Part shown: piece by piece, positions 1 to 38,413 of the stretch
Layout: every line of letters begins with the position of its first letter
Position numbering within the stretch: position 1 is the first letter of the stretch
NCBI GenBank assembly: GCA_947462815.1
Contig: CANHQR010000034.1
Location: 1 to 38,413, forward strand
Direction of reading: 5' to 3'
DNA length: 38,413 nucleotides
DNA from: Pseudobdellovibrionaceae bacterium
GTDB taxonomy: Bacteria > Bdellovibrionota > Bdellovibrionia > Bdellovibrionales > JAMPXM01
Made by a program: the position numbers and the translations under genes
The notes under the pieces: generated by a model
Told to the model about the DNA's origin: nothing
Seen by the model: the letters and a program-made list of their open reading frames with translations, nothing else
Database searches by the model: none

Positions 1-607
1 GCGGGCTGGCTTTCCGCGCTGGCGCGGGTCGCAGCGCAGCGAGCTTTTCTCGTGCGAGCAGCGTGATCAGCTCAGCCGTCGTGAGTTGGGGATGTTGGTG
101 CGCGAGCGCCCCTTTGATTTGCTGGAGCAGGTCCAGAGTTTCATTCGGGAGCTCAAGACTCAGCTGCGAAGTCGTGGCGGTGGTCGCGCGTGTGCGCTCA
201 AGCCGTGGAAGCTCAGGAGCTTGACTGGCGATCAGTCGCTCGGCTTCGCGCTTGGTTTTGTGTTCGATCTTGCTGATGAAGGCGAGTTTTTCGTCACGCG
301 TGTGGGGCTTGTGACGAAAGAGTCGCTTCGCCTGGCCAAGGTTGGTGAGTGTCAATCGTCCCTCTTCGATGGCGGGTTGGATCTCGGGAAGATCTTTGAG
401 AAGTCGCATGGCTTCAATGCGCCGCTGAGCTTGATCTTCGGAGTAGCCGAGTTCTTTCACCGCATATTCGAAGAGCGAGCCGCGTTTGAAATCACAGTAG
501 AGCTTGCGGCGCTCGACCTCTTTGAGGTGGGTGAGAATTTGCGCGAGCACGCGACGCTCTTCGCGCACCAGGTCCGTGAGTTTTTGATGGAGTTCTTGGT
601 CTGTCAT
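1..607 (-). CDS. HNH-endonuclease-family protein, N-terminal part (runs off window)
   Basis: Reading the minus strand from ATG at 607 gives about 202 codons without a stop, running past the left edge. The protein starts MTDQELHQKLTDLVREE, continues with a helical block (LKEVERRKLYCDFKRGSLFE, then YAVKELGYSEDQAQRRIEAM and LLKDLPEIQPAIEEGRLTLT) and a basic/Ala-Pro-rich linker (RPAPARKASP). I recognise this as the N-terminal region of a family seen repeatedly in Bdellovibrio-type genomes, where a C-terminal HNH nuclease domain follows. That domain would lie outside the window, so nuclease function is inferred from family memory and not seen. There is no Shine-Dalgarno sequence before the ATG. 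A 10-base motif shared with manC sits just upstream. The open frames on the opposite strand here are shadows. Confidence 0.75.
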   Translation of the reverse strand, partial: MTDQELHQKLTDLVREERRVLAQILTHLKEVERRKLYCDFKRGSLFEYAVKELGYSEDQAQRRIEAMRLLKDLPEIQPAIEEGRLTLTNLGQAKRLFRHKPHTRDEKLAFISKIEHKTKREAERLIASQAPELPRLERTRATTATTSQLSLELPNETLDLLQQIKGALAHQHPQLTTAELITLLAREKLAALRPAPARKASP

Positions 608-1090
608 GCTGTCGGTTTAGCATGGGTTTTTGCGGGTGATTTTTTGCCGCGAGGAGGGCTTGTGGCGCGCGCGGCGAGCGGGCCACGCAAAGCGGGGTTT
701 TGATGTTTTTCGCGCAGCGAGCGGGGCCTCAAGCGGTGTTTGAACCCTGGCGGATTGGGGCTGGGATTTGCGAGATCACCACGCGCGCGACACAGGTAAA
801 AACACGTCAAGGATAATCCGGGCACACCGTGCTGTGATCCGAAATCCGGACACGCGACCTGCACGCCCCGCCAACGCGAGTCCGCGCACGCGCTGGCGCG
901 GGTCACCGCGCGTCATACAAATTGATCCGAAGAGGCCGGCACTCGACGTGACCTAACAAGCCTCAACTCACCCCCGACCCGCGCGTAAAACGCACCGGCG
1001 CGGGTCACGCCGCGTCGGGAAACACCTTTCCAAGGCCTCACCTCACAGCAAATCGTTCCCACGCGCGCACAAACTCGCTAAACCGAACTC
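608..1090. other. GC-rich intergenic spacer between divergent genes
   Basis: No convincing gene is seen. The spacer must hold the divergent start signals of the HNH-family gene (minus) and manC (plus). It contains the 16-mer CGCGCTGGCGCGGGTC at 889-904, identical to 15-30 inside the HNH-family gene, and a shorter related copy (GGCGCGGGTCAC) at 997-1008. Short open frames here have skewed composition and no ribosome binding site. Confidence 0.5.
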
Positions 1091-2470
1091 ATGATCCCAG
1101 TCGTCCTTTCCGGCGGCAGTGGCACGAGGCTGTGGCCGGTGTCGCGATCCGCATGGCCAAAACAATTCTGCGAGTTTCTCGGCGAGTCGCTCTTTCACAA
1201 GTCGATCGCCCGACTACAACCCCTCGGCACACCTTGGACGGTGACCACGCGCGAGCTCAAAACACTGACCGAGAAGACTCTGAGAGATTGCGGCATCAAG
1301 GCCGACCGCGTGATTTATGAGCCGCTTCCCAAGAGTACGGGTCCCGCTGTGGCGATTCTTTGCAAAGTTTTGTCGCTGAAGGGTTATGACGACGAAGTCG
1401 TTGGAATTTTTCCGGCCGATCAGCTCGTGGGTCGCGAGCCTGCGTTTCACTCGGCCGTTCGCACGGCCGAGCACTTTGCTCGCCAGGGCGAAATCGTCAC
1501 GCTGGGTATTCAGCCGACGTACCCGGCAACGGGATATGGCTACATCGAGACCGACCCGCAGCCTCTCGCCGAGGGTACCAATTTGCCCGCTCGCAAGGCG
1601 CTGCGCTTTCGCGAAAAGCCGGACGAGGCCACAGCCAAGACTTTTCTCGCCAGCGGTCGCTACTTTTGGAACGCGGGCATGTTTATCTTCCGTGTGAGTC
1701 GTATGCGAGAGCTCCTCAAGCAGTACTTGCCCGATGTCTATTCCGTCGCTGAAAGCTTGCGCGCGGACCTGAGCAACATCGATCAGGTTTACGCGGCCCT
1801 CCGGCCCATCTCGATCGACTACGGTCTGATGGAAAAGCTTCCCAGCCACATCACGGTTCCCTGTGATTGTGACTGGAGTGATCTCGGCACTTGGGACTCG
1901 CTCGCGCAGGCTGTGCCAAAAGGCGCTGCCCGCGAAGTCCATGTGCAATCGGATGATTGCTTCGTTTTTCCGCACACACCCGAGAAATCCTATGCCTTCG
2001 TTGGTGTTAAGGACTTGTTGGTCATCGACACGGCGGATGCCCTGCTGATCGTGAAGCGGGGCCAAAGCGAAAAGGTCAAAGACGTGGTGGACGTACTCAA
2101 GGGCACCCAGCCCGGCCTGGTGGCCAATCACCCCTATGAAATTCGACCTTGGGGGCGCTTTGAGGTGTTGCGCAACATGCGCGACTTCAAATCCAAGCGC
2201 ATGCTCGTCGACCCGGGCGCCCAGATCTCCTATCAGTCGCATGCGCGGCGTGCCGAACACTGGATTATCGTACGCGGCGAGGGCTACGTCGTTCTTGATG
2301 GTAAGACCATCCCCGTCCAAGAGGGAAGCTACGTCCACGTCCCGCTCGGTGCGAAGCATCGCATCGGCAATTCGGGGCAGGAGCCTCTTGAGTTCATCGA
2401 GGTGCAGCTCGGCACGTACTTTGGCGAGGACGACATCGTCCGCTACGAAGACGACTATCAGCGGATTTAA
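1091..2470 (+). CDS. manC: mannose-1-phosphate guanylyltransferase / mannose-6-phosphate isomerase
   Basis: This is a bifunctional type II enzyme. It makes GDP-mannose from mannose-1-phosphate and GTP, and the C-terminal half may interconvert fructose-6-P and mannose-6-P. The N-terminus has the nucleotidyltransferase signature GGSGTRLWPVSR (residues 8-19), followed by FPADQLV and the RFREKPD motif (FxEKP). The C-terminal ~110 residues form the cupin isomerase domain (PYEIRPWGRFEVL, then SYQSHARRAEHWIIVRGEG). At 459 aa it is close to full family length (about 470-480). The ATG at 1091 is the natural start because the GGSGTR motif follows almost at once, but no Shine-Dalgarno is visible. GDP-mannose could feed GDP-deoxysugars made by the Fcl-like enzyme or by the operon that follows. 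The next gene begins 220 bp downstream, so it is probably a separate transcription unit. Confidence 0.93.
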   Translation: MIPVVLSGGSGTRLWPVSRSAWPKQFCEFLGESLFHKSIARLQPLGTPWTVTTRELKTLTEKTLRDCGIKADRVIYEPLPKSTGPAVAILCKVLSLKGYDDEVVGIFPADQLVGREPAFHSAVRTAEHFARQGEIVTLGIQPTYPATGYGYIETDPQPLAEGTNLPARKALRFREKPDEATAKTFLASGRYFWNAGMFIFRVSRMRELLKQYLPDVYSVAESLRADLSNIDQVYAALRPISIDYGLMEKLPSHITVPCDCDWSDLGTWDSLAQAVPKGAAREVHVQSDDCFVFPHTPEKSYAFVGVKDLLVIDTADALLIVKRGQSEKVKDVVDVLKGTQPGLVANHPYEIRPWGRFEVLRNMRDFKSKRMLVDPGAQISYQSHARRAEHWIIVRGEGYVVLDGKTIPVQEGSYVHVPLGAKHRIGNSGQEPLEFIEVQLGTYFGEDDIVRYEDDYQRI

Positions 2471-2508
2471 GAAGCGCATCTGAGAAACGCATCTGAGAAA
2501 CGCATCTA
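2470..2508. repeat. three tandem copies of a 13-bp unit at the manC stop
   Basis: The units are AGAAGCGCATCTG, AGAAACGCATCTG and AGAAACGCATCTA, starting on the last base of the manC stop codon. Two units are identical except for the final base, and the first differs at one more position. No function is evident. Confidence 0.8.
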
Positions 2509-2554
2509 AGACGCGGCTTGAGTCGACAGACCGAGACGCCCGGTTCGCCCCCCC

Positions 2555-2570
2555 TGGAGCGATCGCTCCA
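2555..2570. promoter_or_regulatory. 16-bp perfect palindrome upstream of the E1-like operon
   Basis: TGGAGCGATCGCTCCA is a perfect palindrome, and a second hairpin (TGTGGCG at 2584-2590 with CGCCACA at 2603-2609) follows. Both lie in the 220-bp spacer before the first gene of the 2691-8464 operon. They could be an operator, or part of a terminator for manC, although no T-run follows. A promoter must lie in this spacer, but I cannot place its boxes with confidence. The ribosome binding site AGGGAG is at 2678-2683. Confidence 0.4.
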
Positions 2571-2690
2571 CCGACATCCCGCATGTGGCGTGTGCGGCGA
2601 TGCGCCACAAGCCTCTACCATATAGGGTTTGCGGCTGTGACAACGGGGTGTTAGCACTTTTCCTTCAACAGGTTTTCAGGGAGTTTCCGA

Positions 2691-3719
2691 ATGACCTCGA
2701 GTCCCGTAGCTCGGTCCAAAGCCGAGTGGTTTTCCGCTTATTCCAAAATGCTGCTCGCCCGCATGTGCGAGGAAAAAATCCGCGAAGAGTATTTCAAAGA
2801 CGAAATGAAGACGCCGGTCCACTTGGGGATCGGTGGAGAAGCGATTGCTTGCGGCGTTCACGCCTCAATCGCTCGCGTGCGCGGGGCTCAAGCCGTGAAG
2901 AGCAACACCAAGTATTTCGGCACTTATCGCAATCACTCAATTTTTCTCGCGACCAGCGACGACACCGACACATTCTTCGGTGAGATGTACGGCAAGGTCA
3001 CCGGCTGCGGTAAAGGCAAAGCGGGCTCGATGCATATGGCCTCTCCGGAGCATGGCTTAGTGGCCACATCGGCTGTCGTCGGCACGACAATTCCTCTGGC
3101 TGTTGGATCGGCTCTGGGCGATGCCGTCATGGGCCGCGATGGTTTGAGCATTGTCTTCTTTGGCGATGGCGCGATGGAAGAAGGCGCTTTCTATGAGAGC
3201 GTGAATTTTGCCGCGCTGGAAAAGCTGCCGGTGCTCTTTGTTTGCGAAGACAACGACTTGGCCATTCACAATTTCCGTCACAACCGTCTCGGTTGGAAGT
3301 CGACCAAGGATATGGTTGAGGGATTCCGCTGCCTCTATGATGAAGGCGACGGCACAGACCTCAAGGAAGTCATGGAAAAGACGGATCGCATGATCGCGGA
3401 GATGAAGAAGCAGAACATGCCGGGCTTCTTGAGCTTCAACTATTATCGTTTCCTCGAGCACGTCGGTCCCTTGGAGGATTTCAAGTTTGGCTACCGGGCT
3501 AAAGCTGATCAGGCGGAAGCGAAGTTCGATCCGATCGCGAAGGCCGAAGCTTTCCTCAAAACTCAAGGTGTCACGGACGCCGAGATCGAAGCGGAAAAGA
3601 AGAAGCATCGTGCGCGTATCGATGAGAGCGTGAAGCGCGCGCAAGACGCTCCTTTCCCGCCACCGAATGAACTCTATGCGGACGTTTGGGCTGAAGACAC
3701 GCCGGTGAGGTACATGTGA
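2691..3719 (+). CDS. thiamine-diphosphate dehydrogenase/transferase, E1 alpha-like subunit
   Basis: This is the alpha subunit of the 2-oxoacid dehydrogenase E1 family, which binds thiamine diphosphate (ThDP) and decarboxylates a 2-oxoacid such as pyruvate. The ThDP/Mg motif starts with GDGAMEEG (G158-D159-G160) and ends at EDNDLAIHN. GSMHMASPEHGLVATSAVVG precedes it, as in PdhA/AcoA proteins. At 342 aa it is of normal family length. The start is ATG with AGGGAG 7 bases upstream. The beta subunit is encoded two genes downstream, with a DegT-fold enzyme in between, and no lipoyl E2 or E3 gene is present. This context argues against a catabolic dehydrogenase and for a sugar-modifying ThDP enzyme that transfers a two-carbon unit. 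Known parallels are YerE in yersiniose synthesis (a different ThDP fold) and PDH-E1-like pairs in pathways for two-carbon-branched antibiotic sugars. The family is certain; the substrate is inferred. Confidence 0.88.
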   Translation: MTSSPVARSKAEWFSAYSKMLLARMCEEKIREEYFKDEMKTPVHLGIGGEAIACGVHASIARVRGAQAVKSNTKYFGTYRNHSIFLATSDDTDTFFGEMYGKVTGCGKGKAGSMHMASPEHGLVATSAVVGTTIPLAVGSALGDAVMGRDGLSIVFFGDGAMEEGAFYESVNFAALEKLPVLFVCEDNDLAIHNFRHNRLGWKSTKDMVEGFRCLYDEGDGTDLKEVMEKTDRMIAEMKKQNMPGFLSFNYYRFLEHVGPLEDFKFGYRAKADQAEAKFDPIAKAEAFLKTQGVTDAEIEAEKKKHRARIDESVKRAQDAPFPPPNELYADVWAEDTPVRYM

Positions 3720-4891
3720 AACGACTTGATTTGAAACTCATGGAAAACAACATCACGCGCGAGGATCTCGATGTTCTCATCGATTTTCTCAAGGGTGATC
3801 CCATCCTCACGCAGTCGGCTAATGTCCGCGCCTTTGAGGCGGAGTGGAGCCAGTGGCTGGGTGTGAAGTATTCGGTGTTCGTCAACTCGGGTGCCAGCGC
3901 CAACTTGCTCACCATGGCGGCCCTCAAGCACCTGTACGGTGGCGGCGAGGTGATTGTCCCGACCCTCACTTGGGTCAGCGACATTTCGAGCGTTCTGCAA
4001 AATGGCTTCAAGCCCGTGTTCGTCGATATCGACAAAGATCACCTCGGTATGGACACGGATGAAGTCATCGCCAAGATGACGGACAAAACTCGCGCCGTTT
4101 TTCTGACACACGTCCTCGGCTACAATGGTTTGACGGACAAGCTGATCGACGAGTGCAAAAAGCGAAACATTCTGCTCATCGAAGACGTTTGTGAATCGCA
4201 CGGCGCAACTCACAAAGGTCAGCGTTTGGGCTCGATCGGCTTTGCTTCGAACTTCTCATTTTACTACGCCCACCACATGTCGACCATCGAGGGCGGCATG
4301 GTGTGCACGAATGACGAGAAGTTTTATGAGGCGATCCGCATGCTCCGCTCGCATGGCATGGTTCGCGAGTCCACGTCTCAGGCAGTGAAAGAGCACTACT
4401 GGAAAACTTTCCCGGACCTCAACCCTGAGTTCATCTTCGCTTACCCGGCGTACAATGTGCGCTCGACGGAAGTGAACGCGGTGATCGGGCGGAATCAGTT
4501 GAAGCGTCTTGATGCGAACAACAAACTGCGCACGCGCAATTTGCTGACTTTCCTCAATAACCTCGATCCGGCGAAATACAAAACCGACTACACCACGGAA
4601 GGCTCGTCGAACTACGCCTTCACTTTGGCGCTGGCCAAGCCCGACAAAGAGTTTGTCGTGCGCTTGATGGCGGCGATGAAAGAGGCGGGCATCGAGTACC
4701 GTCGCGGGATGAGCGGGGGCGGCAACATGGTTCGCCAACCGTTCTTGCGCGAAATCGTTGGCGCTGATGCTTGGAAGCAGTTCCCGAAAGTGGATCACAT
4801 CCACTTCTTTGGTTTTTATATTGGCAATTTCCCTGGTCTCGAAGAAGGCCGCGTGAAGGAGCTCGCCGAGTTCTTGAACGCGGTGAAGTGA
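3716..4891 (+). CDS. DegT/DnrJ/EryC1-fold sugar-nucleotide 3-dehydratase, ColD-like
   Basis: This has the fold-type-I PLP fold of sugar aminotransferases, with SGASANLLTMAAL and IEDVCESHGATHKG conserved. The segment that normally carries the PLP lysine reads SFYYAHHMSTIEGG: His186 stands where the lysine should be. The same substitution defines ColD (GDP-4-keto-6-deoxymannose 3-dehydratase, His188) and RfbH/E1. The RfbH-type Fe-S cysteines are absent, so ColD, which works with PMP/PLP and glutamate, is the better model. The C-terminal part (FIFAYPAYNVRSTEVNAVIG) and the length (391 aa, ColD about 388) agree. The start is GTG at 3716 overlapping the preceding stop (GTGA), with GTGAGG 5 bases upstream, so translation is coupled to the E1 alpha gene. 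It probably removes the C3 hydroxyl from a 4-keto-6-deoxy sugar nucleotide. The nucleotide is not proven; GDP is suggested by manC and by the ColD likeness. Confidence 0.85.
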   Translation: MKRLDLKLMENNITREDLDVLIDFLKGDPILTQSANVRAFEAEWSQWLGVKYSVFVNSGASANLLTMAALKHLYGGGEVIVPTLTWVSDISSVLQNGFKPVFVDIDKDHLGMDTDEVIAKMTDKTRAVFLTHVLGYNGLTDKLIDECKKRNILLIEDVCESHGATHKGQRLGSIGFASNFSFYYAHHMSTIEGGMVCTNDEKFYEAIRMLRSHGMVRESTSQAVKEHYWKTFPDLNPEFIFAYPAYNVRSTEVNAVIGRNQLKRLDANNKLRTRNLLTFLNNLDPAKYKTDYTTEGSSNYAFTLALAKPDKEFVVRLMAAMKEAGIEYRRGMSGGGNMVRQPFLREIVGADAWKQFPKVDHIHFFGFYIGNFPGLEEGRVKELAEFLNAVK

Positions 4892-4899
4892 GGTACGCG

Positions 4900-5943
4900 A
4901 TGGCGAAGCAAGTGATGCAATTCCGTGATGCTTTGGCGATGGCGCAAGCCGATGCCATGCGCGAAGACCCCAGTGTTTTCGTTTTCGGACTGGATGTTCC
5001 CGATCATAAGAGTATTTTCGGTTCGACGAAGGGGCTGCTCAACGAGTTCGGCTCACGTCGCGTGTTTGGCACGCCCCTGAGCGAAGATGCGATGACCGGC
5101 GCGGCTTTGGGTGCGGCCATCACCGGCCTCCGACCCATTCATGTGCACATTCGCGTGGACTTCTTGCTTCTTGGCATGAACCAGATCGCCAATATGGTTT
5201 CGGCGATTCGCTACATGTCGGGTGGGCAGCTGAAAGCGCCGATGGTGATTCGCGCAGTGATTGGTCGCGGCTGGGGCCAAGGCCCGCAGCACTCGAAGAC
5301 GCTGCATTCTTTCTTTGCCCACATCCCGGGCTTAAAAGTCGTGATGCCCTCGACCACGCAAGACGCTTACAGCCTTCTGCGCGCCTCGATTAAAGATGAT
5401 AATCCGGTCATCTTCATCGAGCATCGTTGGCTCTATGACGTCGAAGGCGAAGTCGACACTTCCATTGAAGGTCGTCTCGGTGAATCGGTGGTTCGTCGCC
5501 AAGGTCGGGATCTGACAATCGTGTCGACGTCGTGGATGACGGTCGAAGCTTTAAAAGCGGCGGAAGTTCTCGCTCGCCATGGCATCGAAGCTGAAGTTGT
5601 CGACGTGCGTTCGATCTTCCCGCTGGATAAAGAAACGATTCTCAATAGCGTGCAGAAGACAGGTCGCCTGATCGTCGCCGATTATGACTGGGTCAACTGT
5701 GGATTCTCATCCGAGGTCGCAGCGACGGTGTCGCATGCGCTCTTCGGTCGACTCCAACACCCTGTCGAGCGCTTGGGCTTTGAATTCGTACCTTGCCCCA
5801 CGACGCGTCCCTTGGAGAATCTCTATTATCCTTCGGCAGTTCAAATCATTCGCACAGCGGAGCGCATGCTCTCGATGCAGGCGATCGACCTGACGCGCGA
5901 CAATTTCTATTCTTACGAAAATAAATTCAAAGGTCCGTTCTAA
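4900..5943 (+). CDS. thiamine-diphosphate dehydrogenase/transferase, E1 beta-like subunit
   Basis: This is the beta subunit of the E1 family and partner of the protein at 2691-3719. Conserved elements are SEDAMTGAALGAAITGLRP (with the ThDP-activating Glu), IRYMSGG, GQGPQHSKTLHSFFAHIPGL (active-site His131) and the C-terminal transketolase domain (LTIVSTSWMTVEALKAAEVL, then VVDVRSIFPLD). The length of 347 aa is typical. The open frame extends upstream to 4771, but ATG at 4900 is chosen because GTGAGG lies 7 bases before it and the upstream part overlaps the ColD-like gene in another frame. The interleaved order alpha, 3-dehydratase, beta is unusual and links the ThDP chemistry directly to deoxysugar formation. 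Confidence 0.88.
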   Translation: MAKQVMQFRDALAMAQADAMREDPSVFVFGLDVPDHKSIFGSTKGLLNEFGSRRVFGTPLSEDAMTGAALGAAITGLRPIHVHIRVDFLLLGMNQIANMVSAIRYMSGGQLKAPMVIRAVIGRGWGQGPQHSKTLHSFFAHIPGLKVVMPSTTQDAYSLLRASIKDDNPVIFIEHRWLYDVEGEVDTSIEGRLGESVVRRQGRDLTIVSTSWMTVEALKAAEVLARHGIEAEVVDVRSIFPLDKETILNSVQKTGRLIVADYDWVNCGFSSEVAATVSHALFGRLQHPVERLGFEFVPCPTTRPLENLYYPSAVQIIRTAERMLSMQAIDLTRDNFYSYENKFKGPF

Positions 5944-5954
5944 GGAGGGAAGCG

Positions 5955-7535
5955 ATGGCAGGAAACAAAGTCGACGTGTTGGTGATCAACCCCAGCGCGC
6001 TCTCGAGCATTTACCAATCTTTGTCGAATGAATTGGCCGCCATCGAGCCGCCGATTTGGGCGGGTTTGATCGCGAATCATCTGCGCATGAAGGGTCACTC
6101 CTTGCATCTGATCGATGCTGAGGGGGAAGGCCTGACGGTTGCGGATACAGTCAAGCGATCGGCCGAGTGCGAGCCGAAACTCACCGTCATCGTTGTCTAT
6201 GGTCAGCAGCCCTCGGCCTCGACCCAAAACATGTATGCGGCTCATATCCTCTGCGACACTTACAAAGAGGCTTATCCGGAGCGCAAAGTGCTGATGATCG
6301 GTGGACACGTTTCGGCTCTCCCAGAGACGACGCTTCTGCAAGAGAAGTGCGACTTTGTTTGTAAAGGCGAAGGACCGGCGACGATCACGGGACTTTTGTC
6401 GATCAATATGGACGATTCCAGCCAATACAAGCAGATCCCCGGTCTCTGGTGGCGCGAGGGCGGTAAGCCTGTCTCGGGAACTCCCGGTGCGAATATCCCG
6501 CAAGAGAAGCTAACAACAGAGCTCCCCGGCATCGCTTGGGATCTCTTGCCGATGAAGAACTATCGCGCGCACAACTGGCACTCTTTCGGTCACATCAATG
6601 AGCGCAAACCCTATGCTTCGATTTACACCAGCTTGGGTTGCCCGTTTAAATGCACCTTCTGCTGTATTAACGCTCCGTTTGGCGGCTCGAGCTTCCGTTA
6701 CTGGGATCCCGAGTTCATCGCCAATGAATTCGAGACGCTCACGCAAAAGTACGGCGTGAAGAACGTGAAGATTGCCGATGAAATGTTCGTCTTGCGCGAG
6801 AGCCACTTCTTGAAACTCGCCCAGCTTTTGGGTGAGCGCGGCTACGCAAAAGACGGTTTGAACATTTGGGCCTATGCGCGTGTGGATACGGTGAAGCCGC
6901 AGTATCTCGAGCCGCTCAAAAAAGCCGGTGTGAACTGGCTGGCTCTCGGTATCGAGTCGGGCTCCAAGCATGTTCGCGATGGCGTGACCAAGGGTCGCTT
7001 CGGCGAATCCGACATTCGCTCGATCGTGAAGCAGATCAAAGACGCGGGTATCAATGTGATCGGCAACTACATTTTTGGTTTGCCCGACGACAACTACGAG
7101 TCCATGCAGCAGACCTTGGATCTGTCGCTTGAGCTCAACTGCGAAATGGGGAACTTCTACTCCGCGATGGCTTATCCGGGATCGAAGCTCTACACCATGG
7201 CGGTCGAGCGCAATTGGCCGCTTCCGGATTCTTGGTTGGGCTATTCGCAGCACGCGTTTGAGACGCTGCCGCTTCCGACTGAGCACATCTCGGCGGGTGA
7301 AGTGCTCGCGTTCCGCGATAGGGCCTTCCAGGTCTATTTCAATGACCCGAATTACCTCAGCATGGTGCGCTCAAAATTCGGTGAAGATACATATAGGCAC
7401 ATCGTCGACATGACCAAGCATCAGCTCAAGCGCAAGCACGCGGCTCCTCTGAAAGTCGAGCCGACCGGCCGCGAAGGGCAGTCTTACAAGCAGTACACCG
7501 CTTCCATGGGAGCGTCGGAAGGAGCACGCGTATGA
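5955..7535 (+). CDS. B12-binding-domain radical SAM enzyme
   Basis: The N-terminal ~170 residues form a cobalamin-binding-type domain (VLVINPSALSSIYQSL at the start, then MIGGHVSALPETTLLQEK and CKGEGPATI). The radical SAM core follows with GCPFKCTFCC: C229-x3-C233-x2-C236 bind the [4Fe-4S] cluster, and C237 is an extra adjacent cysteine. Later motifs are NIWAYARVDT, LALGIESGSKHVRDGVTKG and GNYIFGLPDDNYESM, as in BchE-like proteins. At 526 aa the length fits this class. The start is ATG with a strong AAGGAGGG about 5 bases upstream. Family members are mostly methyltransferases, with some ring-forming or rearranging enzymes. In this operon a C-methyltransferase or radical dehydratase acting on the sugar nucleotide is plausible, but the reaction cannot be read from the sequence. 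Confidence 0.85.
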   Translation: MAGNKVDVLVINPSALSSIYQSLSNELAAIEPPIWAGLIANHLRMKGHSLHLIDAEGEGLTVADTVKRSAECEPKLTVIVVYGQQPSASTQNMYAAHILCDTYKEAYPERKVLMIGGHVSALPETTLLQEKCDFVCKGEGPATITGLLSINMDDSSQYKQIPGLWWREGGKPVSGTPGANIPQEKLTTELPGIAWDLLPMKNYRAHNWHSFGHINERKPYASIYTSLGCPFKCTFCCINAPFGGSSFRYWDPEFIANEFETLTQKYGVKNVKIADEMFVLRESHFLKLAQLLGERGYAKDGLNIWAYARVDTVKPQYLEPLKKAGVNWLALGIESGSKHVRDGVTKGRFGESDIRSIVKQIKDAGINVIGNYIFGLPDDNYESMQQTLDLSLELNCEMGNFYSAMAYPGSKLYTMAVERNWPLPDSWLGYSQHAFETLPLPTEHISAGEVLAFRDRAFQVYFNDPNYLSMVRSKFGEDTYRHIVDMTKHQLKRKHAAPLKVEPTGREGQSYKQYTASMGASEGARV

Positions 7536-8464
7536 AGATTTTGGTAACCGGCGGTGCCGGCTATATCGGTTCGATCTTGGTTCCTAAGTTGTTGGGTCTT
7601 GGCCATGAGGTCACTGTCGTCGACAACTTCATGTACAATCAGACGCCGCTCCTCGATGTGACCTTCGACGATAAGTTGACGATGGTTCGTGGCGATGTGC
7701 GTGATCATCAGATCATGAAGCCCTTGATGGCGAAAGCCGATGCGGTCCTGCCGCTGGCGTGCCTCACGGGTGCTCCGCTCTGTAAGCAAGATCCCATCGG
7801 CGCGCGGACCATCAACCACGATGCTGTGAAGATGTTGTTTGAGATGAAGTCGAAAGATCAAATGATGGTCTTTCCGTGTACGAACTCCGGCTATGGCGTT
7901 GGCGAAGCCGGCATTCATTGCGATGAGAACTCGGCGATGCGTCCCGTTTCTCTCTATGGGCAATTGAAAGTCGAGATCGAGAAGGTTCTTCTCGACTCCG
8001 GTCACGTGGCGACTTTCCGTTTGGCGACCGTGATGGGCACAAGCCCGCGCATGCGCTTGGACTTGCTCGTCAATGATTTCACCTATCGCGCCGTGAACGA
8101 TCGTTTCATCGTGCTGTTTGAGGCTCACTTCAAACGCAACTACCTGCACGTGCGCGATGCGGCCGATGCTTTCATCCACACGCTCAACAACTACGACAAA
8201 ATGAAGGGCCAGCCCTACAATGTCGGCTTGAGCGAAGCGAATCTCTCGAAGATGGAGCTTTGCTTGGCGATCAAAAAACAGATTCCTGAGTTCACCATCA
8301 TGGAATCCGAAATTGGTGAAGATCCTGATAAACGTAACTACATCATCTCGAATGCGAAGATCGAAGCGACAGGCTTCAAAGCCAAAGTCGGCTTGGATCA
8401 ATCGCTGCGCGAGCTGATCCGCGGCTTCAAGATCATCAAGCGCAACTCCTTTGCGAACATCTGA
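7532..8464 (+). CDS. NAD(P)-dependent sugar-nucleotide epimerase/dehydratase/reductase (extended SDR)
   Basis: This is an extended short-chain dehydrogenase. It has the Rossmann motif GGAGYIG (residues 7-13), the catalytic SLYGQLK with Y142-x3-K146, and the NYLHVRDAADAFIHTL segment typical of UDP-glucose-4-epimerase relatives. It is 310 aa long. Its ATG overlaps the stop of the radical SAM gene (ATGA at 7532), so it is the last, translationally coupled gene of the operon, and a strong terminator follows. In the model proposed here it would reduce a keto group, possibly that of a newly attached two-carbon side chain as YerF does in yersiniose synthesis. A 4-epimerase role is the main alternative. 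Confidence 0.85.
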   Translation: MKILVTGGAGYIGSILVPKLLGLGHEVTVVDNFMYNQTPLLDVTFDDKLTMVRGDVRDHQIMKPLMAKADAVLPLACLTGAPLCKQDPIGARTINHDAVKMLFEMKSKDQMMVFPCTNSGYGVGEAGIHCDENSAMRPVSLYGQLKVEIEKVLLDSGHVATFRLATVMGTSPRMRLDLLVNDFTYRAVNDRFIVLFEAHFKRNYLHVRDAADAFIHTLNNYDKMKGQPYNVGLSEANLSKMELCLAIKKQIPEFTIMESEIGEDPDKRNYIISNAKIEATGFKAKVGLDQSLRELIRGFKIIKRNSFANI

Positions 8465-8496
8465 TCCAGAGCCATCGGCTTCGATCGGCGAATGAG

Positions 8497-8528
8497 AAAC
8501 CCCGTGGGCGCGCCCCGCGGGGTTTTTT
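8497..8528 (+). terminator. Rho-independent terminator after the 2691-8464 operon
   Basis: AAACCCCG (8497-8504) pairs with CGGGGTTT (8518-8525). The stem extends inward through a wobble pair and GGG/CCC (8506-8508 with 8514-8516), with a 5-nt loop. A T-run (8523-8528) follows. It lies 33 bp after the SDR stop codon. Confidence 0.9.
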
Positions 8529-8591
8529 GTTGGTCTCCCTAATGAGATGTATGCAGTGAAAAAGTCGATTTCCACCTGCGACGCGCTGAGA

Positions 8592-8607
8592 ACTGACTCA
8601 GGTCAGT
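8592..8607. promoter_or_regulatory. inverted repeat in the promoter region of fcl
   Basis: ACTGAC-TCAG-GTCAGT has 6-bp arms and a 4-bp centre. It lies 21 bp before the fcl-like ATG, downstream of the terminator, so this short spacer (8529-8628) must hold the promoter of the fcl-gmhA unit. CTGACT could serve as a weak -35 with TAAATC at 8616-8621 as a poor -10. The ATG has no clear Shine-Dalgarno. Confidence 0.3.
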
Positions 8608-8628
8608 CTCCGGGCTAAATCTCTATTC

Positions 8629-9597
8629 ATGTTCAAACTTCAGTCTCAGCATAAAGTCTTCGTCGCCGGTCATCAGGGCCTTTTGGGCTCAGCTCTCGTT
8701 CGCGAACTGCGGCGGCGCGGTCACGACAACTTGATATTGCGTACACGCGCGGAACTCGACCTGCGAAACGAAGTCGCCACCGAGGCTTTCTTTCTTGAGC
8801 AAAAGCCGGATGTGGTGCTCTGTGCAGCGGCGGTCGTCGGCGGAATCCAGGCGAACTCGAGTTTTCCTGTAGAATTCAGCGTCGACAATATTCGGATCAC
8901 CACCAACATCATGCGCTCCGCTCATGCCGCCAACACAGAGAAGCTTGTCTATGTCGGTTCCAACTGCATGTATCCGCGCATCTGTGATCAGCCGATGGGC
9001 GAGTCCCTCATTTTGACTGGAGCGCTCGAGCCCACGAACGAGGCCTATGCTTTGGCGAAGCTGTCGGGCTACATCGAGGCCAAGGCCTACCACAAACAAC
9101 ATGGGCGTAAGTGGATCACCGTTATCCCCGCTTCGATGTATGGACCCAACGATAACTTTGATCCGGTTTTCTCCCATGTGGCTCCGGCTCTGCTCCTGCG
9201 CTTTCACAAAGCGAAGCGGGATCAGCTGAAGGAAGTGGTGATGTGGGGGACGGGTTCACCTCGCCGCGAGTTCCTCTTTGTCGACGATGCCGCGCAGATG
9301 ATCTTGGGGGCCTTGGAAGGCTATGCGGAACCGGAAGCACTCAATCTGGGTTTCGGCGACGACATCTCGATCAAAGAGTCGGCTGAAGTCGTCGCACGGG
9401 TGACGGGATTTCAGGGTGAACTCAATTGGGACACCTCGAAGCCCGATGGCGCGCCCCGAAAGTTGCTCGACTCACGACGGGCAGCGGCTCTGGGGCTCAA
9501 GCCTCGACTGAGTTTTGAGGAGGGCATGCGTCTCACCTACGACTGGTTGCAGAAGGCCGAACGCGAGGGTCAGGTTCGAGGGCATCGCCTCGCCTGA
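8629..9597 (+). CDS. fcl: GDP-L-fucose synthase-like 3,5-epimerase/4-reductase
   Basis: The family converts GDP-4-keto-6-deoxymannose to GDP-L-fucose by double epimerisation and NADPH reduction. Visible motifs are AGHQGLLGSALVR (cofactor), AAVVGGIQANSSFP, GSNCMYP, EPTNEAYALAKLSGY, YGPNDNFDPVFSHVAPALL, WGTGSPRREFLFVDDAA and KPDGAPRKLLDSRR. The catalytic Ser111, Cys113, Tyr140, Lys144 and His183 are all present. At 322 aa it matches E. coli Fcl (321). No gmd (4,6-dehydratase) is seen in the window. Since gmhA follows 112 bp downstream and hddA lies further on, the substrate may be a GDP-4-keto-heptose, as for the WcaG-like enzymes in Campylobacter heptose clusters, and not GDP-4-keto-6-deoxymannose. 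A third option is a ColC-like step on the product of the upstream 3-dehydratase. Confidence 0.85.
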   Translation: MFKLQSQHKVFVAGHQGLLGSALVRELRRRGHDNLILRTRAELDLRNEVATEAFFLEQKPDVVLCAAAVVGGIQANSSFPVEFSVDNIRITTNIMRSAHAANTEKLVYVGSNCMYPRICDQPMGESLILTGALEPTNEAYALAKLSGYIEAKAYHKQHGRKWITVIPASMYGPNDNFDPVFSHVAPALLLRFHKAKRDQLKEVVMWGTGSPRREFLFVDDAAQMILGALEGYAEPEALNLGFGDDISIKESAEVVARVTGFQGELNWDTSKPDGAPRKLLDSRRAAALGLKPRLSFEEGMRLTYDWLQKAEREGQVRGHRLA

Positions 9598-9709
9598 GCT
9601 TCGTCGAAATGAAGGGCGAACGCGGAAGGCGTGCGCCGCAGCATATTGCCAGAGTCGAGGCAATTTGAGATGGTGGGGTCCGATTGCAGCCCCGTGACTT
9701 GGAGGACTT

Positions 9710-10315
9710 ATGGCTTTGATGACGGATTTCAAAAGCTTTATCCAATCGGAGATCGAAGAGACGATTTCCACCAAAAAAATGCTGCTCGATTCGCCGCAGT
9801 TTTTGGCACAGATGGAAAAGGTGATCGAGGTCACGCTCCAGGCCTACAAGAACGGCCGCAAGACGCTGCTCGCGGGCAATGGTGGCTCGGCTGCGGATGC
9901 TCAGCATATTGCGGCAGAGTTTGTCTCTCGATTTTATTACGATCGCCCGGCGCTCCCATCGATCGCACTCACGACCGACACCTCGATCCTGACGGCCATC
10001 GGTAATGACTACGCCTACGAGAATTTGTTTTCACGCCAGATTGAGGCCCAAGCTGACAAGGGCGACGTGTTCATTGCGATCTCCACTTCAGGTGGTTCAA
10101 AAAATGTGATCAAAGCCATTGAGGCCGCTAAGAAAAAAGGTGTGATCACTGTGGCACTCACTTCCGCCAAGGGCCAAGCGATGGCGGCGATGTGTGACTA
10201 CGCCTTGATGGTACCCTCGAACTCAACACCGCGGATTCAAGAATCCCATATCGTCATTGGGCATATGCTCTGCGGTGCGATTGAGGCGGCCCTCTTTGAG
10301 CGCCCGACGAAGTGA
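9710..10315 (+). CDS. gmhA: phosphoheptose isomerase (sedoheptulose-7-phosphate isomerase)
   Basis: This is a SIS-domain enzyme that converts sedoheptulose-7-phosphate to D-glycero-D-manno-heptose-7-phosphate, the first step of heptose synthesis. [16 protein letters not shown] (from G56) and the isomerase signature [17 protein letters not shown] near the end are diagnostic of GmhA among SIS proteins. [10 protein letters not shown] binds the phosphate. The length of 201 aa is normal. GGAGG at 9701-9705 sits 4 bases before the chosen ATG; a second in-frame ATG at 9719 is possible. It is the natural partner of hddA (15568-16629, opposite strand). Being inside a polysaccharide cluster, it probably supplies heptose for the exported glycan, possibly in addition to a core-LPS copy elsewhere. 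Confidence 0.92.
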
Positions 10316-10325
10316 TGCTCGAACG

Positions 10326-11072
10326 GTGAGACGAGTTGTTACTCTTTTCGCTCTCGGCGTCATCCTGCCTTGTTTCGCCTTTGCTGGGGAACTGAGGGTG
10401 CAGCTTCAGGTGGAACCGGGACTTGAGCGCGCCGGCGATGCGTGGAAAGAGCCCTATAAGTTTCTGTTGCTCGCTCGCGCCGCAAATGCGGTTCCCGAGG
10501 CTCACGCATTCCGAAGTGTCGTCATCGGCCCAAATGGTGAGTTGCGTATCGCGAGTTTGGGCAACGGTTTCATCACAGATGCTCAGCTTCGCTCATTGGA
10601 TCCGCAAACGGGTGTGTTTGAAGTGAAGGCCAAGGTCAACATTCTCGGATTGCAAAAAGAGGTTGTGGGTCAGGCACGGGCCGACTTTTCCGAATTACAA
10701 AAGCATCAGCGAATCAACCTCTCCGTCGAAGTTCCAGATGCAGTTTTGGAGTTGGTGGCGCCTCGTGCCCAAAGGTTTTTCGGAAAAATCCTAACCCCTG
10801 AAATTCAAAGGCAGATGGTCGCCTACCTAAGTCAGGCGAAAGTGTTGAGCTCCGGAACCGTTGGTGACCTCAATTGGAAGCAAGTACTCACCGATGCTCA
10901 GGCCCAAAGTTGGAAGAACCCGGGTCGGGCACGTGAGTGTGAACCAGGGCTGATGCCGACTCGTTGGCAGCAGATTCAAGCGGGTTTTGTCTTCATCGTT
11001 TGGGCTTTGATCTTGCCGCTTGCCGCACTGACCGTGTTTTGGCGTTCAATTCGCCGTTCCCCTGAGAATTAG
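10326..11072 (+). CDS. secreted protein with C-terminal membrane anchor, function unknown
   Basis: I do not recognise a family. Starting from GTG at 10326 gives 248 aa with a clear signal peptide (basic RR, hydrophobic VVTLFALGVILPCFAF, likely cleavage after AFA). A mostly hydrophilic domain of about 180 residues follows, then a C-terminal transmembrane segment (FVFIVWALILPLAALTVFW) ending in a basic cytoplasmic tail (RSIRRSPEN). The open frame continues upstream to 10257, but that part overlaps gmhA in another frame and would bury the signal peptide. No good ribosome binding site is seen. The topology predicts a periplasmic domain anchored in the inner membrane. It lies 10 bp after gmhA and is probably cotranscribed. 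Confidence 0.65.
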   Translation: MRRVVTLFALGVILPCFAFAGELRVQLQVEPGLERAGDAWKEPYKFLLLARAANAVPEAHAFRSVVIGPNGELRIASLGNGFITDAQLRSLDPQTGVFEVKAKVNILGLQKEVVGQARADFSELQKHQRINLSVEVPDAVLELVAPRAQRFFGKILTPEIQRQMVAYLSQAKVLSSGTVGDLNWKQVLTDAQAQSWKNPGRARECEPGLMPTRWQQIQAGFVFIVWALILPLAALTVFWRSIRRSPEN

Positions 11073-11120
11073 GAAGCCAACCACTCCTGGATGCTCAAGG
11101 TGTCGACGTGCATGTGAAAT

Positions 11121-12464
11121 CTAGAGCAAGCGGCGAAACCCAAACTCCCAACACATCACCAAGATCTGTTGGGTCAGTGCCATAGCCGTCATATACAGAA
11201 TGAAGAGAGCGTGAAACACGCGCAACCAAACCCTCCCTTGGCGCCAATCGCTCTGGACGCGGGCGGCGTAAAGGAGAATTGCTGGTCCCACAATCCACCC
11301 GACAAGAAGTCCTGACTGTTTGCCGACAAAGTGATGGACGGCCGCATGTTGCTTCATCACGACGTACCAAGACACAGATGCAGCCAATAGAACATAGATC
11401 AGCTTTTTGAACTCTCGCAGCTTCGGAGAGGCCGAGCTCGTGGTGTTCACATCGCGAAACATAAAAATTCCGAGGAAGACCAGCGCAAAGCCCGTGATGT
11501 GAAAGTAGCGTTCGATCCGCTCGAGCGCCACCCAAGGGAGCTTGAGCAGATTGACGTCACCTGTGCGAACTGAGAGGGCTTCATGAAGATCTGTGAGCGC
11601 CAGAGACCAGCCACCTAAGAGCAGGGCGTTCAGATAGAGATGTGAAGCAAAGCTCACCACAAAAGCCGCACCCAAAACAAAATTAAGGGGCGCAAAGACT
11701 CGCCGCCAGCCTCTCTCAAAGATCATCGACAAGCCTACCGTCACAACAGCGAGGAATACGATGGGCTCAAACGAGGCGTGCCCTGTGAAAAAAGCCAAAA
11801 CGGCCAAACCGGCGATGCGCCACAGACCACGGCCAGAACTCTCTCCGGAGGCTGAAGATTGGAGGCGTTGGTAATGGGTGAGAAGACCGGCGAAGTAGAG
11901 CCATTTACTCAATTCTTCATAGGGATGCTTGTGTAGACCATCGGCCCAAGCGATGAAGTAGTTGGAGCTTACCAAAATCAACCAGGAAAGTGCGGCGGTC
12001 CGATCGGCGAACTCGAGAGATGAGAGACCCGCCCATTGAGAGTTTGCGCTTTCGCCCCAGTAGTGTCGCATCTGCTGGCGAAGAAAAAACCAAAGTGCGA
12101 CAGCTCCACAGAAACTGAGGGTGAGCGGAAACCAGCGAAGGTGGCGCTGGTCCGTTGAGCCGATCAGCCGTGCCACTATGCCGTGAAGCACATCGGGTAA
12201 AGCCGGATAGTGGAGGTAGGGCGTCGCTTGGATTTTTCCTTGCTCGGGATCATAGTTGTGCATGGGACGCAGTTTGGAGGCCCAAAGTCCGTGTTCGTAG
12301 AAGTAACGAACTGCTGAGAGAGTGTTGATGTCGCTGTAGCCATCGCCGCGCTGAAAGCTTCGACCGCCGGCTTCGTCATCGGACAGAATCAGTTGTGAAC
12401 GCACACTCACCAATACGAGCGCCAGAAGAAGAGTGATCCAGAGAACGCGCTGTGACCTAAACAT
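11121..12464 (-). CDS. polytopic GT-C-like membrane protein (ArnT/PMT-type glycosyltransferase candidate)
   Basis: This 447-aa protein has about ten hydrophobic segments. After the first one (VLWITLLLALVLVSVRS) comes an acidic first periplasmic loop (LSDDEAGGRSFQRGDGYSD) and the aromatic/proline pattern TPYLHYPALPDVLHGI. This arrangement is usual in GT-C enzymes, which transfer sugars from polyprenyl phosphate on the periplasmic side. ATG at 12464 is preferred over an upstream TTG (12509) because it places the first membrane helix at the N-terminus. It overlaps the preceding GT9 gene by 8 bases, so it is the last gene of a minus-strand operon. Donor and acceptor are unknown; a plain membrane protein of unknown function is the alternative. 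Confidence 0.65.
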   Translation of the reverse strand: MFRSQRVLWITLLLALVLVSVRSQLILSDDEAGGRSFQRGDGYSDINTLSAVRYFYEHGLWASKLRPMHNYDPEQGKIQATPYLHYPALPDVLHGIVARLIGSTDQRHLRWFPLTLSFCGAVALWFFLRQQMRHYWGESANSQWAGLSSLEFADRTAALSWLILVSSNYFIAWADGLHKHPYEELSKWLYFAGLLTHYQRLQSSASGESSGRGLWRIAGLAVLAFFTGHASFEPIVFLAVVTVGLSMIFERGWRRVFAPLNFVLGAAFVVSFASHLYLNALLLGGWSLALTDLHEALSVRTGDVNLLKLPWVALERIERYFHITGFALVFLGIFMFRDVNTTSSASPKLREFKKLIYVLLAASVSWYVVMKQHAAVHHFVGKQSGLLVGWIVGPAILLYAARVQSDWRQGRVWLRVFHALFILYMTAMALTQQILVMCWEFGFRRLL

Positions 12465-13713
12465 GGAGAGCTCGAGGTTGGTTCTGGTCAGGGTCGTAAA
12501 CCCAAACAAGTGCTGATTTTTCTCGGCTCGTCGAGAGGCTCTGCGTAGGAACTGAGCGAGTGTCCTCGGGAAGCGATCTCACCACAAAGTCGACGACTTG
12601 GATCAACTCATCTTTAAAAGACATGCAGTGATTCTGTCCCCGGCATGGCGGAGACTGCGTGAAGTGCACACAGGGTGAACACGAGACCTGCCGAGAGAGC
12701 TGAAGTTCGTTGAGCGAGAGAGGGCGAAGCAGTGAATCCTGGCGCGTAGGTCCCCAGAAGCCGACAACCGTGGGTGTGAGGGCACGGGCAAAGTGGAGGA
12801 GTGCGGAATCGATTCCGAGATAAACCGAGGATCTCCCGAGTTCGCGGAGAGATTCGCGAAGATTCAGCTCGCCACATTTGTTATGGACGCTCCCTTTGAG
12901 CTGACTTTTCGAACGAATTTCCTCCGCGAGCGCACGATCTCCTGGTCCTCCGAGGAAGACGAACTCCGTCGCCGGTCGCTGTCGCTCGATGCCCTGGAGG
13001 ATTCGCACCCAGGCGTCGACATCGAGTTGTCTTTCAAGCGCCAAATCCGAGCACCCGACGCCCAGCGCGACTTGCTGGGGGCGCCGAGAATCAAGCTGCA
13101 GTTGGGTTCTTAAGTTTTGATAGGTCGCATCGACAGAGGACGATCGGCCATCAATGAGTCGCGGAAGTGCATCGTAGGATTCAAAGATTCGGCCGAAGGG
13201 GTTCACATAAACCGCGTGAGTGTAGAGCCGTCGACGCCAAAGTGAAGCGTGATCGACAAGGCCGATCCGATTCCGCACGCCTGCGGCCGTCGTGAGCAAA
13301 GTTGTGAGCCGCGAGTGAACCTCCAAGTCCACACTGAGGTCGGCTTCTTGCCAAAGAAAGCGCGCCGCTGCGAGCCCTGTGCGCAAGAGCGAGGCCAAAC
13401 TTCGATCATCAATCACGACAATGCGATCAAAGACTCCCATCGTTTTGACGAAGCCTTCCACGCTTCGACTGCAAACGATGGAGATCTGCCGACCCGGTTG
13501 ACCTCTCTGAATCGCCTCGATCGCCGGGAGCGCGATAAAGATGGAGCCGCCCCCTAGCAGTTTAACGAAGGCGATGTGCTGAGAAGCATGCAAGGCCTCA
13601 TTGGAGTGATCCCGCCGTAAGATGAGTGCGGCAAGACGAACGAGGGGATAGATCAAGCCGATCAAGAGATTGCCGACGTAGAAATCGATCTGTTTGCGTA
13701 AATGGAGGGTCAT
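12457..13713 (-). CDS. glycosyltransferase family 9 (heptosyltransferase-like)
   Basis: This is a GT-B enzyme of the ADP-heptose:LPS heptosyltransferase family. An N-terminal FVKLLGGGSIFIALPAIEAI, the central FVFLGGPGDRALAEEI and the C-terminal YLGIDSALLHFARALTPTVV and GFWGPTRQDSLLRPL are the family hallmarks. A cysteine-rich tail (SCSPCVHFTQSPPCRGQNHC) is also common in GT9. ATG at 13713 is preferred over the upstream codon at 13743 because it overlaps the stop of the preceding gene as ATGA, giving 418 aa. With gmhA and hddA nearby, the donor could be a nucleotide-activated heptose. If activation goes through HddA the donor would be GDP-D,D-heptose and not ADP-L,D-heptose, which is an inference. 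Confidence 0.85.
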   Translation of the reverse strand: MTLHLRKQIDFYVGNLLIGLIYPLVRLAALILRRDHSNEALHASQHIAFVKLLGGGSIFIALPAIEAIQRGQPGRQISIVCSRSVEGFVKTMGVFDRIVVIDDRSLASLLRTGLAAARFLWQEADLSVDLEVHSRLTTLLTTAAGVRNRIGLVDHASLWRRRLYTHAVYVNPFGRIFESYDALPRLIDGRSSSVDATYQNLRTQLQLDSRRPQQVALGVGCSDLALERQLDVDAWVRILQGIERQRPATEFVFLGGPGDRALAEEIRSKSQLKGSVHNKCGELNLRESLRELGRSSVYLGIDSALLHFARALTPTVVGFWGPTRQDSLLRPLSLNELQLSRQVSCSPCVHFTQSPPCRGQNHCMSFKDELIQVVDFVVRSLPEDTRSVPTQSLSTSREKSALVWVYDPDQNQPRALHV

Positions 13714-15392
13714 GATGGGTCGGCTTTCTCGTCGGGAGCCCAAAGCTCAAAGGTGCAATCGTCTCGATAAACTCGTTTCCATTTTTGACCGCTCGGGCTC
13801 GTCGTCTCCGATTTTTTCCAGAAGAATCGATAGAAGTTTCGTGTCGCTTCGGGGTCCTTGAGGTGATTCACAAATCCCGGCGAGCCGCCTTCTTCGCGAG
13901 GTAGGTACATCTGATAGTACTCGCTCTTCAGAGCGATCAGGCGAACCTTCTCGGTCCATCGATCCGGAGTCATCTCCCAGGCCATGCGAATTTCGCGATC
14001 ATGGAAGAGGTGTGAATAAGGAATATAGGGATCGACCAAAATCGCTTCGCTCTGCTTCGTTTGTCGAAGAGCCTCGGCATTGACGAGCTGTTCGACCTGC
14101 CGAGCCTCGGGCCGGCAACGCTGCAACAGAGCGAACTGTTCTGTCCACGCCTGGGGAGTTCCGACGATGGCATAAGGTAAGAGAATGAAAGTTGCGAGTT
14201 GGACCCAAGCGTTGGTCAGCCAGCGGTTGATTCCTGCTTGGTGTCGGTCATTGACTCGAGATTGTAGGGCCGCTCGCAGTCCCAAAGATCCGACGACGAG
14301 AAACGCGGCGACGAAGGGAAAGGGGTACCAGGTGTTCGGCGAGACCACGTTCTGACTCACGAGATAGATCCAGCCGCACAAGATCGCGAAGGCCAACCTC
14401 AGCCACGCGACCCAGCTCCAGGCGAGGGTAAAGGGTCGTCCTGCCCCCCCAAGCACGAGCGTTGCGAGAGCCAGCGTCAGAGCCGGCCATGTGAGCTGCT
14501 CGCGAAAGAGCTGAAGCCATCCGACAAAGGAGTCCCAAGTTCCCGGCAGGACGTTTCGTTTCTGCTCGAGGAGAAACTCGATCACGCCGAGAAAGTTAAA
14601 GCTCTGAGGGAACCCCACCGCCAAATAGGTCATTGAGGCGATCCCGATTGTGACCAGCAGTTCACGCCAACGAAAGGCCCACGATGGCTCGCGACGTAGG
14701 AAGAGCAAGAGAAGACCCGGAATAAAGGTGATCACCGACATCTTCGTTGCCGTCGCGAGCCCCCAGCACACAGCCATCCAGCACCGGTCCGCAGAATTCT
14801 CGGATTGCAGCCAAACCCAAGTTCGCCAAGTCGCGAATCCGACGAGTGCCGCAAAGAGGTGATCAGGATGGGGTCGCAAAATCATCTCGGTCCAAGTTCC
14901 GTTCGCAGTGAAGGCTGTCAGCAGCATTGAAGTCGTAAGAATGCGTGCAAACAGAGACTCCGTCACCAGCATCGCCAAAAGCGCGCAAAGACCGACCAGC
15001 GAAAGATACGAGACCAACGTCAGCAGAAAGTGATGAGAGCGCTCCCGGGCCTGGAGAAGTTGAATTTCTCGCTCGACGCCGCTGGCTTCCGAAGCCGGAG
15101 TGGGTTGAGCGCCCAAGTGATGAAGAATACGTACGGCGCGATAATAGAGCGGACCATAGGGGCGCCAGCCATTGTCGTCGTAGAGTTTGGTTTGTTCGGC
15201 CGTCCCGACCGCGACGCCTCCGTCATTATCGATGGCGGCGATGACGGCGCGAGTGTCCATGTTACGCGCCAAAAAACCGATCTGAACGGACATCTGGGCG
15301 ATCAGCGCGAAGATCGCCAGGAGGACAGCTGCCGTGGTGAGGCGATGATCGTAGCCCTTCTCCCAAAACCTGCTCCACCAGCTCTTGCTCAT
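13710..15392 (-). CDS. polytopic GT-C-like membrane protein
   Basis: This 560-aa protein has roughly ten hydrophobic helices. The first (TTAAVLLAIFALIAQMSVQI) is followed by a periplasmic loop with acidic residues and YDDNGWRPYGPLYYRAVRIL. The loop resembles the acceptor/donor loop of GT-C transferases and the analogous HYPALPD loop of the protein at 11121-12464. The hydrophilic C-terminal ~150 residues are probably periplasmic (DPYIPYSHLFHDREIRMAWE). ATG at 15392 is chosen because GAGGG precedes it; a GTG at 15425 is possible. The stop overlaps the GT9 start (ATGA). It likely transfers a lipid-linked sugar, but the substrate is unknown. Confidence 0.65.
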   Translation of the reverse strand: MSKSWWSRFWEKGYDHRLTTAAVLLAIFALIAQMSVQIGFLARNMDTRAVIAAIDNDGGVAVGTAEQTKLYDDNGWRPYGPLYYRAVRILHHLGAQPTPASEASGVEREIQLLQARERSHHFLLTLVSYLSLVGLCALLAMLVTESLFARILTTSMLLTAFTANGTWTEMILRPHPDHLFAALVGFATWRTWVWLQSENSADRCWMAVCWGLATATKMSVITFIPGLLLLFLRREPSWAFRWRELLVTIGIASMTYLAVGFPQSFNFLGVIEFLLEQKRNVLPGTWDSFVGWLQLFREQLTWPALTLALATLVLGGAGRPFTLAWSWVAWLRLAFAILCGWIYLVSQNVVSPNTWYPFPFVAAFLVVGSLGLRAALQSRVNDRHQAGINRWLTNAWVQLATFILLPYAIVGTPQAWTEQFALLQRCRPEARQVEQLVNAEALRQTKQSEAILVDPYIPYSHLFHDREIRMAWEMTPDRWTEKVRLIALKSEYYQMYLPREEGGSPGFVNHLKDPEATRNFYRFFWKKSETTSPSGQKWKRVYRDDCTFELWAPDEKADPS

Positions 15393-15480
15393 CTTGCCCT
15401 CGAGTCGGAATGAAGACTTCAACACACCTGCGTTCAGCGAGCGCGATTCAATTTTGAACGAGCCAAATCGATAGAGCTAA

Positions 15481-15544
15481 AGAGAGGATCGGGCAAGCCT
15501 CTCTGCTCTGAGTCTCGGTCGGTGGAGCGGCAGAGCCGAGGCTC
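15481..15544 (-). terminator. two adjacent hairpins downstream of hddA
   Basis: The outer pair is AGAGAGG (15481-15487) with CCTCTCT (15498-15504). The inner pair is GAGTCTCGG (15510-15518) with CCGAGGCTC (15536-15544), which has one mismatch. On the minus strand the first hairpin is followed only by CTTTAGCTC-like sequence, so it is a weak terminator at best. It may attenuate readthrough from hddA into the 13710-15392 gene. Confidence 0.4.
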
Positions 15545-15567
15545 CGCGCAAATTTTCTTGGGCTAAT

Positions 15568-16629
15568 TTAGTGGGCCAGAACTTGCGGCTGCCAGCGGCT
15601 CAATGCGTAGACCTTCTCGTCTGCTGGAAGTGACCTCCCGAAGTTGGGGTCATACAGCGAGATGCGGCTACCTTGGAAGTCGAACTGGAAGTTCACTTCG
15701 ATCAAATGCTTGAGGCGCTCGCGAACAGCATCTTGTTTCTCGAGCGGTACATAGAACAGCATGAAGCCGCCGGCGCCGGCGCCGATCAACTTACCGCCCG
15801 TTGCCCCAGCATCAAGACCCGCTTGATAGATTTGGTCGATGTCGTTGGACGTCACTTTCTCCGAGAGCTCGCGCTTCAAGCGCCAGCCTTCGTGGAGGAG
15901 TGTGCCGAGTTCGTCGAGATTGCGTCGCGGGTTTTGCATAACGGCCAAGCCTTCATCGACGAAGGCGCGCATCATCATCAGCTGGCGCTTTTTCTTATCG
16001 AAATTTTCGATTTTCGACTGGGCCACAACAGCAGCCGTGCGGGAAAAGCCGGTAAAGAACAGCATCAGCTTGCGGTTGAACTCGATGATGCGTTCCGACG
16101 TCATGATCACGGGCTCAACGGTGAACGAATCATCGGGATGGAAAGTGACCTTATTCAAACCGCCAAAAGCCGCGGCGATTTGGTCTTGAGAGCCAACGGC
16201 CTCGCCAATTTTATTTTGCTCAATATCGATGGCGAGTTTCGAAAGATCCATCTTCGAAATCATGCGGCCTTGCAGGGCGTGTAGGGCATTTAAAAGGCCC
16301 ACGGTGAAAGATGACGACGAACCGATTCCGCTTCGCGCCGGTAAGTCACCATCGTGATGAATTTCAAGGCCGTCGGGCGCGCCCATGAATTTGAGACACT
16401 CTCGCACAGAGGGGTGTTTGATTTCGTCGAGCTCACGCACGGACTCAATCTGTGAGTAAACTATGCGATGCTTGTGTTCAAAAAATGGTGGCAGGTGGCG
16501 GACTGAAATATAGCAGTATTTGTTGATGGCGGTGGACAGTACGGCTCCGCCGTACTCTCGGAACCATTTGGGATAGTCGGTTCCGCCTCCGAAAAACGAA
16601 ATCCGATAGGGTGTCTGGCTGATGATCAT
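15568..16629 (-). CDS. hddA: D-glycero-D-manno-heptose-7-phosphate 1-kinase (GHMP kinase)
   Basis: This GHMP kinase phosphorylates heptose-7-phosphate at C1 in the GDP-D,D-heptose pathway. The N-terminal SQTPYRISFFGGGTDYPKWF is typical of HddA. The ATP-binding loop is DLPARSGIGSSSSFTVGLL, and the C-terminal GATGGKLIGAGAGGFMLFYV is the third GHMP motif. The length of 353 aa is normal. The start has an excellent AGGAGG in the short leader. It acts after GmhA (9710-10315). The next enzymes, the phosphatase GmhB and the guanylyltransferase HddC, are not in the window. The kinase is the first gene of the minus-strand operon hddA, GT-C, GT9, GT-C. Confidence 0.92.
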   Translation of the reverse strand: MIISQTPYRISFFGGGTDYPKWFREYGGAVLSTAINKYCYISVRHLPPFFEHKHRIVYSQIESVRELDEIKHPSVRECLKFMGAPDGLEIHHDGDLPARSGIGSSSSFTVGLLNALHALQGRMISKMDLSKLAIDIEQNKIGEAVGSQDQIAAAFGGLNKVTFHPDDSFTVEPVIMTSERIIEFNRKLMLFFTGFSRTAAVVAQSKIENFDKKKRQLMMMRAFVDEGLAVMQNPRRNLDELGTLLHEGWRLKRELSEKVTSNDIDQIYQAGLDAGATGGKLIGAGAGGFMLFYVPLEKQDAVRERLKHLIEVNFQFDFQGSRISLYDPNFGRSLPADEKVYALSRWQPQVLAH

Positions 16630-17107
16630 GGCGCCCCTCCTGCCTCTTCAGCTTGACTGAGAATGGAAAGATTCAGAGATAGGCTCTGCTTGGCCGCAAG
16701 GCAATTGAGTTCATCACAAAGTGACCGCTAGCTTGTCGCGCAGCAAAAATGCGGCATTCAGGATTTCAACGCCTGGTGCTTGTCAAAAACTTCTCCCCAG
16801 ATCTGGTAATTCCGAGATTCTTCGTACCAATGGAACATTAATTGAAGGAGTTTCAAATTTCGATATCGAGGCGCGCCAGACTGAGGCGCAATCTAGAGGT
16901 CCTAAGAGAGTCTGGGCTACAGTTGGCGCCCCCTCTCTGATCGTGATCTCTGCAGTTTCACTTATTGAACTTTTCCTCTTGAATGGGGCGGAGAAATAGG
17001 ACCGGTTGACATAATGCATCAAAGATGTGCCGAGGGCCCGCTTTGAAAGGCACAGTTTGATATTTCTGCTGTCATCAAGATAGTTTGGAAAATTACCCGG
17101 AGATAAC
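16630..17107. other. divergent promoter region between hddA and the GT2 gene
   Basis: This 478-bp spacer lies between divergent genes and is richer in A+T than its neighbours. A TTGACA hexamer occurs at 17006-17011, but no good -10 follows at 16-18 bp. A 92-codon open frame (16721-16999, plus) has no ribosome binding site and no recognisable domain, so I do not call it a gene. GGAG at 17099-17102 is the ribosome binding site of the gene at 17108. Confidence 0.4.
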
Positions 17108-17872
17108 ATGAGTTCCAAGCCGACGGTCACCCTACTTGTACTGACCCTGAATGAAATCGACGGAATGAAAGTCATCATGCCGCAGATCGATCGCAGCTGG
17201 GTCGATCAAATCATCATCGTCGACGGTGGCTCGAAAGACGGCACGATCGAATGGGCTAAAGAGCAGGGCTATGAGGTCTACGTCCAAAAAAAGCGCGGCA
17301 TTCGCTTCGCCTATATGGAAGTGATGGAGCACGTGCGTGGTGATTACATCATCTCCTTCTCTCCGGATGGAAATTCGCCGGCTCAATCCGTGAAGGAGCT
17401 GAAGGACAAAATCCTTGAGGGATACGATCTCGTGATCGGCTCTCGCTATTTGGGAGATGCTAAAAGTGACGATGACGACTTGATCACAGGCTTTGGGAAT
17501 TGGTTGTTCACACGAACCGTCAATGTACTCCACGGAGGGCGCTACACGGACGCCATGGTGATCCTTCGTGCGTATAAGAAAAGCTTGGTCTATGACCTCG
17601 ATCTCCACTTGGATGAATCTTACACCTTGCCGGAAAAGTTGTTTGGTACCGTCATCAGTTGGGAACCCCTGATGGCGGTTCGCGCGGCCAAGGCCAAAGC
17701 TCGCGTGGGCGAAATTCCAGCCGATGAGCCCGAGAGAATCGGCGGGGTCCGAAAGCTCCAGATTTTGCGTTGGGGCGCGGCCTACTATTTTCAATTCTGG
17801 TGGGAACTCTTCAATTGGAAGCCGAAGCCCTTGAGGGCTCGAGCACAAGTTCAAGGTGCTGAAGGTCAATAA
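17108..17872 (+). CDS. family 2 glycosyltransferase (dolichyl-phosphate-mannose-synthase-like)
   Basis: This is a GT-A enzyme of 254 aa. VTLLVLTLNEIDGMKVIM at the N-terminus, IIIVDGGSKDGT and the SPDGNSPAQSVKEL metal-binding region match the polyprenyl-phosphate glycosyltransferase branch, as does GYDLVIGSRYL. No transmembrane helices are seen at the C-terminus. The gene overlaps the following polytopic protein by 17 bases. A GT2 that loads a sugar onto undecaprenyl phosphate next to a GT-C that uses it is a common pairing, so this may be a GtrB-like donor synthase for the protein at 17856-19751. Confidence 0.83.
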   Translation: MSSKPTVTLLVLTLNEIDGMKVIMPQIDRSWVDQIIIVDGGSKDGTIEWAKEQGYEVYVQKKRGIRFAYMEVMEHVRGDYIISFSPDGNSPAQSVKELKDKILEGYDLVIGSRYLGDAKSDDDDLITGFGNWLFTRTVNVLHGGRYTDAMVILRAYKKSLVYDLDLHLDESYTLPEKLFGTVISWEPLMAVRAAKAKARVGEIPADEPERIGGVRKLQILRWGAAYYFQFWWELFNWKPKPLRARAQVQGAEGQ

Positions 17873-19751
17873 GGCGAGCTGGATCGCGCTCGCGCTCATT
17901 GCATCTTTTTTTCGGTGGTGGCTCACGGCCGATCTCGTGAGCACCGCAACTTATAGCCCACACGATTCTTCACTTTACGTACAAAGAGCCTCCTGGCTTC
18001 TGACCGATGGAACGTTTGGCCCTTGGACTGAGCGGACCTTGATCAAGCTTCCTGGCTTCTCCTACCTCATCGCGGGATTCGCCGCTCTTGGCCTCGATTA
18101 CGAGACCTGGGCGCTGGGTCTCTGGATCTTGTCAGCGGCGTTTTTAGCTTGGAGTGTGCGAAGATGGCTCAGACGCTCGTGGCAACAATTCGCTCTCTTT
18201 GTGTTTTTGAGTTTTCATCCCATTAGCTTTGATGCGGGTTTTGATGTCTTTCGCGAGAAGGTGGCGCTTTCTTTGGGTCTGGTTTTAATCGCGGCGAGTA
18301 TCGAAATTGTTGCGACGGCCTGGGCGCATCAGCGGCAGCGACTCTGGGTCTGGTTTGTATGGGCCTCGATGTTTGCGATTCTTCGTTTAACCCGCGAAGA
18401 AGATCGAAGCGTGTTGTGGATTCACCTTGTGGTGATGTCCTCGGTGCTGCTTTTGATCAACAGACGGATTGGGGCAGAGAGAATCAGGTTGCTGAGTCTT
18501 ATGGTCATTCCGATTTTGATGACCTTCACGATGGACGAGATGGCCCGGCGCCACATTCAAGCCTCCTATGGTTTGCCTCTCCTTCATGATCTTTCCCAAG
18601 GTGCATATCCGCGTCTGATCGGCGCTCTTCGCGCTCTGCCTGGAAGTGAACAAAATCGCCATGTCATGCTTCCTCAAGAGGTCCTCAGTAGGGGAAGCGG
18701 GGTGGCGAGTGAACTTGCGCCGATCATCGCGGCCTATCCCAAACCTTCTCAAGACTCTTACTCTTGCCAGAGGTTTGGGGTCTGTTCTGAGATTACGAAT
18801 GGGTGGAGTGTCTTTTTCCTCAAAGATGCCTTTCAGTTCACAGGTCATGCTCCTTCTCTGCTGAGTTCCCAAGCTTTGTACGAGAGAACGGCGGCCCTCA
18901 TTGAAGAGAGTTGCAAGAGGGGAGAAGGCAGCTGTGTGGAAACGCCGCGAGCGAGCTTATTGCGGCCGCCCTCTTGGCGTTGGCTACCCTTCACGGTCGA
19001 AGAGTTCTTTTCGCAGTGGAAGCTCATTTGGGACCCAGGTTTTACGACGCCCCCCCCTCCAAAAGATCAAACTGAGGATGTTGAAATTCAGCGTGCTTAT
19101 CGACATGTGATTTCGGATGGACGGCCGAGGCTTTCCGAATCAAGATGGCCAGCGGCCTTCCGAGAAGCGATTCGGGCCTCGGCTCGGCCCCTCACTCAAG
19201 GTCTTCTGATCCTTGGCGTAGTCGTAGCTCTGGTCCTCTTCTTCAACCGAACAACGACGGGCGATCTGCGCGCTATTCTCTTGATCGTTTTAGCGAGCCT
19301 TTACGCTCGACTGGCGGGCCTGGCTTTTGCCGCAACCACAATGGGATCCCTAGACGGTCGGCTGTATTTTTTCATACATTTGATTTTGGCACTGATCGGC
19401 CTCGCTGTGCTCATGCAGGCGAGTGAGCCGAGGCGAGTTCGCATGATCTGGTGCTGGATTCAGAATCGTTGGAAAGTTTCTTCGAGCTTACGATCATGGA
19501 TTGCTATGGTCGGCTACATTGGGTGCAGCTTTTGCGCAGTTTCGGCTCTCGCCTCACCATCGGTGACTTCGGCCGATGACAGTCAGGCATTGTTATCTCG
19601 ACTTCTCGAACTTCAAGCGCGAGATGGTCAGGTGATCTGTACTCCGCCGCAAGTCGATTTGGGTGTATGGTCGCTGATCAGTCTCGCTCTTTTGGTCGTT
19701 ATGGTTGGGTTTTTCACCCAGCAAATTCGTAAAGTGCGAGGTCCATCGTGA
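17856..19751 (+). CDS. polytopic GT-C-like membrane protein
   Basis: This 631-aa protein has about ten membrane segments. After the first (IALALIASFFRWWLTA) the periplasmic loop contains ATYSPHDSSLYVQRASWLL, an acidic motif in the position expected for GT-C transferases. A large soluble loop lies in the middle (about residues 230-430), and four or more helices follow. The start is GTG at 17856, inside the end of the GT2 gene. The protein is longer than ArnT relatives and is not recognised precisely. Its coupling to a GT2 suggests it transfers a lipid-linked sugar in the periplasm; an O-unit polymerase-like role cannot be excluded. Confidence 0.6.
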   Translation: MLKVNKASWIALALIASFFRWWLTADLVSTATYSPHDSSLYVQRASWLLTDGTFGPWTERTLIKLPGFSYLIAGFAALGLDYETWALGLWILSAAFLAWSVRRWLRRSWQQFALFVFLSFHPISFDAGFDVFREKVALSLGLVLIAASIEIVATAWAHQRQRLWVWFVWASMFAILRLTREEDRSVLWIHLVVMSSVLLLINRRIGAERIRLLSLMVIPILMTFTMDEMARRHIQASYGLPLLHDLSQGAYPRLIGALRALPGSEQNRHVMLPQEVLSRGSGVASELAPIIAAYPKPSQDSYSCQRFGVCSEITNGWSVFFLKDAFQFTGHAPSLLSSQALYERTAALIEESCKRGEGSCVETPRASLLRPPSWRWLPFTVEEFFSQWKLIWDPGFTTPPPPKDQTEDVEIQRAYRHVISDGRPRLSESRWPAAFREAIRASARPLTQGLLILGVVVALVLFFNRTTTGDLRAILLIVLASLYARLAGLAFAATTMGSLDGRLYFFIHLILALIGLAVLMQASEPRRVRMIWCWIQNRWKVSSSLRSWIAMVGYIGCSFCAVSALASPSVTSADDSQALLSRLLELQARDGQVICTPPQVDLGVWSLISLALLVVMVGFFTQQIRKVRGPS

Positions 19752-20653
19752 GTGAGATTTGGCTTTCTCTGGTGGTCCCCACGCGTGATCGAGTCAAATC
19801 GGCAAAATGGCTCGCTCAGCGCCTTGAGGAAACGGCCGCACAACCGGATCAAGTCGAATTGATATGGGTGATTGATGACAATGATCTCAACTCAAGATCA
19901 ATCGTTGAGACCGTCAACGGAGAGTTGGGAAGACAAAGTGGCCGATCTAGCTTGAGGCAAGATGTGGTGACCTGTCCTGCGGGTTCCAATATGGGGGAAC
20001 TCAATCGCGCTGGTGCAGAATTCGCCCGGGGCGAATGGGTGATGCTTCTCAACGATGATGTCGAGCCGCTGACCAGGAACTGGGACCTCGCGTTGCGCCG
20101 AACAGTTGAAAGTCTCCGCGATCCCTATCATCTACTCATGGTCAACGACCTGGATTTCGAGCATCGCCTTGCCACATTTCCCATGGTCTCGCGGAAGTTT
20201 ATAGAAATGGCCGGAGGGATTTGTCCGCCCGGATTGCGACGTTTTCGCATCGACGATCATACGCACGCCATCTTTCGAATGCTGGGGCGAATGAGCGGTG
20301 AGCTACGCATTCAATATCACCCCTATGTGATTTTTCGTCACAAGAACTGGGGTCTGACGGGTCAATCGCGCCGGGATGTGATGGCATCCGACGATCAAGA
20401 GTATGTGAGATTACAGACTCAGCGACTTGAGCTATGTCGTCGGATTCTTGAAAGCTTGAACCTCAAGGAGCGAATGGACTTCGATCTCTCCTCTTTCAGG
20501 ACGGCTGTTCCAGCCCATCGCAAAGAAGCGCGATGGTCGCACCACGGAGTGAGAATGGCGACTTTGGCATTGGCTTTATGGAGCCGATGCACAGGAATAG
20601 GTCGTCGAGCTTGGCGATCGAGCTTATCCTCTCCACGGATTGAGACGCCGTAG
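19748..20653 (+). CDS. family 2-type glycosyltransferase
   Basis: This 301-aa GT-A-like protein has SLVVPTRDRVKSAKWLAQRL at the N-terminus, a nucleotide-binding WVIDDNDLNS and the DxD-like MLLNDDVEP. The rest is divergent. GTG at 19748 overlaps the stop of the preceding gene (GTGA), so it is translationally coupled. Its 3' end overlaps the convergent gene at 20624-21520 by 30 bp, which makes the last ten codons shared in antisense. Sugar specificity is unknown. Confidence 0.7.
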   Translation: MSEIWLSLVVPTRDRVKSAKWLAQRLEETAAQPDQVELIWVIDDNDLNSRSIVETVNGELGRQSGRSSLRQDVVTCPAGSNMGELNRAGAEFARGEWVMLLNDDVEPLTRNWDLALRRTVESLRDPYHLLMVNDLDFEHRLATFPMVSRKFIEMAGGICPPGLRRFRIDDHTHAIFRMLGRMSGELRIQYHPYVIFRHKNWGLTGQSRRDVMASDDQEYVRLQTQRLELCRRILESLNLKERMDFDLSSFRTAVPAHRKEARWSHHGVRMATLALALWSRCTGIGRRAWRSSLSSPRIETP

Positions 20654-21520
20654 AGTCGCCCGAAGGAACCAGAGCCAGGCTCCCGGCTGGCCTTCAAGCG
20701 CATTTTGCACACGACGAGCTAACCGAAAACTCGGCTTCTTCATTTCGTAGTGCATGCGTAGCCAATCCTCTTTCACAAGCTGCGATACGTGAGCCGGGCT
20801 TCCCGCGAGGTAAGAGTCCAACAGCTTTCGATGTCGGACCATTGGATTGGTTCGACGCGAAAGAGACCCAGGTACAACGCGGTAGTCGATGAGTACCTCG
20901 GGCGCGACGACTCGTTTGTAGCCCGCAAGTTCGAAGCGAATAAGAAAGTCCCAGTCTTCAACTCCCATCAGGTCGCGATCTTCGCGGAATCCTCCCAGGG
21001 CCTCGAACACGCTTCGCCGTACACAGAAGTTGGTGTCGCCCAGGTTGTTGTCTTGAATTGATTTGATGGGATCGAACTTGGAGTCGGGCGTGTACACAAA
21101 GAGAGTGTCGTCGGGTTCGCCATCGGAATTTGTCTTCGAAAATCCGCGCATGGGGGAAACAACGAGATCCGCCTGCGTTTCCTCGATGGTTCGAAGGAAG
21201 ACCTCAATCATATTGGGTCGAGGCAAATTGTCGGCATCGACGAAAATGAAGTAGTCCACGTTGGAGGCGGATGTGCCTCGGTTGCGCGCGGCCGCAGGTC
21301 CCAAATTATTTGGCTGACAATACCAATTGACCGGGACTCCCTTGCCAAAAAGTGTCGCGCGAAGATTTTCAATTTCGGATATTGCCTGCGATTGCGTTGA
21401 ACAGTCGTCAACTATATTTATCCAATCTGGCTGTACATTCTGGAAAGAGATTCGCCTCAACGCAGCCGGCAGAAGCGTATAGTGATTAAAAAAGGCAATG
21501 ACCACGCCAACAGTCTTCAT
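20624..21520 (-). CDS. family 2 glycosyltransferase
   Basis: This is a GT-A enzyme of 298 aa. GVVIAFFNHYTLLPAALRRI opens the fold, NIVDDCSTQSQ binds the nucleotide, NLGPAAARNRG and FIFVDADNLPRP (DxD: D-A-D) form the donor/metal site, and LMGVEDWDFLIRFELAGY is the acceptor-side ED motif. It is the last gene of a four-gene minus-strand operon starting at 25766, and its ATG overlaps the stop of the gene before it (ATGA). Sugar specificity is unknown. Confidence 0.85.
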   Translation of the reverse strand: MKTVGVVIAFFNHYTLLPAALRRISFQNVQPDWINIVDDCSTQSQAISEIENLRATLFGKGVPVNWYCQPNNLGPAAARNRGTSASNVDYFIFVDADNLPRPNMIEVFLRTIEETQADLVVSPMRGFSKTNSDGEPDDTLFVYTPDSKFDPIKSIQDNNLGDTNFCVRRSVFEALGGFREDRDLMGVEDWDFLIRFELAGYKRVVAPEVLIDYRVVPGSLSRRTNPMVRHRKLLDSYLAGSPAHVSQLVKEDWLRMHYEMKKPSFRLARRVQNALEGQPGAWLWFLRATLRRLNPWRG

Positions 21521-22662
21521 ATCCAGGCTTTCGAGATTTCATCCTTGTGTGGCTCTGCCCGCTCATTGCCTAAGAGAAGTTTCGTTATGTCGCCTTTGAC
21601 AGTCTCCCATTGAGCATTGCTTTGTGTTTTGTAGGCGGAACGGATCGAAGTTTCATCTATTTCCTGCATGACTGTGGCCGCGCAAGTTTCTACAAAAGAC
21701 TCTGACCCCGACACCCTACAAAACTGGTCTTGCCAACACGAAAACGTTGATTGCTCTACGACTATTTTCTTTCCCAAACTAAGTAGTTGATGCAGGCGGA
21801 TATTGGAGGGAAATGGCCAGCTTGGATGAACTTTAATGTGAAGGCAGACTTTGGCGCGCCGTAGATAATTTGCTCGAAGGCATTCGGGTAAATTGGCAGG
21901 TGTAGCTACAACAGTAAACCCCCGGTCCCGAAGCTCCTCAATAATCCGTCGTCTGTGTGTGGTTAAGGTACCCGAGAAGAAAAAATCAATATCGCGATTT
22001 GGGTTCTGGCTTGCTGCTTTACAGTCGTCTTCTCCAAGTTGAAAGATAGGTAAACGTGCGATCTGGAGATTTGGGAAGGCGTTGGAATACCCCTCTAGCT
22101 GATGATCGTTAACAATAAAAATGAAGTCGAAGAGAGGGGACGCCTCAGCAAAATTTTCGAACCTATTTTTCCAATAGCTAATTTGTTCGTAGTGGGTTTT
22201 CATTAAACGATGGGCATCTTTTCCAAAAACAGAAAAGTAAATGGTTCGCCCTTGTCGGTAGGCAAATCTGAGTCTTGAATCAAAAAAATCACGGATATTC
22301 TGATTGATAACCGTGCTGATCGTTCTGCCTAAAACCAATCTGATTCGTGATTTGATATCACGTCTAACGTCAACAGTTAATCCAGATTCGAATTGGTTGA
22401 AAGTCTGCTGAGTTACGAATTCAGTAACTATGCATATCAAACGAGTGTCAGGATTTGACGCTTTAATGTCGCGAAGGCGTGCATTAAAATTGGCATCAAA
22501 ACATTCAACGATAACGTTCAGAGCGCCAGGTACAGGCCGTTCGCTTGCTAAAAGGTCAACGTTTAATGCGCGCTTAAAAAGCTGTACACAAATGTTCCAT
22601 AGATCATCGAGCTGATTAGGTGACGAGCCATGGTTTCCATACACAAAACAAACAGATGTCAT
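21517..22662 (-). CDS. GT-B-like glycosyltransferase candidate (CgeB-like)
   Basis: This 381-aa protein is poorly conserved to my eye. The C-terminal part (DIDFFFSGTLTTHRRRIIEE, then CLHIKVHPSWPFPSNIRLHQ and LLSLGKKIVVEQS) resembles the donor-binding half of GT-B enzymes of the CgeB/glycosyltransferase-1-like type. The N-terminal half has no recognised motif. Base composition is notably A+T-richer than in the flanking housekeeping-like regions. It is placed between a GT2 and the gene-free region 22663-22875, and a weak AAAG is the only ribosome binding site candidate. Another sugar-phosphate or capsule-type transferase is possible. Confidence 0.5.
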   Translation of the reverse strand: MTSVCFVYGNHGSSPNQLDDLWNICVQLFKRALNVDLLASERPVPGALNVIVECFDANFNARLRDIKASNPDTRLICIVTEFVTQQTFNQFESGLTVDVRRDIKSRIRLVLGRTISTVINQNIRDFFDSRLRFAYRQGRTIYFSVFGKDAHRLMKTHYEQISYWKNRFENFAEASPLFDFIFIVNDHQLEGYSNAFPNLQIARLPIFQLGEDDCKAASQNPNRDIDFFFSGTLTTHRRRIIEELRDRGFTVVATPANLPECLRANYLRRAKVCLHIKVHPSWPFPSNIRLHQLLSLGKKIVVEQSTFSCWQDQFCRVSGSESFVETCAATVMQEIDETSIRSAYKTQSNAQWETVKGDITKLLLGNERAEPHKDEISKAWI

Positions 22663-22828
22663 GCTTGAGACTTTCGATGCTATCAGTTTGATGCCTTCGC
22701 TCTGGCGGATGTCCGGTTTAAACTGGTTTCTGCACGGGTTCTAACGCTTCAGTCCAGCAAACTACACAACTCTTCCCAACAGAATGGAGTATAACACGGG
22801 TTACGAATCCCAAAAATCTTTTGTAACC

Positions 22829-22862
22829 AATTGAGGCCATCTGCTTTCGAGGAGCCTCAATT
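22829..22862 (-). terminator. inverted repeat downstream of the 22876-24840 gene
   Basis: AATTGAGGC (22829-22837) pairs perfectly with GCCTCAATT (22854-22862) around a 16-nt loop, 13 bp after the stop codon on the minus strand. No T-run follows directly, only ATTTTT further on. It could be a weak terminator or an mRNA 3'-end stabiliser. The rest of the 213-bp spacer (22663-22875) shows nothing I can name. Confidence 0.45.
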
Positions 22863-22875
22863 CATCAACGAGAGC

Positions 22876-24840
22876 TTACCTTCTGTGAGGTTGACCATGG
22901 GGTTCTGTCCAAACTGAAAATCTAAACTTGGTACTCAAGTTGAACATAGAAGCATGTGAAGGGAGAACTTCGCGAAACCAATCCGGAGCAACAAGTCTAG
23001 GTAGATATTTTTCAGGTAGAAGTCGTCGGATTGGATCTATATAGAAAAATTTTAGGTCTCGATCGAAAGAGGCGACCTTATTCAGTCTGCTTTTACCAAC
23101 GACGCCTAGATCAATCCTGATAGGCCAAAACGGCCACTGACCACCTTCGTTGAACAGATAAACCAAATCAGATCTCGAGTTAAGACCTAATTGGTTGATC
23201 TGTTGAATATTTTTAGCCTGTACTTGGCCGATTGGTGAGAAGTGTTCATTGAAAAAGGCAGAGTAAAATCGCTGCGGCGGCGATTTAGCAGCTTCGTCGC
23301 ACGGAAACTTCCCTTCGACGCGAGTAATATATGCCTCAGTTCTTACCTTGCATGAATCCGAAATAACATATGCCACATCCTCTGCGAGAATCGAATTGGA
23401 CCAAAGTTTATTCGGCCTTAGGGCTCGCACCTGTTCGCTTACCCAATCAGTGGCTTTAGCAAATGTTTTCCAATGCATGTACGAGCCGGTAACATTTGAG
23501 AAGCCCTCCCCTAGAAGTAGAACGACGACTACGACTTTGAGCACGAAGAAGTTTCTTTTTGAAGCTTCCTCATTGAATTTGGCGATGTGCTCACCTGCAG
23601 ACCCCAGCAAAATCAGGAAAGGGGGGAGCGTGTACATAAGATGGTGGTCTATAAAGTAGTACTTTGACATTCCCACGAATGTTCCCACGAACCAAATCGC
23701 GACAACTCTAAGATTGGAGTCAAAACAAATGAACATATACGAAGCGAAAACAATGGTGCCACACCACAAAATCTGCGATGTCATGTCGCTTTTGAAGAGT
23801 GAGTTAGAACCCTGTATTCGATCGATCAAAAGCACTGGGACGTCGATTTCAGGGATGGCGTAAAATAACAAAAATGGCGTAAATGCGATGATAACCGCAA
23901 CGCCGTAGCTTAGACTTCTTAACTTCAAAAAAAATGGATCTAATTTATTAGTTAGAACGGAAGTCAGGGGCGCCTGAATCTTTCTCGAGGAAATTAGGAA
24001 AATAGAGAACACCGATATCGATACGGTCAGTGGAACTTGCGCCCAAAGATGTTTTGCGACTGGGGTGTAGGGGATGCTGTGAGCAAAGTCTGAGGTAAAG
24101 GCTGGCTTAATCAGGTCTCCAAAGAATAGCAGATTTGAAAGCACTGATGGATACAATGCATTGAGAGAGATTACACCCAGTGCCCCCAACCAACGAATAT
24201 TTCGTTTAACTGAGATTAACTCCGCGATGAAGACTGCTAACGTTGCGGCAATGCAAGGCTCTTTGTAATACGGCGTGACAAAGCAAAGAATTAAACAAAC
24301 TGCTCCGGCAATTCCATTCCCGCGCTCCTTGAACCGATTGTAGCAAAGTATGATGAAAGCCGAAAGTGCGACGACTAGTGCGTCTTCAGTGACAGCGTGT
24401 AGCCAAGACTGGTTGATGAATACGGGAGTGAAGCTATGTGCGGTAGCCACTAAAAAAGAAATCGAGTGGCGAATCTGAAGTGTTCGACAGACTAAGAATA
24501 AAGCGATGAACGCTAGCGTTATTGCGACGACATTAACGGCGACTCCCGAGTATTCCCAATATAGTCGATTAGCATAGAACTTTGCTAGGTAACCAGAATT
24601 AGCAATAGGTCTGTATTTTGCCCCGCTTCCGTCGTACCTAACAAAGGTATCTAGTAGAGAGACTTCCTTGGTTAGTCCGCCCGTCATGTGTTCAAACGCG
24701 TTGAAGACAGTATTGTCAGGGAACACGTATCTGTTCAATTGAACACTCGGGATCAAAATTGCCACGGAGATCAAGAAGCCAGATAGAAAAGCGAGCCAAG
24801 TCTTCATTCCATTGCGAGTCGAAGCTAATGATTTAAACAC
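22876..24840 (-). CDS. polytopic membrane protein, paralogue 1 of a novel GT-C-like pair
   Basis: This 654-aa protein has about ten helices and a hydrophilic C-terminal ~180 residues. It shares a whole set of motifs with the protein at 30559-32652: RYVFPDN after the first helix, GAKYRPIANSGYLAKFY, VFINQSWLHAVTEDALVVA, PYYKEPCIAAT, YYFIDHHLMYTLPP, SNSILAEDVAY and, near the end, RLVAPDWFREV. The acidic residue after the first helix (FPDN) fits a GT-C active-site loop, but I cannot name the family. The GTG at 24840 shares one base with the stop of the upstream GT2 gene (TAGTG); a later ATG at 24807 is possible. With that GT2 it forms a candidate pair in which lipid-linked sugar is made and then transferred. 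Confidence 0.65.
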   Translation of the reverse strand: MFKSLASTRNGMKTWLAFLSGFLISVAILIPSVQLNRYVFPDNTVFNAFEHMTGGLTKEVSLLDTFVRYDGSGAKYRPIANSGYLAKFYANRLYWEYSGVAVNVVAITLAFIALFLVCRTLQIRHSISFLVATAHSFTPVFINQSWLHAVTEDALVVALSAFIILCYNRFKERGNGIAGAVCLILCFVTPYYKEPCIAATLAVFIAELISVKRNIRWLGALGVISLNALYPSVLSNLLFFGDLIKPAFTSDFAHSIPYTPVAKHLWAQVPLTVSISVFSIFLISSRKIQAPLTSVLTNKLDPFFLKLRSLSYGVAVIIAFTPFLLFYAIPEIDVPVLLIDRIQGSNSLFKSDMTSQILWCGTIVFASYMFICFDSNLRVVAIWFVGTFVGMSKYYFIDHHLMYTLPPFLILLGSAGEHIAKFNEEASKRNFFVLKVVVVVLLLGEGFSNVTGSYMHWKTFAKATDWVSEQVRALRPNKLWSNSILAEDVAYVISDSCKVRTEAYITRVEGKFPCDEAAKSPPQRFYSAFFNEHFSPIGQVQAKNIQQINQLGLNSRSDLVYLFNEGGQWPFWPIRIDLGVVGKSRLNKVASFDRDLKFFYIDPIRRLLPEKYLPRLVAPDWFREVLPSHASMFNLSTKFRFSVWTEPHGQPHRR

Positions 24841-25766
24841 TACAAGACCTCACCTACTTTTGAATACCAATCGGGTGATGACTTCCGAATGAGGCTTTCA
24901 GTCTTGGTCCTTCTGAAAGAAAACATCAGGCAAATGACATCGAAGACATATTTTCGCCGGGCTTGGCCTTCAAACGCGGTCAGTTCTTTGTACCGTTTAT
25001 AGATCGGCACACCCACCACTTTTGCTTTCATGCGACCGGCAGAAAACAACATATGTCCATCGAAGTGAGGGGTATTGGTTATTGCATCTAAATTGACCCT
25101 GTTGAGGAATTCGTTCTTATACATCACATATCCTGAATGCCACTCGTGCCTGAAATATCCTGTGATTGCGCTCTCAAGAACGCTAAGGAGTCGAATTACA
25201 GACCAAGTGGTGATTGGCGTCTCCTCCTGGAGACCATATTTAATCTTTGACCGAAAACCATACACAAGGTCGGGATTGCTGCATTGAGCATCGATAAAGC
25301 TGGGGATCAAAGCGGGATCATATTGGCCATCACCATGCAGCATTAGAGTCCATGCTGCTGCTTTAGAATCTCTCGCTATTGAATACGCCAATTTTTGAGA
25401 TCCTGCATACCCAAGATTTTCTGCTGTTTTGACCAAAATCACATGCGCTGGTATTAATCCGTTGTCGCGGTATTTAACGAGTAGTTCAGATGTACCATCT
25501 GAACTACAGTTATCAATGATCAGAAGATTGCTTGTTTCTTTGATTTCATTGGGAATCTTATTGAGTACTTGTATGATTGTATCCGCACAGTTGTATGCTG
25601 GAATATAGATCGTAGTCTTTTTCGAGAGGCGACTTGGTAGTTCCCGCGCAGCATCTAGTCGCCGGCCGCTGGATGCTTCTTGGCTTCCATGCGCAGCCGA
25701 AACAATGTCCGGAGTCGCCGCAGACAAAAATATTTTCCCATCTTTATCTGCTTCAAAAATTTCCAT
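24840..25766 (-). CDS. family 2 glycosyltransferase (polyprenyl-phosphate type)
   Basis: This GT-A protein of 308 aa has TIYIPAYNCADTIIQVLNKI, LLIIDNCSSDGT, ENLGYAGSQKLAYSIARDS and LHGDGQYDPALIPSFI. These are the motifs of DPM1/GtrB-like enzymes, where DGQYD corresponds to the metal-binding DxQ. LVYGFRSK follows as expected. It has no C-terminal membrane helices. ATG at 25766 is preferred because AGGA lies 5 bases upstream; another ATG is at 25772. It is the first gene of the minus-strand operon that divergently faces rfbH. Coupling to the polytopic protein at 22876-24840 suggests it supplies that protein's lipid-linked donor. Confidence 0.82.
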   Translation of the reverse strand: MEIFEADKDGKIFLSAATPDIVSAAHGSQEASSGRRLDAARELPSRLSKKTTIYIPAYNCADTIIQVLNKIPNEIKETSNLLIIDNCSSDGTSELLVKYRDNGLIPAHVILVKTAENLGYAGSQKLAYSIARDSKAAAWTLMLHGDGQYDPALIPSFIDAQCSNPDLVYGFRSKIKYGLQEETPITTWSVIRLLSVLESAITGYFRHEWHSGYVMYKNEFLNRVNLDAITNTPHFDGHMLFSAGRMKAKVVGVPIYKRYKELTAFEGQARRKYVFDVICLMFSFRRTKTESLIRKSSPDWYSKVGEVL

Positions 25767-25772
25767 AACCAT

Positions 25773-26040
25773 CCTAAATTTGAGTGAGCGGCAGTTGGTT
25801 TGAGCTAGTGAACGGTTTATTTCGTCTTCAACTGTGTCCTCAAGACAAAATCTTGCGTTATTGCGCGTTGCGCCGGGCGAGGCCAGCGACGAAATCTAAG
25901 TTGCATGAGTTTTGAAATTCGTTTTTTGTCTCGAGCGCAAACGTTGTCTTTAGGTAGTCGCAAACGGGCAAATGTTGTGAATGCCGAGGAAATCAAGCAA
26001 CCGATCGCGAGTCGTTATCGTGGTCAGGGAGATTTTTTAA
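25773..26040. promoter_or_regulatory. divergent promoter region between the GT2 operon and rfbH
   Basis: This spacer of 268 bp must carry promoters for both directions. On the plus strand TTGTCT (25926-25931) and TTTAGG (25949-25954) with 17-bp spacing is the only candidate I see, and it is weak. GGGAG precedes the rfbH ATG by about 9 bases. I do not see a GGCGGTAG-type ops/JUMPstart element. Confidence 0.3.
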
Positions 26041-27405
26041 ATGGAAGTAAAAAAAGAAAATTCTAGGACTGGTATTGGTGACGGCCGTGAGGGGGTCCAC
26101 GCTGCGGTTGGCGACTTCTTTCTAGCAAACGTTAAGTCTGGGTTGGCGCTCGATGGCTACATACCAGTTACCGGAAAGATAATTGAACAAGACGACCTTC
26201 ATGCAATGGTGGAGGCGTGCCTTGATATGTGGCTAACCGCCGGGAGATTTGCAAAGCAGTTTGAAAGGGAACTTGCGCAGAAAGTCGGCGCACGCTGGTC
26301 TCGCATGACGGTATCCGGCTCAGCTGCAAACTTACTTTCATTTGCGGCCCTAACCTCTCCGTCTCTTGGTAAACGCGCAGTGCGACCAGGGGATGAAGTC
26401 ATAACTGTGGCTGCTGGTTTCCCGACAACGGTCTCGCCCATCGTTCAGCATGGTTGCGTTCCGGTCTTCGTTGATGTTGATCTGCAGACGCACAATGTGT
26501 TGGTGGATCAAGTCAGTAGCGCGGTGACTTCAAAGACTCGGGCGATCGTTTTAGCGCATACGCTAGGCAATCCATTTGACCTGGATTCAATTTCCGAGAT
26601 TTGTCGTAAGCACGATTTGTTTTTGATCGAGGACAGTTGTGACGCCCTTGGCGCCACCTATGACGGTCGCCCTGTTGGAACATTTGGTGACTTGTCCACG
26701 CTGAGCTTTTACCCCGCTCATCATATTTGCACTGGCGAGGGTGGAGCGGTGTTTAGCTCGAAGCCGCAGTTTATGAAGATTGTAGAGTCGCTCCGGGATT
26801 GGGGGCGCGATTGCTGGTGTGACCCCGGAAAAGACAACACTTGTAAAAAGCGCTTCGAATGGCAGCTAGGCGACTTACCCGAAGGCTACGATCACAAGTA
26901 TATCTACAGCCACCTCGGTTACAATTTGAAAGCTACGGATATCCAGGCGGCGTTAGGGCTGTCTCAACTTCAAAAGCTTGACCGATTTGTTACGTCACGA
27001 AGAGAGAATCACAACTATCTCGATCAGCAAATCAAGTTGAGAGGTCTCAATGAGTTCTTTTTGACTCCCGAGGCTACTGCTAAATCAGATCCATCATGGT
27101 TTGGCTATCTGTTGACTGTTCGTGAGAACGTTCCGTTGAGCCGACGAGAACTTGTTAAGAGTTTGGAAGAGAAGGGTATTGGGACTCGCCAGCTCTTTGC
27201 TGGCAATTTGATTCGACAACCTGCCTTCAAAGGGGTCGATTATAGAGTCCCCTTCGAGTTGAAGAACACTGACCACGTCATGGCTAGTAGTTTTTGGCTA
27301 GGTGTTTGGCCAGGACTTACGAAATTGCACCTAGACCGAATTTTGGACTCTTTGGAATCAGTTGTTCGAAATAGTCTCGACAAAAATAGGAGTTTGAAAC
27401 GATGA
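26041..27405 (+). CDS. rfbH: CDP-4-keto-6-deoxy-D-glucose 3-dehydrase (E1, RfbH/DdhC/AscC)
   Basis: This PMP-dependent, [2Fe-2S] enzyme removes the C3 hydroxyl of CDP-4-keto-6-deoxyglucose in 3,6-dideoxyhexose synthesis. The PLP lysine is replaced by His227 in SFYPAHHICTGEGG. The cysteines are Cys200, Cys258, Cys260 and Cys268, which fit exactly the C-X57-C-X1-C-X7-C cluster motif known for E1. GYDHKYIYSHLGYNLKATDI follows as in RfbH. At 454 aa it is slightly longer than Salmonella RfbH (437) because of an N-terminal extension. It needs an NADH-dependent flavin/[2Fe-2S] reductase (AscD/RfbI), which is not encoded in the window. Its stop overlaps rfbF (ATGA). Confidence 0.95.
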   Translation: MEVKKENSRTGIGDGREGVHAAVGDFFLANVKSGLALDGYIPVTGKIIEQDDLHAMVEACLDMWLTAGRFAKQFERELAQKVGARWSRMTVSGSAANLLSFAALTSPSLGKRAVRPGDEVITVAAGFPTTVSPIVQHGCVPVFVDVDLQTHNVLVDQVSSAVTSKTRAIVLAHTLGNPFDLDSISEICRKHDLFLIEDSCDALGATYDGRPVGTFGDLSTLSFYPAHHICTGEGGAVFSSKPQFMKIVESLRDWGRDCWCDPGKDNTCKKRFEWQLGDLPEGYDHKYIYSHLGYNLKATDIQAALGLSQLQKLDRFVTSRRENHNYLDQQIKLRGLNEFFLTPEATAKSDPSWFGYLLTVRENVPLSRRELVKSLEEKGIGTRQLFAGNLIRQPAFKGVDYRVPFELKNTDHVMASSFWLGVWPGLTKLHLDRILDSLESVVRNSLDKNRSLKR

Positions 27406-28175
27406 AGTGCGTGATTTTAGCGGGCGGAGTGGGGACACGGCTTTCGGAAGAGACGATCTCCCGACCGAAACCGATGGTCGAAATCGGCGGTCGTCCAATT
27501 CTATGGCACATTATGAAAATCTACTCCGCTCACGGTGTGAACGATTTTGTAATTTGCCTCGGCTACAAGGGCCAAATCATCAAGGAGTATTTCTTTAATT
27601 ACGGACTCTACCAGTCCGATGTGACAATCGATGTTAGCGATCGTTCCATGGTGATTCATCGGAATGAAGCAGAGCCTTGGAAAGTTACGCTTGTAGAGAC
27701 AGGCGAGCACTCAATGACAGGTGGGCGGATTGGTCGAATTCGGGATCACGTGGGCGATGAAACTTTTTGCATGACCTATGGTGATGGAGTTGCCGACATC
27801 GATGTAAGTGCGGAAATTCAATTTCATAGGGCGCATCCCGGCAGTGCAACTTTAGCGGCAGTTCGGCCCCCGGGTCGATTTGGCGCAGTGGTCTTCGAAG
27901 GTGGCAACGGGCGTGTATCGAGATTTGAGGAAAAGCCGCAAGGCGATGGTGCTTTTATTAATGGAGGTTTTTTTGTTCTTGAGCCTGATGTCTTCAATCT
28001 CATAGATGGTGACGACTGCGTTTGGGAGCAGGGCCCAATGCGAAGTTTAGCAGCTGATGGCCAAATTTATGCCTACAATCATTCGGGTTTTTGGCAGGCG
28101 ATGGACACGTTGCGCGACAAAAATTATCTTGAACACCTTTGGAGCAGCAAGCAGGCAAAATGGAAAACTTGGTGA
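27402..28175 (+). CDS. rfbF: glucose-1-phosphate cytidylyltransferase
   Basis: This enzyme makes CDP-glucose from glucose-1-phosphate and CTP, the entry step of the CDP-dideoxyhexose pathway. The N-terminal ILAGGVGTRLSEETISRPKP is the nucleotidyltransferase signature in its RfbF form (with SEET), then GGRPILWHIMKIYSAHG, TYGDGVADI and INGGFFVLEPDVF follow. At 257 aa it equals the Salmonella enzyme in length. Its ATG overlaps the rfbH stop by 4 bases, and its 3' end overlaps rfbG by 16 bases. Confidence 0.96.
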   Translation: MKCVILAGGVGTRLSEETISRPKPMVEIGGRPILWHIMKIYSAHGVNDFVICLGYKGQIIKEYFFNYGLYQSDVTIDVSDRSMVIHRNEAEPWKVTLVETGEHSMTGGRIGRIRDHVGDETFCMTYGDGVADIDVSAEIQFHRAHPGSATLAAVRPPGRFGAVVFEGGNGRVSRFEEKPQGDGAFINGGFFVLEPDVFNLIDGDDCVWEQGPMRSLAADGQIYAYNHSGFWQAMDTLRDKNYLEHLWSSKQAKWKTW

Positions 28176-29245
28176 TTGAAAGAAAATCGTTTTGGCGAGG
28201 CCGACGAGTGTTTGTAACGGGACACTCCGGCTTTACCGGCAGTTGGTTGACATTGAAGCTGGTGGAACTTGGCGCGAAGGTTCAAGGGTACTCGATTGGT
28301 TTACCGACTGAGCCCTCTTTGTTCAACCGGGCTGAGATTGGAAAGATCTGTGACAGCATCTGGGGGGATGTTCTCGATCGAGAAAAACTGTTAGATTGTG
28401 TTAGAAGATTTCAACCTGATGTCGTGATTCATCTCGCTGCGCAGCCACTCGTTAGGGTTGCATATTTAGAACCTGTTTCTACGATTCTTACGAATGCGAT
28501 CGGGACGCTTAATCTGTTGGAGGCCGCGAGGAAGCTGGATGGCTTAGAGTGTGCTCTGAACGTGACTACAGACAAAGTTTACCGAAATTTAGAAAGCGGT
28601 CAGCCTTTCCTGGAAAGTGACATGCTCGGAGGACACGAACCTTACAGTGCAAGTAAGGCCTGCTCAGAGATTATCTCAGACGCTTATCGCGAGTGCTATT
28701 TGAAGGGAATTGTGATTTCTGCTCGAGCTGGCAATATCATTGGCGGTGGTGATTGGAGCTTGGATCGTCTAGTCCCGGATTCTGTACGGGCAGCTCTGGC
28801 AAACGAACCGATCCGGATTCGAAGCCCCCTATCAGTCAGGCCCTGGCAGCATGTTGCGGATGTAGTGACCGGTTACCTCGACTATGTTCGGTACAAGGTC
28901 TCCGGATTTACAGCCGAGACTTGTTTGAATTTTGGGCCTGATCTGGATGGCTGTTGGACTGTCGAAAAGGTTGTCTCTGAATTTTGTAATGAGTGGGGTG
29001 AAGGCGCAAGCTATGTTGTTGCTAGTGACGCCAATCAGACTTCTTCAGAGAGTAAACTTTTGTATCTAGATGCGAGTCGTGCAAAGCGACAGCTATCATG
29101 GCGACCCAGGCTTTCTCCTCAACAAGCTTTAAAGGCGTGTGTTGGGTGGTACAAGGCTGAGGCGAGTGGCGCATCCCCGGCGGAGCTGGTTCAACTTATG
29201 AAGGCGACATTCGAGTTAACTGAGAATGGAACCAAGAGTGTTTAA
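28160..29245 (+). CDS. rfbG: CDP-glucose 4,6-dehydratase
   Basis: This extended SDR converts CDP-glucose to CDP-4-keto-6-deoxyglucose. The cofactor motif is TGHSGFTGSW. HLAAQPLVRVAYLEPVSTIL and the catalytic NVTTDKVYRN (T137-D138-K139) with EPYSASKACSE (Y162-x3-K166) are typical of RfbG. The open frame reaches 28139 (TTG), but ATG at 28160 is chosen because GCAGG precedes it and because it gives 361 aa, close to Salmonella RfbG (359). It overlaps rfbF and the following gene, so the whole set is translationally coupled. Confidence 0.95.
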   Translation: MENLVIERKSFWRGRRVFVTGHSGFTGSWLTLKLVELGAKVQGYSIGLPTEPSLFNRAEIGKICDSIWGDVLDREKLLDCVRRFQPDVVIHLAAQPLVRVAYLEPVSTILTNAIGTLNLLEAARKLDGLECALNVTTDKVYRNLESGQPFLESDMLGGHEPYSASKACSEIISDAYRECYLKGIVISARAGNIIGGGDWSLDRLVPDSVRAALANEPIRIRSPLSVRPWQHVADVVTGYLDYVRYKVSGFTAETCLNFGPDLDGCWTVEKVVSEFCNEWGEGASYVVASDANQTSSESKLLYLDASRAKRQLSWRPRLSPQQALKACVGWYKAEASGASPAELVQLMKATFELTENGTKSV

Positions 29246-30080
29246 GTGTGTGGCAATCACGGGATCGACGGGTTATATCGGGGGCCGCTTTGCGCGTAAG
29301 ATCGAGTCCTTAGGCGCCCGAGTCGTTCGAGTAGGAAGGGTGTCCTCTCAAGAGGAAATAGTACAGATGTTCGAGGTTGATAGGCCCGACATCGTATTTC
29401 ACTTCGCTTCTCTTTTCATTGCCGATCATTCACCAGATCAAGTTACGCCACTCGTTGAAAGTAATATTCTCTTTGGGGCAAGACTTTTGGAGGCCATGAA
29501 GATCTCTGGGGTCGCAAATTTAGTTTATGCCGGATCAAGTTGGCAGAGATTTGGCGATTCAGGTGAATGGCCGGTCAATCTCTATGCGGCGACAAAAAAC
29601 GCGTTTACTGAGTTGGTTAGATATTATGTTGACGCTCATTCATTTAAGGCTTTGCAGCTTTTAATCTACGACTCTTACGGGCCCGATGATCCGCGCGGGA
29701 AACTGCTCACCACTTTGTTTGGCGGAAAAGGTCAACATGGAAATGCGGGAACCAAACTATCCCCGGGACTCCAAAGAGTATGCTTTGTCCACGTTGACGA
29801 TGTTGTCCGGGGGTTTGAAATTGCGGGTAAGAGAATTCAATCAGGAATGATTTCTAAAATTGAAGAGTTCGTGTTGAGACCAAAATCTGCGGTAACCTTG
29901 AGGGAGTCTATTCAGGAAATCGAGAATTTGACTGGAGTCCGTCCAGTTATTGAATGGGGTGCTCGTCCTTACCGGAAACGTGAAGTCATGGAGCCTTGGG
30001 ATGGTGGAGTTGTGTTGCCTGAATGGGAACCAAAAAAATCGTTTCAGGAAGGTGCTAAAGACTTGTTGGGAGGCTATTGA
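29226..30080 (+). CDS. sugar-nucleotide SDR reductase (CDP-ascarylose/abequose/paratose synthase type)
   Basis: This 284-aa extended SDR has the cofactor motif TGSTGYIGG, a catalytic serine region (YAGSSWQRFG) and LYAATKNAFTEL with Y120-x3-K124. It sits exactly where the final 4-ketoreductase of CDP-3,6-dideoxyhexose pathways is expected (RfbJ, RfbS/Prt or AscF). With a 3,5-epimerase immediately downstream, an AscF-like role (reducing to CDP-L-ascarylose) fits best. The sequence alone does not exclude abequose or paratose synthase. Its ATG at 29226 overlaps the end of rfbG by 20 bases. Confidence 0.78.
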   Translation: MEPRVFKCVAITGSTGYIGGRFARKIESLGARVVRVGRVSSQEEIVQMFEVDRPDIVFHFASLFIADHSPDQVTPLVESNILFGARLLEAMKISGVANLVYAGSSWQRFGDSGEWPVNLYAATKNAFTELVRYYVDAHSFKALQLLIYDSYGPDDPRGKLLTTLFGGKGQHGNAGTKLSPGLQRVCFVHVDDVVRGFEIAGKRIQSGMISKIEEFVLRPKSAVTLRESIQEIENLTGVRPVIEWGARPYRKREVMEPWDGGVVLPEWEPKKSFQEGAKDLLGGY

Positions 30081-30625
30081 AGAGCTGGAATTTGGGCGTT
30101 AAAGGCTGTCTGGGTTTAAAGATTGAGATTCATCGGGATGCCCGGGGTAGCTTCGTGAAACCCTTTAATCGCTCTTGGTTTCAGGATCTGGGTCTCGTGT
30201 TTGAACCAAGAGAGGTTTATCTATCAACGTCGCATAAGGGTGTCTTAAGGGGCATGCACTATCAGTCACCACCGCATCATCATTCAAAGCTCGTGGTTTG
30301 TCTGAGTGGCGCTGTGTGTGATGTTGTTTTAGATCTTAGAGGCCGTGAGGCCTTGGGTAAATTCGCTTCTATTCGACTGGACGCAGCAGATATCAATGCC
30401 GTTTTTGTTCCGCCGGGAATCGCCCATGGCTTTCTTTCACTCGTGGACGGCTCCCAGTTACTCTATATCGTTGACTCCGAGTATGCACCCGAGTTTGACA
30501 ACGGAGTTCGCTGGGACTCGTTTGGATTTAGTTGGCCAGAAGAGATACGTACTGTTTCTCAGCGTGACTCGAACTTTTTGACATTGAATGCGTTTGAAAC
30601 GCCTTTTTCAGAAGATGGCGATTGA
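30077..30625 (+). CDS. sugar-nucleotide 3,5-epimerase (RmlC/AscE-like cupin)
   Basis: This 182-aa cupin of the dTDP-4-dehydrorhamnose 3,5-epimerase family has GVLRGMHYQSPPHHHSKLVV with the catalytic His61 (of HYQ), VPPGIAHGFLSL and DNGVRWDSFGFSW. In this operon the likely substrate is CDP-3,6-dideoxy-4-ketoglucose, epimerised at C5 as by AscE of Yersinia. A dTDP-rhamnose role would need rmlA, rmlB and rmlD, which are not present. The start is TTG at 30077, overlapping the previous stop as TTGA. Its last 67 bp overlap the convergent gene at 30559-32652. Confidence 0.85.
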   Translation: MKSWNLGVKGCLGLKIEIHRDARGSFVKPFNRSWFQDLGLVFEPREVYLSTSHKGVLRGMHYQSPPHHHSKLVVCLSGAVCDVVLDLRGREALGKFASIRLDAADINAVFVPPGIAHGFLSLVDGSQLLYIVDSEYAPEFDNGVRWDSFGFSWPEEIRTVSQRDSNFLTLNAFETPFSEDGD

Positions 30626-32652
30626 CTGCTGTGGCTAGGAGCCGCCTGAATTAGATTGGCTTTGTAGAGGTCCGCACCGAAAACCAGTTTTCTAAATATC
30701 CCCTTCCCGCGAATCGAAACCTCCCTAAACCAATCCGGTGCCACCGGTCGTGTCCAAAAGTAACCGGGTATAAAGGCAAACAGCACATCTACGTTTAACA
30801 ACGTGAGGTGCATTTCATTTTTTGATACGGTGACAAAGTTTTGTCTTAGATTAGTCTTCTCAAATGGCCAAAACCGCCAGTAACCGTAAGCGTTGTGTAA
30901 GAGGAACGTCATGTCCGCAGATGCGATGAATCGATTAAAATCAAACTCATCCTTAATATGTTTGTTTCGTACGACAATGAAGGGCTTTCCGTAAACGGCC
31001 GAATATCGAGTTTCGAGAGTGCGCGACTCTTCCCAGCAAGTTGCGCCTTTGGACGCTACACTAAACCAAGACCTAGGTTGCCGACCGCACCTTTCAGTTG
31101 AGAGATACGCTAGGTCTTCTGCGAACACTGAGTTTGATATTATAATTGCTGGATTGTCTTTAATGTCGGATGCCAATTTATTAGCCAATTTGTCCGCCGA
31201 GTGAGTAAACCGAGCCGTATTGATGATATTGGCAGGCTTTTGTGAAAGTCCCATAATCAGGCACAGCGAAAATGCATGTAAGATAAGGCGATTGTGACTT
31301 TGCTTAAGTGCCGAGTGAAGTTTGCGTAGCTCGGCGACCATGATCACAGATATGCCCGGCATCACGTACATCAAATGATGATCGATGAAATAATATCGTA
31401 CCAAACCAAAGGCGGTTCCGCCGGCGTAGATAGCTACAACCATGGTAGAAAGGTTCTGGGGAGCCGCAAAGAACAAAAGTGTCGCGATTGCGATGAAGGC
31501 GCCCAAAGCTAAAGGATCTTTGGGTATATAGCCCTGCTCCCATTCGCCAAGCGACAGTTGGAAGTTAGGATGAAAACCTGCAATCGGAGTAGCAGAAGGA
31601 TCAATTAAGCATGTGGCAATTCCACACACCAAAACTATACTCAAGCCCGGAAGGACTCTGAGTTGACCTAACTGCTCAAAGAGACGACCTTTTGGCGTCG
31701 GTAAAACCACCATATTGCGATAACCAGAAAACGTGTCTTTGATAGTTCTAGAGCGATGCAAATGAATTATACCGATTGCGGAGAGTACAACGATGGTGGG
31801 TCCGATCTGCGAAATCAAATGCTGGGCTGCCGCCCAGTAAAGACCCTCGGAGTGAATAAAGTTCGTGGAAACTCGAGGCTGAGGGATCTCACCCTTCAGG
31901 ATTAAAGTGGGCAAAAATGCCGGATAGGCTGCGATAAATCCAGAAATCGCAGCGCCAACTCTTCTGTGATGTGGAGTGCCTTTTGAGAAAAACTCTGCCA
32001 AACAAACAGCAGCACTCGCAGCGATTATTGGCTCTTTGAAAAGAGGGAATAGTATTGTTGACAACCAACACCATATCCATGTCAACGGTCGCTGAGTTTC
32101 CCGCGCTCGCAGGTATATGATAATTATCGAAAGGGAAAATGCGATGACCAATGCATCCTCGGCGACAACGTGAAGTAAGGACTGCCCAAGAAAGACCGGT
32201 GATAAGCAGTAAACGATCGGCGTGATAAACGCCCAACTGGAAGAAGCCCCCATTGCCCTACGTGTGAGTTGTATCAAAAGGAAGGCACAAAGAAAAATCG
32301 AAGCAAAATTGCACCAGACTCCGAAGTAGGGCGTTACATGTATGATTCCGTAGTACTTCAGCAAATAGGCCAGATTGCCCAACGGCCGATACTTTGCGTC
32401 GCCTCCTGGGTCAACGAAGTACCGATTGAGTAATTCGAGCTCGGAGATTGGCTTGGTGCCCTCTGCAGTTAGATCACTGTACTCGGCAATCATCTCGTTG
32501 TCCGGAAAGAAGTACCGCTCGATTGTCAATGAGGGAGAGACGCAAAGTGCTGCTGTGACCATGGCCACCAACAAGCTAATGAAGAGGAATTTGTTCGACT
32601 CGCTTAGGTCAACAAGTTGCTGGGCTGTGGGTATTCGTGACTTTGTGTTCAT
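30559..32652 (-). CDS. polytopic membrane protein, paralogue 2 of a novel GT-C-like pair
   Basis: This 697-aa protein is related over its whole length to the one at 22876-24840. Shared motifs are RYFFPDN, DAKYRPLGNLAYLLKYY, VFLGQSLLHVVAEDALVIA, PLFKEPIIAAS, YYFIDHHLMYVMPG, SNSVFAEDLAYL and RPVAPDWFREV. It has about ten helices and a hydrophilic C-terminal domain, probably periplasmic. ATG at 32652 has GAGGG 6 bases upstream. It is the last gene downstream of wzm-wzt-lhgO in the same orientation. The two paralogues flank the CDP-dideoxyhexose genes, so they may transfer that sugar or recognise glycans containing it, but this is an inference from position. Confidence 0.65.
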   Translation of the reverse strand: MNTKSRIPTAQQLVDLSESNKFLFISLLVAMVTAALCVSPSLTIERYFFPDNEMIAEYSDLTAEGTKPISELELLNRYFVDPGGDAKYRPLGNLAYLLKYYGIIHVTPYFGVWCNFASIFLCAFLLIQLTRRAMGASSSWAFITPIVYCLSPVFLGQSLLHVVAEDALVIAFSLSIIIIYLRARETQRPLTWIWCWLSTILFPLFKEPIIAASAAVCLAEFFSKGTPHHRRVGAAISGFIAAYPAFLPTLILKGEIPQPRVSTNFIHSEGLYWAAAQHLISQIGPTIVVLSAIGIIHLHRSRTIKDTFSGYRNMVVLPTPKGRLFEQLGQLRVLPGLSIVLVCGIATCLIDPSATPIAGFHPNFQLSLGEWEQGYIPKDPLALGAFIAIATLLFFAAPQNLSTMVVAIYAGGTAFGLVRYYFIDHHLMYVMPGISVIMVAELRKLHSALKQSHNRLILHAFSLCLIMGLSQKPANIINTARFTHSADKLANKLASDIKDNPAIIISNSVFAEDLAYLSTERCGRQPRSWFSVASKGATCWEESRTLETRYSAVYGKPFIVVRNKHIKDEFDFNRFIASADMTFLLHNAYGYWRFWPFEKTNLRQNFVTVSKNEMHLTLLNVDVLFAFIPGYFWTRPVAPDWFREVSIRGKGIFRKLVFGADLYKANLIQAAPSHSSQSPSSEKGVSNAFNVKKFESR

Positions 32653-32700
32653 TCAGGCCCTCGAAATTCAGTGCTCGACTGATCAACTTGTGGTTATTAA

Positions 32701-33846
32701 TCAGAAGAGGTGTGCCAACGCCAGTGAACTTGTCACTCCCGGCGACTCGATCCCCAGCAAGTGCGTGTGAAGTCCATGGCTGCCAAGATCGTCGATGACG
32801 AATTCGGGGTGAGCCACGCCGTTTTTGAAGAGTTTAGCGCGCACGCCGACGTAGTCGGGCTCCAGGTGTTCTCGTTTCAAGCCCGGTAAAAATTTGCTGC
32901 CGGCTTCGAAGAACTGATCGCGAAGCTCCTCGACGTTATCGTCGAATCGGTAGAGATCCCAAAGATCGGCGGGCTCTTCTTGGCGTGACCAATCCACATC
33001 GGGGCCGAGGCGACCGCGCAATCCCAGATCGATCGTGAGGTGTGTGCCGAGGCCGCCGCGCGGATCGGGAACCGGATAGATGAGGAACTTGTAGCGGCCC
33101 GTCCATTCGCTCGCGAGGGTGAAGTAGCGTCCCCGACAGGGTTTGATCTGCCAGCTGTCGCCTCGACCGGCGAGGGCGCGGAATTGTTCTGCGATGCGGG
33201 CTGATGCGAGTCCCGCCGCATTTACGAATCGGCGACAACGGATCCGCATGGATTCACCGTCGCCCGTGCAAGCGATAAAGCTCACCTCAGTGTCGGTGAC
33301 GCTCTCAAGTTCATGAAAGGCATGTTTGTAGAGGACCATGCCGCCGCGAGATTCCGTGAGATGTGCCAGTCGTTCCATCAACACATGCGAGTCCACGATG
33401 CCGCTCGTCGGACTCCAAAGGGCCGCACGAAGTTCTAATCCCACACGCCGAGTGGCTTCGGCACTTTCGAGCCATTCCAGTTCCACGCCGTTGGCCGCCG
33501 CGGTTTCGCGAATGTTCTTGAGCTTTGGAATGTGAGAATCGTCACTGGCCACGACGTACTTGCCGCAGTTCATGATGGGAACTTGGTGCTCGCGACAGAA
33601 GTCGTACAAAAGTTTTTTGCCTTCGACACAGCTGCGGGCCTTGAGTGTTCCGGGAGTGTAGTAGATCCCGGCGTGGACCACTTCGCTGTTGTGCGATGAG
33701 GCCTCTTGGCCAAATTTAAAATGTCGTTCGAGGACGATCAGCGACTCGTTGGGATAACGACGCGATAAGGCCTCGGCGCAGGCCAAGCCCACGACACCGG
33801 CGCCAATGACCACATTGTCGAACTCGAGAGTTTCCATCGCACTCAT
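32701..33846 (-). CDS. lhgO: FAD-dependent L-2-hydroxyglutarate dehydrogenase-like oxidoreductase
   Basis: This 381-aa flavoprotein has the Rossmann motif VVIGAGVVGLACAEALSRRY near the N-terminus, the family hallmark SSHNSEVVHAGIYYTPGTLK, SPTSGIVDSHVLMERL and the C-terminal HLLGIESPGVTSSLALA. These match L-2-hydroxyglutarate dehydrogenase/oxidase (LhgO/LhgD), which oxidises L-2-hydroxyglutarate to 2-oxoglutarate. It is slightly shorter than E. coli LhgO (about 420). The ATG overlaps the wzt stop (ATGA), so it is coupled to the exporter operon, which is an odd place for a metabolite-repair enzyme. A role in oxidising a glycan or sugar precursor cannot be excluded. Confidence 0.85.
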   Translation of the reverse strand: MSAMETLEFDNVVIGAGVVGLACAEALSRRYPNESLIVLERHFKFGQEASSHNSEVVHAGIYYTPGTLKARSCVEGKKLLYDFCREHQVPIMNCGKYVVASDDSHIPKLKNIRETAAANGVELEWLESAEATRRVGLELRAALWSPTSGIVDSHVLMERLAHLTESRGGMVLYKHAFHELESVTDTEVSFIACTGDGESMRIRCRRFVNAAGLASARIAEQFRALAGRGDSWQIKPCRGRYFTLASEWTGRYKFLIYPVPDPRGGLGTHLTIDLGLRGRLGPDVDWSRQEEPADLWDLYRFDDNVEELRDQFFEAGSKFLPGLKREHLEPDYVGVRAKLFKNGVAHPEFVIDDLGSHGLHTHLLGIESPGVTSSLALAHLF

Positions 33847-34592
33847 TGAAACATCTCCCGATAGCGTCGCGCCCCTTCGGTGGCAGAGCCGTCGAAGCTG
33901 ACTCCGCCATTATCGATCAGAATGCAGCGCTGACAGTGTCGCTCAACCTCGTCGGCGCTGTGGGTAATGAGGACGATGGTGCGGCCTTGAGCGTGCAGAT
34001 CCCGGATTTTCTGCAGGCACTTGTTTTGAAAGCCGGCATCACCCACGGCGAGAATTTCATCGAACAGCAAGATGGGCGCGTCGAGGTGGGCTGCAATCGA
34101 AAACCCAAGGCGGACCAGCATGCCACTGGAGTAGTTCTTTACAGGTCGGTGAATGTGATCGTTGAGTTCGGAGAACTCGATCACTTCTTGCAAGCGGCTT
34201 TGAGTTTGCTGTCGCGAATAGCCGAGGATGGCCGCATTGAGAAAAATGTTGTCGAGCCCTGTAAGCTCCTCATTGAATCCCGCACCGAGTTCGAGAAGAG
34301 GGGCGACGCGACCGTGGACATGGATCGCGCCTTCATTCGGGTGGTAAATTCCGGAGATCATTTTAAGAATGGTGCTCTTACCAACGCCGTTTCGTCCCAT
34401 GATGCCGACGAACTCACCTGGCATGATCCTAAAGCTGACGTTGCGTAGGATTTCTCGCGTCTCGACTTTCAAACGTTTGTAGCTGAAAGAAACGATTTGC
34501 GCGAGCATGCGTTTGACGGAGTCTTGGCGTTCGATTCGCATTTTGAAGGTCTTGCGAACGTCCTTAAGCTCAATAGCGGGCTGGGACATCAT
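33843..34592 (-). CDS. wzt: polysaccharide ABC exporter, ATP-binding subunit (Wzt/KpsT)
   Basis: This ABC ATPase is of the O-antigen/capsule exporter type. Walker A is GRNGVGKST, the signature is YSSGMLVRLGFS, and Walker B is ILLFDEILAVGD followed by the His switch VLITHS. VAPLLELGAGFNEELTGLDN is the characteristic exporter segment. The open frame extends upstream to 34715, but the start is ATG at 34592 (or 34589), with GGAGG 4 bases before it and a 4-base overlap with wzm. This gives 249 aa. It therefore lacks the C-terminal glycan-recognition domain of longer Wzt proteins and resembles KpsT or Wzt types with no terminal-modification sensing. Confidence 0.92.
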   Translation of the reverse strand: MMSQPAIELKDVRKTFKMRIERQDSVKRMLAQIVSFSYKRLKVETREILRNVSFRIMPGEFVGIMGRNGVGKSTILKMISGIYHPNEGAIHVHGRVAPLLELGAGFNEELTGLDNIFLNAAILGYSRQQTQSRLQEVIEFSELNDHIHRPVKNYSSGMLVRLGFSIAAHLDAPILLFDEILAVGDAGFQNKCLQKIRDLHAQGRTIVLITHSADEVERHCQRCILIDNGGVSFDGSATEGARRYREMFQ

Positions 34593-35383
34593 AGATCCTC
34601 CGCCAGTTCGCGACCTTCGACTTTGAGTAAATAAAGTGCAGCAAGGAAGAGTGCCGTGGTCCACCCGCTCATTGTGATCCAGTCGGCACCTGATAACGGG
34701 TCGGCCAATCCCCAAGCGGCATGTATTCCCTGAAAGATCATACCCACAGGGTTGACCGCAACGAGGGCTCGCATTTTCTCCGGCATCATGTCCTGGGTGT
34801 AAATGATGGGTGTGGCATAGAACCAGGTTTGCAGCACAATACCCAAGGCGTGCTTCAGGTCGCGTAGGTAGACAAACGCTAGGCCGGTCAGCAGCGACAG
34901 CGAGTAGGCTTGCACGAGCAGCATCGCGAGCAGCGGAAGTAGCGTCAAGAGTGACCAGCTCAACGACAGTCCAGAAGCGAGAGCGAGGATCGCGACGATC
35001 GGAAGGCCCAGCGCAAAGTTCACAAAGCCCGTGACGGTTTCGGTGAGCGGAAAAACTTGGGGCGGGACGGGGACTTTGTTGATGAGGGGTCGGTTGCCAA
35101 CAATGGATTCAAGACCATTCATCACTGAAGTTTGAAAGAAGGTCCACGGCAGCAAACCCGCCATGAGCAGCGTGAGGTAATGCTCGTGTTGCACGCGCAT
35201 CACGAATTTGAAGACCGCAAAGTAAACGAGCGCGCTGGCGGCTGGAATCAACAAAGTCCAAAGCATTCCGCCGATCGATTGTCGGTATTTGATCTTCAGG
35301 TTTCTTCGGATCAGATTGAATGCGAGGAACTTTCGTTCCAGGCAAAAGATGTCGATGCCCATTGGGCGAAACCGCAGTGTCAT
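34589..35383 (-). CDS. wzm: polysaccharide ABC exporter, permease subunit (Wzm/KpsM)
   Basis: This ABC-2 type permease has six predicted helices. RRNLKIKYRQSIGGMLWTLL is the conserved amphipathic entry, then LMAGLLPWTFFQTSVMNGLE, NRPLINKVPVPPQVFPL and FYATPIIYTQDMMPE, all typical of Wzm/TagG/KpsM proteins. Several starts are possible (GTG 35404, ATG 35383, ATG 35362) and none has a strong ribosome binding site; ATG at 35383 gives 264 aa. It is the first gene of the operon wzm-wzt-lhgO-30559 gene and, with Wzt, exports the lipid-linked glycan across the inner membrane. Confidence 0.92.
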   Translation of the reverse strand: MTLRFRPMGIDIFCLERKFLAFNLIRRNLKIKYRQSIGGMLWTLLIPAASALVYFAVFKFVMRVQHEHYLTLLMAGLLPWTFFQTSVMNGLESIVGNRPLINKVPVPPQVFPLTETVTGFVNFALGLPIVAILALASGLSLSWSLLTLLPLLAMLLVQAYSLSLLTGLAFVYLRDLKHALGIVLQTWFYATPIIYTQDMMPEKMRALVAVNPVGMIFQGIHAAWGLADPLSGADWITMSGWTTALFLAALYLLKVEGRELAEDL

Positions 35384-35404
35384 GGAAGCGTCTCTTCTAA
35401 CCAC

Positions 35405-35629
35405 TTGTGCGGCCTGTGTTAAGGCGCGGTGTATCGCTTCGCAGCGGTATCGATCTGCCAGCCTAAACTCCCGGCATCGGTGGATCTCGAGCGCAGGAAA
35501 GAGTGGATCGAACGCCCGTGACCTCGGACAATCCGCGAGGAATGACGTTAGTATAAATAATTGTAAATATTGAATTTAACATTAATTGCGACATTGTTTT
35601 ATTTGTCGTAATATAGAGAGGGAGGTCCA
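35405..35629. promoter_or_regulatory. AT-rich divergent promoter region with an inverted repeat
   Basis: This 225-bp spacer becomes very A+T-rich from about 35545. ATTGCGACA (35585-35593) and TGTCGTAAT (35604-35612) form an inverted repeat with one mismatch and a 10-bp centre. TTGCGA (35586-35591) and TAATAT (35609-35614) at 17-bp spacing could be -35 and -10 boxes lying inside the repeat, as at an autoregulated operator, but the RNA would then begin only about 9 bases before the ATG. TATAAA at 35552-35557 is another possible -10. GGGAGG at 35620-35625 precedes the ATG by 4 bases. Confidence 0.5.
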
Positions 35630-36163
35630 ATGAACGATAAGCCTATTAGCAAAGCCGTAGCCTTGAAGGCATTTGAGAAATTGGACGCCTATTTGCGGGA
35701 GCCGCTCACTCTCATTATGGGCGGGGGCACCAGCATGTTACTCGCACACGGTTATCCTCTCTCCACCTCGGATGTCGACGCACTTCCTCGACAGACTTCG
35801 TTTGAGGCCATCGATGCACATGTGAAGCAAGTGGCTCAGGATTTGGATCTACCACCGGATTGGTTGAACCCCTATTTCGCCTCTTTCACGCATGTGTTGC
35901 CGGCCGACTATGGACGGCGACTCATCAGTGTCTTTCAGGGTCGTTCTCTTCAAGTCGAGGCCTTGGGGCGCGAGGAGATGTTGATTATGAAGTGCTTTGC
36001 CCATCGACCGAAGGACCTTGGGCATGCGCGTGCGCTATTGAAGCTCGGCGTAAACCTCAACATTGTGGAATCGGCGATAGAGTCTTGTCGAGATCGGGGC
36101 GTTCCCGGGGCCGATCAGGCAATTGAGTTTTTGGATGATCTCATCGATGAGTCTGAGGCATGA
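35630..36163 (+). CDS. nucleotidyltransferase-fold protein (DUF6036-like), possible toxin or antitoxin
   Basis: This 177-aa protein carries the minimal pol-beta/MNT nucleotidyltransferase signature: GGGTSMLLAHG (G31-G33, S35) followed by STSDVDAL, with acidic residues Asp48 and Asp50. A third acidic position may be Glu in QVEALGREEMLIMKCFAHRP. The pattern is that of DUF6036/AbiEii-like proteins, some of which are toxin components that transfer nucleotides. It has a strong GGGAGG ribosome binding site, sits behind an A+T-rich promoter with an inverted repeat, and overlaps the next gene by ATGA. These traits suggest a toxin-antitoxin or related defence pair, but no activity is proven. Confidence 0.7.
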   Translation: MNDKPISKAVALKAFEKLDAYLREPLTLIMGGGTSMLLAHGYPLSTSDVDALPRQTSFEAIDAHVKQVAQDLDLPPDWLNPYFASFTHVLPADYGRRLISVFQGRSLQVEALGREEMLIMKCFAHRPKDLGHARALLKLGVNLNIVESAIESCRDRGVPGADQAIEFLDDLIDESEA

Positions 36164-36927
36164 AGGGCCTGCGAGATCTTCCGCAGATCGATGACCTGCG
36201 GGTTGCCTATGAGGAGCTCGATCTGAGTTTTTCAAGAGCACGCCAAGTTGAGCAGCTCGATATGAAGCGCCTTGCCTTGCTCTCTCAATGGGCCAGACTG
36301 GATCCGCGTTTGGCTGAACTCTTCTGCGGTTATTTGCAGCGGAACTGGTCGCAGCTGCGGTCCGTGGAATTACTGGAAGCTCTCACCGAGCAGCCTTGGC
36401 CTCGCGCCATTCTAGTCCCCTTACGTTTCGTTGAGCTGGCCGCGCTCGATGAGAGCCATGAGTCTGAGGGGGGTGGGCATGAATCACAGCAGGCCTCGGC
36501 GAATTCCCTGAGGCTCTTTGCGCTTCGGGCCCTCATTGATTTGATCGACCGCAGTTTTCCGCAAAAGACCTACGACCTATTTTTCATTCCACTTCAGCAG
36601 CCCAATCGGGTGATCCTTCGCAACGAGCTGAGGCTAAGGGGTATGGCCTACGTTCGGTCAGGATATATAGGGTCGGCCTCGTTGCTCGCGAAGGGTAGAT
36701 CGCCTCAAAGTAGAACTATTCTCGACGCCGGCGCTAGAAGGTCGCTATTAGAGGAGAGGGTTCGGCAAATGAAAATCGGCGACCGTCTGACAGTTGAAGA
36801 CTATCTCGAGTTATGCGCCGGAAAAATCAGTCGCCGCCAAGCCCAGCGAGACTTGGCCGTATGTGATAAGCTCAGGTCCATCGGCCACACCCGACGGCTT
36901 CGATATCTGAAAAGCGCGAGTCGGTAA
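36160..36927 (+). CDS. hypothetical protein with C-terminal helix-turn-helix, partner of the nucleotidyltransferase
   Basis: I do not recognise the full family. The 255-aa protein is mostly helical in its N-terminal 150 residues. It ends with a basic segment, LTVEDYLELCAGKISRRQAQ followed by RDLAVCDKLRSIGHTRRLRY, that reads as a DeoR/Fic-type winged helix-turn-helix. ATG at 36160 overlaps the preceding stop (ATGA), so the two are translated together. A DNA-binding partner fits autoregulation at the inverted repeat upstream of 35630. In AbiE systems the HTH antitoxin gene comes first, so the order here is reversed and the architecture (HTH at the C-terminus) differs. Confidence 0.6.
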   Translation: MKGLRDLPQIDDLRVAYEELDLSFSRARQVEQLDMKRLALLSQWARLDPRLAELFCGYLQRNWSQLRSVELLEALTEQPWPRAILVPLRFVELAALDESHESEGGGHESQQASANSLRLFALRALIDLIDRSFPQKTYDLFFIPLQQPNRVILRNELRLRGMAYVRSGYIGSASLLAKGRSPQSRTILDAGARRSLLEERVRQMKIGDRLTVEDYLELCAGKISRRQAQRDLAVCDKLRSIGHTRRLRYLKSASR

Positions 36928-36947
36928 GACGTCGGACCACGGCCTTT

Positions 36948-37466
36948 TCAGTCGAACTTCAGCACGGATTTACACTTCATGCCGCGCCACTCGAACTTAT
37001 TGAGGAATCGCAGATCGATCATGACTGCAAGATCGACGACGGCATAACCCGCCTCGGTCAGCGCGTTGGCTGAAGCGCCCAGTGTGCCGCCCGTCGCGAG
37101 CACATCGTCGATCAGTACAATGCGACCGCGGCCTCGCTTCACTTCGATGGCGTCTTCGCCATACTCGAGTTTGTAGCTGTGATGGACGACCGGCGGCGGC
37201 AGCTTGCCTTTCTTGCGTACAGGGATGAAACCGCAGCCCAGTTCCTGAGCCATAGCCGCAGCGAGGATGAAGCCGCGTGATTCTACGCCGGCGATGGCGT
37301 CGGGCTTTTTGTCGCGGATGAGATCGCAGAGAGTGACGATCAATCGCGGGAACTCCGTCGGCGAGCCGAGCAGCGGCGAGATATCTTTGAAGATGACGCC
37401 CGGTTTGGGGAAGTCTTTGACGTTCTCAATCAGGGAAAGAAACTTGGCGTCGTTGGTGTTGCTCAT
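36948..37466 (-). CDS. apt: adenine phosphoribosyltransferase
   Basis: This purine-salvage enzyme makes AMP from adenine and PRPP in the cytoplasm. The N-terminal VKDFPKPGVIFKDISPLL is diagnostic of Apt, followed by AIAGVESRGFILAAAMAQEL, GFIPVRKKGKLPPPVV, YGEDAIEVKRG and the PRPP loop IVLIDDVLATGGTLGA. At 172 aa it is of normal length. GGAG lies 6 bases before the ATG. It is convergent with the HTH gene, 20 bp apart, and marks the return to ordinary chromosomal genes. Confidence 0.96.
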   Translation of the reverse strand: MSNTNDAKFLSLIENVKDFPKPGVIFKDISPLLGSPTEFPRLIVTLCDLIRDKKPDAIAGVESRGFILAAAMAQELGCGFIPVRKKGKLPPPVVHHSYKLEYGEDAIEVKRGRGRIVLIDDVLATGGTLGASANALTEAGYAVVDLAVMIDLRFLNKFEWRGMKCKSVLKFD

Positions 37467-37572
37467 AAGGGTCTCCGAGTAGGGGTCGAATGCTAGTCGT
37501 AGCGTGGGCCGTTGGCCTCGTCCACTCTTGTGCGCTGTTTCCTTGGTGGAGGGCTTGTGTTAGGAGGGGCGT

Positions 37573-38265
37573 ATGGCAAAAAAGAAGAGTGGTTGTAGAG
37601 CGTCGTCGGGGTTATCGCCGCATCGGTCGGAGGCTGAGCATATTGTCGAAATTTGTCGGCGTTTGCATCAGCGCTTTTGGCTGTCTTCGGCGGATGGCAA
37701 TGTATCGATTCGCTTGGATGATGAGCGGATTTTGATCACGCCGACGGGTCTGCATAAGGGCTTTATAGGATGGCGCGATCTCGCCTTGGTGGATTGTAAG
37801 GGTGAGGTGTTGTGGGGGCGACCGAGTAGCGAAAAGCTCATGCATCTGGAGATCTACCGGCGCTTGCCACTCGCACGAGCTGTTGTCCATCCGCATCCGC
37901 CGCATTCGATTGCATGGTCGGTGGCTCGGCCTGATTGGAAAGAGCTGCCGATCGACGCATTGACGGAGTTGGTTTTGGCCGTCGGGCGCATTCCGATTGC
38001 GCCTTACGCGTTACCAGGCACGCAGCAGATGGGTGATGTGTTGTTTCCGGATCTGGAGTCGACGCGCGTGATGATTTTGGCGCGACACGGTGCTTTGGCT
38101 TGGGGCGAGTCGCTGGAAGAAGCTTACAATGGCATCGAGCGTATCGAGCACGCGTCCATGATTTTGGCAGCAGCGCATGCGATGGGCGGGATCACGTGCT
38201 TGCCGGCGGATGAGTTCGCGCGCTTGCGTGTGTTGCGCGAGAAGTTGGGGCCGCGAACCTTGTGA
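37573..38265 (+). CDS. class II aldolase/adducin-family protein
   Basis: This 230-aa zinc-dependent aldolase-fold protein has HQRFWLSSADGNVSIRLDDE, ILITPTGLHKG, and the metal ligands in VVHPHPPHSIAW (His-x-His) and ILARHGALAWGESLEEAYNG (third His). The catalytic acidic position is likely the Glu in SSEKLMHLEIYRR. The family includes fuculose- and rhamnulose-phosphate aldolases and methylthioribulose-1-phosphate dehydratase (MtnB). No neighbour fixes the substrate, so no symbol is given. AGGAGG lies 6 bases before the ATG. Confidence 0.87.
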   Translation: MAKKKSGCRASSGLSPHRSEAEHIVEICRRLHQRFWLSSADGNVSIRLDDERILITPTGLHKGFIGWRDLALVDCKGEVLWGRPSSEKLMHLEIYRRLPLARAVVHPHPPHSIAWSVARPDWKELPIDALTELVLAVGRIPIAPYALPGTQQMGDVLFPDLESTRVMILARHGALAWGESLEEAYNGIERIEHASMILAAAHAMGGITCLPADEFARLRVLREKLGPRTL

Positions 38266-38305
38266 TGCTGGGGCGGGAAGGTTGAGTGTTTGGCGCGGCT
38301 TGGGC

Positions 38306-38413
38306 GTGGTGTGCGGTTGTGGTGTGCGGTTGTGATGTGCGGTTGTGATGTGCGGTTGTGATGTGCGGTTGTGATGTGCGGTTGTGATGTGCGGTTGTGA
38401 TGTGCGGTTGTGA
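38306..38413. repeat. 13-bp tandem repeat array, continuing past the window end
   Basis: Eight consecutive units follow the aldolase gene. The first two are GTGGTGTGCGGTT, the next six are GTGATGTGCGGTT without a mismatch, and the window ends 4 bases into a ninth. The array starts 40 bp after the aldolase stop codon and its true length is unknown. The period of 13 is not a multiple of three, so it is unlikely to be coding. Confidence 0.95.

Follow-up and report, generated by a model that had tools for sequence, protein, structure and literature searches.

Introduction

Toxin-antitoxin (TA) pairs built around a nucleotidyltransferase (NTase) are represented by the AbiE and MenAT systems. AbiE (AbiEi/AbiEii, type IV TA; PMC3985639, PMC7319586) combines in one bicistronic unit an NTase and a winged helix-turn-helix (wHTH) protein, and an inverted repeat overlaps its promoter. 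In AbiE-type pairs, the gene of the regulator lies ahead of that of the NTase, AbiEi carries an N-terminal wHTH together with a different C-terminal domain, and motif IV of AbiEii is +DxxD (PMC3985639). In MenAT (MenT1/MenA1, MenT3/MenA3; DUF1814; PMC10435456, PMC11375011), the NTase is characterized by GG...T-x-D-h-D, K and R-x2-D. Mutations at D41, K137 and D152 abolish the toxicity of MenT1, and its phosphorylation site is T39 (PMC10435456, PMC11375011). Furthermore, an NTase and a helical partner are joined in HEPN-MNT pairs (HepT/MntA; PMC2701414, PMC4621449).

We have analyzed a gene pair within a stretch of 38,413 nucleotides, here called the window, from a Pseudobdellovibrionaceae bacterium. 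This pair looks like an undescribed TA system. It is best read as a MenAT/AbiE variant that has its own partner family, with the gene order reversed and motif IV altered.

Results

Organization of the locus

The NTase gene and the gene of its partner protein (Table 1) lie between an ABC-2 exporter gene, which is divergent, and apt, which is convergent. The original prediction had described two open reading frames overlapping in ATGA, a GGGTS...DVD nucleotidyltransferase and an A+T-rich promoter; both genes were found as described, and the GC content of the promoter was 28% as compared to 53% across the window. A promoter scan at default thresholds missed this promoter. Gene order and HTH position had been claimed to differ from AbiEi/AbiEii. 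This proved correct: the NTase gene comes first and the HTH is C-terminal, in contrast to AbiE (PMC3985639). Identity with AbiE was rejected on three counts: the order of the genes, the family of the partner and the location of the HTH.

Table 1. Coordinates of predicted features of the NTase/partner locus in the window.
Feature	Position	Strand	Basis
DUF6036 NTase gene, probable toxin	35630-36163	+	177 aa; PF19502 E 2.9e-10, AF2 pLDDT 96.6, MenT1 fold matches
Partner gene, probable antitoxin and autorepressor	36160-36927	+	255 aa; directly 3' of NTase in 43/43 named loci
ATGA stop/start overlap of NTase and partner genes	36160-36163	+	sequence
Shine-Dalgarno-like GGGAGG	35620-35625	+	read from sequence
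Probable sigma-70 promoter: TTGCGA (35586-35591), 17 bp, TAATAT (35609-35614)	35586-35614	+	sequence; conserved with operator in relatives
Predicted operator: inverted repeat ATTGCGACA-N10-TGTCGTAAT overlapping promoter	35585-35612	.	motif in 31/37 class-1 loci
NTase motifs I/II: GGGTS (residues 31-35) to T46-S-D48-V-D50	35720-35779	+	subfamily conservation; alignment with MenT1 GG...TRDVD
NTase motifs III/IV: K121...R126-P-K128-D129-x-x-H132	35990-36025	+	K, R, D invariant; H132 in 47/47
Partner N-terminal helical domain (residues 1-165), R46-x-D-P-R50-L and invariant P81	36160-36654	+	conservation in 48 rows
Partner C-terminal winged-helix domain (residues 190-251)	36727-36912	+	AF2 model and Foldseek
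Recognition helix RRQAQRDLAV (residues 225-234); R230 codon 36847-36849	36832-36861	+	match of residue 230 with operator base 7

The NTase resembles MenT1

The NTase matched the Pfam model PF19502 (DUF6036) with 40.6 bits at a gathering cut-off of 23.6 (E 2.9e-10); this model was also matched by all 53 rows of alignment A3 at E≤0.01. The AbiEii model PF08843 (DUF1814) gave 13.2 bits, which is under its cut-off of 22.5 (E 0.083). Several MenT1 entries were among the best Foldseek matches of the AF2 model (pLDDT 96.6) with prob 0.87-0.97; these matches were weak, with E 0.013-0.1 (best 1.3e-2) and TM about 0.43-0.52. The label "MNT-type" given to the protein at the outset was right in naming an NTase, but it is a DUF6036 protein nearest in fold to MenT1 and not one of the MntA/HepT kind.

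A profile search aligned T46-S-D48-V-D50 of the NTase to T39-R-D41-V-D43 of MenT1, and K121, R126, D129 and H132 to K137, R146, D149 and D152. The catalytic aspartates were expected to be conserved in homologues; among the 47 members of the pair subfamily, D48 was found in 46 and D50 in all, and T46, K121, R126 and D129 are likewise invariant. T46 thus occupies the position of the phosphorylated T39 of MenT1. Motifs I-III of the MenT/AbiEii DUF1814 toxins (GG, T/S-x-D-h-D, K...R) are present. Motif IV, +DxxD, is absent from the subfamily and K-D-x-x-H stands in its place (47/47 members). Position 132 is H in all of them, whereas it is D in 6/6 other DUF6036 proteins aligned; therefore, motif IV was changed to KDxxH in this branch. 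With H132 replacing the catalytic D152, the chemistry of the NTase may differ from that of MenT1. The conserved residues and the predicted fold resemble those of this tRNA-modifying toxin. Further differences from MenAT are the family and size of the NTase (DUF6036, 177 aa), its gene coming first, and a partner that matches no described antitoxin family.

The partner protein

Neither Pfam nor PADLOC contained a family matching the partner, their AbiEi models included, and NCBIfam matches were far under the cut-off. The AF2 model (pLDDT 91.2) is mainly helical to about residue 166 and shows a winged helix at residues 190-251, in agreement with the winged-HTH-like C-terminus noted originally. 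Foldseek matches of this winged helix were NolR, ArsR/SmtB-type and other winged-helix proteins; the N-terminal helical domain had no significant match in the PDB. A Foldseek comparison with viral models yielded nothing significant, only matches of winged-helix size. Conservation in the N-terminal domain is pronounced at R50 and P81, which are invariant in 48 rows, and at R46 (47/48). This domain probably neutralizes the NTase, a role for which homology gives no support.

In the partners of L062, L096, L097 and plasmid pBdHM1, the N-terminal domain is kept while the C-terminus is a Cro/XRE-type HTH; judged by these sequences, the DNA-binding module is therefore exchanged between relatives (winged helix vs XRE).

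Pairing, distribution and mobility

The partner was present in 18 of 148 relatives and, at E≤0.001, in 50 of the 369 genomes of the phylum (about 43 strong); its distribution is therefore patchy. Scanning the genome contigs with the single partner sequence gave no match, and the NTase alignment was needed. A search with the latter retrieved 43 loci whose records bear a title; they come from Bdellovibrionota, from MAGs of other "Deltaproteobacteria" and, in one case, from a Nitrospira MAG. These loci were retrieved with the NTase alone and then checked for the partner. In all 43, the partner gene follows the NTase gene immediately and in the same orientation or, in one decayed case, is fused to it; the check proposed originally, whether the pair occurs in other loci and is inherited jointly, thus came out in favour of the pair. 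The NTase gene was first in every locus of the subfamily found. Identity to the window was mostly 40-70% for the NTase and 14-46% for the partner, hence the NTase is better conserved across loci.

At the 43 loci, the nearest and next-nearest neighbours of the pair belong to no dominant family; they are mostly housekeeping genes and include no recurrent defence family. Therefore, the unit is made up of the promoter with the NTase and partner genes and shows no preference for defence islands; location in a defence island was rejected.

In one genus, the promoter and pair are located between rmlB and rmlD in two genomes (G261 and G274), while these genes are adjacent and the junction is empty in the three sister species G156, G176 and G220. 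In a fourth, G185, the junction (L161:490-1454) contains a 124-aa upstream gene and an AbiEii-matching NTase (E 5e-7). NTase modules may insert repeatedly between rmlB and rmlD. Within the window's family, several genomes that have no pair next to apt keep a neighbour of apt resembling the window's class II aldolase-type gene; in G008, the pair is present but lies away from apt. As a separate observation, apt adjoins a class II aldolase/adducin-family or similar-looking gene in the window (36948-38265) and in L140-L144, forming a conserved divergent pair.

Plasmid pBdHM1 of Bdellovibrio sp. HM001 carries a 41% identical NTase with its partner. Tblastn of the window's partner gave no match in plasmid or phage records, and the NTase had no match among viral contigs. 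The deposited pBdHM1 NTase gene BdHM001_36380 starts at 6103, apparently too late, for the frame (L158:5995-6528) is open from 5995 and the part missing from the deposited gene holds the GGG motif. Taken from the sequences, NTase and partner are a compact portable unit which is co-inherited and horizontally mobile. Of the mobile defence or addiction module proposed originally, the mobility has stood, with empty sites and a plasmid copy; a role in phage defence found no support, the loci having no defence-island context.

A conserved operator and its recognition helix

The promoter boxes had been placed in an inverted repeat. Judged alone, this repeat is not significant (best score 6 vs 5.6 in shuffles), but it is real, and its conservation in relatives makes it significant. 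Its consensus across loci (operator A) is TTGCGA[C/A]A...T[G/T]TCG[T/C]AA with the spacing of a -35/-10 pair. Operator A was found upstream of 31/37 loci with the same helix type (class 1) as compared to 15/1914 control windows drawn from the same loci. A second motif, operator B (TTGAC[T/A]AnTAGTC), accompanied 8/9 SRQQA-helix partners at a strict threshold and occurred in 2/1914 controls. Both operators were absent upstream of XRE-type partners (0/3). The motifs were derived from the same loci in which they were counted; therefore, the control windows and not the motif fit carry weight. The 3.4-Mb genome contains only one perfect operator copy, the window's own, with near-matches at control level. 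By these counts, the inverted repeat behaves as a conserved operator of the partner over the -35 and -10 boxes.

Residue 230 of the partner agrees with base 7 of the operator in 31/31 loci for the right half and 30/31 for the left half. In the right half, Arg 230 coincides with base C (C/G; 15/15) and any other residue with base A (A/T; 16/16; Fisher p 3e-9). In the class 1 recognition helix, residue 230 directly follows A-[E/Q]. In the best tree built without the HTH, residue and operator base both change six times; only one contrast among these changes lies on well-supported branches, and the statistical independence of the match is therefore limited. The operator specificity of the helix may thus be readable from one residue, as a one-residue operator code.

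Natural breakdowns of the pair

In G142, the NTase is cleanly deleted and the operator with the first NTase codons (a 14-codon leader) leads into an intact partner. The NTase of G204 has lost its C-terminus including R126 and D129, and what remains forms an in-frame fusion with an intact partner. G176 has an NTase without motifs I-II next to an intact partner, and both genes are broken in G258. Among the loci found, none had an intact NTase that lacked its partner. The ratio of NTase to partner losses is 3:0, which is not significant (p about 0.125). Three losses of the NTase with the partner kept suggest, therefore, that the NTase is the toxin and the partner the antitoxin and autorepressor.

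Discussion

We consider it probable that the locus is a self-contained, autoregulated TA module with an NTase toxin and a partner antitoxin. From the computed pairing, co-mobility, dedicated operator, helix-operator match and MenT-like residues and fold, we infer toxicity, target, neutralization and repression as follows. One promoter would drive the DUF6036 NTase and, via translational overlap, the partner. The partner would repress the operon by binding, through its C-terminal winged helix, to the inverted repeat that covers the -35 and -10 boxes; neutralization of the NTase most likely falls to its N-terminal helical domain. Upon loss of the antitoxin, the NTase set free would presumably add nucleotides to an essential RNA and thereby stop growth; the most likely site is the 3' end of tRNA, as for MenT toxins. 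Only tentatively do we propose a distinct class of NTase TA systems, defined by a motif IV with invariant His, a possible new substrate, an antitoxin of new fold, an exchanged DNA-binding module and a one-residue operator specificity.

The module may serve in phage defence by abortive infection, AbiE-like in role, rather than in addiction. AbiE, which has a related NTase, protects against phage (PMC3985639), and the cassette is portable; however, the mostly housekeeping flanks of the 43 loci and the lack of matches, of the NTase among viral contigs and of the partner among phage records, make this use unlikely. It concerns what the module is for and is compatible with a TA mechanism, so that its probability does not compete with that of the TA module.

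Still less likely is a non-toxic regulatory pair, in which the NTase would adjust an autoregulated switch by modifying either the partner or an RNA, without addiction or growth arrest. The partner appears from its sequence to be a convincing dedicated DNA binder, and H132 stands in place of a residue without which MenT1 is not toxic. Against this, the single perfect operator copy lies at the pair's own promoter and there is therefore no evident regulon; furthermore, the distribution is patchy and portable at differing loci, the NTase was lost repeatedly while the partner was kept, and an insertion site is shared with an AbiEii-type pair.

Reversed roles, with the partner as toxin and the NTase as an antitoxin modifying it, are very improbable: HEPN-MNT pairs likewise join an NTase and a helical protein (PMC2701414, PMC4621449), and RxDPR and P81 of the partner are nearly invariant, as would suit an active site or a binding site, but the window partner lacks the RX4-6H motif, for which a HEPN-like partner was rejected, it bears a C-terminal DNA-binding domain, an intact partner persists in three genomes whose NTase is lost or defective, and no HEPN protein was among its listed Foldseek hits.

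As a probable TA module, the locus gives a concrete, testable role to one branch of DUF6036, a curated family of unknown function whose name was not found in use in the literature searched. It also brings out a partner family without a name in Pfam or PADLOC. The complete plasmid of Bdellovibrio strain HM001 is a source of an NTase/partner pair for tests.

Other DUF6036 NTases (L099-L109 and the Arthrobacter plasmid pair L159) also adjoin a regulator-like gene of about 180-255 aa. They differ in having other partner families, both gene orders and, in six aligned, D-x-x-D as motif IV. This suggests that several unrelated antitoxins serve as partners of NTase toxins, which has also been reported for MenA. 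Homology of the window's partner to these other partners is weak at most, with a weak profile link to one partner family only (hhalign E 0.004, probability 8.5). The window's genome contains a second DUF6036 NTase (L099, G000:C20:10500-15500; 1977-2600, minus strand) in the opposite gene order: the upstream gene (2551-3315, minus strand) is encoded first, overlaps the NTase gene and specifies a 254-aa N-terminal-HTH protein. In L048, two DUF6036 NTases of different branches (3974-4504 and 7549-8076) lie within about 4 kb. Additionally, tandem repeats of a GTGCGGTTGTGAT-like unit occupy positions 38290-38413 of the window up to the contig end.
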